Below, piece after piece: positions 1 to 64,000 of a DNA stretch of 64,000 nucleotides; positions within the stretch are counted from its first letter, which is position 1, and each line of letters opens with the position of its first letter. Where the stretch lies: assembly GCF_004135205.1 (NCBI RefSeq), contig NZ_CP035490.1:4693644-4757643 (forward strand), written 5' to 3'. The notes beneath the pieces were generated by a model, which did no database searches, had not been told where the DNA came from, and saw only the letters and a program-made list of their open reading frames with translations. The stretch is from Hahella sp. KA22 (GTDB taxonomy: Bacteria > Pseudomonadota > Gammaproteobacteria > Pseudomonadales > Oleiphilaceae). The translations under genes and the position numbers were made by a program.

Positions 1-51
1 AACCAAGGCAAGCATAGCCGGCCTTGATTTAACTAATAGAAGGTGATCCAT
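1..51 (-). CDS. Possible start of the next gene of the exopolysaccharide operon (partial, runs off the left edge)
   Basis: An ATG at 51-49 opens a frame of 17 codons that stays open to the window edge. The visible residues begin MDHLLLVKSR and become hydrophobic, as at the start of a signal peptide. An AAGGA stretch lies about 11 nt upstream, which is long for a ribosome-binding site. It follows the kinase homologue by 55 nt on the same strand. Loci of this type often continue with an outer-membrane protein of unknown function, but nothing here proves that identity. Confidence 0.35.
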   Translation of the reverse strand, partial: MDHLLLVKSRPAMLALV

Positions 52-106
52 GAAGGGACAGGTCCTTATGGTGGTTATATAGAAAGACAGTCTCTTTTAG
101 CTATTC

Positions 107-940
107 TCAGCCATTTACTAAGACTCCCGCGCACTTCTGCGACGGAATCGATGACACAGCGGACACAATCTGACTTTCTGTAACCCTTCCATGAGGTACG
201 ACAACTAATGTCAAATCACACAGCTCGGAGATAATCCGCGCATCGGGCGACACTGCAATCGAAGGAGTATCCAGAATGATAAAGCGGTCTGGATAGCGCT
301 TTCTTAATGAGTGCAAAAACTGCCTCATACGAAACGATGTAAAAAACTCTCCCGACGATTCTCGTCTACTTCCCGCCGGGATCAATCTCAGCCTTTTAAT
401 GCCTGTTGGGTAAATCACGGAGGCAATATCCATATCAGGATCTTCAATAAAGTCCGTCACCCCCAGATCAGGCATCAAATCCAAAATGTTATGCAGTGAT
501 GGCTCTCTCAGGTTGCAGTCAATAACCAATGCAGTCTTACTGCTGTCCAGGGCAAACGCTGCCGCCAGATTTATTGCCGCAAAGGACGCGCCACACCCTT
601 CCGTAACGCCTGTAACAGCCAAGGTGAAATTATTACCTTTGCTAATCTCCAGCAAACGAGTTCGCAACTCTCGGAACTTATCGATAATTGTACGATCAGG
701 AGATTCTGGATGAATAATTCGCTTCTGATTCAGATCGTCGACCGACAAGAGAGAAGGCTCTCTCATCTTGGCGATCTGTTTACTGATCACATAACGCTCT
801 ACGCTGCCAGACTTAACTTCCAGCGAGCTGGGCACCAGCACTCTATCAGCGGCGGAGTTATTAGGCTGAGGCTCTTTAGGTTTAGCCTGCCCTTTATCAA
901 GATCGTAAATATTTTTGATATTCTCTTGCTTATCGGTCAC
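107..940 (-). CDS. BY-kinase homologue of PEP-CTERM-type exopolysaccharide locus, degenerate nucleotide site
   Basis: Resembles the CpsD/CapB-type tyrosine autokinases that pair with Wzz-like proteins to control polysaccharide chain length at the inner membrane. I place the start at GTG 940: GGGAG sits 7 nt upstream and the GTG overlaps the TGA of the preceding gene (GTGA). An ATG at 967 would extend it but has no such site. The nucleotide site is abnormal. The loop reads GVTEGCGAS, with alanine where the Walker A lysine should be. The Walker A' segment reads VIDCNLR, with Asn in place of the second Asp of DxDxR. Only the Walker B-like FIILDTPS looks standard. The protein stops right after GVLVNG, so the C-terminal tyrosine cluster that BY-kinases autophosphorylate is absent. 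It may be a regulatory pseudokinase or a decaying gene. Confidence 0.8.
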   Translation of the reverse strand: MTDKQENIKNIYDLDKGQAKPKEPQPNNSAADRVLVPSSLEVKSGSVERYVISKQIAKMREPSLLSVDDLNQKRIIHPESPDRTIIDKFRELRTRLLEISKGNNFTLAVTGVTEGCGASFAAINLAAAFALDSSKTALVIDCNLREPSLHNILDLMPDLGVTDFIEDPDMDIASVIYPTGIKRLRLIPAGSRRESSGEFFTSFRMRQFLHSLRKRYPDRFIILDTPSIAVSPDARIISELCDLTLVVVPHGRVTESQIVSAVSSIPSQKCAGVLVNG

Positions 941-2450
941 AAGACAACTCCCGTATAACGCATCCACCCATAAACTAAATAAACGCCAATACTGACTAAT
1001 GCCAAGAAAAGAATGACTTTAGTTCGACGCCGGTCAATTCTCCGTTCCAATGGAGTGGAAATATAGGGAATCGTCGCCAACACAGGGATACCCGTATTTT
1101 CCTGCAAAATAGATCCAGTACGTACACGCGGGTCTACCTGACAGAACGCGACAGCTATGCCGATAGGCGCGAGAAAACCTAAAAACAGCCCCGCCATTGC
1201 AAAATGGCGGAAAGTAAACCCAGACGGCTTAAGCGGATAGGCCGACGGCTCATGAATCTTATAACTAAGCCCATGACCTTCTACATCCAGACGCATGGAA
1301 ACTCGCGCCTTCTCCCGACGTTTCAATAGATCGTCGTAGATATTCTTGTTAACCTCATAGTCCCTGGTTAGCTCAGCAATCTTCGCCTGATTCTCCTGAA
1401 TACGCTGCATCCTCGAGCGCTCTTTCTCCAATAAGGCCGCCAAGGACTTTTGTCTTGTACGCAATGTATCTATATTGGCGAGGGCTTTTGAGAGTTCGCT
1501 TTGCAACTCTTGATAGATAGGGTTAAAAGAAGATTCCGAGCGCGTAGACGAACCACCGCTGGACACCGCCTCTGCGCGCTGCTTCTCCAACTCAACTATT
1601 TGTTGCTTCAACGCGATAATGTCAGGATAGCTATCCAGATAAATCAATCGCAAGGAATCAAGCTTTTTATTTAACTCATCAATGCGAGTTTGATACGCAT
1701 CATCAGCGACTTCTCTTCTCACAACTCGAGATTGTCCAGAAAGTTGCGATTGCAGCGCATCCCTCTGAGCTATCGCCTCCTTGAGGGCTAGCTCCGCCTC
1801 TTCAATCTGACGTTCAAGACCAGATAATCTCGATCCTACGGACTCTGCAGTTCCATCCACATTGTCCTGCAGAAAATTTTTCAAGCGTTCTTCAGAAGCC
1901 TGTAACTGCGTTTGGTATGCCTTAACTTGCTTATCAACAAACTCATACGCATTGCGGCTCTCTTCACGCTTGCTATTTTCGGTTTCTTCAATAAAGAGCT
2001 GCGTCAACTCACGAGTCACATCAAAGACTCGTTGCGCACTAGAATCCTTGTATTCTATTTCAATAAAGTTAGGGGCACCGGTCTTCTTGACCGCGACATT
2101 ATTTCGCACTTTTGAAATAATGCCTTCCTTCGCAGCATCTGATTTTACAGCCCCCAGATATCTTCCATTTCTGCGAGACGGGTCAGAACTCTCCTCGACA
2201 ACATAACCTCTTCAACAGAAGCAACGTGATCTTTCACTTTGGTGGTTAGGGCTGAGCCATCCATCAGAGGCCGAATGATATTTTGATCATCGACGTATAT
2301 AACGCTTCGTGAAGTAAACTGCTGCGGCCAAAATGCGCCCACGACAAGCGTTCCGAAGCTGACAGCAAGAAAAACAAAGAACGACAGCCATTTCCGGGAG
2401 CGAATCTCCCTGAAGGCTTCTTTTGGTAGCTGATCTAAAGGAACCGCCAT
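937..2450 (-). pseudogene. Wzz/GumC-like chain-length determinant, split by a frameshift at a G5 run
   Basis: Two minus-strand frames make one protein. The first (2450 to a stop at 2145-2147) holds an N-terminal Wzz domain and the first membrane helix. The second (readable from about 2151 to 937) holds a long coiled coil and a second helix near its end, ending RRRTKVI plus a short membrane tail. They join at five Gs (2151-2155). One extra G, or a -1 slip, gives a continuous product of about 504 residues, near the usual length of this family. Residues at the join (AVKSDAAKEGIISKVR) read well in the second frame, so little has been lost. It could be a real null mutation, a sequencing error or recoding. 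The heptamer is not a good slippery site. It lies between the export lipoprotein and the kinase homologue. Confidence 0.8.
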
Positions 2451-2521
2451 ATCATTGCACCAGCATAGTCATAAGAGAAAAGTTCTGTCTCAAATTCAAT
2501 TTCGCCCCCAACTGCGTCGTA

Positions 2522-3160
2522 TTACAACACCTTCTCAGGAACAGTAATTATATCCCCAGGGTTCAACTCATAGTTGGTGGTCACGTCGCCTTCCTGAAAG
2601 ATTTCATTTAATTTTACAGGAATGATGACGGTCTTCCCTTGATACTGCCTGTACAGCACGCCGCCGTCTCCGCTGGCGAAGTCATTCAGCCCGCCGGCAG
2701 TCAATACGACATCCATGACAGTCATACCATGACGGTAAGGTATTGAAATTGGCGACTTCACCGCGCCAGTAACGCGCACCCTACTGGAAAACTCATAGCT
2801 CTGCATTCCGGTGACAACAACGCTTACCTGAGGCTCGCGAATATAAACCGATAGCTTTTGCTTGATTTCCTCTGCCAGCTGAGCCGGAGTTTTGCCGGAC
2901 GCTACGATATCGCCAACCAGTGTCGTAGACAATTTGCCATCCGGCCTAATTGGCACGCTTCCAGATAACTCCGGGTTGCGCCAAACATTTATATTAACCA
3001 CATCGCCAGGCCCTAGAATATACGATTCCAGCATCTTCGGCCGGTCTTTCAGAGCGGCGCTAACCAAAGCATTGTCGGAAGGCTTAACCGTGCTGCAGGC
3101 GCTAAACAGCACAGCCAGCAATGCTAGAACGCATATTTTCAAGGCGTTAATTTTCATCAT
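2522..3160 (-). CDS. Wza-like polysaccharide export lipoprotein
   Basis: The N-terminus is a lipoprotein signal: a short basic start, a hydrophobic stretch and the lipobox LFSAC with the lipidated cysteine at residue 22. A poly_export (Wza N-terminal) domain follows (LGPGDVVNINVWRNPELSG region), then an SLBB-type domain (VRVTGAVKSPISIPYR). At 212 residues it is short, matching the export protein of PEP-CTERM-associated EPS loci and not full-length Wza of about 380. It should sit in the outer membrane as part of the EPS exit channel. Two tandem ATGs (3160 and 3157) are possible starts, behind GGGA. The Wzz-like gene follows after 71 nt. Confidence 0.9.
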   Translation of the reverse strand: MMKINALKICVLALLAVLFSACSTVKPSDNALVSAALKDRPKMLESYILGPGDVVNINVWRNPELSGSVPIRPDGKLSTTLVGDIVASGKTPAQLAEEIKQKLSVYIREPQVSVVVTGMQSYEFSSRVRVTGAVKSPISIPYRHGMTVMDVVLTAGGLNDFASGDGGVLYRQYQGKTVIIPVKLNEIFQEGDVTTNYELNPGDIITVPEKVL

Positions 3161-3296
3161 TAGTATCCCAAGTTAATCAGCAGTTGAATCCAATGCGACT
3201 CGTCAGCAGCCAGGTTTTTCCGGATAGTTTTCCAACATTACGCCCTGCCAAATACTTCAAAACAATGATGCCAATGTTAAAAACCCGAGCGCCCGC

Positions 3297-4706
3297 TTAC
3301 CGGGAGCCTTTCTTAAACAAAATAACCTCAACGGTCTGAATTAATACAATCAAATCAAGCAGTAGGCTCTGATTTTTAATGTAGTATAAATCATACCGCA
3401 GCTTCTCCTTGGTGTCCTCCTCACTATCGGCGTAAGCAAAACAGAGCTGCGCCCAACCGGTAATACCGGGCTTCACTCTATGCCTTTCGTTGTAGTAAGG
3501 AATCTTTTCCGAAAGCTTTTCCACAAATATAGGCCTTTCCGGGCGCGGCCCGACTACAGCCATATCTCCGAGCAAAACATTAAAAATTTGCGGCAGCTCG
3601 TCGATACGCACTTTACGAATAAAGCCGCCTATACGGGTCACACGAGTGTCATTTTTCTGCGCCCAGACAGCGCCATGCTTTTCTGCATCGACCCTCATGC
3701 TCCGAAACTTCATAACAGGAAATGGCTGACCGTTTAGCCCCACCCTCTCCTGCTTGTATAACACGGGGGCCGACCAGCCTTCCTCAAGCTTAATGGCAAG
3801 CACCGTCAATAACATAATAGGCCAAGTCACGAGCAACAGGCTTAGACTGGATAAAATATCAAACCCACGCTTGGTAATGCTGCGGGTGGAAACAGCTCCA
3901 AACCCGTCAGCGAAGATCATCCAGCTGGGCTGGATCAGATCAAGCGCCACCTTGCGTCCTTCGCGCTCCAGGAATGTAGGCGCGTCCACGATATGCACGC
4001 CCTCCATCTTGCATTCCAACAGATCATCCAGGGGCAACTTTTTCCTGCGGTCATCCAGCGCGATAACAATTTCATCGACAGGATGCTGTAGAACGTACTC
4101 TTTCAACGTTCCAGGAATCGTCAACACTTTCTGATGAGGCACCTTGACCTCTTCATCAAGCCCAGGCACAAACCCCATCAACTCAACGCCTCGGCGGTCC
4201 AGGGGCTCTTTTAGATCTTCATAGAGATTACTCGCGCGATTTCCCGCCCCGAGCACCAGGACGTTGCGCTTGAAGCTTTGTTCATTGGCGAAAAACAGGA
4301 ACAGGCTACGGGATATTCCCAGGATAAAAATCGCCAGGACCGAGGAAAGAGCCAGGACGCCTTTGCCGAAATACCATAACCAGGATTCGGTTACATAAAA
4401 TAAAAACGACAAACCTGCGGCGGACATGAGAATCGAGAATATCGTTCTCAACATCATGCCCGACATACCCTCTTGGGTTTTCGCGGGATAGACCCCCATT
4501 GCGATCATGATGATCAGGTTCACCGCCGCGAAGGTCAGGGCCTCGGGAAAGGCGACCTGATAGTTATCAAGGAAAAAATTAATTTCGCCGAAATAACGGA
4601 AGAAAACGCCACAGTAAAATACTACGCCTAAGACCACCAGGTCCGCGGCGCCCATGATAATGTAGGGCAAATGTATGTAATGCCGGAATATACGTACGTG
4701 GGCCAA
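3297..4706 (-). CDS. Undecaprenyl-phosphate sugar-phosphate transferase, EpsB-type (initiating enzyme)
   Basis: Polyprenol phosphate sugar transferase that starts EPS repeat-unit assembly on the lipid carrier. The N-terminal half has four to five membrane helices and a CoA-binding-like Rossmann segment (NVLVLGAGNRASNLYEDL). The C-terminal half is the bacterial sugar transferase domain, with KRGFDILSS, the KFRSMRVDAE motif, RIDELPQ and VGPRPERP. This architecture fits the PEP-CTERM-associated sugar transferase family. I choose TTG at 4706: AAGGAG lies 7 nt upstream, and the product then begins AHVRIFRHYI as relatives do. A GTG at 4727 is the longer alternative, but the AAGGAG would then lie inside the gene. 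First gene of the operon. Confidence 0.88.
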   Translation of the reverse strand: MAHVRIFRHYIHLPYIIMGAADLVVLGVVFYCGVFFRYFGEINFFLDNYQVAFPEALTFAAVNLIIMIAMGVYPAKTQEGMSGMMLRTIFSILMSAAGLSFLFYVTESWLWYFGKGVLALSSVLAIFILGISRSLFLFFANEQSFKRNVLVLGAGNRASNLYEDLKEPLDRRGVELMGFVPGLDEEVKVPHQKVLTIPGTLKEYVLQHPVDEIVIALDDRRKKLPLDDLLECKMEGVHIVDAPTFLEREGRKVALDLIQPSWMIFADGFGAVSTRSITKRGFDILSSLSLLLVTWPIMLLTVLAIKLEEGWSAPVLYKQERVGLNGQPFPVMKFRSMRVDAEKHGAVWAQKNDTRVTRIGGFIRKVRIDELPQIFNVLLGDMAVVGPRPERPIFVEKLSEKIPYYNERHRVKPGITGWAQLCFAYADSEEDTKEKLRYDLYYIKNQSLLLDLIVLIQTVEVILFKKGSR

Positions 4707-5115
4707 GCCTTTTCTCCTTACCAACACGGACTTGCAGCCTAGACTTGAGGGCCGCTCATGCTATCAAATTTTTTTGGACAACTTAAGTTAAGCAAATACA
4801 AAAGAGTATTGTTAAACTAAATTCAAATATCTTGGCGCGTATTTTCCGATATACTTGCGCGGCGACGCGCTTTGGCTAAATTTCTCAAGAGTTCGCTTGA
4901 TATTGCCACAATGGTCGAGATGCGCAATTCAGTCCAAACGAAGTCTTGAATGATTTAGCCTTAAGCGCATGATCCAATCATGGATGCGCGGGTATTTTTC
5001 CTGAGTTTCCACGGAACTGCCAAGGGCTTCCGCGGAGACCGTCTAACGACGGACGCTCATTATAGTTCGATTTTTTAAATAAAATACTACTACTATCTCG
5101 CTTAAAGGGTTTCCA
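4707..5115. other. Divergent intergenic region between EPS operon and UDP-sugar dehydrogenase
   Basis: About 400 nt without a convincing gene. It must hold the promoters of both divergent units. The left part is AT-rich (4760-4850) and includes a 10-bp palindrome AACTTAAGTT. A GCGCG/CGCGC hairpin lies near 4857-4870. An AT-rich block at 5060-5095 precedes the dehydrogenase. I found no clear -35/-10 pair or named operator. Confidence 0.5.
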
Positions 5116-6393
5116 ATGACAGATTTGAGGAACGCAAAAATTGCAGTTGTGGGCCTGGGTTATGTTGGCCTGCCACTGGCCGTCGAGTTCGGCAAGAAGT
5201 TCTCTACCGTTGGCTTTGACATCAACGCCGCCCGTATTGAGGAGCTGAAATCCGGTAAAGACAGCACATTGGAAGTGGAACCCGAACTACTTGCTGAAGC
5301 CAATAAACTTTCCTACAGCAGCAAACTTGAAGATATACAATCCTGTAATGTTTACATTGTCACCGTCCCAACGCCCATCGACGACTTCAAGACACCCGAC
5401 TTAAGACCGTTACAATCAGCCAGCCGCACTATCGGCAAAGTACTGAAAAAAGATGACATTGTTATTTACGAGTCCACCGTTTATCCCGGCGCAACGGAAG
5501 AAGTCTGCGTTCCAATACTTGAAGAGATCTCTGGACTGACGTTCAATCAGGACTTTTTCGCTGGCTATAGCCCCGAGCGAATTAATCCGGGGGACAAGGA
5601 GCACAGGGTCATCAACATTTTGAAGGTCACCTCCGGCTCCACTCCAGAAATCGCCCAGTACGTAGATGAGCTCTACGCCTCCATCATTGTCGCAGGCACC
5701 CACAAAGCGAGCAGCATCAAGGTTGCTGAAGCGGCCAAGGTTATCGAAAACACGCAGCGCGACGTCAATATTGCGCTAATCAATGAGCTGTCATTGATTT
5801 TCGAAAAGCTGGGCATCGACACTTTAGAAGTACTCGAGGCAGCCGGCACCAAGTGGAATTTCCTCCCCTTCCGCCCTGGCCTGGTTGGCGGCCACTGCAT
5901 CGGTGTCGACCCCTACTACCTGACCTACAAAGCCCAGGCGGTCGGTCACCACCCTGAAATTATCCTGTCCGGCCGACGCATTAACGACGGTATGGGCGAA
6001 CATGTGGCGGAACGCGTCATTCGCATGATGACGCAACGTAAACAACATGTGGCCGAAGCCAACATTCTTGTATTGGGATTGACGTTCAAGGAGAACTGCC
6101 CCGACATCCGCAACACTCGCGTAGTCGACGTTATCAGCGCCTTTGAGTCATACAACGCCAATGTTGATGTCTATGACCCCTGGGCCAGCCCTGCGGAAGC
6201 GGAGCACGAATACGGCATTCGCGTTATTCCAGAGCTGAAAACAAACCATTATGACGCCATTATTCTCACTGTGGCTCATAAGCAGTTCAAAGATATGGGA
6301 ATAGAAAATATCCGCAAACTCGGTAAGGACAACCACGTCCTCTTCGACGTCAAATATGTTCTTCCGAAAGACTTGGTGGATGGACGCCTGTAA
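5116..6393 (+). CDS. UDP-N-acetyl-hexosamine 6-dehydrogenase (WbpO/TviB type)
   Basis: Oxidises the C6 hydroxyl of a UDP-N-acetylhexosamine (GlcNAc or GalNAc) to the uronic acid with NAD+, supplying an acidic sugar for surface polysaccharide. The N-terminal Rossmann motif GLGYVG is at residues 13-18 and TVPTP near 83-87. The central helix carries Lys208 and Asn212. The catalytic Cys261 sits in [12 protein letters not shown], followed by the C-terminal UDP-binding domain ([15 protein letters not shown]). The 425-residue length and the [14 protein letters not shown] block fit TviB/WbpO better than UDP-glucose dehydrogenase. AAGGG lies 6 nt before the ATG. It is transcribed away from the EPS operon and probably feeds it. 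The exact sugar cannot be told from sequence. Confidence 0.9.
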
Positions 6394-6414
6394 GACCAGC
6401 TGACGTTTACGTAC

Positions 6415-6442
6415 AAAAAAAGCGCGAATTCTCGCGCTTTTT
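6415..6442. terminator. Bidirectional Rho-independent terminator
   Basis: Stem GCGCGA/TCGCGC (6422-6427 and 6432-6437) with an ATTC loop. An A-tract lies on the left and a T-tract on the right, so it can end transcription from the UDP-sugar dehydrogenase (plus) and from prpD (minus). Confidence 0.9.
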
Positions 6443-6491
6443 TAATTTGGCGCCACCCTCTTTTAAGCAGGGCGGCGCATGCTCACAAAAA

Positions 6492-7976
6492 TCAGATAAC
6501 GAATAGATCCATAAACTCGTTAACGGGCGTCGCCTCCAGCTTTCTCTGATCTTTACACAGAGCAAAAATATCCTCGCAGCGCTTACCGGGGAAACGCGTC
6601 GCCAAATTGGCGCGGAATTTTTTCTCTAATAAAGGAATACCTTCCTCGCGGCGACGGCGATGTCCAACCGGATATTCCACTTCAACTTTATCCGTGGACG
6701 TTCCGTCTTTAAAGAACACCTGCACTGCGTTGGCGATTGAGCGCTTGTCCGGCTCGTGATATTCCTGACTGTAGCGCTTATCTTCTACAATTTCCATTTT
6801 GTTGCGCAACTCATCTATGATCGGGTTCGCAGCATGGAAGTCATCTTCATAATGCTCCGCCACCAGATTACCGAACGCCAACGGCACTGCGGTCATGTAT
6901 TGCAGACAGTGATCACGATCCGCCGCATTCGCCAGAGGGCCAACTTTAGAAATAATACGAATCGCGGATTCATGGGTCGTGATAACGATCTTATCGATAT
7001 CCTGCAACCGGTCTTTGACCTGTGGATACAGCGTAACTGCCGCTTCCGCCGCGGTTTGGGAGTGGAATTCCGCGGGGAAAGAGATCTTGAACAATACGTT
7101 TTCCATCACGTATGAGCCGTAATCTCTCTGGAATTTAAACACACGATCTTCAGGCGCCTTCACTTTTTGATCCGCCACGGTTTTGCTGAAGGACACGTCA
7201 TAGAACCCCCATTGCGGAGCCGTCAGGACACCCGGAATTCCCATCTCACCGCGCATACTGATGTCAGCCAGACGCACCGCCCGAGAAGTTGCGTCACCCG
7301 CCGCCCAGGACTTGCGTGAACCGGCATTAGGCGCATGGCGATAAGTACGCAGCGAAGAGCCATCTACCCAGGCTTGCGAGACCGCCGCCATAATCTGCTC
7401 TCTATCTCCGCCTTTCAGCTTGGTCACCACTGCAGTGGACGCAATGCGCACCAACAGCACATGACACAGACCCACGCGATTGAAACTGTTCTCCAGGGCA
7501 ATGACGCCCTGGATTTCATGCGCCATAATCATGGCTTCCAGAACATCTCGCATAGTCAAAGGCTCTTTGCCCGCAGCGACGCGCTTCTGAGACAAGTAGT
7601 CCGCCACCGCCAGAATACCGCCCAGGTTATCGGAGGGATGCCCCCACTCCGCCGCCAGCCAAGTATCGTTGTAATCCAGCCAGCGAATGATACAGCCGAT
7701 ATCCCAAGCCGCCTTGACAGGGTCCAAACGGAATTGCGTACCAGGAACACGAGCGCCATTGGGCACAACCGTGCCTTCTACAATCGGCCCCAAGTGCTTG
7801 GTGCACTCAGGGAATCTCAGCGCCAACAGACCGCACCCCAGAGTGTCCATCAAGCAGTTTCTTGCCGTGTCCAGCGCTTCCTGGGATTCGATTTTGAAAT
7901 TCAGTACATAATCAGCAATGTCCTGAATGACCTTGTCATAATCAGGACGATCATTCAGATCTACATTAGCACCCAT
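6492..7976 (-). CDS. prpD: 2-Methylcitrate dehydratase PrpD
   Basis: MmgE/PrpD-family enzyme of 494 residues that dehydrates 2-methylcitrate to 2-methyl-cis-aconitate in the cytoplasmic methylcitrate cycle. The N-terminal helical domain carries the family block [17 protein letters not shown] and a conserved [19 protein letters not shown] segment. The C-terminal domain ends in the usual [19 protein letters not shown] region. GAGGA precedes the ATG by about 9 nt. It is the last gene of the prp operon, 30 nt behind prpC. The locus uses PrpD itself, as in enteric bacteria, and not the AcnD/PrpF pair common in other gammaproteobacteria. Neither of those lies nearby. Confidence 0.95.
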
Positions 7977-8006
7977 TCTCTTTCTTCCTCAACTTGGTTG
8001 TTCGTA

Positions 8007-9134
8007 TTAATGACGCTGTTCAATCGGAGTCCATTCAGCGGATTCCGGACCGGTATAGTCCGCTGAGGGCCGAATAATGCGATTGTTCTCACGCTGCTCT
8101 TTCACATGCGCAGCCCATCCGGTCAGTCGCGACATAACAAAAATCGGCGTGAACAATTCGGTGGGAATGCCCATGAAGTGATAGGCGGAAGCATGGAAAA
8201 AGTCCGCGTTGCAGAATAGTTTTTTCTCACGCCACATGACTTCTTCACAGCGCACGGAAACCGGATAGAGCACTTTATCGCCCACTTTTTCCGACAGCTT
8301 TTGCGCCCACTTCTTAATAATCGCGTTACGAGGATCGGATTCACGATAGATGGCGTGTCCGAAGCCCATAATTTTTTCCTTGCGCTCCAGCATGCCCATG
8401 ACCTTTTCTTCCGCATCGTCGGGGCTCGTGAACTTTTCAATCATCGCCATCGCCGCTTCGTTGGCGCCGCCGTGTAACGGACCGCGCAGCGAACCAATAG
8501 CGCCGGTAATGCATGAATGGATGTCCGACAAGGTAGAAGCGCAAACCCTCGCCGTAAATGTCGAGGCGTTGAACTCATGTTCCGCATACAAAATCAGAGA
8601 AGCATGCATCACTTTTTCATGCAAAGCATCCGGCTTGCTTCCATGCAGCATGTGCAGAAAGTGAGCGCCGATGGAGTCGTCGTCAGTTTCCGTTTCAATA
8701 CGCACGCCGTCCTGACTGAAGCGATGCCAGTAACAAATGATGGACGGGAAAAGCGCCAACATGCGGTCGATATGATCATCCTGTTGAGAAAAATCCGCCT
8801 CCGTCTCCAAAACGCCCAGCATGGAGCACCCGGTTCTCATCACGTCCATAGGGTGCGCATCGGCGGGAATTCTCTCCAAGACCTCCTTAAGGGCCTGAGG
8901 CAATGACCGCAGCGACTTCAACTTCGCCTTGTAGGCGCTCAGCTCCGCGTGGTTGGGCAGCTTGCCTCGCAGCAGCAAATAGGCCACTTCCTCAAATTCA
9001 GCCTTATCGGCAAGCACTTCAATGCCGTATCCCCGATAAGTCAAACCATGCCCTGACTGACCTACTGTGCACAGCGCCGTCTGTCCTGCGACCTGACCTC
9101 TCAGGCCCGCGCCTCCAATATTTTTTTCCGCCAT
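8007..9134 (-). CDS. prpC: 2-Methylcitrate synthase PrpC
   Basis: Citrate-synthase-fold enzyme of 375 residues that condenses propionyl-CoA with oxaloacetate. Conserved catalytic segments are visible: the histidine regions in LRGPLHGGANEAAM and MGFGHAIYRESDPRN, and the late block NADFFHASAYHFMGIPTELFTPIF. The N-terminus (GLRGQVAGQTALCTVGQSGHGLTYRGY) is typical of PrpC and lacks the extra N-terminal domain of the housekeeping GltA. AGGAG lies 8 nt before the ATG. It sits between prpB (78 nt gap) and prpD (30 nt gap), which fixes its role. Confidence 0.95.
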   Translation of the reverse strand: MAEKNIGGAGLRGQVAGQTALCTVGQSGHGLTYRGYGIEVLADKAEFEEVAYLLLRGKLPNHAELSAYKAKLKSLRSLPQALKEVLERIPADAHPMDVMRTGCSMLGVLETEADFSQQDDHIDRMLALFPSIICYWHRFSQDGVRIETETDDDSIGAHFLHMLHGSKPDALHEKVMHASLILYAEHEFNASTFTARVCASTLSDIHSCITGAIGSLRGPLHGGANEAAMAMIEKFTSPDDAEEKVMGMLERKEKIMGFGHAIYRESDPRNAIIKKWAQKLSEKVGDKVLYPVSVRCEEVMWREKKLFCNADFFHASAYHFMGIPTELFTPIFVMSRLTGWAAHVKEQRENNRIIRPSADYTGPESAEWTPIEQRH

Positions 9135-9212
9135 TGCTAATTCTCCTCTTGCATCAGACTGTTTTAAGAGTTTCGCTAATGCGAAACCTCAATGCTTGCA
9201 GCGACTTATGCG

Positions 9213-10091
9213 TTATTTGTTTTTTCCCGCCGCAAACAGCGCATCCAATTTCTTTTCGTAATCGTGATATCCCAGAAAATCGTATAGCTCCATACGAGTC
9301 TGCATGGAGTCGACCACTTCTTTCTGATCGCCTTTACTCAAAATACTTTCGTACACATTCAAGGCTGCGCGATTCATCGCCCTGAAAGCGCTCAACGGAT
9401 ATAAAACCATCGCCACGCCGACGCAGGCCAACTCAGCCTTGTTGTATAAAGGGGTTTGCCCGAACTCAGTAATATTGGCCAGAATAGGCGCGCTCAGCGC
9501 ATCCGTGAAGGACTGATAATGCTCCAGCTCCGTCACCGCTTCAGCAAAGATGCCGTCGGCGCCAGCCTCCAGACAGGCGCCGGCGCGGTCAATCGCCGCC
9601 TGCAACCCTTCCTGAGCAAACGCATCCGTTCGCGCCATGATGAAGAAGTCTTTGTCCGTACGCGCGTCCGCCGCGGCCTTGATCCGGTCCACCATTTCTT
9701 CCTGGCTGACAATCTCTTTATTGGGTCTGTGGCCGCAGCGTTTTTGCGCCACCTGATCTTCGATGTGAACCGCCGCAGCCCCGGCGCGAATCATTTCTTT
9801 GACCGTACGCGAGATATTGAAAGCGCCGCCCCACCCGGTATCGATATCGACCAACAAAGGCAGCTCTGACGCGGCTGTAATCCTGCGCACATCTTCCAGG
9901 ACGTCGTTCATGCTGGTCATTCCCAAATCAGGAAGTCCAAATGACGCATTGGCCACGCCACCACCTGACAAGTAAATAGCCTGATGCCCTACTCTTTCCG
10001 CCATCATCGCGCAATAGGCGTTGATAGCCCCGACAATTTGCAGCGGCTGGTTATCTTCTAGCGCTTTGCGAAAGCGACGTCCTGCTGACAT
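9213..10091 (-). CDS. prpB: 2-Methylisocitrate lyase PrpB
   Basis: Isocitrate-lyase-superfamily enzyme that cleaves 2-methylisocitrate to pyruvate and succinate, the last step of the methylcitrate cycle. The active-site loop KRCGHRPNK with the catalytic cysteine is intact, as are the metal-ligand blocks [17 protein letters not shown] and FIMARTDA. I choose ATG 10091: GGGGG stands about 5 nt upstream and the product (292 residues, beginning [11 protein letters not shown]) aligns with other PrpB N-termini. An upstream ATG at 10133 would add 14 residues. It follows the GntR gene closely, so regulator and enzymes probably share a transcript. Confidence 0.95.
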
Positions 10092-10139
10092 ATAAGCCCC
10101 CTGTTGCATACCATTGAGAGATGGAAAATTCACAGCCTG

Positions 10140-10814
10140 TTATAGCTGCAACTCCCCATCGCGATACTTCCTGATTAAATTGTTTCTCGCAGCGGAAATG
10201 TGCCGCCGCATTAAGAGTTCAGCCAAGTCGCCGTCACGCTCTTCAAGCGCCTCGATAATACGCCAGTGCTCATGAAACGCTTTTTCGGGTCGACCGCTGA
10301 ATGTGCTGAGACGATATCGATATAGCCTCAGCAAGTGATATAACTCGCCTGTCAGCATATTGCTGAGTTTGCGGTTTTTACTGCCGGAGATAATTCGGAA
10401 ATGAAAGTCGAAGTCCCCTTCCTTTTGGTAGTAGGCAAGTCCCTTCTCCTCTTTGATTTGCTCGGCATGAATATCCATCAGCCGCTTCAAATCATCTATT
10501 TCTTCCTGCGACATACGCTGTGACGCTAACCGAATCGCCATCCCTTCCAAGGATTCGCGCACTTCGTACAATTCAATCAGCTCTTCGAAAGTCAGCGCCA
10601 CCACTCTGGCGCCAGAGTGAGCCTTGCGAACAATCAGCCCTCTGCCTTCCAACCTGTGCAGTGCCTCTCTCAAGGGCCCTCTACCAAAGCCAAATTTTGC
10701 AGACAGCTCAGCCTCACTAATTTTCTCTCCCGCTCGAATATCGCCTTTGACAATAGCGGTCTGCAGGCGTTCAAAGGCTTGGTCAGCAAGAGTTCGGGAG
10801 TCAGGCGCAGCCAT
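10140..10814 (-). CDS. GntR-family (FCD) transcriptional regulator of the methylcitrate operon
   Basis: A 224-residue regulator with an N-terminal winged helix (LADQAFERLQTAIVKGDIRAGEKISEAEL, then GRGPLREALHRLEGRGL) and a C-terminal all-helical FCD ligand domain with candidate metal-binding acidic and histidine residues. Same-strand placement directly ahead of prpB, as in Pseudomonas and Shewanella, points to control of propionate catabolism. The ligand is probably a methylcitrate-cycle intermediate. The start codon has no good Shine-Dalgarno and directly abuts an ATTGTnnACAAT palindrome, so the regulator probably represses itself and the operon by blocking this spot. Confidence 0.88.
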   Translation of the reverse strand: MAAPDSRTLADQAFERLQTAIVKGDIRAGEKISEAELSAKFGFGRGPLREALHRLEGRGLIVRKAHSGARVVALTFEELIELYEVRESLEGMAIRLASQRMSQEEIDDLKRLMDIHAEQIKEEKGLAYYQKEGDFDFHFRIISGSKNRKLSNMLTGELYHLLRLYRYRLSTFSGRPEKAFHEHWRIIEALEERDGDLAELLMRRHISAARNNLIRKYRDGELQL

Positions 10815-10826
10815 ATTGTTTACAAT
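10815..10826. promoter_or_regulatory. Putative GntR operator abutting the regulator's start codon
   Basis: Perfect inverted repeat ATTGT-TT-ACAAT directly in front of the ATG at 10814. Its form (half sites ending GT and beginning AC around a short spacer) is typical of FCD-type GntR operators. Confidence 0.7.
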
Positions 10827-11158
10827 TTTCCCCTATATCGCGCCAACACAACCGTTGCATCAGCGCACGCCAAAGAATTGTAAACAATTTTGCCAACAAA
10901 GAGAAAGAGGCTTCAAGCCGTTTTTTACAATAGCGGAATACCCTTAAAGCAAGCCCTGTCTGGCCACTCAGGATCACAGATATTTACAGGAAAAGGTAAA
11001 ATCAATTTATTTCAGAAAGTTACATAGGATCTTGACGGCTCTAGACAACGCCAAAGGCTGCGTATCCGCACAACGACAAATGCAGAGTGAATGCAAAATC
11101 AGGCAGAAGAAGAAGGAAACGCCACTCACTTGGTCAACAACAAGCCAATGACGCATAG
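10827..11158. other. Intergenic region upstream of the GntR-prp operon
   Basis: About 330 nt between the GntR gene and murB. Besides the ATTGTnnACAAT site at 10877-10888 there is a half site TTTACAAT near 10925-10932. No open frame with a ribosome-binding site is visible. The prp promoter must lie here, but I cannot pick -35 and -10 boxes with confidence. Confidence 0.45.
10877..10888. promoter_or_regulatory. Putative second GntR operator
   Basis: Perfect inverted repeat ATTGT-AA-ACAAT, extending to 14 bp (AATTGTAAACAATT). It lies 62 bp, about six helical turns, from the operator at the start codon. Two identical half-site pairs at this spacing suggest cooperative binding over the prp promoter. 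Confidence 0.7.
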
Positions 11159-11170
11159 ATTGTTTACAAA
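11159..11170. promoter_or_regulatory. Putative distal third GntR operator, overlapping the murB stop
   Basis: ATTGT-TT-ACAAA matches the other two sites except for the last base and overlaps the murB stop codon. It is about 340 bp upstream of the regulator's start, far enough for a looping role if it is bound. Confidence 0.45.
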
Positions 11171-12186
11171 ATGAGAGGCTCGACTTCCAGGGACACGCCA
11201 AAGCGCTCCGCGACGGAGGCTTGTATTTTGGAGGCAAGCAATTTCACCTCCCCTCCCGACTTATGCCCAGGGTTAATAAGCACCAAAGCCTGCTTGGGAT
11301 AAACCCCGACGCCATTTTCCAAGAAGCCCTTCCAGCCACAGGCCTGAATCAGCCAGCCCGCCGCCAGCTTCCGAGAACCGTCCGCGAGCGGGAAAGAGAC
11401 AATATCAGGAAATTTCTCGTTGAGAGTAAGAAAATGCGCAGCTGACACAATAGGGTTTTTGAAAAAGCTGCCAGAATTGGGTAATTGCGCCGGATCAGGC
11501 AGCTTTTCCGTTCTAATAGCCTCTACCAATTTCGCGACCGCTCTGGCGTCACAGGGAGCGCCAACCGACTCCCAGCGCCGTTTTAGCTCTGCATATTCGA
11601 GAACCAGTGGAGTTTCAGTCGACAGCCTGAAAGCCACCTCCCAGATCAACCATCGCCTTCCCGGTTCCGACTTGAAAAAGCTGTCGCGGTAGCCGAAGTA
11701 ACACTCAGACAGCGAAAACTCCCGCTCTTCAAGTGTATCCATGTGAATCGCCCGCACAGAATGCAGTCGATCCTTAAGCTCAACACCATAAGCGCCGATA
11801 TTCTGAATCGGAGCAGCGCCCACCGTACCCGGAATCAGGACCAGGTTTTCCAGCCCTACGTAGCCTTGCTCCAGCGTCCACCAGACAAACTCATGCCAGT
11901 TCTCGCCAGCGGCCGCCCGCACAATATCCCCACCGGAATCCGAAGCATCCACGCTGACGCCACGATTCCCCATATTTATGACAACGCCAGCAAGATCACA
12001 GGTAAAAACAACATTACTGCCGCCGCCAAGTACAAAAGCCGGGGCAGATGTAGAGGTTAGCTCTGACAGCACGCAACGAATATCATCAATATCCGTCACT
12101 GTCACCATGCGCTCCACACGAGCGGGACACCCCATGGTGTGACGCATCGCCAAGTCCGCGTTCAACTCCCAATGCATATCAGTCAC
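11164..12186 (-). CDS. murB: UDP-N-acetylenolpyruvoylglucosamine reductase MurB
   Basis: FAD enzyme that reduces UDP-GlcNAc-enolpyruvate to UDP-MurNAc with NADPH in peptidoglycan precursor synthesis. The FAD-binding part shows VLGGGSNVVF and the VLIPGTVGAAPIQNIGAYGVE block. The catalytic serine lies in NSGSFFKNP, and the C-terminal LEVEPLIL holds the catalytic glutamate. At 340 residues with the SECYFGYRDSFFK insert it is the long type I (E. coli-like) enzyme. It overlaps the phosphatase gene by 8 nt and is the last gene of the envelope operon. Its stop codon coincides with a possible GntR operator for the next operon. Confidence 0.96.
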   Translation of the reverse strand: MTDMHWELNADLAMRHTMGCPARVERMVTVTDIDDIRCVLSELTSTSAPAFVLGGGSNVVFTCDLAGVVINMGNRGVSVDASDSGGDIVRAAAGENWHEFVWWTLEQGYVGLENLVLIPGTVGAAPIQNIGAYGVELKDRLHSVRAIHMDTLEEREFSLSECYFGYRDSFFKSEPGRRWLIWEVAFRLSTETPLVLEYAELKRRWESVGAPCDARAVAKLVEAIRTEKLPDPAQLPNSGSFFKNPIVSAAHFLTLNEKFPDIVSFPLADGSRKLAAGWLIQACGWKGFLENGVGVYPKQALVLINPGHKSGGEVKLLASKIQASVAERFGVSLEVEPLIL

Positions 12187-12661
12187 GATGCCTTAGCTGC
12201 CCGCGAACATGTTCGACAAGCCCTCCGCAGGCGTCTTCCACCAAGTCCAGCACATGCTCAAACCCCCGAGGACCACCGTAATAGGGGTCCGGCACTTCAC
12301 GCTCATCACTAGACGAAGCGAAACTCAAAAACAACTTCACTTTAGATTGATGCTTCTGGGGACACATGTGCTGCAAGTTCGCGAAATTATCCCGATCCAT
12401 CGCCAACACCAAGTCAAATTGTTCAAAGTCATCCGGGGTCACTTGTCGTGCTCGAATGTGATCCAGGGAATAACCGCGCTTACCAGCAAACTCACGCGCT
12501 CGGCGGTCAGGCAGTTCGCCCGCATGCCAGCCGCCCGTGCCGGCGGAATCCACCGCCACACAGTCCGTCAGACCTGCACGCTGCAAAAACGCTTCGAAAA
12601 CGCCATGCGCAGTGGGCGAGCGACAAATATTGCCCATACACACAAACAAAATATTGATCAT
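12179..12661 (-). CDS. Low-molecular-weight protein-tyrosine phosphatase
   Basis: A 160-residue cytoplasmic phosphatase with the family P-loop [10 protein letters not shown] at residues 7-16 (nucleophile Cys8, Arg14) and the general-acid loop VPDPYYGG near the C-terminus. Its ATG overlaps the kdsB stop (ATGA), so it is translationally coupled. A phosphatase of this family sits at the same place between kdsB and murB in Pseudomonas. It might act on envelope or polysaccharide tyrosine kinases, but the substrate is not shown by sequence. Confidence 0.94.
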
Positions 12662-13425
12662 GATGTCTTAGCCATCATTGCGCGGACGCGCTGTAAATCA
12701 GCTTCCGTATCCACGCCCGCCGGCGGAGCCTTCGCGACCACATCCACATGAATGGGCACGCCACGCCACATGGCGCGCAGCTGCTCAAGACTTTCAATCC
12801 CCTCAAGCGGACAACTTCCCCAGGTTACATAATCCCGCAAAAAGCCAACCCGGTAAGCGTAGATGCCTATGTGGCGATAAAAGTCATAAGTGGGAGGCAG
12901 CCCGGCGCCAGCGTCGGCAAAATAATCCCGCGCCCAGGGAATCGGCGCACGGGAGAAATACAACGCCATACCAGCTTCGCTTTTCACTACTTTGACAGCA
13001 TTGGGATTAAATAGTGTTTCCCGGTCGTGAATTCTCTCACACAGCGTAGCGATTCCAGCCTGCGGATTCGCTGTCAGATTATTAGCGACCTGACTAATCA
13101 GCTCCGCCGGCAGCATCGGCTCATCCCCTTGCACGTTAACGACGATTTCATCATCGTCCAGCTCGAGAATATCCGCGCATTCCGCCAAGCGATCCGTGCC
13201 AGAAGGGTGATCCGCCCGGGTCATCAGAACGGAGCCTCCAAAACCCTCCACCACCTCAGCAATTCTCGCATCGTCCGTTGCGACATAAATACGCTTGGCC
13301 AGACTCTCCTGCGCCCTGTCGTACACATGCGCGACCATAGGCTTGCCGGCAATATCCAACAAAGGCTTGCCTGGCAACCTTGAGGAGCCATAGCGGGCGG
13401 GAATAATCACGGTGAATACGCTCAT
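12658..13425 (-). CDS. kdsB: CMP-KDO synthetase KdsB
   Basis: 3-deoxy-manno-octulosonate cytidylyltransferase of 255 residues. It activates KDO with CTP for addition to lipid A. The N-terminal nucleotide site [16 protein letters not shown] is canonical, followed by [13 protein letters not shown] and YFSRAPIPW. It starts just before the end of the Trm112-like gene region and overlaps the phosphatase gene, inside a tightly packed operon with lpxK and msbA, all serving lipid A-core assembly and export. Confidence 0.96.
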
Positions 13426-13426
13426 A

Positions 13427-13609
13427 TCAGCTCAACCGCTCATCCGTGGTTAGCGTACGCGCCTCTTTTTCCAGCATCACCGGAATGCCGTCGCGGATAG
13501 GAAAAGCCATACCGTCATTCTTACAGACCAACTCCTGCTTCTCCCGGTCATACTTCAAGTCGCCCTTACAGACCGGGCAGGCAAGGATGGCCAATAGTTT
13601 TTTATCCAT
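13427..13609 (-). CDS. Trm112/YcaR-family small zinc-ribbon-like protein
   Basis: A 60-residue protein beginning [18 protein letters not shown], with the CPxC pair and the [10 protein letters not shown] block of the Trm112 (UPF0434/YcaR) family. The second cysteine pair is reduced to one cysteine (VCKND). It overlaps the end of lpxK by 8 nt and is followed at once by kdsB, the same order as in many gammaproteobacteria. Eukaryotic Trm112 activates methyltransferases. The bacterial role is not established, and linkage to lipid A genes may be only operonic. Confidence 0.9.
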
Positions 13610-14618
13610 CTTTTTTGTGACTCCGCAATTCGTTTAGTCTGGCGTCGATCCTCTCATAAAACGTAGAGTTGAGCTCTGCGCCAACTTCCAGGTACCAGGC
13701 GTTTTCAAGATTGAACGACTTACACTTGACCGCATCTTTCTCCGTCATCAAAACGGGAAGATCATCGTTGAATTCTATATCCTTCTGGGCGTAACTGTAA
13801 TGATCAGGAAACGCATGCTGAATAGAGGCGACTTCCAGATCCGCCAGTGTTGCGAAAAAGCGTCCCGGATTCCCGATCGCCGCGACAGCATGCGCAGTGC
13901 GTCCAGCAAAGTAATTAGCGCCTTTTTCTTCCTCGCCGGACACTTTTTTCCAGCGCACAGGGCGCAACTGCATGGTGTAATCAGCATTTACCTGCGCATG
14001 CAAACCATTACTGACAACCAGGTCTACAGACTGCACGCGCCTGACCGGCTCTCGCAAAGGACCTGCAGGAAGGCAAAGTCCATTCCCCCACCCTCGTTGC
14101 GCATCCACCACAACTATTTCCATATCCCGCGGCAACGCCAGGTGCTGCAATCCATCGTCACTGATCACCACATCGCAATCATATACATCCAAGAGTTTTT
14201 GCAGCGCTTCGGCCCGCTTAGGCGCCACTACAACGGGACACCCCGTGCGCATGTGGATCAGGGCAGGCTCATCGCCTGTTAGGCGTGGATCAGGATTACG
14301 CTCCACCAGGACAGGATACGATTCACTAACACCGCCATAACCCCGACTTACAACGCCGGGCCTCAGCCCTCTACGCTGAAAGTACTCCACCAGCGCGATC
14401 ACCAAAGGAGTTTTACCCGCGCCCCCTACTGTCAAATTGCCCACCACAATTACCGGAGGACGCGCAAATGTCACACCCACCTCAGAAGCCGAGGGCTTTG
14501 TCATGGTGAAGATGGTTTTTCTGATTGCAACGACCAACAGGTAGAGCCATGACAGCGGCCATAGCAGAAATCTCCAACGCGAGCCGCCGTACCAGACCCG
14601 CTCAATCCATGCGCTCAT
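13602..14618 (-). CDS. lpxK: Tetraacyldisaccharide 4'-kinase LpxK
   Basis: Inner-membrane kinase that phosphorylates the 4' position of the lipid A disaccharide. Visible marks are an N-terminal membrane helix ([15 protein letters not shown]), the P-loop [13 protein letters not shown] near residue 60, SRGYGG, and the [12 protein letters not shown] block. The 338-residue length is normal. Its ATG overlaps the msbA stop (ATGA), so the lipid A kinase and flippase are made together. Confidence 0.95.
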
Positions 14619-16372
14619 GCGTCAGCTTCACTGAATTGCAGCTTGTGTAGAGCCGCGTAAGCGCCATCCTTTTCAATCAACTCGCGATGTGTGCCGACTT
14701 CAACAATACGCCCCTGATCCATAACCACGATCTTATCGGCGTTCTCAATAGTGGAAAGCCTGTGGGCGACCACCAAGGTGGTGCGACCTTTCATCAAAGT
14801 TTCCAGCGCGCTCTGAATATTCCGCTCCGCATGGGTGTCCAGCGCGGATGTGGCTTCGTCGAGAATCAGTATCGGAGAGTCCTTAAGCAGCGCCCGCGCT
14901 ATCACCATGCGCTGCCGCTGACCTCCGGACAAACGCGTTCCATTTTCACCCAGCAGCGTGTCGAAGCCTTGCTCCAGCTGCTCGATAAAACCCAATGCAT
15001 CCGCAGATTTCGCCGCGTCACGCACCTGCTCAGGCGTTGCATCAGCCAAAGCGCCGTAGGCAATATTGTTGGTGACCGTATCGTTAAACAGCACGACCTG
15101 CTGAGTTACAATGGAGATTTGGCGACGCAGAGACGTCAGAGTGAAATCTTTGAGCGGTTTTCCGTCCAACAGAATTTCGCCAGTTTCATAGTCATAAAAT
15201 CTAGGCAGAAGACTGACCAATGTGGACTTCCCGCTGCCGGATCGCCCAACCAGCGCAACGGTCTCGCCCGGCTCGATTACAAGGTTAATGTCCTGCAGCG
15301 CAGGCTTGCCTTCATCACCGTAGCTAAAGCCCAAGCCCTTGAACTCCAGTCGGCCCTGCACCCGCTCTGTCGCAAATGCGCCTTCATCTTTTTCAATCGG
15401 CTCATCCAACTGCATGAACACATCCTGCGCCGCAGAGATTCCTCGTTGAATGACGGCGTTAACCTCAGTCAACTGCCTGATGGGCTTGGCGCAGGTCGTT
15501 GCAGCAGTGATGTAGGCCAGAAACTCGCCAGTGCTCATATTGCCACGTATTTCAGGGCTTAAAGCCAACCACACCAACAAGGCGATAAAAACAGAGATAA
15601 CCAGTTGAATAATCGGCGTCGACAGCGCCTGCGTGAGCGACATTTTCAGCGCCTGCGCAATGTTGTACTCACTGGCTTTCATGAAGCGATTGAATTCATA
15701 CTCCTCGCCGCCAAAGGTCCGCATCACGCGATATCCGCCAATGGATTCCGATGCCACATGAGTGACGTCTCCCATGCTGCTCTGTATGCGATGACTAATA
15801 CGTCGGAATCGCTTGGAAACGTAGCCGATAAGAACACCGATGATCGGGCCGAGGAAAAGAAACAACAGCGTCAACTTCCAGCTGACAAAGATCATGTACC
15901 CCATCAATCCTATGACGGTAAACCCTTCTCTCAAGACAACCGTAATCGCATTGGTGGCGGCGCCTGTCACCTGGTCCACGTTATAGGTAATACGGGAAAC
16001 CAGATGCCCGGTTGAATTGGAGTCAAAGAAGCGGCATGGCAATACGGTCAGATGGCGAAACAGCTCCAGGCGCATCCTGTGAACGATGCCCCTGGCCACG
16101 CGCGCCATGAAATAACCGCCGCAAAATGAACCCAGACCGCGCAGAGCGAATATGCCGATGATCAGCATGGGAACAAGGAAACGCCCTTCCGGGCTTGGAG
16201 TTTCGATCGCCGCCACGATGTACTTGGTTGCATCCGCCATTCCGGCGCTGGCTAATGCGTAAATCACATTACCCAGCACCGCTAGAGCGAAGACTTTCCA
16301 TAACGGCTTCAAATAAGACAGCAGTCTGCCGTACACTTGCGCGCCGGCATACTGCTTTGCGACGTTTGACAT
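14615..16372 (-). CDS. msbA: Lipid A flippase MsbA (ABC transporter)
   Basis: Half-transporter of 585 residues that moves lipid A-core across the inner membrane. Six membrane helices fill the first 310 residues. The ATPase domain carries Walker A GRSGSGKST, the signature LSGGQRQR, and Walker B ILILDEATSALD. AAGGG lies ahead of the ATG. It is inserted between exbD and lpxK, where the Pseudomonas operon I compare it with goes straight from exbD to lpxK. The neighbourhood supports MsbA over a generic exporter. Confidence 0.94.
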   Translation of the reverse strand: MSNVAKQYAGAQVYGRLLSYLKPLWKVFALAVLGNVIYALASAGMADATKYIVAAIETPSPEGRFLVPMLIIGIFALRGLGSFCGGYFMARVARGIVHRMRLELFRHLTVLPCRFFDSNSTGHLVSRITYNVDQVTGAATNAITVVLREGFTVIGLMGYMIFVSWKLTLLFLFLGPIIGVLIGYVSKRFRRISHRIQSSMGDVTHVASESIGGYRVMRTFGGEEYEFNRFMKASEYNIAQALKMSLTQALSTPIIQLVISVFIALLVWLALSPEIRGNMSTGEFLAYITAATTCAKPIRQLTEVNAVIQRGISAAQDVFMQLDEPIEKDEGAFATERVQGRLEFKGLGFSYGDEGKPALQDINLVIEPGETVALVGRSGSGKSTLVSLLPRFYDYETGEILLDGKPLKDFTLTSLRRQISIVTQQVVLFNDTVTNNIAYGALADATPEQVRDAAKSADALGFIEQLEQGFDTLLGENGTRLSGGQRQRMVIARALLKDSPILILDEATSALDTHAERNIQSALETLMKGRTTLVVAHRLSTIENADKIVVMDQGRIVEVGTHRELIEKDGAYAALHKLQFSEADA

Positions 16373-16395
16373 GTCAGCCCTTAGTCAGGATAACG

Positions 16396-16815
16396 TTATT
16401 CGGCTTCGGTGCGTTGAGTGGTGATGCTCAACTTCTGATACCCGAGCTGACCGGCGACATCCATTGCCCGAACCACATATTCGTGGGGGGTTTTGGCGTC
16501 CGCCGTAACGATGAACGGAAGATCGTTCTTGCCCTTGGACAACTGCTCCACCGCCCTTTTCAATGTAGCGATCTGACTATTGATCAGCACTCGCTGATTA
16601 ACGGTGTACTGACCGTCCTTGTTGATCACGACCTCAATTTGATCCGCCAGGCTTTCAGACGCTTCGCCTGTGGCCTTCGGCAGCTCCACCGCAAGACGGC
16701 TTTCCTTGGTGAACGTGGTTGAGACCATAAAGAAGATCAGTAGCAGAAAAACAACGTCAATCAGAGGCGTTACGTTTACTGACAACTCTTCTCTGGATTG
16801 GCGCCGGAATTTCAC
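16396..16815 (-). CDS. exbD: ExbD/TolR-family biopolymer transport protein
   Basis: A 139-residue protein with one N-terminal membrane helix (VTPLIDVVFLLLIFFMVSTTF) that includes the conserved Asp of the proton path, then a periplasmic domain. With ExbB it forms a proton-driven motor that energises envelope processes, usually through TonB. Its ATG overlaps the exbB stop (ATGA). No tonB or receptor is nearby. Its place at the head of a lipid A operon is conserved in pseudomonads, so the partner process is unclear. Confidence 0.92.
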   Translation of the reverse strand: MKFRRQSREELSVNVTPLIDVVFLLLIFFMVSTTFTKESRLAVELPKATGEASESLADQIEVVINKDGQYTVNQRVLINSQIATLKRAVEQLSKGKNDLPFIVTADAKTPHEYVVRAMDVAGQLGYQKLSITTQRTEAE

Positions 16816-17447
16816 TTGCTTTTCACTCCGCTCATGTCGACGTCACGATCGCCGTGCACGACTTCAACCAGCTTCAACGCCTGCTGCTCCATCTCGACTA
16901 CCAGTTCGTCCACGCGACGCTGGAAGTAACGGTGGAATACCAGCGCCGGGATAGCGATAGTCAAACCCACTGCGGTAGTAATCAGCGCCTTGGAAATGCC
17001 GCCCGCCAACGCTTGCGTATTGCCTGTGCCGGCAATTTGAATTTCGGCGAACACGTCGATCATACCGATAACCGTACCCAACAGTCCCAACAGGGGGGCA
17101 ATCGCCGCCACAGAACCCAACGCCGTCAGGAAACGCTCCAGTTCATGCACAACATGACTGGCTTCTTCCTCAATACTTTCTTTCATGATCTCACGGCCAT
17201 GTTTGGCGTTGATCAGACCGGCGGCGAGAACGCGCCCAAGGGGAGTGGATTGTTGGAGGTCTTTCAGGGTTTTGCCATTAAGTTCTTTTTTCTTAAGGCG
17301 CGCCATCAAATCGTTAACGATAGAGCGCGGCGCAACTTTTTGCGGCCGCAGAGTCCAGAATCTTTCAATAATGATCGCTAAAGCCACCACTGAACACAGC
17401 AAAATAGGGATCATTATCAAGCCGCCGGCCTTTAACAACTCGTACAC
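16812..17447 (-). CDS. exbB: ExbB/MotA-TolQ family proton channel protein
   Basis: A 211-residue inner-membrane protein with three helices: residues about 8-27, then a pair around 110-135 and 155-175. The conserved block LLGLLGTVIGMIDVF and the AGGISKALITTAVGL segment mark the MotA/TolQ/ExbB family. It begins with GTG at 17447 behind GAGGAG with 8 nt spacing. It is the first gene of the eight-gene envelope operon ending at murB. Confidence 0.92.
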   Translation of the reverse strand: MYELLKAGGLIMIPILLCSVVALAIIIERFWTLRPQKVAPRSIVNDLMARLKKKELNGKTLKDLQQSTPLGRVLAAGLINAKHGREIMKESIEEEASHVVHELERFLTALGSVAAIAPLLGLLGTVIGMIDVFAEIQIAGTGNTQALAGGISKALITTAVGLTIAIPALVFHRYFQRRVDELVVEMEQQALKLVEVVHGDRDVDMSGVKSK

Positions 17448-17565
17448 GCATCTGTCTCCTCAAAAAAATTGCCATACTTTACCACAGCCTATAAACAAAC
17501 CGTAACAGCAAAAGCTTATCGGAAAGTAATCTTAGCCCTTTAAAAGCACGGGGTTGTTCACAGAA

Positions 17566-19890
17566 TCAGCGATTCTTATTCAGCGTCATCAGAACCTCGC
17601 CCAAAGGTCCGCCAAACTGAATTTTAAGCGCGCGGCCGCCCTCCTCGACCGACATCCGCACAGCGCCCACCTCGGCTGTGTTATAAAAAGCTGCGCCTCT
17701 GCGCTCAAACCAGTTTCGCACCAACTTGTGTGGATGCCCAAAAGCATTGAGATAACCTGCAGAGGCGATAACCACCCGGGGCGACACAGCAGACGCAAAC
17801 TCAGGCAAAAAGCTGGAGGCGCTACCATGATGCGGCGAGACCATTATGTCAGACGCCAGTTTATTTTTGGCTTCAGCTAATAGCGCTCGCTGCGCCGACG
17901 CCTCAATGTCTCCCGTCATGAGTATGCCCAGCTCTCCCACCGTCAAGCGTATAACGCAGGAGCGGTTATTACCCTTCCCTTTCACTCCCTGCAGAGGCCA
18001 GAGGACCTCCATTCTCGCCACGCCAACTTGATAGTTAGCCCCGGCGATACAGGGCTTGGTTCTTTCCACCCTGTCCGGCTCACCAGATAGCGCGGACGCC
18101 ACAATGAAGTTTGTGCGCACGTCTTCCCAGCCGCCAGCGTGATCGCTATCTCCATGACTAATAACAGCGTACTTCAATCCTTTGACGCCGATGGACTTCA
18201 AGTAAGGATCGACCACAGTTGCGCCAGCGCTCCAGCCATCTGCGAAACCGGGACCTGCGTCATACAATGCCGTTTCGCCATGACTCTCTATCACTGACGC
18301 CAATCCCTGTCCAACATCCAACAAGGTAAAACGGAACCAAACCTGTTCATATTGCTCACGCATACCTACTCCCAGTAGCGCCAGCATCCCGATGAACCAG
18401 ACAGCGCCTGGCATTCGCATCGCCCCCGCTACACAGATTCCGACCATGACGAAACTGACTGAGGCCAGCGTCACCTCCAAAGGCGCCGGCAGAACAGGGC
18501 CTAACGCGGCCAGATCGGCCACCCGCCAAAACCCATCCAGGCAGATATCTGTCATTCGCAACAAAAACTCCCCGCCCGCCGGCCAAACCAGAGTCAAAGC
18601 GAACGCCAACAACCCCAAGGGAACCACAATCAGCGTAATCAATGGAGTTGCAATAAGGTTAGCCAATGGAGCCGCCGACGGAATCTGCTGAAAGCTTATC
18701 GCCAGAATTCCAGCCAGACCAACCGTCAAAACCATTTGTGACCGCCACAGCGACCCCGGTTTCGAAAAGGACTGCAACGGTCGATGACTAAAGGCCACAA
18801 AGAGCAACCCCACCGCCACGAAAGACAACCAAAAGCCTGCGCTCCAGGGAGCCAAAGGGTCCAGAAGCAAACTGCAAGTGAAAACCGCAATGAAGAAAGT
18901 CGACGGCAATACCCGGCGATGCAGCCGCAGCACAAGCAACGCAAGAGAAACCGCCAATGCGGCGCGTAACGCCGGCAGACCGTAATCGATCAGAGCGACA
19001 TAAGAGAGTATCGCCAATATAGTCAGCCCACACGCAATCCAGTCGGCGTACCGGCGCGGGAGCCAGCAAAGCGCCCAACGCAAGGCGAACATAACCAGTA
19101 TTGCTATCAACCCAATATGGAGGCCGGATATTACCAACAAATGCGTCAGCCCCGAGCGCCTCAGCACATCCCATTGCGTCTCATCCAGCTCAGAACGAGC
19201 TCCCAAAAATAGCGCCAGGAAGCTTTGTTGATGCGCCATCGACTCCGTCGTCGAGCGAACTAGGCCCCGAATCTGAGACCGAAACTCAGCCAGCCTCCCC
19301 ATAAGCCCGTCATCGCGTCCCATTCGCCACAATTCAACAGAACCCTGGGCAATGGAGCCCCTGGCGTACAAACCTGACCGCCACAGTTTTTGCCAACCCC
19401 ATGGATCATGAAAGTTTTGTAATGGCCGAATGTCTTTTAGCTTCGCCTGTAGAGAATATCGTCCGGATTCGTGCAGCTCCACGTCACAGTAATAGCAGGA
19501 TAAACGCAGGGTCTTACTCGCCAACTCTGGCAGCAAAACGCCATCCCTGCGGGCCTCTGCGACGCAAAAGGAAAAGGACTGCACATTACCGGCGCGCACG
19601 GAACTACATATCTCACCGTGGAGCTGCAAGGGTTCGGCTAGCAGTGACGGAGGCAAGGATTCCGCAATATTTTGTAATCGAATTCCGGCGAAAATGACCC
19701 CAAACAGAAACAATGCCGGGGTATAATAGCGACCTCGGCCGCTGAGACTCCCCGCAATAACGCTCAGCAAAGCTAAAATGCTTAAAAGGGGGAAAATCCA
19801 GACATACTGGGAGATGAATGAAAGCCAATGATGGCCGAATAAAAAAACTGTTAGCCATCCGGCGGTTAGCGCGAGCATCCATGTGCGCAT
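17566..19890 (-). CDS. comEC: ComEC/Rec2 DNA-uptake channel protein
   Basis: A 774-residue inner-membrane protein expected to pass single-stranded DNA into the cytoplasm during natural transformation. An N-terminal DUF4131 region is followed by the Competence helices (GLTHLLVISGLHIGLIA block and about eight more helices). The C-terminus is a metallo-beta-lactamase-like domain with SHGDSDHAGG and SPHHGSASSF metal motifs, so the nuclease-like part looks intact. AGGGA lies 7 nt before the ATG. It is upstream of exbB on the same strand with a 118-nt gap, as in Pseudomonas. No pilus or comEA genes are in the window. Confidence 0.93.
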   Translation of the reverse strand: MRTWMLALTAGWLTVFLFGHHWLSFISQYVWIFPLLSILALLSVIAGSLSGRGRYYTPALFLFGVIFAGIRLQNIAESLPPSLLAEPLQLHGEICSSVRAGNVQSFSFCVAEARRDGVLLPELASKTLRLSCYYCDVELHESGRYSLQAKLKDIRPLQNFHDPWGWQKLWRSGLYARGSIAQGSVELWRMGRDDGLMGRLAEFRSQIRGLVRSTTESMAHQQSFLALFLGARSELDETQWDVLRRSGLTHLLVISGLHIGLIAILVMFALRWALCWLPRRYADWIACGLTILAILSYVALIDYGLPALRAALAVSLALLVLRLHRRVLPSTFFIAVFTCSLLLDPLAPWSAGFWLSFVAVGLLFVAFSHRPLQSFSKPGSLWRSQMVLTVGLAGILAISFQQIPSAAPLANLIATPLITLIVVPLGLLAFALTLVWPAGGEFLLRMTDICLDGFWRVADLAALGPVLPAPLEVTLASVSFVMVGICVAGAMRMPGAVWFIGMLALLGVGMREQYEQVWFRFTLLDVGQGLASVIESHGETALYDAGPGFADGWSAGATVVDPYLKSIGVKGLKYAVISHGDSDHAGGWEDVRTNFIVASALSGEPDRVERTKPCIAGANYQVGVARMEVLWPLQGVKGKGNNRSCVIRLTVGELGILMTGDIEASAQRALLAEAKNKLASDIMVSPHHGSASSFLPEFASAVSPRVVIASAGYLNAFGHPHKLVRNWFERRGAAFYNTAEVGAVRMSVEEGGRALKIQFGGPLGEVLMTLNKNR

Positions 19891-19983
19891 CGGTTGTTCC
19901 CTAAATTTACATTACACTCTAATATATGGCGGCTTTTTTCGGAGCAGCACTCTATACGACTTTCACGCGGTTGTAATCAGCAA

Positions 19984-20544
19984 ATGCCTAAAGATTTCAT
20001 CAAGAAGTGGATGCCAAATCCACACAAGCTCAAAGAAAACAAGTCTCTGCATTTTTTAGGCGACATCTTACATGAGCCCAACCTCTGGCATATCAACCGC
20101 CACGCCATCGCCAAGGCCGTTCTGGTCGGCGTATTCTGCAGCTTTATTCCCATGCCTTTCCAGATGGTGGTCGCCGCATTCATTGCGGTCTGGGTGAATT
20201 GCAATCTGCCGCTGGCCGTCGCACTCGTATGGATTAGCAATCCCGTCACCATGCCGCCCATTTTTTATTTCAACTATCTGGTTGGCGCACATATTCTAGG
20301 CATGCCAAAAGTTCATTTTGAATTTGAACTCAGTTTCGCCTGGCTGGGAGAAAAGCTTTATCAGATTGGTTTGCCGCTCTATTTCGGCTCATTCATTTGC
20401 GGGCTATTCTTCTCCGTACTGGGTTATGTTGTTGTCGAATACCTGTGGCGCCGCAAAATCAGACATGACTGGCGTAAACGACAAGAAAAGCGCGCAGCCC
20501 GACGCGCATCGGGCATGGCCTGCCAAAATACCAAAGCTCAATAA
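19984..20544 (+). CDS. DUF2062 family membrane protein
   Basis: A 186-residue protein of unknown function, divergent from comEC. The start MPKDFIKKWMPNPHKLKENK fits the family better than a longer frame from 19894. After a cytoplasmic start come two to three helices (AVLVGVFCSFIPMPFQMVVAAF, then WISNPVTMPPIFYFNYLVG, then FGSFICGLFFSVLGYVVVEY) and a highly basic tail. The FxPxPxQM and NPVTMPP motifs are the DUF2062 hallmarks. The same divergent pair comEC/DUF2062 occurs in other gammaproteobacteria. Confidence 0.88.
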   Translation: MPKDFIKKWMPNPHKLKENKSLHFLGDILHEPNLWHINRHAIAKAVLVGVFCSFIPMPFQMVVAAFIAVWVNCNLPLAVALVWISNPVTMPPIFYFNYLVGAHILGMPKVHFEFELSFAWLGEKLYQIGLPLYFGSFICGLFFSVLGYVVVEYLWRRKIRHDWRKRQEKRAARRASGMACQNTKAQ

Positions 20545-20625
20545 GGAATATCGCCGCCTGCGGCGAAAAAATAAGCACCGGACCCCGTCCGCCTCAAGAG
20601 TCCACCCCTACTTCAGGAAACCGCT

Positions 20626-21738
20626 ATGCTGATCATTCTTCACCCCGATACAGATATTTCCTCAGAAGCTTATAGAGAAACTTTGAACTTTATTGACGCA
20701 CTGCCGGGCGTCTCCAGCAAAGTACATGAAATTCAAGGTCAGCAGCAGAAGTTGACGGAAATCTATCTTCTTGGCGACACCAAGAAGCTGAACGCCGAAG
20801 AGTTGGAAGCCTTACCCGCCGTTGAACGAGTCGTACGCATTTCTGAAGAATATCGCATTCTTGGCCGCCACGCGGACAGTAAGCGCACTACCGGATTTCA
20901 TTACAATGGGCTGACTTTCGACCAAGAGAGCTTCCACGTGTTCGCAGGCCTTTGCGCCGTGGACAACCCGACTCACGTCGAAGAAATGATGCGCGCCCTG
21001 AAGGAGAACGGCCAGCAATGCACCCGCATGGGCGCCTACAAGCCACGCACCAATCCCTATACATTTCAAGGTCACGGCAAAGACTGCCTACCCTACGTCT
21101 TCGAATTGGCGGGCAAATACGACATCAAAGTAATCGCCATGGAGATTACTCACGAGAGCCACATCGAAGAAATTGATGAATGCCTGGAGAAAACCGGCCG
21201 CCCAACTGGCGTGATGCTGCAAATCGGCACCCGCAATACACAGAACTTTGAGCTTCTCAAAGCCATCGGCAGACAAAAAGAATATCCAGCGCTTCTGAAA
21301 AGAGGGTTTGGCATCTCACTGAATGAATCCCTCAATGCAGCGGAATATCTGGCAAGCGAAGGCAACGCTAACGTCGTCTTTTGCCTGCGCGGGATGAAAA
21401 CCGACGGAGGAGCGCCTCACCGCAATCTGGTGGATTTCGCTCATGTCCCTGTCATCAAACGTCTTACCCGCATGCCTGTTTGCGTAGACCCGTCACATTC
21501 TGTCGGCAATCATGAGCGCGCGCCGGACGGAATCCTGGAAGTCACTCACGCCACCGCTCAGGGGATCATCGCTGGCGCCAATATGGTTCTGGTGGACTTC
21601 CACCCCCACCCATCCAAAGCCCTGGTAGATGGCCCGCAGGCGCTAACCCTGCCGGATCTGCCCGCGTTTCTGGAAGATGCGAATCTATGCAGGGAAACCT
21701 ATCTTAAACGCCAAGCAATCTACCAAAAGGCCAAATAA
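20626..21738 (+). CDS. 3-Deoxy-7-phosphoheptulonate synthase (DAHP synthase, type I-beta)
   Basis: First enzyme of the shikimate pathway: condenses PEP and erythrose 4-phosphate. The N-terminal ~70 residues are a ferredoxin-like regulatory domain. The barrel follows with AGLCAVDN, RMGAYKPRTNPYTFQG, LQIGTRNTQNFELL, CLRGMKT and the late metal motif VCVDPSHSVGNH. At 370 residues there is no fused chorismate mutase. It belongs to the type I-beta group (also found in Bacillus and Thermotoga) and not the E. coli AroFGH group, so allosteric control may differ from the aromatic-amino-acid isozymes. AGGA lies 7 nt upstream of the ATG. The GDPD gene follows after 12 nt. Confidence 0.9.
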   Translation: MLIILHPDTDISSEAYRETLNFIDALPGVSSKVHEIQGQQQKLTEIYLLGDTKKLNAEELEALPAVERVVRISEEYRILGRHADSKRTTGFHYNGLTFDQESFHVFAGLCAVDNPTHVEEMMRALKENGQQCTRMGAYKPRTNPYTFQGHGKDCLPYVFELAGKYDIKVIAMEITHESHIEEIDECLEKTGRPTGVMLQIGTRNTQNFELLKAIGRQKEYPALLKRGFGISLNESLNAAEYLASEGNANVVFCLRGMKTDGGAPHRNLVDFAHVPVIKRLTRMPVCVDPSHSVGNHERAPDGILEVTHATAQGIIAGANMVLVDFHPHPSKALVDGPQALTLPDLPAFLEDANLCRETYLKRQAIYQKAK

Positions 21739-21750
21739 CGGAAACTCAAT

Positions 21751-22497
21751 ATGATTATTGTGGGTCATCGGGGCGCCAAGGGCGAAGCGCCGGAAAATAC
21801 CGTCGCCGGTTTTGTCCATCCTTACCGGGAAGGCATCCGCAATTTTGAGCTGGACCTTCAGCTCAGCAAAGACGGCTACTTGATGGTCATTCATGATAAA
21901 ACCACCAATCGCACCACCGGCCACGCCGCCAAGGTAGCAGAGCTAACTGCGGCGGAACTGGGCGACTTGGACGCAGGACTGCATGTTCCACCCTGGCATG
22001 AGCCTGCCCCGGTGCCAACGCTACAGGACATTCTGGCGGTTTGCCCAGAGTTTCAATCGATACAGCTGGAAATCAAGACCGACACCAAATCCAGGCTAAA
22101 CATCCTCTGCAATCGACTGGTAGAGCTGATCCAACATGAAAAGCTGTTCGGGCGCGTCATCGTTACGTCATCCAACTCATGGGTGCTGCAGCAGATCAAG
22201 CGACTGAATGGCTCCATCGATACAGGATATGTCGCAGAGAAGCGCTTCCCAGGGCCAATACAAACTGCACTCAAACTTAACTGTCGAATGCTGGTGCTGT
22301 ACTACAAGCTGGCCGACGAGGAGCTGATGACAGAAGCCAGAAAGGCGGGACTGGAAGTTTCCGCCTGGACGGTAAATATGATTCCTGACGTCTTACGCTT
22401 ACAGGAGCTGGGCGTGCATAGCGTGATCACCGACTACCCTTGCCACGTCCTCAAATACCTGAAGACCCAGCAGCCGCATCTGACTCACGCCCAGTAG
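21751..22497 (+). CDS. Glycerophosphodiester phosphodiesterase (UgpQ-type, cytoplasmic)
   Basis: A 248-residue GDPD-fold hydrolase that releases glycerol 3-phosphate from glycerophosphodiesters. Catalytic motif pieces are present: GHRGAKGEAPENT with the first catalytic histidine, the metal pair in FELDLQLSKDG, the second histidine in MVIHDKTTNRTT, and late SAWTVN. There is no signal peptide, so it acts in the cytoplasm on breakdown products of phospholipids. Probably co-transcribed with the DAHP synthase gene. A GDPD gene lies next to sthA in Pseudomonas too. Confidence 0.9.
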   Translation: MIIVGHRGAKGEAPENTVAGFVHPYREGIRNFELDLQLSKDGYLMVIHDKTTNRTTGHAAKVAELTAAELGDLDAGLHVPPWHEPAPVPTLQDILAVCPEFQSIQLEIKTDTKSRLNILCNRLVELIQHEKLFGRVIVTSSNSWVLQQIKRLNGSIDTGYVAEKRFPGPIQTALKLNCRMLVLYYKLADEELMTEARKAGLEVSAWTVNMIPDVLRLQELGVHSVITDYPCHVLKYLKTQQPHLTHAQ

Positions 22498-22514
22498 CCG
22501 CTTTCGCGACCGAA

Positions 22515-22542
22515 GGCGAGCGGGATGCAGATCCCGCTCGCC
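22515..22542. terminator. Strong GC-rich hairpin between convergent GDPD and sthA genes
   Basis: A perfect 12-bp stem (22515-22526 with 22531-22542) around a GCAG tetraloop. It lies between two convergent stop codons and has no T-tract on either side. It may stop transcription from both sides or block 3' exonucleases. It could also be one copy of a dispersed palindromic repeat. Confidence 0.6.
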
Positions 22543-22551
22543 CAAGCCCAC

Positions 22552-23946
22552 TTAGAATATACGATTAAGTCCGTTTAACGCCGCCACCCGATAGGCTTCC
22601 GCCATCGTGGGGTAGTTGAAGGTAGTGTTAACAAAATACTCGATGGTATTCAGCTCACCTGGCTGATTCATGATGGCCTGCCCGATGTGCACGATCTCGG
22701 AGGCCTGATCTCCGAAGCAATGAATGCCCAGCAACTCCATTGTTTCACGATGGAACAGCAGTTTCAGCATACCCACCGTGTCGCCGGTAATCTGCGCGCG
22801 GGCCAAATCTTTGAAAAACGCCTGCCCTACTTCATAAGGCACCTTGGCTTCCGTCAGTTCCGCTTCTGTACGGCCAACGGAGCTAATTTCAGGAATCGTA
22901 TAGATCCCGGTAGGCACATCGGTGATAAAGCGGAAGAAATCGTCCTTAACTATCTCCGAGGATGCGGAACGCCCCTGGTCATAGGCGGCGCTAGCCAGAC
23001 TCGGCCAGCCGATCACGTCGCCCGCCGCGAATACATGCGGAATCTTGGTGCGGTAATGATTATCCACCGCCAACTGGCCGCGGGCGTTGGGCTCCAGCCC
23101 AATATTCTCCAGCCCCAGATTATCTGTATTACCGGTGCGGCCGTTACACCAGAGGAAGGCGTCGGCGCGAATACGCTTGCCGGATTTCATCGTCAATACA
23201 ACGCCATGATCATCGCCGACCACGCTATCGTATTGCTCGTTATGACGCACCAACACCCCGTTATCCCTCAAGTGATAACTCAGTGCGTCGGAAATTTCTC
23301 CGTCAAGGAAAGACAGCAAACGCTCGCCAGGATTAATAAGATCCACTTTAACGCCCAACCCGACGAAAATGGAGGCGTACTCACAGCCGATAACCCCAGC
23401 TCCGTAGATAATCAGCGTTCTCGGCGTATGGCTCAGCTTGAGAATACTATCGCTGTTATAGATACGGCGATGGGTGAAGTCTACGTCTTCAGGCAGATAG
23501 GGCCTGGAGCCTGTCGCGATGACAATCTGCTTGCCATATAAGACTTCTTTACCATTAAGACCGCCCCGCACTTCAATGCGATTCTCATCAATAAAACTGG
23601 CGCGGCCACGATACAGATCCACTCTGTTGCGGGCGTAAAACTGCGTACGGATTTTGACCTGTTTACCAATCACTCGTTCCGCGTTCTGCAGGACTCTGGG
23701 GAAAGAAAACCAGCGCGGCTCCCCGATATCCCGGAACATCGTATTGGTATTGAACTGGATGATTTGCTTGACTGCGTGACGCAACGCTTTCGACGGAATC
23801 GTCCCCATATGGGTACAGTTTCCGCCAACCTGACTCTTATCTTCAATCACTGCAACGCGCTTGCCGTGCTTCGCAGCATTCATCGCCGCGCCTTCGCCAG
23901 CCGGCCCTGCGCCAATTACTACCACATCATAACGATATTCAGCCAT
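22552..23946 (-). CDS. sthA: Soluble pyridine nucleotide transhydrogenase SthA
   Basis: FAD flavoprotein of 464 residues that moves hydride between NADPH and NAD+. The FAD motif is [17 protein letters not shown] at 12-28 and the NAD(P) motif is [15 protein letters not shown]. In place of the redox CxxxxC pair of lipoamide dehydrogenase it has [14 protein letters not shown] with a single cysteine, the mark of SthA. AGGAG lies about 11 nt before the ATG. It is on the same strand as nqrM but about 190 nt away. Confidence 0.95.
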
Positions 23947-24134
23947 GCGCTGTCGGTCTCCTGAAATCCTATCCCGCCGGATTGCAGCCGCCGCAGGCCG
24001 CCAGACGGAACATCTTTATAATTTAATACTTAAATCGCAACGTCAGATAAACGCACCGTCGCGTGCGACAACTCAATCACAATCCGCAGAACGCCATTGA
24101 GGCATTCGCGGGCTTGCTTCTATAAGGTAAGAAC

Positions 24135-24377
24135 TCACCCCTTACGGGTGGCGTCGTATGCTAGATCTTCAGCCTGCGCCTGAGATTGCTTGGCGGCATC
24201 CGTCTCTTTTTCACACTTGTTTTTATCGCCGCCGCAAATATCGCAGGCGACTTCCATTCCCAGGGCGCTCATACCGCCACATGAGCCTGAAATGGGCTTG
24301 CGGCCAAGGATAACGCCAATGGACATGGCTACAACGATGAGCAGCATAACGCCGAACACAACAAGAAACACATACAT
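24135..24377 (-). CDS. nqrM: NqrM, Na+-NQR iron-sulfur maturation factor
   Basis: An 80-residue protein with one N-terminal membrane helix (FLVVFGVMLLIVVAMSIGVI) and four cysteines at 33, 45, 48 and 55 in GSCGGMSALG and ACDICGGDKNKC. This is the NqrM (DUF539) pattern. The protein is known in Vibrio to be needed to fit the iron centre into Na+-NQR. GGAGGAG lies 7 nt before the ATG, 4 nt behind apbE, at the operon's end. Both NQR-specific maturation factors are therefore encoded with the structural genes. Confidence 0.92.
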   Translation of the reverse strand: MYVFLVVFGVMLLIVVAMSIGVILGRKPISGSCGGMSALGMEVACDICGGDKNKCEKETDAAKQSQAQAEDLAYDATRKG

Positions 24378-24381
24378 CGCT

Positions 24382-25437
24382 CTACTCCTCCAGTCGTTTG
24401 ATACGTTTCAAAAACGCGGGGGACGTTTCTTCTACAAACTTACCGTCCCGCCGGACAATAAACAACACAGCGATATCGTTTTTGACAGCAACATCCATAC
24501 CTTGTTCCGGCCCCATTACCATAAAGGAAGTCGCCAACGCGTCCGCACGCGCCACGGTATCGTCAATGACCGTCACCGACGCAAGGTTGTGGCCAATCGG
24601 CTTGCCCGTGCGCGGATCAATGGTGTGGGAATAACGAACACCATCTTCTTCGAAGTAATTACGATAGTCTCCGGAAGTGGCTACCGCGCCCCTATCCATT
24701 TCCACCACGTTTTGCGCTCGCCTTTCGCCCACTACCGGCGATTCTATGGCGATCCGCCATGGCTGACCATCAGGCTTGTGACCACTCAGCATGACTTCGC
24801 CGCCGACTTCGACCAAATAATCAGTAACGCCCTGCGACTCCAGGTATTTCGCCGCCAGGTCAACGGAATAACCTTTGGCGACGGCGGAGAGATCAACGTA
24901 CATCGCCGTCTCTTTGAGAACCTTATCGCCGTCCGCCTGGTATTTAAGATGCTGGTAGCCGACTTTGGACAGCTCGCTGGAAAGCGTAGCGTCGTCTGGA
25001 ATCTTAATTGGACGAAGATCAGGACCGAAGCCCCACAGATTCACCAATTTACCCACAGTGATATCGAAAGCGCCGCCACTGATATCGCTGACGCCTTGCG
25101 CAATTTGAAAGACTTCAAATGACTCAGGCGAGAAATCAAACCAGCTTCCAGGCTCAGATTGATTAAAACGGCTTAATTCCGACTCAGGCTTATACGTCGA
25201 CATCAGGCGATCAACCAGCTGCAATTGCGCTAATACGCCCTGCGCAAGCTCCTGCTCTGATTTGCTCGAATCAGCAGCCCACTTAACATGATAGGTCGTA
25301 CCCATGATTTTGCCCTCAGAAGAGTGCAATTCAGGGCCAGAATGAAAGCAGCCCGCCAATGCGAGACTGCTGGAGAGCAGTAAAGCACTGGCGGGCCTTC
25401 TGATTTTGAGGAACGCAGAAATAATATTAACCACCAA
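24382..25437 (-). CDS. apbE: FMN transferase ApbE (flavinylates NqrB and NqrC)
   Basis: Lipoprotein of about 350 residues that moves FMN from FAD onto threonine (or serine) side chains of NqrB and NqrC. The N-terminus is a lipoprotein signal with LALAGC near residue 30, so it acts in the periplasm. The body shows the ApbE blocks [54 protein letters not shown] and [12 protein letters not shown]. The start is uncertain: TTG at 25437 or GTG at 25434, both overlapping the nqrF stop, which suggests translational coupling. The nqr operon context fixes its substrate. Confidence 0.93.
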
Positions 25438-26653
25438 AATCGTCTAGCAGAATATTCTCGTCCTCAACACCCAAGTCTTTCAGCATTTTGATAACCGCCG
25501 CGTTCATCATGGGCGGTCCGCACATGTAGAACTCACAATCTTCCGGCGCTGGATGCTCCTTAAGGTAGTTTTCATACAACACGTTGTGAATGAACCCTTT
25601 GTAGCCCGTCCAGTTGTCGTCAGGCAGCGGATCGGAAAGAGCCACATGCCATTGGAAGTTGTCATTCTCCGCAGCCAGACCATCAAAGTCGTCTACGTAA
25701 AACATTTCACGACGGCTACGAGCGCCGTACCAGAAAGACATTTTACGACTGGTCTTAATTCGCTTCAGCTGATCGAAAATGTGCGCGCGCATTGGAGCCA
25801 TACCGGCGCCGCCGCCAACAAACACCATCTCAGCATCAGTCTCTTTGGCAAAGAACTCACCGAAGGGTCCGTATACCGTCACTTTATCGCCAGGCTTCAA
25901 CGAGAATACCCATGAGGACATTTGTCCGGGCGGGAAGTTGGTGCCTGGAGGAGGCGTCGCGATACGGATGTTGAATTTCAGTACGCCGCGCTCTTCCGGA
26001 TAGTTCGCCATAGAGTATGCGCGAATTACCGGCTCTTTAACGACAGAACGGAAACGCCACAGGTTGTGCTTGTCCCAGTCTTCGCGGAAACGCTCTTCGA
26101 TTTCAAACTTATCGAAGGTCACGTCGTAAGCAGGCGTCTCAAGCTGAACGTAACCACCGGCGCGGAAGTCAACAACTTCGCCATCCGGCAGTTTCAGTAC
26201 AAGCTCTTTGATGAAAGTGGCGACGTTATGGTTAGACACCACCTCGCACTCCCACTTCTTGACGCCGAAGACTTCTTCCGGTACTTCAATTTTCATGTCC
26301 TGCTTAACAGCAACCTGACAGGACAAGCGCCAGCCTTCCTTCTCTTCACGACGCGTAAAGTGCGCTCTCTCCGTCGGCAACATAGAGCCGCCGCCGTCGA
26401 AAACCTTACATTTACACTGCGCGCAGCTGCCGCCGCCGCCACAGGCGGACGACAAGAACACGCCCTCTCCTGCCAGTGTTTGCAGCAACTTGCCGCCGGC
26501 AGGCGTTTTGATTGTGTGATTGGGATCGCCGTTCACCTCAATGGTGACGTCGCCCGAGCTGACCAGTCTTGCGCGCGCCGCCAGGATCACCGCCACCAGT
26601 GATAGCACTATGGCGGTGAACATGACTACGCCCAATATGATTTCAGTGTTCAT
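25427..26653 (-). CDS. nqrF: Na+-translocating NADH:quinone reductase subunit F
   Basis: NADH-oxidising entry subunit, 408 residues. An N-terminal membrane helix is followed by a 2Fe-2S ferredoxin domain with Cys71, Cys77, Cys80 and Cys112. The FAD domain has [11 protein letters not shown], and the NADH domain has [15 protein letters not shown] and [10 protein letters not shown]. The C-terminal ILLDDFGG is typical. AAGG lies before the ATG. It follows nqrE by 30 nt and overlaps apbE. Confidence 0.97.
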
Positions 26654-26683
26654 TTGTTATTAACCTTCACCTGTTCGGACCGA

Positions 26684-27295
26684 TTACAGAGAAATGCCTG
26701 AGAAAGACATAAAACCAAGCGACATCAGACCTACGGTGATGAAGGTGATGCCCAGACCACGCAGACCTTCAGGAACGTCACTGTATTTCAGCTTCTCTCT
26801 AATACCGGCCAAAGCGATGATCGCCAACGCCCAGCCCAGTCCAGCGCCGAAACCGTACACCAGACTCTCTCCGAATGTGTAATCCCGCTCAACCATGAAC
26901 AGGGAGGCGCCCATGATCGCACAGTTAACGGTAATCAGCGGGAGAAACACACCCAGCGCGTTATAGAGCGCGGGGAAGAACTTATCCAGCACCATCTCCA
27001 GTATCTGTACGATAGCGGCGATAACACCGATGTAAGTCAGCAACCCAAGGAAACTCAGGTCAACATTAGGCAGTCCCGCCCAGCTCAATGCGCCTTCGCG
27101 CAACAAGCCATTATAAATGGCGTTGTTAACAGGCACGGTTACAGCCAGTACGACGACAACCGCAATACCGAGACCAATAGCCGCTTCCATCTTTTTGGAC
27201 AAAGCCAGGAACGTACACATCCCCAGGAAGAAGGCCAAGGCCATGTTTTCAACGAATACCGCCTTGACAAGGAGGCTCAGATAATGTTCAAACAT
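26684..27295 (-). CDS. nqrE: Na+-translocating NADH:quinone reductase subunit E
   Basis: Six-helix membrane subunit of 203 residues, related to NqrD and to RnfA. The conserved half-helix cysteines that help hold the membrane iron centre are in [11 protein letters not shown] and [18 protein letters not shown] lies 10 nt before the ATG. It starts 2 nt from the nqrD stop. Confidence 0.97.
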
Positions 27296-27297
27296 GC

Positions 27298-27963
27298 TTA
27301 AAACGCCTCCTTAACTTTGTGCGCGGACAGTTTGTATTCCGCCGCTTCCACCTGATCTTTCTTCCAGGAACGCAGCCCCCAGATGATCAAGCCGATAATG
27401 AAGAACGCACTCGGAGGCAGCAACAACAGACCGTTTGGCTGGTACCAGCCGCCATTAGCAATGGTGGGAAGAATTTCCACACCGAACAGCTTACCGGCGC
27501 CCAGCAGCTCACGCACTGTAGCAACGGTAATCAATATAGCGCCGTAGCCTGCGCCGTTGCCGATACCGTCAAGGAAGCTCAGCACAGGGCCATTCTGCAT
27601 GGCGAAAGCTTCCGCACGCCCCATTACGATACAGTTGGTGATAATCAGTCCGACGAATACAGACAACTGCTTGCTGATTTCGTAGGCGTAAGCTTTCAAC
27701 ACCTGATCAACCACAATTACCAGCGACGCAATGATGGTCATCTGTACGATGATCCGGATGTTGCTTGGTATCTGCGAACGTATCAACGCGATAAAGAAGC
27801 TGGAGCTCGCTGTTACCAACGACACCGCAATCGCCATTACGATGGACAGCTTAAGGCTGGTGGTGACAGCCAACGCGGAACAGATTCCGAGAATCTGCAA
27901 CGCAATCGGGTTATTGGAGAGAATAGGCTCTAGAAGAACTTTCTTCGGCGTTACGTCAGACAT
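27298..27963 (-). CDS. nqrD: Na+-translocating NADH:quinone reductase subunit D
   Basis: Six-helix subunit of 221 residues, inverted partner of NqrE and related to RnfE. Conserved cysteine segments are [16 protein letters not shown] and [16 protein letters not shown]. The C-terminus is a short basic cytoplasmic tail. Its start overlaps the nqrC end by 8 nt. Confidence 0.97.
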
Positions 27964-28765
27964 TTCCTGCCTCCCCGGATCTTACCTTTTCCAAATACGT
28001 TTTGAATCCGCTCTCGCTCAACCAGTAGTGCAGCAGATTTTCTACGCCGCGGCTGGTGAGGCTGGCGCCAGACAATGCGTCAACAGAGTACTTGGCGTCA
28101 GATGAAGAAGGGTTCACACCGCCCTTAACGAGACGCACCGCAACATCAAAGTTGTCATCGTACACCTCTTTGCCGGGCCATTGCGCTTTCCAGTTAGGGT
28201 TGTCGACTTCACCGCCCAGACCGGGGGTTTCGCCGTGCTCGTAGAAGCCCAGCCCCACTACGCTGTCGCCATCCGCTTTCAAAGCCAGGAAGCCGTACAG
28301 CGTCGACCACAGACCATAGCCTTTGACCGGAAGGATCACGCGAGTCAGCGCGCCGTTTTCCTTGACCAGATACACTTTCGCGTAACGCTCGCGACGCTTG
28401 ATGCTCGCCAGGTCTTCAGAAGAGTCCAACACTTTGGACAATTTCGGATTTTGCGCAGATTTCTTTTGATCAAACGCGTCTACGCTTTCAAAACCGATGT
28501 CCTTGGGCTCCACGTACAAACCAGTATCCAGGTCGACAATTTTCGGCGTTATCTGAGCAAACTTCTCTTCCACTTCTTTTTTAGTGGGAGTCGCGCTCAA
28601 CATGCCCGCCGCGCGGAGAATATTTTCTTTCAGGTTCAGTGTTTTATTCTGAATCTGAACCGGCTTCAGCAGTACGACCGAAGCGGATACAAAGATAGAG
28701 CAGACGATACACAGCGCCAGCGCAACGATGACCGTCTTTTGAATTGAATCGTTTGACTTAGACAC
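27956..28765 (-). CDS. nqrC: Na+-translocating NADH:quinone reductase subunit C
   Basis: Periplasmic FMN-bearing subunit of 269 residues with one N-terminal helix (residues about 11-34). The flavinylation site reads [12 protein letters not shown], placing serine 235 (codon AGC) where most family members I know have threonine (SGAT). ApbE-type enzymes can accept serine, so this need not be inactive, but it is unusual. Otherwise the family blocks are intact, including [12 protein letters not shown] and [11 protein letters not shown]. Overlaps both neighbours by 8 nt. Confidence 0.96.
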
Positions 28766-29957
28766 GCGCCAGCCTCCGTTTGATATTGGCTTGAATCACC
28801 AGATGGTCGATAAACGGCGCAAACAAGTTGGCGAACAGAATGGCCAACATAATGCCTTCAGGGAACGCCGGGTTAACCACACGAATCAATACGGTCATCA
28901 GGCCAACCAATATACCGAACGCCCACTTACCGGTATTGGTCATGGATGCGGATACGGGGTCCGTCGCCATGAACATCATACCGAACGCGAAACCGCCCAA
29001 TACGAAATGCCAGTGCGCAGGCACCTGGAACATCTGGTTAGTGTCGGAACCGATAAAGTTCAACAGAGTTGCAGTCGCCGCCATACCAAGGAAAACGCCC
29101 GCGACGATACGCCAGGACGCAATGCCCATGATCAGCAGTACAGCGCCGCCCAACAGAATCGCCAGCGTAGAGGTTTCACCCACGCTGCCCTGCTGGAAGC
29201 CAAGGAACGCGTCCATCCAGGAAATGTTGGCGGTCAGCGCGTTCAAGCCGCCGGAAGCCGCTACACCCAGAGGCGTCGCACCACTGAAACCGTCAACAGC
29301 AGTCCAGACCGCGTCGCCGGAAATCTGCGCTGGATAAGCGAAGTACAGGAAAGCGCGCCCAGTCAACGCCGGGTTCAGGAAGTTTTTACCTGTGCCGCCG
29401 AATACTTCTTTACCGATCACAACGCCAAAGCTGATGCCCAGCGCCACTTGCCACAATGGAATGGTTGGAGGACAGGTCAACGCAAACAGAATAGAGGTTA
29501 CGAAGAAACCTTCGTTAACTTCATGCTTTCTGATCGTCGCAAACACCACTTCCCAGAATCCGCCCACAGCAAAGGTGACGGCATAGATAGGAAGGAAGTA
29601 AACCGCCCCATAGATGAAGTTATCCCAGATGCTGGCGGGGTTATTACCGGCGAGCATGGCGATAATCGCGCCGTGCCAGTCCATATCCATGGTCAGGCCA
29701 TTAGCGGCGAGGTAGGTGTTGGACTGGTAGCCCACGTTGTACATGCCGAAGAACATGGCCGGGAATACACAGAACCACACCGTAATCATGATGCGCTTCA
29801 AGTCAACGCCGTCACGCACGTGCGTGTTGGCGCTGGTTACTTTGGAAGGCGTATAGAAGATGGTGTCGACGGCTTCGTACAGCGCGTACCACTTCTCATA
29901 CTTGCCGCCTTTTTCAAATTGCGGCTCGATTTTGTCAAGAAATTCTCTCATTCCCAT
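28758..29957 (-). CDS. nqrB: Na+-translocating NADH:quinone reductase subunit B
   Basis: Large membrane subunit of 399 residues that holds riboflavin and covalent FMN and forms the Na+ path. The FMN attachment motif [10 protein letters not shown] is at 222-231, with Thr228 as the acceptor. About ten helices follow the amphipathic N-terminal segment. [18 protein letters not shown] is canonical. It begins 3 nt after the nqrA stop. Confidence 0.97.
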
Positions 29958-29960
29958 GCA

Positions 29961-31648
<1,688 letters not shown>

Positions 31649-31676
31649 AAAAGGCGAGCACATTGGCCCGCCTTTT
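31649..31676. terminator. Bidirectional Rho-independent terminator after the GAPDH gene
   Basis: Stem AAAAGGCG/CGCCTTTT (31649-31656 and 31669-31676). On the minus strand it is followed by a run of Ts, so it fits as the terminator of the GAPDH-like gene ending at 31721. Confidence 0.8.
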
Positions 31677-31720
31677 AACCAGCTGGTCAACCTTTCAGGG
31701 TCGATCCGACAATAGCTCTT

Positions 31721-33193
31721 TTATCCCATTGTTTTGGGATAGACAGCATAGGTAACGCCCGCCATCTGGTTCACGACGCGAACCACCTGCGCGCTATATC
31801 CAGCTTCGTTATCGTACCAAACATACAACACGGCGCGATTGCCGTTGACGATAGTCGCCTGCGCGTCGACAACGCCTGCGCGACGGGAACCAACAAAGTC
31901 AGTGGATACCACTTCCGGCGAGTTGACAAAGTCAATCTGCTTCTGCAGATCAGAGTGCAAAGACACGTCACGGAGGTAGCCGTTCAGTTCTTCTACGGAA
32001 GTATCCCGCCCCAGATTGAGGTTCAGGATAGCCAGCGACACGTTTGGCGTCGGAACGCGGATCGCATTGCCGGTCAGCTTACCAGCCAGTTCAGGCAACG
32101 CTTTGGCGACAGCCTTGGCGGCGCCGGTTTCCGTGATAACCATGTTCAGCGGCGCGCTGCGTCCGCGGCGGCTGCCCTTGTGGTAGTTATCGATCAGATT
32201 CTGGTCGTTGGTGTAGGAGTGAACGGTTTCCACGTGACCGTCTTTGATGCCGTACTCGTCGTTCAACGCTTTCAGCACCGGCGTGATGGCGTTGGTGGTA
32301 CAGGAGGCCGCTGAAAGAATGCGATCTTCCGCAGTGATCAAATGATTGTTGATGCCGTACACGATATTCTTGATGGAGCCTTTGCCCGGCGCGGTCAACA
32401 ACACGCCTTTGACGCCCTTGCATTCCAAATGGCGGGACAGGCCGGCCTCATCGCGCCATACGCCTGTATTGTCGATAACAATCGCGTTATCGATGCCATA
32501 CTGGGTGTAATCCACTGCATCCGGGTTATTCGCGTAGATAACCTGAATGTAGTTGCCGTTGGCGATGATGGCGGATTCTTTCTCGTCCACGGTGATCGTG
32601 CCTTGGAAGGAACCGTGTACGGAATCGCGACGCAGCAGGCTGGCGCGTTTTTCCAGATCATTGTCCGCATTGCCTTTACGCACAACGATTGCGCGCAAGC
32701 GCAGGTTCGCGCCGCCGCCGGCTTTCTCGATAAGAATTCTCGCCAACAAGCGTCCAATACGTCCGAAACCGAACAGCACGACGTCTTTGCTTTCTCCGGA
32801 AGTCCCCATACTTCCTTCAGCGGCGCATTTCCCAACTACTTCGTCCAGCTCGCTGCGCACGAAATCTTCCAGCGCAACGGTGTCTTTTATTTTTTCATAT
32901 TTAATAGCGAGCTTGCCGATATCTACGTGAGCGTGCCCAAGTTCCAGCTCGTCCAGCAACTTTAATATAGGATAAGTATTGTGCACGGACAGTTCATGAT
33001 CAGCTACCTGACGTACAAAGCGGTGCGCTTTTAACAGGCCGATCACTGAACGGTTGATGATTGGGCGACCATATATGGATGTGATGACGTTATATTTTCT
33101 GTACAGTCTTCCGATAAGGGGAATCATCGCTTCAGCGACGGTTTCACGTTCCTTCCATTCCCCAAAACAAGCATCCAATTTTTCTTGACTCAC
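31721..33193 (-). CDS. Glyceraldehyde-3-phosphate dehydrogenase, long GapB-like form with N-terminal extension
   Basis: About 490 residues: a GAPDH domain preceded by a helical extension of about 130 residues (EAMIPLIGRLYRKYNVITSIYG region). The GAPDH part has the nucleotide fold VVLFGFGRIGRLLARIL and the catalytic cysteine in SAASCTTNAITPVLK. I choose GTG 33193, with GAGAGG 9 nt upstream. A TTG at 33244 would lengthen it. The same long form sits between nqrA and mfd in Pseudomonas. Such paralogues are thought to work in the gluconeogenic direction. The role of the extension is unknown. Confidence 0.9.
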   Translation of the reverse strand: MSQEKLDACFGEWKERETVAEAMIPLIGRLYRKYNVITSIYGRPIINRSVIGLLKAHRFVRQVADHELSVHNTYPILKLLDELELGHAHVDIGKLAIKYEKIKDTVALEDFVRSELDEVVGKCAAEGSMGTSGESKDVVLFGFGRIGRLLARILIEKAGGGANLRLRAIVVRKGNADNDLEKRASLLRRDSVHGSFQGTITVDEKESAIIANGNYIQVIYANNPDAVDYTQYGIDNAIVIDNTGVWRDEAGLSRHLECKGVKGVLLTAPGKGSIKNIVYGINNHLITAEDRILSAASCTTNAITPVLKALNDEYGIKDGHVETVHSYTNDQNLIDNYHKGSRRGRSAPLNMVITETGAAKAVAKALPELAGKLTGNAIRVPTPNVSLAILNLNLGRDTSVEELNGYLRDVSLHSDLQKQIDFVNSPEVVSTDFVGSRRAGVVDAQATIVNGNRAVLYVWYDNEAGYSAQVVRVVNQMAGVTYAVYPKTMG

Positions 33194-33401
33194 TTTTATG
33201 CACCTCTCGTCTGCGCAAATCGGGCGCTCATTATCCCTTTTCAAAACATCCGAAGCAATTTAGGCTCCTTGATTTTTAACGCTTTCCAAGGCGTTTCAGG
33301 GCCCTTACACAAGTGGACTGGCTATCACGTTTTCGGGGTTTGGTTGTGATTTTACGAAACAATTGTAGAATGCCCCTTGACTTTAAGGTGGAGATATAAA
33401 G

Positions 33402-36400
33402 TTGACAGAGCGGCGCCAACTTCCTTCAAATTCAACGACTATCAAGTACTGGCCTCAGGCCGTCGGACAGTCAGACGCTTACATTCTGGCGCAGGCGCTC
33501 AAAGAGCAAAAACGCCTGTTGGTGGTAATAACACCAGATATGCCCTCGGCGGATCAGCTCGAATCAGCGGTAAAATTTTTTTTAGGGGATGCGAAAAAAA
33601 ATGAGAACACGCCCCCAATTTTGACTTTACCGGACTGGGAAACCCTCCCTTACGATACTTTTTCGCCTCACCAGGACATTATTTCCCAGCGTATTCAGAC
33701 CCTGCATAAGCTACCGACCTGCGCTAGCGGCCTGCTTATTGTCCCGCTCAGCACCATCATGGTGCGCTTGGCGCCGAAAGAGTTTGTGCAACGCTCTACC
33801 CTGATCCTGCGCAAAGGTCAGCCGCTCAGAATAGACAGTTATAGATCCGAGCTGGAGCAAGCGGGCTACCGCTGTGTAGATACAGTCTATGAGCACGGGG
33901 AGTTCGCCGTCAGAGGATCGATCTTCGACATATTCCCAATGGGCTCCAAAGCGCCTTATCGTATTGACTTGTTTGACGAAGAAGTCGAAACCCTGCGTCA
34001 GTTTGACCCAGAGACCCAGCGCTCTGCAGGACAGGTGGATGAGATCAGTCTGCTGCCCGCGCACGAGTTTCCACTTAACGGCACGTCTATCCAACTGTTC
34101 AAAGACAACTTCTACGAGAAGTTTCCCGGCGCGTCACGCAACATCCCTTTATTGCAAGACATCAGCCGCGGCATCGCCACTCCCGGACTGGAGTATTATC
34201 TCACCCTATTCTTCACTGAGACCGCCAGTCTGCTTGATTATGTCGCCAAGGACGCCTGCTTCGCTCTTTATGATGGACTGCATGAAAAAGCGCTACATTT
34301 TTGGAAAGATCTTGAGCAGCGTTACGAGGATTTGCGCCACGATATTCAACGCCCCATCTTACCGCCAGCAGATATTTATCTGCGGGTCGAGGAGTTGTTT
34401 GAGGGGCTGAAACAATTCCCTCGCGCGCAATTCAGCGCCAAGTCCGAGGAAACGGACAAGCCGTTCTCCCCTCTTCCCCACCTGGCCCTGGACGCCAAAA
34501 AGGAAAATCCGTTACAGGCTATTGACTGCGCCCAGCAGGACAGCGGCTACAAGGTTGTCTTATGCGCGGAATCCCCCGGACGCCAGCAAGCGCTGATGGA
34601 TACATTCAAGGAGCACGGCAGACCGCTCAATTTGCTGGAGTCCTGGGAGGCGTGTCTGAAGTCCGCCGTCCCTTGGAATATCACGGTGGCGGAGCTGGCG
34701 AAAGGTTTCGCTGACAACGAAAACCGGATTCTGGTTGTAGCGGAAGCTGACCTGTATGAAGGCAGAGTCCTGCAGCGAAGACGCCGCAAGCGGACGCAGG
34801 AAAGCCCTGAAAACATCATTCAGAATTTGACCGAGCTAAAGCTTAACGCGCCGGTTGTGCATATCGATCACGGCATCGGCCGCTATAAAGGCTTGCAGTC
34901 ACTCGAAGTCGACGGCCAGAAGCAGGAGTTTCTGGTTCTGGAATACGCCAACGAAGCTAAGCTTTATGTACCGGTATCCTCCCTGCATCTGATTTCCCGC
35001 TACGCAGGTCTTGACGACAATCTGGCGCCGATCAATAAACTCGGTACGGATCGCTGGTCCGCCGCTAAGCGTCAAGCAGCGGAGAAAATTAAAGACAGCG
35101 CAGCGGAATTGCTGGAGATTTACGCCAAGCGCGAGCTGCACAAAGGCTACGCCTGCCCGCCGCCGGACGAGCATTACCGCGCCTTCTCCGCCACCTTCCC
35201 GTTTGAGGAAACGCCGGATCAGGCCACGACGATCAACGCAGTCTTACAGGACATGATGAAACCACGCCCCATGGACCGGCTGGTCTGCGGCGATGTGGGC
35301 TTCGGTAAAACGGAAGTCGCCATGCGGGCAGCCTTCCTCGCCGCGCACGCAGGACGTCAGGTGGCGATACTTACGCCTACCACGCTGCTTGCACAGCAGC
35401 ACTTTCAGTCCTTTCAGGACCGTTTCGCGGACACTGCGATCAATGTCGAACTGATCTCCCGTTTTCGCAGCGCCGGCGATATAGAAAAAGTTAAAGACAA
35501 ACTATCGGAAGGCAAAGTCGACATTCTTGTCGGCACCCATAAGCTGCTGCAGAAAGATATCCAGTTTAAGAATCTCGGCTTGCTGATCATCGACGAGGAG
35601 CATCGTTTCGGCGTGCAGCAAAAGGAGAAAGTTAAATCTCTGCGCGCCAACATCGATATACTCACGCTGACCGCCACGCCGATACCCCGTACCCTGAACC
35701 TGTCCTTCCAGGGCGTCCGCGATTTGTCCATTATCGCCACCCCGCCAGAGAAGCGCCTATCCGTCAAAACCTTCGTACAGGAACACAGCAACAGCATTAT
35801 CAAAGAAGCTGTGTTGAGGGAAATTTTGCGGGGCGGCCAAGTGTTCTTTCTGCACAACGAAGTCAACACCATCAACAAGGCTGCGGCCGAGTTGCAGGAG
35901 ATGGTTCCGGATGCGCGCGTGGCTGTCGCCCATGGCCAGATGCGTGAGCGTGAGCTGGAAAAGGTCATGTCGGATTTTTACCATAAGCGCTTCAATGTGC
36001 TGATGTGCACCACCATCATTGAAACCGGTATCGACATCCCCTCCGCCAACACCATTATCATCGAGCGCGCGGATAAATTCGGCTTGGCGCAGTTGCACCA
36101 GCTGCGGGGCCGGGTCGGACGCTCTCATCACCAGGCATACGCGTATCTGTTGACGCCTCCGCCACGCAACCTCACTGAGGACGCCAAGAAAAGACTGGAC
36201 GCCATCAGCAGCGCCCAGGATCTCGGCGCCGGATTCACTCTGGCCACTCACGACCTGGAAATTCGCGGCGCAGGGGAATTGCTTGGCGAAGAGCAAAGCG
36301 GACATATCCAGAACATTGGCTTCACGCTTTATCTGCAATTGTTGGATGCAGCGGTCAAAGCCATGCGCGAGGGCAAAGAGCTGGACCTGACCCAACCTAT

Positions 36401-36851
36401 TGATCAAGGTTGTGAAGTCAATCTGCGTTTGCCCGCCCTGATTCCCGACGACTATCTGCCGGATGTCCATAACCGTCTGATCCTGTATAAGCGCATCGCC
36501 AGCGCCAAAGATGAGGACGCCTTGCAGTCTCTGCAAATTGAAATGATTGACCGCTTCGGCCTGCTGCCAGACGCGACCAAAAACCTGTTTCGTCAGGCTC
36601 GTCTGAAATTGACCGCTGACAGACTGGGCATCGCTCGAATTGATATCGGAGCCAAGGGCGGCGTGATCGAATTCAACGCCAAGACCACCATCGAACCGAT
36701 CAAACTGGTCAATCTCATCCAGCGAGAACCCAAGCACTATAAATTGGACGGAGGCTCCAAGTTACGCGTCACTCGCTCACTGGAGGACAAGGAAGACCGT
36801 ATGCAATTCGTGGAAAAACTTCTGAAGTCCTTCGCTCCCGCCCGCGCATAA
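33402..36851 (+). CDS. mfd: Transcription-repair coupling factor Mfd
   Basis: DNA translocase of 1149 residues that removes stalled RNA polymerase and recruits UvrA. In order: UvrB-like N-terminal module, the RNA-polymerase-interacting domain (VVHIDHGIGRYKGLQ), RecG-like helicase motifs (Walker A CGDVGFGKTE, box LLIIDEEHRFGV, TATPIPRTLNLS, RGRVGRSHHQAYAYLL) and the C-terminal TRCF domain. It starts with TTG at 33402, behind AAGGTGGAG. It is divergent from the GAPDH gene. Confidence 0.97.
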   Translation: MTERRQLPSNSTTIKYWPQAVGQSDAYILAQALKEQKRLLVVITPDMPSADQLESAVKFFLGDAKKNENTPPILTLPDWETLPYDTFSPHQDIISQRIQTLHKLPTCASGLLIVPLSTIMVRLAPKEFVQRSTLILRKGQPLRIDSYRSELEQAGYRCVDTVYEHGEFAVRGSIFDIFPMGSKAPYRIDLFDEEVETLRQFDPETQRSAGQVDEISLLPAHEFPLNGTSIQLFKDNFYEKFPGASRNIPLLQDISRGIATPGLEYYLTLFFTETASLLDYVAKDACFALYDGLHEKALHFWKDLEQRYEDLRHDIQRPILPPADIYLRVEELFEGLKQFPRAQFSAKSEETDKPFSPLPHLALDAKKENPLQAIDCAQQDSGYKVVLCAESPGRQQALMDTFKEHGRPLNLLESWEACLKSAVPWNITVAELAKGFADNENRILVVAEADLYEGRVLQRRRRKRTQESPENIIQNLTELKLNAPVVHIDHGIGRYKGLQSLEVDGQKQEFLVLEYANEAKLYVPVSSLHLISRYAGLDDNLAPINKLGTDRWSAAKRQAAEKIKDSAAELLEIYAKRELHKGYACPPPDEHYRAFSATFPFEETPDQATTINAVLQDMMKPRPMDRLVCGDVGFGKTEVAMRAAFLAAHAGRQVAILTPTTLLAQQHFQSFQDRFADTAINVELISRFRSAGDIEKVKDKLSEGKVDILVGTHKLLQKDIQFKNLGLLIIDEEHRFGVQQKEKVKSLRANIDILTLTATPIPRTLNLSFQGVRDLSIIATPPEKRLSVKTFVQEHSNSIIKEAVLREILRGGQVFFLHNEVNTINKAAAELQEMVPDARVAVAHGQMRERELEKVMSDFYHKRFNVLMCTTIIETGIDIPSANTIIIERADKFGLAQLHQLRGRVGRSHHQAYAYLLTPPPRNLTEDAKKRLDAISSAQDLGAGFTLATHDLEIRGAGELLGEEQSGHIQNIGFTLYLQLLDAAVKAMREGKELDLTQPIDQGCEVNLRLPALIPDDYLPDVHNRLILYKRIASAKDEDALQSLQIEMIDRFGLLPDATKNLFRQARLKLTADRLGIARIDIGAKGGVIEFNAKTTIEPIKLVNLIQREPKHYKLDGGSKLRVTRSLEDKEDRMQFVEKLLKSFAPARA

Positions 36852-37007
36852 CCCTGCCGGGCGGCCCCGGCGCCAGGGAAATGTAGTATACTTTGTGAGG
36901 GTTTGTTGATGGATGGCCACTTCCCCATTGGCGCTATCAACCCGCCCTAGCTTTTATTCCCTGGCGCACGCCTTCCAATCACAAAACAAAAGAAGTTGTC
37001 CAAATAA

Positions 37008-37874
37008 ATGCTATTTTGCCGAACACATCAACTTTGCCCTTTTTCAGCGCGAAGCATTGCATTCTTTCTCACGCTGTTTCTTGGGCTTATGTCTTCCAGC
37101 CTGCGCGCCTATGCAGGGCTTTATCAAATCGACCTCATCATGTTCAAAACCCCCGTGCCGGAAGGGGAAGAAAACTTCGAATATTATCCCGTCGATTACA
37201 ATCCCGAAGCGCCGCTGCTGGTGGATTTCACACCCCTGAGCAGCCTGCAGAAACAGGCCCTCGGCGCGAACCAGGTGCTGTTAAAGTGGATCGCCAACAA
37301 CCTTGAACGTCGCTCTGGTTATCAGGTTGTCTGGCATAAATCCTGGGTTTCGAATCTCGCTTACAACCAGGATACACCCGTGCGCATTTTTGATACGGAA
37401 AGACTGGGCGAAGGTTATAGCATAGAGGGCGTGGTGAGCCTGTCACGCACTCGCTACCTGCACACCACGATTGATTTATCCCTGGTGGAGTGGAGGCAAA
37501 AACAGCCAGGCGGCGCTATGGATAACATGTTTACACCCTTCCCCGAGCAAACGGGCGCCGCCAATGCGCTCACGCCAATGCCGCAAAACGCGCCGGAAGC
37601 AAAGGTCACCGCACCCGACAGCGAGGAGCCGTTCATGGAAGAGGCCTTCAGAGGACTTGAGCCTGTCGCCCGCTACCGCAACCGACAATCACGCCGCATG
37701 CGCAGCGGCCAGGTCCACTATCTGGATCATCCTGTCGTGGGCGTACTGGTGAAAATTATTCCGGTCCGCAATGTGCGCATACAAACTTCCGTCGACACAG
37801 CGGAGGGCGACTTGGCAGGCGAAGATGAGAAGGAGCCGGAGGAAGGGGAAGCCGACAGCCCGACGGAAGACTGA
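37008..37874 (+). CDS. CsiV-like periplasmic protein
   Basis: A 288-residue exported protein following mfd by about 155 nt. The N-terminus has a signal-peptide-like helix (SIAFFLTLFLGLMSSSLRAYA). The body has the features of the CsiV family: YQIDLIMFKTP at the front, SLSRTRYLHTTIDLSLVEW, and RRMRSGQVHYLDHPVVGVLVKIIPV at the end. CsiV binds peptidoglycan in Shewanella and affects cell shape. The C-terminus is a strongly acidic tail. The start at 37008 has no good ribosome-binding site and may be wrong. A relative sits right after mfd in Pseudomonas. Confidence 0.8.
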   Translation: MLFCRTHQLCPFSARSIAFFLTLFLGLMSSSLRAYAGLYQIDLIMFKTPVPEGEENFEYYPVDYNPEAPLLVDFTPLSSLQKQALGANQVLLKWIANNLERRSGYQVVWHKSWVSNLAYNQDTPVRIFDTERLGEGYSIEGVVSLSRTRYLHTTIDLSLVEWRQKQPGGAMDNMFTPFPEQTGAANALTPMPQNAPEAKVTAPDSEEPFMEEAFRGLEPVARYRNRQSRRMRSGQVHYLDHPVVGVLVKIIPVRNVRIQTSVDTAEGDLAGEDEKEPEEGEADSPTED

Positions 37875-37911
37875 TGTAACGCGAGAAATCAAACGTCTTT
37901 GGGCACTCAAT

Positions 37912-37943
37912 AAAAAAGCGGGGTATATTTTCCCCGCTTTTTT
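37912..37943. terminator. Bidirectional Rho-independent terminator
   Basis: A perfect 12-bp stem, AAAAAAGCGGGG with CCCCGCTTTTTT, around an 8-nt loop. It lies between the convergent CsiV-like and MTIP genes. Confidence 0.92.
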
Positions 37944-37982
37944 CATTCAACGATCAATATACGTCGCGCACAACGCTGAAGG

Positions 37983-39840
<1,858 letters not shown>

Positions 39841-39878
39841 AACTTTCCCCCTATCGTTAGTATGCTATTTCATCGAGT

Positions 39879-40919
39879 CTATTGACGCAGGCTTTGCGCC
39901 AGTTCACGGGCTCGAGCCAGCCTCGCCTTATCCACCGTCCCCTCAGGGCGTCGTCGCATACTGTGGCGACGGCGCAGTGAATCCTCCGGGAATAACAGAT
40001 CCTCAGGCAAGGCTTCCAATTTGTCGGCGACTTTAAGTAAGCGCTCAGGATTGTTGCACGCCATCAACAAATCACAACCCGCCTGCAGCGCCCTGACAAT
40101 ACTGGCGCTTTCATCCTCTTCTCCATCCAGATCCGCCCCCTGCATTCCCATATCGTCACTGATAATGGCGCCCCGATATTGCAACCGCTCACGCAAAACC
40201 TGGGTAAGCCAGAAAGCAGATTGACTTGCGGGTGACAGGTCGCAGGCAGGATAAATGACATGTGCGGGCATCATCGCCTCGACGCCAGCTTCAATCATTT
40301 CGATGAAAGGCCGCATGTCCGAGTCCAGCAATTCTTCATAGCTGCGCATGTCGCGGGCGCTCTGCACATGCGTGTCTTCCGCCACAAACCCATGTCCAGG
40401 GAAGTGCTTGCCTACGCCTGCGCAGCCGGCTTCGCCCATTCCGCGCCAGAAGGCTTGCGCCAACGTCGCCGCCATCGCCGGCGTATCGCCGAAAGCGCGG
40501 TCGGCGATGACTTTGTTTTTGCCATAATCCACATCCAGCACGGGCGCGAAGCTGAAATCCAAGTCAAACTCTCTCAGCTCTACGGCGGTGAGCCAACCTA
40601 ACTCTGTCGCCATTGCTTTGGCGGCAGCTGGACTCTCTTGATAGCGTGCGCGCAGTTTTCCTGGGGCAGGCAATAAAGTGCGCCCTTCCCGAAAACGTTG
40701 CACCCGCCCTCCTTCCTGGTCCACACATAAAAGCAATTCAGGACGTATAGCGCGAATCTGTTTGACTAACGCGTCCAGTTGCTGTGGGTCGGTGTAATTA
40801 CGTGCGAAGAATATGACGCCGCCCACGACGGGCCGGCTCAGTAACTCCTTTTCCTCCGCGCTAACATCCAGTCCTTTAAGATCGATAATCAAAGGACCCA
40901 GTTTTGCTGTCTTGCTCAT
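39879..40919 (-). CDS. nagZ: Beta-N-acetylglucosaminidase NagZ
   Basis: Cytoplasmic glycoside hydrolase family 3 enzyme of 346 residues that removes GlcNAc from anhydro-muropeptides during cell-wall recycling. The substrate-binding loop KHFPGHGFVAEDTH includes the catalytic Asp-His pair region, and the nucleophile lies in IISDDMGMQGA. SVDQEGGRVQRF-type residues (LCVDQEGGRVQRFREG) bind the sugar. Length is normal. The Shine-Dalgarno is weak. In this lineage NagZ activity often sets inducer level for AmpC beta-lactamase, but no ampR/ampC is here. Confidence 0.94.
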   Translation of the reverse strand: MSKTAKLGPLIIDLKGLDVSAEEKELLSRPVVGGVIFFARNYTDPQQLDALVKQIRAIRPELLLCVDQEGGRVQRFREGRTLLPAPGKLRARYQESPAAAKAMATELGWLTAVELREFDLDFSFAPVLDVDYGKNKVIADRAFGDTPAMAATLAQAFWRGMGEAGCAGVGKHFPGHGFVAEDTHVQSARDMRSYEELLDSDMRPFIEMIEAGVEAMMPAHVIYPACDLSPASQSAFWLTQVLRERLQYRGAIISDDMGMQGADLDGEEDESASIVRALQAGCDLLMACNNPERLLKVADKLEALPEDLLFPEDSLRRRHSMRRRPEGTVDKARLARARELAQSLRQ

Positions 40920-40963
40920 AAGAAATCGCGTATCTGGCTGATTGGATTTAGGCCGCGCGCAGT

Positions 40964-41446
40964 TTAGCCGTTGATCAGAACGGGAGTTCCCGGGCCGACG
41001 CGGTCAAAAAGCCGGATAATATCTTGATTTCGCATTCGAATACAGCCATGCGACAACGGCTCGCCCATGGGCTCGGAGTCAGGAGTTCCATGCAGATAGA
41101 TGTAGCGACGCATGGTATCCACATCGCCGCCGCGGTTGAAACCTTTTTGGGTTCCGCTCAACCACAGAATGCGAGTGAGAATCCAATCGCGTTCGGGGTG
41201 AACGTCAGCAAGCGCCTGAGAATAGATTTCACCAGTCCAACGACGGCCGCGAAACACAGCGTTCAGTGGCGCCTGCGCGCCAATCTTGGCGCGAATGATA
41301 TGTTCGCCCCGTGGCGTCTGGCCGCTGCCGTTACGTTCGCCAACGCCCGCTCTGGCGGTGGAAACGGAGAAAGTCTCCACTGTCTTACCTGAGTCAAGTA
41401 GCGTTAATGTTTGCAGTGGTACAGAGATGACAATAGAAAGCGACAT
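40964..41446 (-). CDS. L,D-transpeptidase (YkuD domain) protein
   Basis: About 160 residues, almost entirely a YkuD catalytic domain. The catalytic motif is HGT-x16-SHGCIRM, with the cysteine near the C-terminus. I choose ATG 41446, with GGAG 5 nt upstream. There is no signal peptide or anchor from that start, so export is unexplained. Cytoplasmic or non-classical members of this fold exist, including the L,D-carboxypeptidase-like ones in muropeptide recycling. Its position next to nagZ hints at recycling, but that is inference. Confidence 0.85.
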   Translation of the reverse strand: MSLSIVISVPLQTLTLLDSGKTVETFSVSTARAGVGERNGSGQTPRGEHIIRAKIGAQAPLNAVFRGRRWTGEIYSQALADVHPERDWILTRILWLSGTQKGFNRGGDVDTMRRYIYLHGTPDSEPMGEPLSHGCIRMRNQDIIRLFDRVGPGTPVLING

Positions 41447-41518
41447 GAGGCTCCAGGAGTTGATTGGCGAACGCCCCAAGGATATTACATCCTCGCCGGG
41501 TTTACAGCCGCCCCTGAC

Positions 41519-42190
41519 TTACCCTGCGCTGGCGGCTTCCGTAGAGGCGTGGCGCGACTCGTCCGAAGGCGCATTGATGCCCGCAGCCAGGAATGGCACC
41601 AGCTGATTGACGATGCCGATTACAGGAGTTTTTACACCCAACTCTTTCTCAAGAATGCTGCCCAATGCTTCTGAGGAGGACATGGTGAACGCCGTGGCGC
41701 CCAGCATAAACTGAATACGCCAGAAACGCTCCACAGCATTCAGCTCCGGCGTGGCGTCCTTCAACAGACGCATGAACAGACGGAATTCTGTGGAATACTG
41801 CTGCTCCAGATACTTGCGCAAATGTCCCTGGGATTGCGTGTAAGCCAGCCCGAGCAGACGCATGAAAATTGACAGGCTCTTGCTGTTTCTGGCTGGAATG
41901 TCGATAACGGAAGAAGTAACGATCTGCAGCAGTTCCTCCAGTTCGACTTTGCGACTTTCCGCAACGACGCCCTGAAGTCTATCTCGCAATATGCGGGTGA
42001 ATGGATTAATGAAGCGGGCGAACACAGCTTGAATCAGCGCGTTCTTGGAACCGAAATGGTAGTTTACCGCAGCCAGATTGACTTTGGCTTTGCTGGTTAT
42101 CTGCCGCAGTGATGTTTCCGAGAACCCCCGTTCCGCGAATAACTGCTCTGCAGCATCTAAAATCCGATCAACTGTATCTGACTGAGACAT
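41519..42190 (-). CDS. psrA: TetR-family regulator PsrA
   Basis: A 223-residue repressor whose N-terminal helix-turn-helix (DTVDRILDAAEQLFAERGFSETSLRQITSKA) and the following LAAVNYHFGSKNALIQAVF block closely match Pseudomonas PsrA. There PsrA senses long-chain fatty acids and controls fatty-acid oxidation genes and rpoS. I choose ATG 42190. A TTG at 42217 is possible. The location beside nagZ is the same as in Pseudomonas. Two copies of the PsrA operator form sit just upstream, which supports both the identification and self-repression. The lexA gene that follows it in Pseudomonas is replaced here by amt. Confidence 0.9.
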   Translation of the reverse strand: MSQSDTVDRILDAAEQLFAERGFSETSLRQITSKAKVNLAAVNYHFGSKNALIQAVFARFINPFTRILRDRLQGVVAESRKVELEELLQIVTSSVIDIPARNSKSLSIFMRLLGLAYTQSQGHLRKYLEQQYSTEFRLFMRLLKDATPELNAVERFWRIQFMLGATAFTMSSSEALGSILEKELGVKTPVIGIVNQLVPFLAAGINAPSDESRHASTEAASAG

Positions 42191-42214
42191 GTTTATTCTT
42201 CTGGCGTACCGCTC

Positions 42215-42241
42215 CAAACAAGTGTTTGAAACATACGTTTG
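42215..42241. promoter_or_regulatory. Two tandem PsrA-type operators
   Basis: CAAAC-AAGT-GTTTG (42215-42228) and GAAAC-ATAC-GTTTG (42228-42241) share one base and are 13 bp apart. Both match the PsrA consensus (G/C)AAAC-N2-4-GTTT(G/C) known from Pseudomonas. They lie 25-51 nt upstream of the psrA start, where they would block its promoter. Confidence 0.85.
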
Positions 42242-42277
42242 ATAGGCTGGAATGTCAAGTCTGATAACGTTTTATAT

Positions 42278-42294
42278 TGTGCAATTATTGCACA
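42278..42294. promoter_or_regulatory. 17-bp perfect palindrome upstream of psrA
   Basis: TGTGCAAT-T-ATTGCACA lies about 90 nt upstream of psrA, beyond the PsrA operators. It is symmetrical enough to be an operator for a second regulator. I do not recognise the consensus. Confidence 0.5.
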
Positions 42295-42379
42295 CGTCAT
42301 TTTAACGAACCAGATCAGCGGAATAGCTGGCCAAGTTTGCGCTGAATGCAGATAAATTAACAGTCGGAAGTTCCCTTAT

Positions 42380-42420
42380 GCGCCGGCGGACGTGACTTGC
42401 AGCCTCATACCCGCCGGCGC
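42380..42420. terminator. Hairpin downstream of amt
   Basis: Perfect 10-bp inverted repeat GCGCCGGCGG/CCGCCGGCGC separated by 21 nt, 9 nt past the amt stop. There is no T-tract, so it may be a transcript-stabilising or Rho-assisted end and not a classic terminator. Confidence 0.4.
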
Positions 42421-42428
42421 CGGAGAAC

Positions 42429-43640
42429 TCAGTCCATGCTGTTGGCGCCAATGCGATGAATCGCCAAGTCGGCTCCCTGATACTCCTCTTCTTCTGATAA
42501 GCGTAGTCCAGACAGCTTTTTCACCACGCCATAGACGACAAATCCGCCCACAAACGCCAACGCCGCGCCGGTGATCGAGCCGACCAGTTGCGACAGGAAT
42601 GTGACGCCGCCAAGGCCGCCGAATGACTGCAAGCCGAAAACGCCCGCCGCCACGCCGCCCCACAAACCACAGACGCCGTGCAAAGGCCAAACGCCCAATA
42701 CATCATCCAGTTTGCGCAGGCGTTTTTGCATGTACTCAAACAGGAAGACAAATAACGCTCCCGCCACTGCGCCGGTAATAAGCGCGCCAATCGGATGCAT
42801 AATGTCAGATCCGGCGCATACCGCCACCAGTCCAGCCAAAGGGCCGTTATGTATGAATCCTGGGTCTTTGCGCCCTACCAGCATGGACGTCACAATGCCG
42901 CCCACCATCGCCATCAGACTATTAAGCGCAACCAGCCCGCTTACGCCACCCAGCGTCTGCGCAGACATCACGTTAAAGCCAAACCATCCTACCGTCAGTA
43001 TCCAGGCGCCCAGCGCAAGAAAAGGAATATTGGAGGGTGCGAAAGCGACCAACTGGCCATTGCGATAGCGCCCATTTCTCACTCCCAGCAAATACACTGC
43101 AGCGAAAGCGATCCAGCCGCCCACAGCATGCACGACCACAGACCCCGCGAAGTCATGAAAAGTCGCGCCAAAGCGCTCTTGCAAGAAGTCCTGAAAACCA
43201 AAGGCGCTGTTCCAGGCCATGCCCTCAAACAAGGGATACACCACACCCACACAGATTGATGCGGCGATCAGCATGGGGTAAAACTTGGCGCGCTCCGCGA
43301 CGCCTCCAGAAATAATGGCGGGAATCGCCGCCGCGAAAGTCAGCAGGAAGAAGAACTTCACCAGCTCATAGCCGTTGTTGACGCTCAGTTCAGTGGCGCT
43401 GGAAAAGAAGTTGACTCCATAGGCGATCTGGTAGCCAACGAAGAAATACGCCAGCGTAGACGCGCCAAAATCCGTCATGATTTTAACCAGCGCGTTTACC
43501 TGGTTTTTATGGCGCACGGTTCCCACTTCGAGAAATGCAAAGCCGGCGTGCATCGCCAGCACCATAGTGGCTCCCAAAAGGATAAACAGGGTGTCGGCGC
43601 CTTGCAGTAAGGTCTCCACCGCATTATTAGTATCGTTCAT
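42429..43640 (-). CDS. amtB: Ammonium transporter (Amt/MEP/Rh family)
   Basis: Eleven-helix ammonium channel of 403 residues. The start is ATG 43640, with AGGAG 5 nt upstream. Key pieces are visible: FHDFAGSVVVHAVGGW with the first channel histidine and the binding-site Asp, MHPIGALITG with the second histidine region, and WPLHGVCGLWGG. A C-terminal cytoplasmic tail ends EEYQGADLAIHRIGANSMD. No glnK is adjacent, unlike the usual glnK-amtB pair, so PII control must come from elsewhere. I looked for a sigma-54 promoter upstream and found none convincing. Confidence 0.93.
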   Translation of the reverse strand: MNDTNNAVETLLQGADTLFILLGATMVLAMHAGFAFLEVGTVRHKNQVNALVKIMTDFGASTLAYFFVGYQIAYGVNFFSSATELSVNNGYELVKFFFLLTFAAAIPAIISGGVAERAKFYPMLIAASICVGVVYPLFEGMAWNSAFGFQDFLQERFGATFHDFAGSVVVHAVGGWIAFAAVYLLGVRNGRYRNGQLVAFAPSNIPFLALGAWILTVGWFGFNVMSAQTLGGVSGLVALNSLMAMVGGIVTSMLVGRKDPGFIHNGPLAGLVAVCAGSDIMHPIGALITGAVAGALFVFLFEYMQKRLRKLDDVLGVWPLHGVCGLWGGVAAGVFGLQSFGGLGGVTFLSQLVGSITGAALAFVGGFVVYGVVKKLSGLRLSEEEEYQGADLAIHRIGANSMD

Positions 43641-44102
43641 TCCATCTCCTGTTACGCTCTTGCATGGTGCGCGGCTCGGCACAACGCACACAATTAGTGC
43701 TTTTGATTTTGTTATTGGCGATCCATCTTAGAATTAAGCAATCCATTGTTTTTATTTGTTTTACGCAGAGCTACGGCCACAAATCACACTTATCAGCCAC
43801 ATCTCTTCTACTCAGTCAGCAAATTCCAGACCAAATACGCACCAACTTAAAGCCAGGCCAATTGCACAGCGCACTTTAATGAGACAGAGACAAATGGAAG
43901 TTGAAAAAACGCTCTAAAAAAGCGCATGCATAAACACAGGAAAACCCGCTAGGCTTGCGTAACATAAGGAAAGTTCGACCTCCCGCCTCAAAGAGCAAAG
44001 TCTATGACGAGGGGGACAACAGGGGTTGAAACTGCATTAAAGGGATGAGGAGTAGATGAAACGAATGACGACAGTGGCGGATGAGTGCAGGAACGCCCGC
44101 AC
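43641..44102. other. Intergenic region between amt and the repeat-protein gene
   Basis: About 460 nt without a supported gene. The part next to amt (43690-43800) is AT-rich and probably carries its promoter. A small CGCT/AGCG hairpin lies near 43908-43923. GAGTGC/GCACTC (44083-44105) forms a short stem at the end of the neighbouring gene. Confidence 0.4.
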
Positions 44103-45092
44103 TCAGGCTTCAGATAACGCCAGATCCGCAAACTCCGTCTTTATTTTGGCGCTGGCTTCCATGTACTTATTCTTGGTTATCTCAAAAGCCTGCTGCGCCT
44201 CCAGCAGGTACTGCAGATAGAGGCGAATCGCAGCGACCGTGCGCATGGCTTTAATCAACTGCCCTTGCTTGCTCAGAGTGACCAGACGCCGATAGCGCCT
44301 GTCCAGCAGACTTTTGCGGTAGGTTGACATCATCAGACATTGATACGCCAAACCGTTGCCGCCTTCCAGCATACGGATATGGGTAATCGCACGAAATTCC
44401 AATTCTTTTCTCTGACGCACTAACTCACTGTACCCCGCATTCTTGATAAAAAGTCGCCGCAGGGGTGGAATGGCCAAGGCGGATATAGCGACGAAAAAGC
44501 CAAAGGCAATGCCGGCAACCCAGGCGTTAAGCCCGCCCTGCCAGCCAATCAGGAATACAGCGAAACTAAGCAGACATGACAAAAGCCAGAGATCTCTGCG
44601 CCGCCGGGCGCTAATCAAATCAATCGTCTGCGGATAGTGTTTGATCGCCAACACGTCGTAGTTCATGACTTCAAGCGCCTCACACTCTCGGAGAATCTGA
44701 GTAAGTTGATTGCGCTGCGCCACCGTCTCCCGATAGCGGCGCTTGCGATCCTCTTCACTCTCCGCGGCTTCCGCCTTTTTCTGCTCCGCCTTTTTCTGCT
44801 CCGCCTTTTTCTGCTCCGCCTTTTTCTGCTCCGCTTTTTTGAGGCTCTGAGCCGATGGCGCAACGCCGTTGCTTTTCGTCTTGCTCAGATCTTTACTTGT
44901 ACGCGGGTCCGACGGCGGCGCTGCCGGCGTTTTTGCGGGAGACTTCGCAGTGGGCTGAGACTCCTTGGCGGCGGGTAGCGTATTGCTCCGGTGCTCCTCT
45001 ACCGCACGCCGTACTGGGTCCATATCACCGCGCGCCAATGAACGCAGCGTCTTGGGATCCAGATCAAAATCATTAGGGTTATGTATCTTCAT
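44103..45092 (-). CDS. Unknown membrane protein with KKAEQ repeats
   Basis: I do not recognise this 329-residue protein. From the preferred start (ATG 45092, giving MKIHNPNDFDLDPKTL) an N-terminal charged region is followed by a proline/alanine-rich stretch, then KKAEQ repeated four times in a row. A helical region leads to two adjacent membrane helices (LWLLSCLLSFAVFLIGW and AGIAFGFFVAISALAI), then a long amphipathic, basic C-terminal half. It resembles a membrane-anchored coiled coil. The start has no strong ribosome-binding site. It is a single gene with no close partner on its strand. Confidence 0.75.
   Translation of the reverse strand: MKIHNPNDFDLDPKTLRSLARGDMDPVRRAVEEHRSNTLPAAKESQPTAKSPAKTPAAPPSDPRTSKDLSKTKSNGVAPSAQSLKKAEQKKAEQKKAEQKKAEQKKAEAAESEEDRKRRYRETVAQRNQLTQILRECEALEVMNYDVLAIKHYPQTIDLISARRRRDLWLLSCLLSFAVFLIGWQGGLNAWVAGIAFGFFVAISALAIPPLRRLFIKNAGYSELVRQRKELEFRAITHIRMLEGGNGLAYQCLMMSTYRKSLLDRRYRRLVTLSKQGQLIKAMRTVAAIRLYLQYLLEAQQAFEITKNKYMEASAKIKTEFADLALSEA
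44771..44839. repeat. Tandem 15-bp repeat inside a coding region
   Basis: Four exact copies of a 15-bp unit (44771-44830) and a partial fifth, encoding KKAEQ on the minus strand. Because the unit is a multiple of three, copy-number change by slippage would lengthen or shorten the coiled coil without breaking the frame. Confidence 0.95.
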
Positions 45093-45428
45093 ATCGAAAA
45101 CTATAGAGTAATAACGAGAACGGGTCACCAGCGCCCACCGCGCCAAAACCTCGTCAATCTCAGAGTATTTAGCAATAGATGCGCCAGCTAACTGAATTTA
45201 TTAGAAAAGCCTGCACATTGCGGCGATGCGCGAACTAGCTCGCATAAGACCTACGCCGAGTATTTGGCGAATTCGCCCTTACATGTCGATAAAACATACC
45301 GCCAGGCCGTCTCTTTCGATCCAACTACTCAGAGAAATAAGCCTGAAAAGTTAGAAAATGCGCCTCTGGACGCTTATCATGGCCACCTGCACAAAAAGCA
45401 TTTACCTCAGCGAAAGGATCAGTCCACC

Positions 45429-46055
45429 GTGTTTACAGGAATCGTTCAAGGCAAAGCCACACTACGCAAAGCCGTACGCCGCGAAGGTCTCTACACCTAC
45501 GATTTTGAGTTCCCCTCTGACCAGTCTTCGACAGAAACAGGCGCCAGCGTCGCCATCAACGGAACCTGTTTGACGGCGGTGCGCATTGACGGGACCTATA
45601 TCGCCTTCGACCTTATGACAGAGACATTGCGCCTGACCAACCTTGGCGACCTCAATGAAGGCGATGAAGTCAATTTCGAACATGCCGCGCGAATTGGCGA
45701 TGAAATTGGCGGCCATTTGATGTCTGGGCACATCCATGATGTCGCGGTGCTGATTCACACCGAGCGCACGGAAAATAATGTGGCGCTGGACTTCCAGTTG
45801 CCCCCGGAGCTGCGCAAGTATGTCTTCGACAAGGGCTTTATTGGCGTCAATGGCGCCAGCCTGACCGTCGGCTCTGTCAGTAAGGACGGATTCAGAGTGA
45901 ACCTGATACCGGAAACTCTGCGCGTCACGACCTTCAGCGCCTTGCAACCGGGCGACAAAGTCAACATAGAGGTTGACCCACAGACGCAAACGCTGGTGGA
46001 CAGCCTGGAGCGACTGTTGCCCCGCTATCTGGAGAACCTGACGCCAGGCGCCTGA
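45429..46055 (+). CDS. ribE: Riboflavin synthase alpha chain
   Basis: A 208-residue trimeric enzyme that makes riboflavin from two 6,7-dimethyl-8-ribityllumazine molecules. Two lumazine-binding halves are visible: VFTGIVQGKATL to LMSGHIHDVA, and GFIGVNGASLTVGSV to the end. I start at GTG 45429, with GAAAGGA about 10 nt upstream, because MFTGIVQ is the family's N-terminus. Longer frames to 45264 lack homology. It stands alone, away from any rib operon, and I saw no FMN riboswitch ahead of it. It resembles the E. coli RibC form. Confidence 0.92.
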   Translation: MFTGIVQGKATLRKAVRREGLYTYDFEFPSDQSSTETGASVAINGTCLTAVRIDGTYIAFDLMTETLRLTNLGDLNEGDEVNFEHAARIGDEIGGHLMSGHIHDVAVLIHTERTENNVALDFQLPPELRKYVFDKGFIGVNGASLTVGSVSKDGFRVNLIPETLRVTTFSALQPGDKVNIEVDPQTQTLVDSLERLLPRYLENLTPGA

Positions 46056-46171
46056 TCGTCAGTTTTGGATGCGCGCCGCAGTGGCGCGTTTCCCGCTTAT
46101 CTCCGATAATTATTTTCTATGACTTTTCAATCCGTTACTTGTGCTTCCCTGTAGGTAGTTAGAGACCCAAG

Positions 46172-47623
46172 ATGCTGATTATTCCCGCTGAACAGACCAT
46201 AAACTGGCGCAAGCCTCCGGTCGCCACACTGCTGTTGATCTTCATTAATTTCGCCATATTCTTTTACCTCAGCGGCAAAGATAATCGAGTCTGGCAGGAC
46301 GCCGCCCATTACTACGAACAAAATCAGATGGTCAAACTGGAGGCGCCTGAATTCGCCGACTATCTGCAGCGCCATATCGGCCTGGGCCAGGACAACCGTT
46401 TTGAGCTGTCGGCGGCGGCGCGTAAAGCCGTCAACGAGGGGCGCGGCGACGAACTGATTCCCTACATGCTGACCGATAGAAAGTTCGTTAACTACCTGCT
46501 GCAGAATGGACAGGAGTTCATTGAGCCGGAAGCTTTTGAAACCTGGAAGTCCCAGCGTATTTACCTCCAGGAACACTATCTGAGCCAGCTCAGTCACTTA
46601 CAGATGGGGCTCATTCCCGGCGAAATGGAGCTGGCGGACCTGTTTTCGTATCAATTTCTCCACGGCGGCTTCGGACATGTTTTCGGTAACATGGTGATGC
46701 TGTTTTTACTTGGATTCGCCATTGAACGAATTCTTGGCGCCGCGCTTTATGTCATGGCTTATCTGTTCTGCGGCGTAGTTTCAGGCTTTATTTTCAGCAT
46801 GGTGGAAGGCGACAGTCTGACGCCGCTGGTGGGCGCCTCCGGGGCTGTGTCAGGTCTGATGGGGATGTATGTGGCGCACTACCGGCTGCAGCAAATCCGT
46901 TTCTTCGCCTTCCTTTATGTCTACTTCAACTACTTCCGCGCGCCAGCGCTAATCATGCTGCCGGTATGGGTGGGTAAAGAACTTTACGAGTACTTCACTT
47001 ACGTCGAATCCAATGTCGCCTACGTCGCTCACGCTGCGGGGCTGGTGGCGGGCGCCGCCATCATTTTCCCCCTGGATCGACTCGCGCCGAGGGCTGCACA
47101 GGAAATCACTCATTCCCCGGAGCAACAGGACCAGTCGATGCGAGAAGAACTGGCCCGTGCTATGGAAGCGGTTGGACGCGTCGATTTTCAGCGTGCGCGG
47201 GAGCGCTTTAAAGCGCTATGGGAAAAGCATCCTGAGCACATCGGGATTCAGGAGCAGCTTTTCCATCTATACAAAGTAAAACCGGACACCCAGGAAAGCC
47301 TGCAGTTCACTATCACAGTGCTTGAGCACGCGTTGAAGATGCAAGACTTTAATCATGCCTACTTCATCTGGAGCGAGTATCAGAAGTACGCCAAGGAAAA
47401 TTCTCGTCTGGAAGACAAGTACCACTTCCGTATTCTCAACACCTGCCTCAACAACAACCTGATCAAAGAAGCTGAACAGGTATTTGGGGTTGTCGTGAAA
47501 AGCATCAACAATCCAGAGCTGGTGCGAGAGTGCTACCGCACATTGATTCAAGCGCTCAAAGCCCGGCAAATGGACGTCAAAGCGCAGAAATATGAGCGCG
47601 AACTAAGGCAGCTTGAGGGTTAA
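46172..47623 (+). CDS. Rhomboid-family intramembrane serine protease with C-terminal helical-repeat domain
   Basis: 483 residues. One helix (about 18-34) comes first, then a soluble insert of about 120 residues, then a rhomboid core. The core has HGGFGHVFGN (His164, His169, Asn173), the catalytic Ser223 in GASG and the catalytic His287 in the last core helix. After about residue 310 a soluble C-terminal third forms TPR-like helices. The core is complete, so it should be active. Substrates are unknown. It faces, tail to tail, a zinc-finger membrane protein that also ends in TPR-like helices. Confidence 0.88.
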   Translation: MLIIPAEQTINWRKPPVATLLLIFINFAIFFYLSGKDNRVWQDAAHYYEQNQMVKLEAPEFADYLQRHIGLGQDNRFELSAAARKAVNEGRGDELIPYMLTDRKFVNYLLQNGQEFIEPEAFETWKSQRIYLQEHYLSQLSHLQMGLIPGEMELADLFSYQFLHGGFGHVFGNMVMLFLLGFAIERILGAALYVMAYLFCGVVSGFIFSMVEGDSLTPLVGASGAVSGLMGMYVAHYRLQQIRFFAFLYVYFNYFRAPALIMLPVWVGKELYEYFTYVESNVAYVAHAAGLVAGAAIIFPLDRLAPRAAQEITHSPEQQDQSMREELARAMEAVGRVDFQRARERFKALWEKHPEHIGIQEQLFHLYKVKPDTQESLQFTITVLEHALKMQDFNHAYFIWSEYQKYAKENSRLEDKYHFRILNTCLNNNLIKEAEQVFGVVVKSINNPELVRECYRTLIQALKARQMDVKAQKYERELRQLEG

Positions 47624-47671
47624 TAAACTTAAGAACAGGCCGGAAATGGGCGTGCTGCGCGCGCCCGACCC

Positions 47672-49135
47672 TTAGGGAGAAAATCCGAACTTGGCGACCG
47701 GCTCCGGCAGCCTGCCATTCTTCTCCATCACTTCAATCCATGCGGGAATTTCCGGCGTTGCGGAATGATCCGGGTAGTGCTTCTGCACATAGAGCAAATA
47801 TTCCTTGGCTTTATCCGCTCGGTGCAGTCCGTTCGCCAGCGTTCGCGCCATGACAATAATAGCGTCAGCGGCGTGAGCGGATTCTGGGAACCGGGAATTG
47901 AACCCTTGCAACAGCTTCAAGGTCAGTCTGAAATCGCCGGAGTGATACAGACTCTGCGCTACGTTATACAACAGCGTCTCATCGTTGATCGTATAGTCGG
48001 GGTAATGCCCGTAGAGCCCTCTCAGCACAAGTTTCAGTTCATGAATCCGTCCCGCGTCCGCCAACATCTGCAATACAGGCTTCGACGTTTTCAAAAGCTC
48101 TGGCCAGGCGTTGGTCTCCAGCAGCAGCTTGTACAGACGATCCAGCACCACCAGATCATGGGGCTTGCGTTTGTATAAATTACGCAGCAGCCCCGCCGCC
48201 GCCTCGTATCGTCCTTCCTTGAGGTTGATGTCGATTTCAGCCATCGCCAGCTTGTCATTCCGCTGCGCCAGCGCTTCCGGATTCTGCGGCGGCGCTTCAA
48301 GGGCTTCATCAGGCGTCAGGCCAAGGCGATGCTGATATTGAAACAGCAGGTAACCCAGCATATTGAAGATCACCAGCATGAAGTAACTGGAAATAAGTCC
48401 CGCCAAGGGAAAGCCCAGGGTCTGGGAGAAGTTGCTCAGCACAAAATCCTGCGCGGCGCCCAGCCCCAGAAACAGCAGCAATAAATAGCCGTAAAGAACG
48501 AAATACGGCCAGCCGATGCTTGAGATGAACCCGATCAGACGCGTCGGATGCAAGGCGTCCACCACATTACCTTCAATCGCCAGCAACATGATGCTGGCGG
48601 GCAGAACCAGGGCGGAGAACGCAACAGCCAGAATCATCAGAAAAGAGCCGCCCCAGATGCCGGAGACGACAATGAGCGCGCCGAAGGCAATGAAGATCAA
48701 GGTCTGCTGTATGACCAGCAATAATCCGCCGCCGCTGAATGCGGATAACAGCTCAGGCGGTTTCAACACGCCTTTGGAGGTGGTCTCAATCACGCTATAC
48801 ATGTATTTGACCTGGGCGCAAAACAGGGCGATGGCGATGATCAGAGATATTAGATCCTTACCCAGCGCCAACGGCACCAAGGTGCAGATGGCCACCAATA
48901 TCATGGGGTCTTTGGCCATGGGATAGGCGAAGAAGTCATTCAGTCGCTGCCAGAATGGCGTGACCTCCGCTGCGGAGCCTTCCGCGGAATACCGCATTAC
49001 CTGCTGACACAAAGGACAGGTCGCAGCCCCTTTGCCCGGCTTTACCGGAACGCAGCTGCCGCAGAGTTGAACATGGCAACCCAGGCACTGCCAGTTGGCG
49101 CCATGGGTGGGATGGTATCTGCAATAAACATCCAC
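47672..49135 (-). CDS. Membrane protein with N-terminal B-box-like zinc finger and C-terminal helical repeats
   Basis: 487 residues, function unknown. The first 45 residues hold a double zinc site with Cys5, His8, Cys17, Cys20, Cys25, Cys28, Cys40 and Cys43, like a B-box/zinc-ribbon. Six helices follow between about 75 and 270 (DUF4013-like layout), then TPR-like helices to the end (RNLYKRKPHDLVVLDRLYK, NVAQSLYHSGDFRLTLKLL). The topology puts the zinc finger and TPR part on the same side of the membrane. Only 48 nt separate its stop from that of the rhomboid gene, so they may be a functional pair. Confidence 0.7.
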   Translation of the reverse strand: MDVYCRYHPTHGANWQCLGCHVQLCGSCVPVKPGKGAATCPLCQQVMRYSAEGSAAEVTPFWQRLNDFFAYPMAKDPMILVAICTLVPLALGKDLISLIIAIALFCAQVKYMYSVIETTSKGVLKPPELLSAFSGGGLLLVIQQTLIFIAFGALIVVSGIWGGSFLMILAVAFSALVLPASIMLLAIEGNVVDALHPTRLIGFISSIGWPYFVLYGYLLLLFLGLGAAQDFVLSNFSQTLGFPLAGLISSYFMLVIFNMLGYLLFQYQHRLGLTPDEALEAPPQNPEALAQRNDKLAMAEIDINLKEGRYEAAAGLLRNLYKRKPHDLVVLDRLYKLLLETNAWPELLKTSKPVLQMLADAGRIHELKLVLRGLYGHYPDYTINDETLLYNVAQSLYHSGDFRLTLKLLQGFNSRFPESAHAADAIIVMARTLANGLHRADKAKEYLLYVQKHYPDHSATPEIPAWIEVMEKNGRLPEPVAKFGFSP

Positions 49136-49274
49136 GCGCGTATTTTTCCTTTTGCTAACTTACTACTTAACTCGTTTTCCAGGCCCCTGTTAAAGGAGCG
49201 CATGACGATCCGATTTGCGAGCGTATCGCCACTGTAGAGGCGAAGCTATCGAACATGACATTCGGTAGAGGCGA

Positions 49275-50282
49275 TTACTTCCTGCGCTTGCGCACACGTT
49301 TGTTCGCCAACAACCAGCTTTCCAACATCAATTGCGGGTTCAGGTTGCGCTGCTCCACCAAAGATCGCTTTATTTCGATCAGCTCAGCATAGAGTGCAAC
49401 CAGCTGCTGCGTATCCAGACGGGCTCCCACGCCCACCAGAGTCGCTTCCGTTTCGCCCCTCTCGCCTTCATTTATCTGCGTGGCGGTCAGCAGTTGCTTC
49501 ACCCAGATAGCCAGCCAATCCGCCAGCCGTTCAAGATCAAGCTTGCTCCAGGTTTCCGCCAGGGTAAACGCATCCACGCGCCCTTCCAGGTAGTTGAGCC
49601 AGTTCGCCAATACTTCCGCCCGTAGCTCCAGTATGTCCTGACTGTGCCACGCCAGAGCGGTAAGAGGGCGACCGCCTGCGCTTTCCGTCAAACTATAGGC
49701 GCGCTCTTTGGGCACATCCAGTTGGGTCAACCAATTCACCACAGACTCTGTGTCCGGCGCAGCCAGCGTATAGATCTGGCAGCGGCTGCGAATCGTCGGC
49801 AGCAGCAGGCTTATTTGTTGCGAAACCAGCAGAATGACGGCGCTGGCGGGTGGCTCTTCCAGTGTTTTCAGAATGGCGTTGGCGGAATAAGCGTTCATCG
49901 CCTCCGCCGGGGTCAGCACGCATATTCGGCGACGCGAGATTTGCGGCTTGGCGTAGATAAAATCTCCCAGTCCGCGCACCTGATCAATTTTTATAGCCTT
50001 GGCGCCATCCTCTGGAGCCACCCATTGCAAGTCGGGGTGCGTCCCAGCTTCTATCAACTTACAGGAGCGACAATCGCCACAAGGACGTTCAAGGCGCTTA
50101 GCCTGCTCACAGAGTAGAAATTTGGCGTATTCAGAAGTCAGGCGATTCTTGCCAACGCCGCTTTGCCCCGCCACTAAAATAGCGGAAGGCACTTTATCGT
50201 TGTGCGCCAGCCCCACCCAGTCACGCCAGGTTTTATTGAGCCAGGGAAGTTGATCCAGGGATATTTCCGTCAAATCGGACAT
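49275..50282 (-). CDS. holB: DNA polymerase III delta-prime subunit HolB
   Basis: Clamp-loader subunit of 335 residues. The AAA+ fold has a modified P-loop GQSGVGKN, and the zinc site is formed by the four cysteines in LLCEQ and CGDCRSCKLIE. TLEEPPASAVILLVSQQ and LLPTIRSRCQ are the standard sensor regions. It usually sits between tmk and pilZ. Here neither neighbour is present, so the operon has been broken up. The ribosome-binding site is weak. Confidence 0.93.
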   Translation of the reverse strand: MSDLTEISLDQLPWLNKTWRDWVGLAHNDKVPSAILVAGQSGVGKNRLTSEYAKFLLCEQAKRLERPCGDCRSCKLIEAGTHPDLQWVAPEDGAKAIKIDQVRGLGDFIYAKPQISRRRICVLTPAEAMNAYSANAILKTLEEPPASAVILLVSQQISLLLPTIRSRCQIYTLAAPDTESVVNWLTQLDVPKERAYSLTESAGGRPLTALAWHSQDILELRAEVLANWLNYLEGRVDAFTLAETWSKLDLERLADWLAIWVKQLLTATQINEGERGETEATLVGVGARLDTQQLVALYAELIEIKRSLVEQRNLNPQLMLESWLLANKRVRKRRK

Positions 50283-50405
50283 TAGTACTCTATTGGTGCT
50301 ATTCAGTGTTTATTTATTCGGCAGGCAAATATCCGCCTGCAACAACAAGGTCTGCAATTGTCAGAACGTTCCGCAGCATACCGTCGCAAAGATCGTTCCA
50401 GCAGC

Positions 50406-52415
50406 TCAAGGATTCAAGGCCAGTTGCTTGATATCCCGTTTCAGGCGGCGCACTCTGTCTGGACTGCCGCCCGCGTCATCCGCATACAGGTTTTGCTCAA
50501 ACTCGCTGAAAATCTGCTGCAACTGTTTGCGTTGCCGCGGCCACTTTTTAGTCGCCAGCGCCAATGCCTGCCCAGGCGTCAGTCCAGCATCCAGAGCCAG
50601 CCCCTTCTTATGCATTCGGCTCAATAGAGATCGATACAAGCGCACCATGGGGTCGCCTTTATTACGCCGCCACTCCGCTTTGAGGGTCAGCAACGACAAA
50701 GCGAGGAAGACTATCACGGAGACGCCGGCGAGTATCATCAGCATCGTCTTCATGTCGCTATCGCCAAACCAGCGTTTGAAGAAACTGCTTTGCTTCTCCT
50801 GATCGTAGTTGACGACCCATTTCTGCCACATGTAGTTCATGTATTCCAGATTATTGGTCATCCAGGCGAAGACGCCAATATGGTTATATCTGGCCAGGGA
50901 CAGCGGCGTATTTTGCAGGAATGTGCCTTCTTCCGCGACCGCGTCTCTAATGCCCGACTCCACTCTTTGCGGCGCTACCGCCGCCGTCGGATCGACACGC
51001 ACCCAGCCGCGTTCAGGCAACCACGCTTCCACCCAGGCATGGGCATCATACTGATGCACCACCAGAAAGCCACCCTGCTCGTTCCACTCTCCGCCCTGAT
51101 ACCCGGCCAACACCCGCGACGGGATATTCGCCGCGCGCAAAATGAACGCCATCGTGCTGGCGTAATGCTCGCAAAAGCCACGACGCGTGTCGAAGAAAAA
51201 CTCATCTATTCTATTCGCTGAGGTCAACAGCGGCGGCGATAAGGTATAGACGTAGGGTTCCTGATTAAAATGCGTCAGCACCGTCTTTATAAAGATTTCG
51301 GCGTCAGGCGTCGTCTCGCGTAATTGTTTGGCCCATTCAGCAGTACGGGAATTGGAGCCCTGCGGCAAACTGCTGAAGCGGGCGAAGCTTTGGGCGTTTT
51401 CCCTATACTCTTCCGCCTGACTGATGACGCGATACCACTCCGGGGATTTCACGTCTCTCATGAATCTCACCAGCTGATCCGGCGTTGAGAAAGGCGCGCC
51501 ACGCGCCACCTTGGCGTCATCCAGCGCAAAACCCCATTCACGATTGTGGGGCTCCAGCAGCACTTCATAGTCCCATTGCTCAGTCTGGGTTCTGGCGCCC
51601 GGTCTAACCGCACCCTGTCTGTCGCGATTAGTCTGGCTGAATGACCGCTTCCAGCTTGTACCGTCATAACGATCCAGGATCAGTGCGCGCCAATAAAGTT
51701 CCCGATAGGCCGGTCGCGGCCCATTAAACACGATCCGAAACGCTCGCTCGCCTGATTGCGCAAGATTCGCCACATCTCCCGGCGACATGTTTTCATCAAG
51801 CCCGGTAAACGCAGTAGAACTCTTCAGCGGCATCGCCCATAAGGGACCGAAGCGAGGAAAGAACAGATACATCACAATCAACAACGGCGCTGCAACCGCC
51901 ATGGAGCCATACACGCCTTTAAATGTAGAGCCAATGGAGCGGGATTTCAGCGACTGGTTCACCGCCATCAGAGCCACAAAGCTCAATCCCATGGCGATGA
52001 AAATATACAGACTGACGAACAGGGACTGGCTGAACAGGAAGCCGAGGCAGAGCAAAAACAACGTCATGAAACTGAACAGGAAGGCGTCGCGCCGCTGATT
52101 CAGCTCCAGCAATTTCAGCGCATAAGCCAGTACAAAAAAACCGACCGCCGTCTCCACCGTAAACTGCGCCTGCGTAGAGAACACATAGGCGATGGAGGTC
52201 ACCACCATGACTCCGCCTTTCACCCAGGTCGAGGGTGCAGGCCATTTCCCCTGATACACCCGGGTGCGCCAAAACACGGACACACATGCGAATCCAAGCA
52301 GCCACACCGGAACATGATTCCAGTGCGCGCCTGCGGCGGCGGCCAGGGAAACCACCATCCATACCAGCGCCCGCGTATCCAGTGCGGGAGACTCATCAAA
52401 ACTTCGCTTAAACAT
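50406..52415 (-). CDS. Transglutaminase-like membrane protein (TgpA type)
   Basis: 669 residues: about six N-terminal helices (to residue 190), a periplasmic transglutaminase domain with the triad Cys415, His459 and Asp475 (GFCEHYAS, DAHAWVEAW, VDPTAA), one more helix near 570, and a C-terminal DUF4129-like cytoplasmic tail. This matches TgpA of Pseudomonas, an essential protein there. It overlaps the DUF58 gene by 8 nt, so the two are coupled. The catalytic triad is intact. Confidence 0.92.
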   Translation of the reverse strand: MFKRSFDESPALDTRALVWMVVSLAAAAGAHWNHVPVWLLGFACVSVFWRTRVYQGKWPAPSTWVKGGVMVVTSIAYVFSTQAQFTVETAVGFFVLAYALKLLELNQRRDAFLFSFMTLFLLCLGFLFSQSLFVSLYIFIAMGLSFVALMAVNQSLKSRSIGSTFKGVYGSMAVAAPLLIVMYLFFPRFGPLWAMPLKSSTAFTGLDENMSPGDVANLAQSGERAFRIVFNGPRPAYRELYWRALILDRYDGTSWKRSFSQTNRDRQGAVRPGARTQTEQWDYEVLLEPHNREWGFALDDAKVARGAPFSTPDQLVRFMRDVKSPEWYRVISQAEEYRENAQSFARFSSLPQGSNSRTAEWAKQLRETTPDAEIFIKTVLTHFNQEPYVYTLSPPLLTSANRIDEFFFDTRRGFCEHYASTMAFILRAANIPSRVLAGYQGGEWNEQGGFLVVHQYDAHAWVEAWLPERGWVRVDPTAAVAPQRVESGIRDAVAEEGTFLQNTPLSLARYNHIGVFAWMTNNLEYMNYMWQKWVVNYDQEKQSSFFKRWFGDSDMKTMLMILAGVSVIVFLALSLLTLKAEWRRNKGDPMVRLYRSLLSRMHKKGLALDAGLTPGQALALATKKWPRQRKQLQQIFSEFEQNLYADDAGGSPDRVRRLKRDIKQLALNP

Positions 52416-53400
52416 GATCAGGATACTTCGCCAGCGCAGTCAGACATTTATTGCGATGCTCAAGGCCTGAGCCAGGCCCGCACGCCCAGCCGGGCATACG
52501 TAATCCGTAAGGCGTCCCTTTTTGCTCCAGCTCCAAAATCTGGGCGCACAGCGTAGACAGGCGCAGCTCCGTCTCCATCCCCTGGTAGGCGTCAAAATCA
52601 ATCCAGTCCGGGTCCAGTTCCGGCTGACTGAATTCTTTGCTGTATAACTCACCCTGCTGTGCGTACTTTTTCCAGGCGATACGGGTAAGCGGCTCGCCGG
52701 GAACATAAGTGCGCAGGCCTGCGAAATCCTCTTGCCCCACCATGTATGAGTCGCCCTTTCCTTCGCCCTCAGCCAAGGAAGCGCTCCACTTGAACTGGGG
52801 TTGCGGCGCCGGCCTGGGATAGACCAGCGCCTTGGCGTTCAGGTCCTGCCAGGACCAGGCGCGAATCAGCCCCATCGGATAGGTGGACGTAATCAGCATG
52901 CGCCCCGGGGTCAGCCAGCCTCGTTTGCGACAACGATATTCAATCACCGCGCGTCGTTGTCCATGCTGATCCAAATCCAGGGTGACATAGCTGTCAGGCG
53001 TCCAACCGAGTTGCACTGCGGCCGCTCCATGTTCTGATGCCGTCACCAGAAACTCAAACCCGGCGAGTTCGTCAGCAAAGCAGGAAGCCGCGCGATGAAA
53101 CCGGATGGCCAGTCCCGACATATTGCGGTAGGCGATGAGAATATTGACCACGAAAATAGATATAAGAAAGAAGCCCACCGCCAGGATCATAGAGTTTTGG
53201 TAGTTGATCCCTGTGAGAATAATCAGCCCCCCCAGCATGACAAAACCGACGCCCCAACGCGTCGGCAACACAAAAATAGCCCGATGCGATAACGTGGCTT
53301 CCTCAACCGGCGGCAGCCGCTTTTCCACCCACTTATCAATGCGGCTCCCGAGCTGACCGCCGTTGTGCGCTCCTGATTTTTGCCTGATGCCGGTTGTCAT
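52408..53400 (-). CDS. DUF58 (von Willebrand-like) membrane protein
   Basis: 330 residues with two adjacent helices near residues 55-95 and the DUF58 block SYMVGQEDFAGLRTYVPGEPLTRIAWKKYAQQGELYSKEF, cited for position only (about 230-270). Such proteins partner a MoxR AAA+ ATPase and a TgpA-like transglutaminase. The transglutaminase follows, but no MoxR gene is in front: the upstream 268 nt hold nothing and the next gene is on the other strand. Confidence 0.85.
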   Translation of the reverse strand: MTTGIRQKSGAHNGGQLGSRIDKWVEKRLPPVEEATLSHRAIFVLPTRWGVGFVMLGGLIILTGINYQNSMILAVGFFLISIFVVNILIAYRNMSGLAIRFHRAASCFADELAGFEFLVTASEHGAAAVQLGWTPDSYVTLDLDQHGQRRAVIEYRCRKRGWLTPGRMLITSTYPMGLIRAWSWQDLNAKALVYPRPAPQPQFKWSASLAEGEGKGDSYMVGQEDFAGLRTYVPGEPLTRIAWKKYAQQGELYSKEFSQPELDPDWIDFDAYQGMETELRLSTLCAQILELEQKGTPYGLRMPGWACGPGSGLEHRNKCLTALAKYPDHV

Positions 53401-53668
53401 AAAACTACTACTTAACTTCTGTCCTTGTCTTTTGCAGGCCAGAGAAATACAGGCTTACAAAAATTAATCAAAATTCGCGCGATACAGTGGCTTTTGCGAA
53501 TCAATCGGTTGAAAATGTAAGTATACGCAGTAAAACTGGATTCCACCTAAACGCTTGTGGCCGTACGCAATTATTTTTTATCCACGCATGTTGTTCAGCG
53601 GCGGGCGCAAGGGAATCGGTTGTTGGAAAATTTACGTTTAACACGAAATTGTAAAACACGGCGCTGCT

Positions 53669-54289
53669 ATGAACTACTCAAGGATTTTGCTCGGATTGGC
53701 CGCCACCGGCCTCGTTCTGACCGCCCGCGCGGAAGTCAAATCAATGACCAGCGGCGAGTTGACCGACACCTACATTAAAGATTCCACCATCATCGTTACC
53801 CCTGCTCCCAAAAAGCCAGAGAAAAAGCGTGTCGTCACCTACACCATTGGACCCGGTGAGCCTGTGAAAACGGAAGCTGAAGAACAGTCAGAACTGAACA
53901 CTGCGTTGACGGTGGATCAGCAACAGTTTAAAGACTCTTCAGAAGCAGCCGCCCAAGTAATCAGAGAGCTTGCGTTTATTCCCTATACGCAACCGGAGCT
54001 GGCGGCGCTGAGCGAACGTCCGCTGCCTCACCCGGACCTGGTGATTCCAGACGGGGCCTTCACATTCCAGCAGGTTCTATCGCCGTTGAATCCTGATATG
54101 GCGCAACTGCCCTACGGCGACCAGTTGAACCTGCAATCCAACGGCCAGCAGTTAACCATCACGATTGGAAACAATTTACCCGGTGTCGACAACATCATCA
54201 TCCCTGAACGAATCCAGGGCGGCATGATTGATTTAGTTCCCCGGGACAGTGGCGGATTTGATCTGACGCTGACGATGCCTCAGCAATAA
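53669..54289 (+). CDS. Secreted protein of the FilA/DUF6160-like group (first of three)
   Basis: 206 residues with a signal peptide (MNYSRILLGLAATGLVLTARA) cleaved before AEVKSMTSGELTDTYIKDST. The start of the mature part resembles those of the two genes that follow: a shared AE(L/V)K, then a hydrophobic-plus-acidic turn and L(T/S/A)(D/E). The middle is rich in Pro, Gln and charged residues, without recognisable domains. The end GGMIDLVPRDSGGFDLTLTMPQQ is amphipathic beta-like. Function unknown. The grouping rests on the N-terminal motif only. The start lacks a Shine-Dalgarno. Confidence 0.65.
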   Translation: MNYSRILLGLAATGLVLTARAEVKSMTSGELTDTYIKDSTIIVTPAPKKPEKKRVVTYTIGPGEPVKTEAEEQSELNTALTVDQQQFKDSSEAAAQVIRELAFIPYTQPELAALSERPLPHPDLVIPDGAFTFQQVLSPLNPDMAQLPYGDQLNLQSNGQQLTITIGNNLPGVDNIIIPERIQGGMIDLVPRDSGGFDLTLTMPQQ

Positions 54290-54298
54290 GAAGCACAG

Positions 54299-54326
54299 AA
54301 AGCTTACTAATCCAGAGAGCTTTTTT
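54299..54326 (+). terminator. Possible Rho-independent terminator
   Basis: AAAGCT/AGCTTT stem of 6 bp with a 13-nt loop and a run of six Ts, 10 nt after the stop of the secreted-protein gene. The stem is weak. Confidence 0.45.
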
Positions 54327-54443
54327 GTTCGCGGAGTTATAAGAAACACAAGCCGGACGGCGGATATTATTCGCCTCCGCTGATTATCAAAGCAGGCGCG
54401 CCAGACACAGGCTTCCATCCCGGCCTAACGCAATCAGATATTT

Positions 54444-55007
54444 TCAGAACATCTTTATCGGCGTCAGCTTATACGCATCTGCGCCGACATTAATAATATC
54501 CGTATTGATCGGGGCGTTGAGAATCACCAGCCCCTGCTTGGTAAGAAAAACCTGATCATCAATGTTCACAGAGGTATCGCTCTGCTGGATATCCAGGGGC
54601 ACAAATCCAGTGCCGAACCCTACATTGGGCTGAAAGCTGAATATCGCTGCGCCACGGTCTTCGACACCGTCTCCATTGGTGTCGATCTGGCCATAACGCA
54701 AAGGTAAAACGGCCGTAAACAGATCAACGAGCGTCCCCGTGCGCGGAGTTCCGAAGGTCATCCCCTGCAGGGAGACATTGTCATCGTGAACCGCCCCATC
54801 GCTGGATGTCTGACCCGGATAAATAACTTCCCGCACTCCGTCGGGATTGGTGTAGGCGATCGCCTCATAGGTGACTTGACCGTTTATTTCGATAACGGGA
54901 GCCGCCTGCCCCACAACTTCGCTGAGCTGCTGATCGTTAATCGGTTTTAATTCGGCCATTACCGCCGTGGAGAACATCGCTGCGCAAACAAACACAGTCT
55001 TTTTCAT
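54444..55007 (-). CDS. Secreted protein of the FilA/DUF6160-like group (second of three)
   Basis: 187 residues from ATG 55007, with GGAGG 5 nt upstream. A signal peptide (MKKTVFVCAAMFSTAVM) precedes AELKPINDQQLSEVVGQAAP. A DTNGDGVEDRGAAIF segment looks like a calcium-binding EF-hand-type loop. The rest is predicted beta-rich. Relatives of this N-terminal pattern include the Acinetobacter FilA pilus-system protein, recalled from memory and not checked. It is transcribed toward the first member of the trio. Confidence 0.75.
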   Translation of the reverse strand: MKKTVFVCAAMFSTAVMAELKPINDQQLSEVVGQAAPVIEINGQVTYEAIAYTNPDGVREVIYPGQTSSDGAVHDDNVSLQGMTFGTPRTGTLVDLFTAVLPLRYGQIDTNGDGVEDRGAAIFSFQPNVGFGTGFVPLDIQQSDTSVNIDDQVFLTKQGLVILNAPINTDIINVGADAYKLTPIKMF

Positions 55008-55180
55008 ACTCCCCTCCACACTCCTTACATCTCTAGAGCTTTTGTTACTGCTGGCGCTGAAGGGCCTTTCGCTCAGCGCGAGGCAGACGCGACGCTCACT
55101 GAAGCGATTGCGTGTATCGTCTGTCTGAGAAAGGATGATTTTTACTGCAGAACAAGTAGATGCTTAAGAGATATTTACAA

Positions 55181-55208
55181 GAAAAGGCATCAGGAACGAT
55201 GCCTTTTC
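55181..55208. terminator. Bidirectional Rho-independent terminator
   Basis: 11-bp perfect stem (55181-55191 with 55198-55208, core AAAAGGCATC/GATGCCTTTT) and a 6-nt loop, 36 nt past the stop of the third FilA-like gene. Confidence 0.88.
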
Positions 55209-55244
55209 CATCATCAATCGGCTGACCGTCAGGTCCGCCCGGTA

Positions 55245-55799
55245 TTAGTTACCGTGAACAACCAGCTCAAGGCCGTCCAGGTTCATACCGATGATTTCAA
55301 CAGCGCCCATGCTGTTAACTTGACCCAGACCAGTCTGGTTCAGGTAAACGCCCATGTCGCCTACGCGCATGTTGATGTCGGAGTTGGCGAAGGTGATGCC
55401 GATACCGCCCAGGTTGGTGGTGCCCAGAGTGGCTGCGTCAGCCAGGGCGTCGATAGTAACGTCAACGCTACCGTTGATAGAGATGTCTTTCGCGATGAAG
55501 CCGCCCAGTGCGCCAGTAGAAGCGCCCAGAGTAGCGTTAGAAGCGGAATCCCATGCTTCTACGTCAACTTCCCATTTGAACGCGTCGATGTGGATGCCAG
55601 CGTCAGTATCCCAGTCGCTGTCAGCGATTACAGCGATGTCTGAGTATGTCAAAGAACCGAAGCCGGCTTCGATGACCAATCCGCTTTGACCGGAAACGTC
55701 CGCCAGAACAGCGTCGTCAACTGCTTTCAGTTCAGCTTGCGCAGCCAGAGGAGCCGCAGCGATAGCAGATACCAAAACTAATTTTTTCAGGCCTTTCAT
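55245..55799 (-). CDS. Secreted protein of the FilA/DUF6160-like group (third of three)
   Basis: 184 residues. A signal peptide (LKKLVLVSAIAAAPLAAQA) precedes AELKAVDDAVLADVSGQSGLVIEAG, the form nearest to the published FilA-type motif (L-D-x-x-GQ-x-G). The remainder alternates Asp/Gly/Ala-rich strands such as GIHIDAFKWEVDVEA and GGIGITFANSDINMRVG, as in beta-solenoid or pilus-like proteins. AGGAG lies before the ATG. It has its own strong terminator, a separate unit. Abundant Ala/Gly/Asp codon use suggests a highly expressed structural protein. Confidence 0.8.
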   Translation of the reverse strand: MKGLKKLVLVSAIAAAPLAAQAELKAVDDAVLADVSGQSGLVIEAGFGSLTYSDIAVIADSDWDTDAGIHIDAFKWEVDVEAWDSASNATLGASTGALGGFIAKDISINGSVDVTIDALADAATLGTTNLGGIGITFANSDINMRVGDMGVYLNQTGLGQVNSMGAVEIIGMNLDGLELVVHGN

Positions 55800-56494
55800 T
55801 AAAATTCTCCTAATGTTTATTTTTTTAATTTCAGGAAACTCTCGTGAGCTTCAGATTACCGCTCAATAATCAAACAAATTGTCTGACAACCGACCGAATA
55901 ATTCTGAGCGATTGTTAATTTAGTTTACGCTTCATTGGTTTTCTGTGATTACTCTCACAGTTTCCATATTGTTAATATGCGTCTAGAATTCCATTTAAAA
56001 ACAAACAATTAGCGACTAAGTACAACCGCCTGAGCATCGTGAAACGTTTCATTTTTGTTTGCTTTGTGTTTCACAATCACGAGGCCAGTGTAGGGTTGTG
56101 TTACCGGCGAATCCGTGAATAAAATCACAGAAACCAGGCCGTTTGTTAAGAAGTGTTAACGGGTAGACACTATTTGGCCATCTGGCCTATATACGGTTCG
56201 ACGAGACCCTTCAAAAAGCGCGTCACACTAGATAACCCCTTATTAAAAACCTCCGCATTGGCGTCAGCCAAACGGCGAATTGCGAGCGGCCTGAAGCTCC
56301 AAACGCCGCCGTCGGCGACTTAAAAACGTGAGCAACTTCAAATATGCGCTCGCTAACACTACAATTCCGCAGTCTTTTGAGACCACTCAAACCAATAGAC
56401 GTAAGACAATAAGAAGTCCGGCCGCGAAACACCGCCATCCAAGCGCCTGAAAAATGGAAGCTGGAGGGTTAAAATGTCGGATTAATAAGCCAAT
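55800..56494. promoter_or_regulatory. Long regulatory region between the FilA-like gene and pabB, with a Cra-like palindrome
   Basis: About 700 nt without a supported gene. The first part is AT-rich (55800-56000) and should carry the promoter of the FilA-like gene. A perfect palindrome, TGAAACGTTTCA, lies at 56040-56051 (see separate entry), with a further GTTTCAC half site about 20 nt on. The right part (56220-56480) is GC-mixed with only an unconvincing minus-strand frame at 56223-56438 that lacks a ribosome-binding site. Confidence 0.5.
56040..56051. promoter_or_regulatory. Cra/LacI-family-type operator palindrome
   Basis: TGAAACGTTTCA is a perfect 12-bp palindrome identical to the strong form of the Cra (FruR) operator of LacI-type regulators. 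It lies about 240 nt upstream of the FilA-like gene and about 500 nt upstream of pabB. Confidence 0.6.
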
Positions 56495-56527
56495 GGCGCT
56501 TAGCGGGCGCCGAAAGAGGCGCTTTTT
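56495..56527 (+). promoter_or_regulatory. Attenuator-like leader in front of pabB
   Basis: Three repeats are able to pair two ways: GGCGC (56495-56499), GCGCC (56507-56511), GGCGC (56518-56522). Second with third makes a terminator-like hairpin with loop GAAAGA, followed by five Ts (56523-56527). First with second would prevent it. The pabB start is 21 nt further. Confidence 0.45.
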
Positions 56528-56547
56528 AACCAGGCCAATATTTGTTG

Positions 56548-57879
56548 ATGTCAGTTTTCACCATTCCCTACGCAGACTATAACGCCGTCATTCACTTGTT
56601 ATCTTCCCGTCCCGGCTTCTGCTGGCTGGACAGTCGGACTCAAGAGGGGCGCGCCTTTGAAATTATCGCCTGTGATCCGGAGTGGATAGCTCGCAGCCAG
56701 GGAAGCACCCACTTTCTCTCCCGTCCTGGTGAGACAGAGACGCCAGTCTCCTACGCCGACTTGCTGGCGCTTACTCAACAGCCCCGCGCAGCCCATCCAA
56801 CCCCCTGCTTCAAAGGCGGCCTGATCGGATTCATCAGTTACGAGTTTGGACGCAACCAATTGCTTGGCGACCGCAACTGGCGCCGAGACTCCGCCTTTCC
56901 AGCCGCCTGCATAGGCGCTTATGACAATTACCTGATCGTAGAACACGACAAACAGACGATCACCGGCTTCGGGACGTTCGCTTTCCAAAGCCTGCTGCAG
57001 CAAAGCGCCCCCGCCACAGAAGCTTTCAGCGTCACTCGGGCGATTGCTCCAGACTGGAGCTACGAGCAGTACTCAACTGAGTTCGACAGGATCAAGGAGT
57101 ACATTCTCGCTGGAGACTGCTATCAAATTAACCTGACGCAACGCTTTTCAGGCGCTTATGCAGGCGATCCGCTGGAAGCCTATATAAATGTCAGGCAGGC
57201 GGCCAAGGCCCCCTATTCCGCCTTTTTCCGCAGTGGTCATGGCGACTTGCTTTGTTTTTCGCCGGAGAAGTTTCTGACGGTGAGCGGTCGTGATGTCGTC
57301 ACCAAGCCTATTAAAGGCACCCGCCCACGCGGCGCCAGCGCCGCCGACGACTTTCGCCACATTGAGGATCTTACTTCCAGTCCCAAAGATCGAGCGGAAA
57401 ACGTGATGATTGTGGACCTGCTGCGCAATGATCTCGGCAAGATTTCCAATATCGGCAGCGTCAAAGTAGAGAAGCTCTGCGCTCTGGAGACCTATAGTAA
57501 CGTTCATCACCTGGTCAGCACGGTGACCTCCACCTTGCGCGACGAAGTCTCGCCTTTCGCCGCCCTGATCTCCTGTTCGCCAGGCGGGTCGATTACAGGC
57601 GCTCCCAAGAAGCGGGCGATGGAAATTATTGATGAGCTGGAGGGCCACGCCCGCAGCGCTTACTGCGGCAGCGTATTTTATCTGTCCAATGATGGCCGTA
57701 TGGACAGCAATATCGCCATCCGCACCATGACCTGCAGACAGGGCGACATGCATGTATGGGGCGGAGGCGGCATCGTCGCAGACTCCGACTGTCTTGCGGA
57801 ATACAATGAGTCCGTTGTAAAAATCAGACACATCGTCGAAGCCCTCGGCGGAGAGTTACCTGGCAAACGCGAAGATTAG
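56548..57879 (+). CDS. pabB: Aminodeoxychorismate synthase component I PabB
   Basis: 443 residues from ATG 56548 (two TTG codons lie in frame just before it). Chorismate-utilising enzyme making 4-amino-4-deoxychorismate for folate synthesis. The signature PIKGTRPRG has the lysine that marks PabB; anthranilate synthase TrpE has alanine (PIAGT). Other blocks are [20 protein letters not shown] and [16 protein letters not shown]. It has no visible amidotransferase partner nearby, so PabA/TrpG is encoded elsewhere. The Shine-Dalgarno is weak. The stop overlaps that of thrH by 4 nt on the other strand. Confidence 0.93.
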
Positions 57880-58490
57880 TCCGTCACCAGGCGACTGGCT
57901 TTGATAAATTCCGCTCGCAGCTCATCGTAGGTACGCACCGCGGGAAACTGCGGAAATTCAGCTATAACATTGTCAGGCGCCTTAAACAGAATACCGGCGT
58001 CCGCTTCCGCCAGCATCGTAGTGTCGTTGTAGGAGTCCCCGGCAGCAATGACACGGTAATTCAGGCCATGAAACGCCTGCACCGACATTCGTTTGGGGTC
58101 TTTCTGGCGCAGCACGTAATTCGTCACCCTACCACTCTCGTCAACTTCCAGGCGATGGCACAGTAATGTCGGCCACCCCAGCTTCTCCATTAACGGCATC
58201 GCGAACTCGTAAAAGGTGTCGGACAAAATCACCACCTGAAATCGATGGCGCAGCCAGGCGACAAACTCCTGGGCTCCTGGAAGCGGCTCCAATGCAGCAA
58301 TAACGGCCTGAATATCCGGCAATCCATAACCATGCTCATTAAGAGTTTTTAACCGCTGCTTCATCAGCACATCGTAGTCCGGGATATCCCGGGTTGTCGC
58401 ACGTAAAGCATCTATCCCGGTTTTTTCCGCGAAAGCGATCCATATCTCGGGTATCAACACCCCTTCCAAATCCAGACACGCTAGTTCCAC
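57876..58490 (-). CDS. thrH: Phosphoserine phosphatase/homoserine phosphotransferase ThrH
   Basis: 204-residue HAD-family enzyme. The first HAD motif is modified to CLDLEG (Asp7, Glu9), as in ThrH and unlike the DxD of Ser[10 protein letters not shown] and [14 protein letters not shown] are motifs II and IV. It can remove phosphate from phosphoserine or transfer it to homoserine, linking serine and threonine synthesis. The start is GTG 58490 with AGGAG 6 nt upstream. It is convergent with pabB with a 4-nt overlap. Confidence 0.93.
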
Positions 58491-58742
58491 GACTCACTCC
58501 TGTCATCTCTATTCACTTGAAAGTTACAGAAACAAACGTCAACGCCGCTCGTCTCAGGCGTGACACAGCGCCCCACAGCAGCCCAGGCCAGTCCTGCTTT
58601 TCCCCAAAAGCGCCTTAATCATAAGGGTTTAGCAGGGGGTTGCATATTCGATGAATAAAGCTAAAATCGGTTAAAGATGTAAACAAGATTTCACATAAGT
58701 TTACGAAAAAAATAACAAGATCAAACTATAGAGGAGAGTCCG

Positions 58743-58835
58743 ATGTACATCAGCGCAAAAAAGCTGGCGGGTCTGGTTGCGTTTAATGCGTTAGGGTTAA
58801 CTCTGACGTTAGTTTTGGCGAATCAAATACTTTAA
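58743..58835 (+). CDS. Small membrane protein of 30 residues
   Basis: A short frame of 30 codons. A near-perfect ribosome-binding site (GAGGAGAG) stands 4-6 nt before the ATG. The peptide starts MYISAKKLAG, then has one hydrophobic helix (LVAFNALGLTLTLVLANQIL) with a positive N-terminus, so it should sit in the inner membrane with its N-terminus inside. An AT-rich promoter-like stretch lies just upstream. It ends without overlap with any other gene. No relative is known to me. Its size explains why standard gene finders would miss it. Confidence 0.65.
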   Translation: MYISAKKLAGLVAFNALGLTLTLVLANQIL

Positions 58836-58861
58836 TCACCTCTTACTTGAATAATTAGCCA

Positions 58862-58901
58862 CGTCCCGGTTTGCTGTCCGGGACGGCTGCTTGACGTCCC
58901 G
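58862..58901 (+). promoter_or_regulatory. Switching hairpins behind the small ORF
   Basis: CGTCCCGG (58862-58869), CCGGGACG (58878-58885) and CGTCCCG (58895-58901). The middle segment can pair perfectly with either the left or the right one. No T-tract follows. Confidence 0.5.
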
Positions 58902-58937
58902 AATCTATTGAGGACGCCCCCTCTCCTACTACTTATC

Positions 58938-59420
58938 TCATTCTAGCCACTCCGCACTCAACTGAATTGCTTCGCCAGCGGGTATATCTTTAATCTGGCT
59001 GTGGATCTGACCTGTTATAGAAAAGTGAACCTCTATATCCATCAGTTCAAAGTTTTCCGCCGCATAGTCGCCGCCCAAGACGGGCAGTTTCTTGAAGCTG
59101 TACAACATCCCAGGTTTTAACACAAAGCCTTCTTCCTTGAGCTGCGCGACAGTAGCCGCCAAAAAGCACTCATTAACCAGGTTCGTATCTCGCAATTTGT
59201 TACGAAAGTCCTCGTAGGAGTCCGCAACTTTCTCATAGCTCCCATCGCCTGTGGATAACAAGAATATCTCGCCGTTTCGTTCCTGGAGGTAGGCGTCGCC
59301 CGTGGAAGAAAGCAAAATAGGCTGCGCTGCATCCCCCACTAACCAACGCCAATCACTTATGAGGCCGTCCTTATCAAGACGCTCAATATTTACCGTCAGA
59401 TCATTCCAGGTTATCGACAT
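58938..59420 (-). CDS. DUF1851 (T6SS immunity protein Tdi1-like) protein
   Basis: 160 residues. The C-terminal two thirds match the DUF1851/Tdi1 family: DAYLQERNGEIFLLSTGDGS, then FKKLPVLGGDYAAENFELMD and FSITGQIHSQIKDIPAG. Tdi1 neutralises the T6SS effector Tde1 in Agrobacterium. No effector, VgrG or T6SS gene is nearby, and the gene is alone on its strand, so it could be an orphan immunity gene or have another job. AGAAG lies before the ATG. No signal peptide. Confidence 0.8.
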   Translation of the reverse strand: MSITWNDLTVNIERLDKDGLISDWRWLVGDAAQPILLSSTGDAYLQERNGEIFLLSTGDGSYEKVADSYEDFRNKLRDTNLVNECFLAATVAQLKEEGFVLKPGMLYSFKKLPVLGGDYAAENFELMDIEVHFSITGQIHSQIKDIPAGEAIQLSAEWLE

Positions 59421-59510
59421 ATGACTTCTTTCTATTATTGTGGGTTTGGTTACAAGTCTTTACAGTTAAACATGCAGACACACCTAATCCAAATGGACTA
59501 TACTAAGCTT

Positions 59511-59579
59511 ACGGTGGTGATAAACCCTTGCAGAAGCAGCCACCGACCGAATTAGGAGGCCTTGAACGCCTCCTTTTTT
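59511..59579 (+). ncRNA. Candidate small RNA A
   Basis: A -10 box TATACT (59499-59504) with a weak -35 CAGACA 18 nt ahead would start RNA near 59511. The transcript would open with hairpin CGGTGG/CCACCG (59512-59517 and 59540-59545), inside it CTT/AAG around a GCAG loop, and end in a strong terminator AGGAGGC/GCCTCCT (59554-59560, 59568-59574) with six Ts. No open frame. About 69 nt. Confidence 0.6.
59554..59579 (+). terminator. Rho-independent terminator of candidate sRNA A
   Basis: 7-bp stem AGGAGGC/GCCTCCT, 7-nt loop, T-run 59574-59579. No plus-strand gene ends within 700 nt upstream. Confidence 0.85.
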
Positions 59580-59724
59580 CTTTTTAGCGTTTTATCCCCC
59601 CCTCATCGTCTTATCAAGCCTGAGTCATTAGAAGTGTTGGCGCGCAGTCACATCTCATCACATCCAGGCATAAAGTTGACTGTTTTCATGAGGCATTATT
59701 TTTTTCTTGGTCTACACTTTTTCT

Positions 59725-59795
59725 CGTAGTGACACAGACCTGTTGTGTCAACAGCTTAGAATCAATCTTGGGAGGCCTCTTGGCCTCCTTTTTTT
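59725..59795 (+). ncRNA. Candidate small RNA B
   Basis: A second unit about 215 nt from the first. A possible -10 TACACT (59713-59718) precedes hairpin TGACACA/TGTGTCA (59730-59736, 59744-59750; loop GACCTGT), a 20-nt linker and a terminator GGAGGCC/GGCCTCC (59771-59777, 59782-59788) with seven Ts. The terminator stem resembles that of candidate A. The -35 box is unclear, and TTGACT at 59676 is an alternative promoter element. The start is uncertain. Confidence 0.55.
59771..59795 (+). terminator. Rho-independent terminator of candidate sRNA B
   Basis: 7-bp stem GGAGGCC/GGCCTCC with loop TCTT and a run of seven Ts. Confidence 0.88.
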
Positions 59796-59890
59796 GTTTT
59801 CGTTCTTTAGATATAAGTCTTTATTATTTTTAGCACTATCAACAATTTGTTAGCCTACAGGCGTCTAATTTCTCTGCTACAAGGCGCTAG

Positions 59891-60619
59891 GTGATGACAC
59901 CCGAATATGATGTAAAGGAACTCGCCAGGGAGATGGAAGAGTGGAGCCCCAAGGAAGTGATGCGTAAAGCGTTGGAGCTTTACGACAATATCGCAATTTC
60001 GTTCAGCGGCGCAGAAGATGTGGTCCTGATAGAAATCGCCAGCAAGCTAAAGAAGAACATCCAGGTATTCACGCTGGATACCGGTCGCCTGCATCCCGAG
60101 ACCTATCGATTTATCGAAAAAGTACGCGATCACTACAATCTGCAAATTGAAACCCTATCCCCCAATGCGGAGGATGTGGAACGTCTGGTCAAGGAAAAGG
60201 GGCTTTTCAGCTTCTATAAAGACGGCCATTCCGAATGTTGCGGCGTTCGCAAAGTGGCGCCGTTACGGCGCAAGCTCGCTACTGTCGACGCCTGGATCAC
60301 CGGGCAAAGAAAAGACCAAAGCCCCAGCACACGTAATAAAGTGGCGTTAGTGGAAGAAGACGCCGCGTTTGGCGCGCCGGATCGTCCTTTGGTCAAGTTC
60401 AACCCTTTGGCGAACTGGACGTCGCAGGACGTATGGAACTATATCCGGATGTTCGATGTTCCATACAATGAGCTGCATACAAAAGGATTCATCAGTATCG
60501 GTTGCGAACCTTGCACGCGGGCTGTGCTACCTAATCAGCATGAGCGTGAAGGACGCTGGTGGTGGGAGGAATCCACCATCAAAGAATGCGGGCTACATGC
60601 AGGCAACCTCAAAAGCTGA
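59891..60619 (+). CDS. cysH: Assimilatory adenylylsulfate (APS) reductase CysH
   Basis: 242 residues (GTG 59891 or ATG 59894; AAGG lies 6-9 nt upstream). It reduces activated sulfate to sulfite with thioredoxin. Two cysteine pairs, Cys116-Cys117 (CCGVRK) and Cys205/Cys208 (CEPC), bind a 4Fe-4S cluster, so this is the APS-type enzyme as in Pseudomonas and not the PAPS-type of E. coli, which lacks the cluster. The catalytic cysteine is Cys233 in [13 protein letters not shown] is the nucleotide loop. It is convergent with cysB. Confidence 0.93.
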
Positions 60620-60646
60620 GCCCCACGCGCCTGCCCGCAGTCACCT

Positions 60647-61763
<1,117 letters not shown>

Positions 61764-62534
61764 ATGGAAATTCTTTTATATATTGTCACCGGGGCCGGCG
61801 TTGGCTTTTTGGTCGGTTTGACAGGAGTTGGCGGCGGTTCGTTGATGACGCCGTTACTGATTCTTTTCGGCTTTCCCGCGCATACGGCAATCGGCACGGA
61901 TCTGCTCTACGCCGCTATCACCAAGTCCGGCGGCGTCGTCACTCATGCCCGCAGCGGAACAGTGAACTGGAAGCTTGCCGCCACCCTCGGCGCCGGCAGT
62001 ATTCCCGCTTCGATTATCACCACCCAGATTCTCGCGCACTACTTCCCTCATCCGGAAACGTATAAACACCTGCTGACCACCAGTCTGGGACTGATGTTGA
62101 TCGTCACAGCCGCCGTGCTTCTATTTAAAGACCGGTTGCTGCGCGCCAGCGCCGGGGCGACTGTGATGAGCGACGAGCGACGCGCCGGGGTCACCGTATT
62201 CATGGGCGTCATTCTGGGTGTGTTTGTGACATTGTCCTCCGTCGGCGCAGGCGCTATCGGCACAGCCCTGCTCATGTTGCTTTATCCCGCATTGTCTTCA
62301 TCCCGCGTCGTCGGAACGGATCTCGCTCACGCCGTTCCCCTGACCTTCATTGCGGGCCTTGGGCACATGCAATTGGGGAACATAGACTATTACCTGCTCG
62401 GCAGTCTGTTGATCGGCTCCCTGCCTGCGATTCATGTCGGGACCGCGTTAGCCAAGCGGATGCCTTCGGCCGTACTGCGCCCAGCCCTGGCGAGCATGTT
62501 GTTGATCATCGGCGTCAAATACGCATTTTTCTGA
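61764..62534 (+). CDS. TauE/SafE-family sulfite or anion exporter
   Basis: 256 residues, eight predicted helices with the family repeats GFLVGLTGVGGGSLMTPLLI and TLSSVGAGAIGTALLMLLYP. TauE/SafE proteins move sulfite, sulfoacetate and other anions. Next to cysB and cysH a role in sulfur-compound transport is likely. The direction and substrate are unknown. The ATG has no strong ribosome-binding site. Confidence 0.85.
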   Translation: MEILLYIVTGAGVGFLVGLTGVGGGSLMTPLLILFGFPAHTAIGTDLLYAAITKSGGVVTHARSGTVNWKLAATLGAGSIPASIITTQILAHYFPHPETYKHLLTTSLGLMLIVTAAVLLFKDRLLRASAGATVMSDERRAGVTVFMGVILGVFVTLSSVGAGAIGTALLMLLYPALSSSRVVGTDLAHAVPLTFIAGLGHMQLGNIDYYLLGSLLIGSLPAIHVGTALAKRMPSAVLRPALASMLLIIGVKYAFF

Positions 62535-62705
62535 TGATTGACACAGATGGCTAATGCCTCAATTCATCCGGAGCCCCGTTAAAGCGCCCGCTCTAATGGG
62601 GTTTGTCGCGCATATTTCATTGATTTAATTGAGTTCAGTTGACAAGTTTTCAGTTTGCATAAAGACTGAAACCCGCTTTTTGGCCATACTGACTGCACTC
62701 TGCAC

Positions 62706-64000
62706 ATGATCGTTCTCGAAACCAAACTTTTCCCGCTTCGCCTCGACGACAGCCTGTTAACGCGCCAGCGTCTGCTTGGCCGTATCGGCGCGCCCGGCAG
62801 CGCCCGCTTTATTGGCCTCGTCGCGCCCGCCGGCTTTGGAAAGTCCACGTTGGCGCGGCAATGGACGCAGTCTCATCATGCGCCCACCAGTTGGATCTCG
62901 CTCGATCCCGCGGACAATTCCGCCTCTACGTTCTGGAGCTATGTCGTAGAAGGACTGCGTCGTAACGGTTTGGAGGAAATCGGGGAGCTGCGCGCGCCGT
63001 TGCAGGATACAGCGCACGCCAACGCCAGAGTGCTGGTGACCGCGTTGATCAATCAGCTACACCAGCATCAGGATCGCCACTTTGTGTTGGTTCTCGACGA
63101 CCTGCATCACATTACGAACAAGGATATCTTCGACGGCCTGACCTATTTGGTGGACTTCGCGCCCGCCAATTTCACCTTGATCGTCACCTCCCGCAACGAG
63201 CCATCGTTTCCTCTCGCTCGCTGGAAGGTAAAACGCTACGCCAAATTGCTCTATTCCGCAGACCTGGTGTTCGACTCGCAGGAGGTCGCTGACTTATTCG
63301 CCCTCGCATTGGACGTCAAAGTCAGCCCGGAAGCTGCAGCTCGCGTTGTCGGCTCCACCGGCGGCTGGGCGGCGGCGTTGCAGCTGTTGTCGCAAGCAGA
63401 TTTGAAACGGGCGGACGGCGCCTTATCGAACGAGAAATTTGAGCAGGCGCTAGCCCAGGCGAAGAGAGAAATCGACGACTATGTCGCCCAGGAAGTACTG
63501 GACGATCTACCGTCCCACCTGCGTGAGTTCATCCTGGAAATGGCGGGAGCCCCCCGCTTTGACGCACTGCTATGCGATCAAGTCAGAAGCGCTCAGGACA
63601 GCCATCAGATATTGCTGGAACTGGAAGCGCGCAACCTGTTTCTGATCCCTCTGGATGACGCCGGCCAATGGTTTCGTTTTCATGAGCTGTTCCGCGATGG
63701 CGCATTGCACTACTTAAGACAACGCCAGCCGGACGTTCATCTACAGCACTGCCGTAATGTCGTGCGAGCTTGCCTGGAGCGCAGACTTTACCTGGAATCC
63801 GTGCAGTTGATCATGCACATTCAGGCCTGGGACCTGCTGCAGTCCACTCTGGAAAGCATCGGCAACCAACTGGTGCGACAGGGATACCACCTCTACATCA
63901 TTGAATGGCTCGACGACGCCCCGCAAGAATTGCTTAGCCAGTCACTGCGTTTGCAGCTGCTGAGAATATGGTGTCTGCTTTACGACAACCAGTTCGCCGC
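62706..64000 (+). CDS. MalT-like LuxR-family regulator, N-terminal part (runs off the right edge)
   Basis: An open frame from ATG 62706 continues to the window end (431 codons) with no stop. It has a STAND-ATPase N-terminus: Walker A VAPAGFGKSTLARQW near residues 40-54, Walker B FVLVLDDLHHI near 125-135, and TSRNEPSFPLARWK. Helical repeats begin near residue 330. MalT-like regulators end in a LuxR-type helix-turn-helix, which would lie beyond this window. It is on the same strand as the TauE gene, 171 nt away. The ribosome-binding site is weak. The target is unknown. Confidence 0.85.
   Translation, partial: MIVLETKLFPLRLDDSLLTRQRLLGRIGAPGSARFIGLVAPAGFGKSTLARQWTQSHHAPTSWISLDPADNSASTFWSYVVEGLRRNGLEEIGELRAPLQDTAHANARVLVTALINQLHQHQDRHFVLVLDDLHHITNKDIFDGLTYLVDFAPANFTLIVTSRNEPSFPLARWKVKRYAKLLYSADLVFDSQEVADLFALALDVKVSPEAAARVVGSTGGWAAALQLLSQADLKRADGALSNEKFEQALAQAKREIDDYVAQEVLDDLPSHLREFILEMAGAPRFDALLCDQVRSAQDSHQILLELEARNLFLIPLDDAGQWFRFHELFRDGALHYLRQRQPDVHLQHCRNVVRACLERRLYLESVQLIMHIQAWDLLQSTLESIGNQLVRQGYHLYIIEWLDDAPQELLSQSLRLQLLRIWCLLYDNQFA

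Follow-up and report, generated by a model that had tools for sequence, protein, structure and literature searches.

Two candidate small RNA genes arranged in tandem between thrH and cysH in one clade of Hahella

In the 64,000-nucleotide stretch of the Hahella sp. KA22 genome analysed here (the window), the plus strand before cysH carries two units, each consisting of a hairpin followed by a strong intrinsic terminator (Table 1). The GGAGGC starts of the two terminator stems lie 216 nt apart. No long plus-strand gene ends just before the units, the nearest candidate being a 30-codon ORF that ends at 58835. The first-pass annotation of this DNA had stated that no plus-strand gene ends within 700 nt upstream; this holds for long genes but was slightly off, as the 30-codon ORF ends ~675 nt before unit 1, with a minus-strand gene in between.

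Table 1. Features of the cysH region, in window coordinates
Feature	Position	Strand	Description
Small ORF MYISAKKLAGLVAFNALGLTLTLVLANQIL	58743-58835	+	30 codons, GAGGAGAG before start; in 4/4 unit-bearing genomes
Immunity-like gene	58938-59420	-	Pfam T6SS_Tdi1_C domain; orphan
Motif TACAAGTCTTTACAGTT	59451-59467	+	Upstream of unit 1; common to the stretch before cysH
Unit 1 putative promoter	59475-59504	+	CAGACA, 18 nt, TATACT (consensus scan)
Unit 1 small RNA (predicted)	59511-59580	+	~70 nt; start placed from the -10 box
Unit 1 first hairpin	59512-59545	+	7 bp outer stem; invariant 10-nt bulge GAUAAACCCU
Unit 1 intrinsic terminator	59554-59579	+	Stem 59554-59574 plus T-run
Unit 2 promoter block (putative)	59671-59722	+	TTGACT 59676-59681; -10-like TACACT 59713-59718
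Unit 2 small RNA (predicted)	59723-59796	+	~74 nt; predicted start
Unit 2 first hairpin	59730-59750	+	Centroid fold
Unit 2 intrinsic terminator	59770-59795	+	Stem 59770-59789 plus T-run
Putative cysH promoter	59812-59856	+	Downstream of both units; extended -10-like TGTTAGCCT at 59848-59856
cysH	start GTG 59891 or ATG 59894	+	PAPS reductase domain

Terminators were called strictly, requiring a stem of 6 bp or more, 5 or more G-C pairs in it, and at least 6 T in 8. The 470 nt from 59421 to 59890 contain two such sites on the plus strand and none on the minus strand, and the whole window contains four on each strand. When these 470 nt were dinucleotide-shuffled 1000 times, one site was found in a single shuffle and two sites in none; this result, together with the conservation described below, rules out chance terminators. 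A laxer terminator scan over 5 kb was at chance level (5 found, 4.8 expected) and it is for this reason that the strict stems and their conservation carry the weight. A consensus promoter scan over 5 kb was also at chance level (3 found, 4.7 expected). The predicted RNA of unit 1 folds at -25.6 kcal/mol (z -4.11), with 0 of 200 dinucleotide shuffles equally stable, and that of unit 2 has a z of -2.96 (1 of 200 shuffles equally stable); when unit 2 was folded from 59676 instead, z was -2.35 and 4 of 200 shuffles were equally stable. The stem pattern GGAGGC-N3-9-GCCTCCTTTT occurs at exactly two sites in the 6.96-Mb genome i.e. the two unit terminators. The strict scan, the folds and the exact stem pattern thus confirm the earlier description of two plus-strand hairpin-terminator units with nearly the same stem. 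The stem common to both may reflect a common origin of the terminators, the rest of the two units being unrelated.

The -10 box of unit 1 (TATACT at 59499-59504) lies right before its hairpin, as had been described from the first reading of the sequence, and the block that runs from the upstream motif to past this box is 90-97% identical in the four genomes that carry the units (see below). The promoter block of unit 2, which is 93-100% identical in the same genomes, is not among the hits of the consensus promoter scan; its TTGACT and TACACT are 31 nt apart, so they do not form a standard sigma-70 pair, and there is no well-placed -35. The -10 boxes read CTATACT and CTACACT, which we take to be a possible link to the sigma factor RpoS.

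Both units, with their promoter blocks, are found at the same place in four of seven Hahella genomes: the window's own (G000), G001, G002 and G005. All identity ranges given here refer to the six pairs that can be formed among these four related genomes. The RNA of unit 1 is 93-99% identical and that of unit 2 95-99%, compared with 64-85% at the fourfold-degenerate sites of cysH and 53-85% in the spacer. Unit 1 contains 50 consecutive columns that are invariant in all four genomes, and the changes in its RNA are confined to the terminator loop and the very 5' edge, so that the terminator stem and T-run are constant. In the terminator stem of unit 2 there is one compensatory change, from C-G to U-A, in G005. 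Covariation was seen in 1 of 24 pairs in unit 2 and 0 of 20 in unit 1, counts that are nearly uninformative given four related genomes and few changes. The picture of orphan small-RNA-like units with promoter blocks of their own is borne out by this comparison, as the RNAs and the blocks are conserved whereas the spacer is not, and the units have apparently been kept by purifying selection since they entered the clade.

The region between thrH and cysH differs in size between these genomes and others. Among 80 cysH loci, a thrH match was found in 45, always divergent from cysH and separated from it by a gap of 152-546 nt, and none of these 45 gaps, that of H. ganghwensis included, contains a strict plus-strand terminator; the remaining 35 loci, several of them cyanobacterial, had no thrH match. 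In the unit-bearing genomes the gap measures ~1.1 kb (G001 and G002) or ~1.4 kb (G000 and G005) and holds a conserved small ORF, a variable slot and the two units. Because the 45 other gaps are short and without such a terminator, the units seem to belong to an insertion specific to this clade, loss elsewhere being the alternative, and their position beside cysH may be accidental. The small ORF differs by one residue in G002. The variable slot is occupied by the immunity-like gene in G000 and by a copy that seems to be divided between two frames in G005, while G001 has at most a 27-residue trace of it (E 0.005) and G002 none; the gene at 58938-59420 had no PADLOC match. Three further observations concern this gap. 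The product of the small ORF resembles a small membrane protein, and the ORF gave no plasmid match. Just 3' of it, at 58862-58885 on the plus strand, all four genomes have a GC-rich inverted repeat (CGTCCCGG/CCGGGACG) without a T-run. In G002 a 100-nt stretch before unit 1 recurs in inverted orientation before cysI with 84% identity, in the manner of a dispersed repeat.

A wider search placed the units in the same four genomes. BLASTN over 58 genomes gave matches in five, of which four hold the region; the fifth (G041) has a short match to the terminator only (E 6e-4), 3' of an ORF judged by inspection to resemble glmS. Two models built from the sequences of these four genomes, R1 and R2, were run over 146 relatives and matched strongly only in G000, G001, G002 and G005. 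Weak matches at E up to 1 were obtained with R1 in 36 of the 146 genomes and with R2 in 56, the best outside the four genomes being at E 0.016 and 0.0017, respectively; six weak loci were re-scored with R1 and five with R2. In the alignments from other genera that were inspected (4 of 8 for R1, 3 of 6 for R2), the match is mainly to the terminator, and the 5' hairpins differ in length and sequence. The other three Hahella genomes (G003, G004 and G006) had no strong match under laxer filters (best E 0.11), and G003 is without a close cysH. The sequence had been called unfamiliar, and we agree: no Rfam family reached its gathering score in the window, and none was matched up to E 10 in 58850-60000. 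BLASTN of 58880-60000 against phages and of 59440-59830 against plasmids gave nothing, and a 26-nt exact pattern from unit 1 was not found in viral contigs. Among the literature matches listed, no title or abstract opening dealt with small RNAs from Hahella or from this locus.

We examined the units for coding potential and for pairing with neighbouring mRNAs. Unit 2 has no sign of coding, the sole ATG frame over its promoter being without its ATG in G002. Unit 1 contains an invariant 13-codon GTG frame, VVINPCRSSHRPN (59514-59555, plus strand), that ends at the terminator and has no evident ribosome-binding site; it is probably fortuitous, with a tiny peptide as the alternative. The 5' parts of the units were paired with seven neighbouring start regions (14 tests) and ranked against 81 start regions of the window, taken from a crude list of ORFs of at least 150 aa, some of them spurious. 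None of the seven stands out convincingly from this background: for units 1 and 2, respectively, cysH ranks 71 and 35, cysB 25 and 28, and thrH 14 and 19. Three pairs came closest to a signal: unit 2 with the small ORF (rank 9; at least matched by 3 of 100 shuffled RNAs), unit 1 with cysB (rank 25; by 2 of 100) and unit 2 with tauE (rank 28; by 8 of 100).

Starting from the computed structures, terminators, conservation and clade restriction, we infer transcription, insertion, Hfq use, base pairing and targets, and consider it likely that the units are two independent non-coding small RNA genes in tandem that act in trans on distant mRNAs. Each would be transcribed from its own promoter, with starts near 59511 and 59723, and each RNA would end at its own Rho-independent terminator, giving products of ~70 nt and ~74 nt. 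Both RNAs would form short duplexes with these mRNAs, probably with the help of Hfq, the gene for which is present in the genome; the pairing region would be the invariant bulge GAUAAACCCU in unit 1 and the linker between the hairpins in unit 2. The units would have entered one Hahella clade in a block between thrH and cysH and would then have been kept by purifying selection.

Strong terminators can also shield a promoter from read-through, and the conserved 30-codon plus-strand ORF lies upstream of the units in all four genomes, so the terminators might be insulators, or the 3' end of a transcript from that ORF (58743-58835). We regard this as very unlikely, because the conservation of the unit 1 promoter block does not extend into the preceding 100 nt (43-59% identity in five of the six pairs, 88% in G000/G005), the first hairpins show the same degree of conservation as the terminators in the four genomes, and there are two terminators, each of which has kept a promoter block of its own. 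It could also be proposed that unit 2, and perhaps unit 1, is a 5' leader attenuator of cysH that is read through under sulfur limitation; unit 2 immediately precedes cysH on the plus strand, and the order promoter, hairpin, terminator, gene is the anatomy of an attenuator. However, terminator 2 is separated from cysH by a conserved stretch that contains the extended -10-like TGTTAGCCT, the cysH promoter and leader being 96-100% identical in the four genomes. The element TGNTAGCCT likewise precedes cysH in H. ganghwensis, in G004 and at several Marinobacter loci, and no unit was found in H. ganghwensis or Marinobacter. The pattern TAGCCT/TAGCAT/TAGACT occurs in the 181 nt before the cysH match at 14 of 80 loci, a count that has no control set; ten of the 14 are H. 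ganghwensis or Marinobacter loci, with the pattern 44-79 nt before the match and reading TGNTAGCCT by eye in every case, and the other Marinobacter loci are without it. On these comparisons cysH is probably transcribed from a promoter of its own that lies 3' of both terminators, and this speaks against an attenuator. Moreover, G001 has ~70 nt more than the others between terminator 2 and the cysH promoter, so that the units are separable from cysH, and there was no Rfam riboswitch match in the window. We consider an attenuator quite unlikely, and two free-standing small RNA genes remain the preferred reading.

The units have also to be considered as a sulfur-responsive pair, in which CysB would switch on unit 1 together with cysH and unit 1 would tune the sulfur genes. 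The best 18-mer shared by the sequences upstream of unit 1 (59445-59462) and cysH (59806-59823) agrees at 15 of 18 nt, with 0 of 200 shuffles doing so, and the motif pattern occurs without mismatch only at 59451-59467 and 59812-59828 in the 6.96-Mb genome, although the pattern was written after both sites had been seen. Upstream of unit 1 the motif is kept in all four genomes, with one change. A LysR-type gene taken to be cysB adjoins cysH, and the shared motif suggests a common regulator for unit 1 and cysH, for which CysB is the obvious candidate; we treat this as a lead. The duplex of unit 1 with the cysB start region, which beats 98 of 100 shuffled RNAs, would fit the same scheme. However, when up to two mismatches are allowed the motif has 18 sites and a reversed control 27; cysH of H. 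ganghwensis is not preceded by the shared core GTCTTTA, and by eye no such motif was seen before cysD or cysI. The duplex ranks given above (25 of 81 for cysB with unit 1, 71 and 35 of 81 for cysH) also argue against it. TIGR00971, a sulfate-binding family, had no match in any of the six Hahella genomes searched. We think a sulfur-responsive pair unlikely. The suggestion in the first-pass annotation that the units could act on the sulfur genes next door was not upheld, as convincing duplex energies were lacking and the units resemble a clade-specific insertion. A more elaborate version, in which unit 1 is CysB-controlled and co-induced with cysH, and a two-promoter module, possibly with PrrH-like read-through (see below), adjusts the metabolism of one Hahella clade to limiting sulfur, seems to us quite improbable. 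The reading that we favour is still that of two small RNAs acting in trans on distant mRNAs.

Hfq-type small RNAs of enterobacteria and pseudomonads are ~70 nt long, with one 5' hairpin, a short linker and a GC-rich terminator with a T-run. The units resemble such generic trans-acting intergenic RNAs in all of these respects, but they have no Rfam match and are found only in one Hahella clade; to our knowledge, small RNAs in this part of the gammaproteobacteria have been little catalogued. PrrF1 and PrrF2, the tandem iron small RNAs of Pseudomonas aeruginosa, are likewise two units in tandem, the first of which has its own terminator. The PrrF RNAs are near-identical copies, for which Rfam holds a model, and are reportedly called tandem duplicates in the title of a 2004 study. 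In contrast, the units described here are not duplicates and are without an Rfam match. They had been likened to PrrF as tandem related small RNAs, but outside the terminators they are no more alike than shuffles: their 5' parts score 12, compared with a shuffle mean of 11 and with 215 of 500 shuffles reaching 12, and in the full-length RNAs the alignment is confined to the terminators. A PrrF-like duplication was therefore rejected. In P. aeruginosa, read-through of PrrF1/PrrF2 gives a long RNA, PrrH (PMC10597452), and read-through of the unit 1 terminator would similarly give a long RNA here. The finding leaves the general picture unchanged; it provides two well-bounded candidates, apparently recent and under selection, whose expression and targets are directly testable. 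The units are good candidates for small RNA genes of a known kind that are new by sequence.
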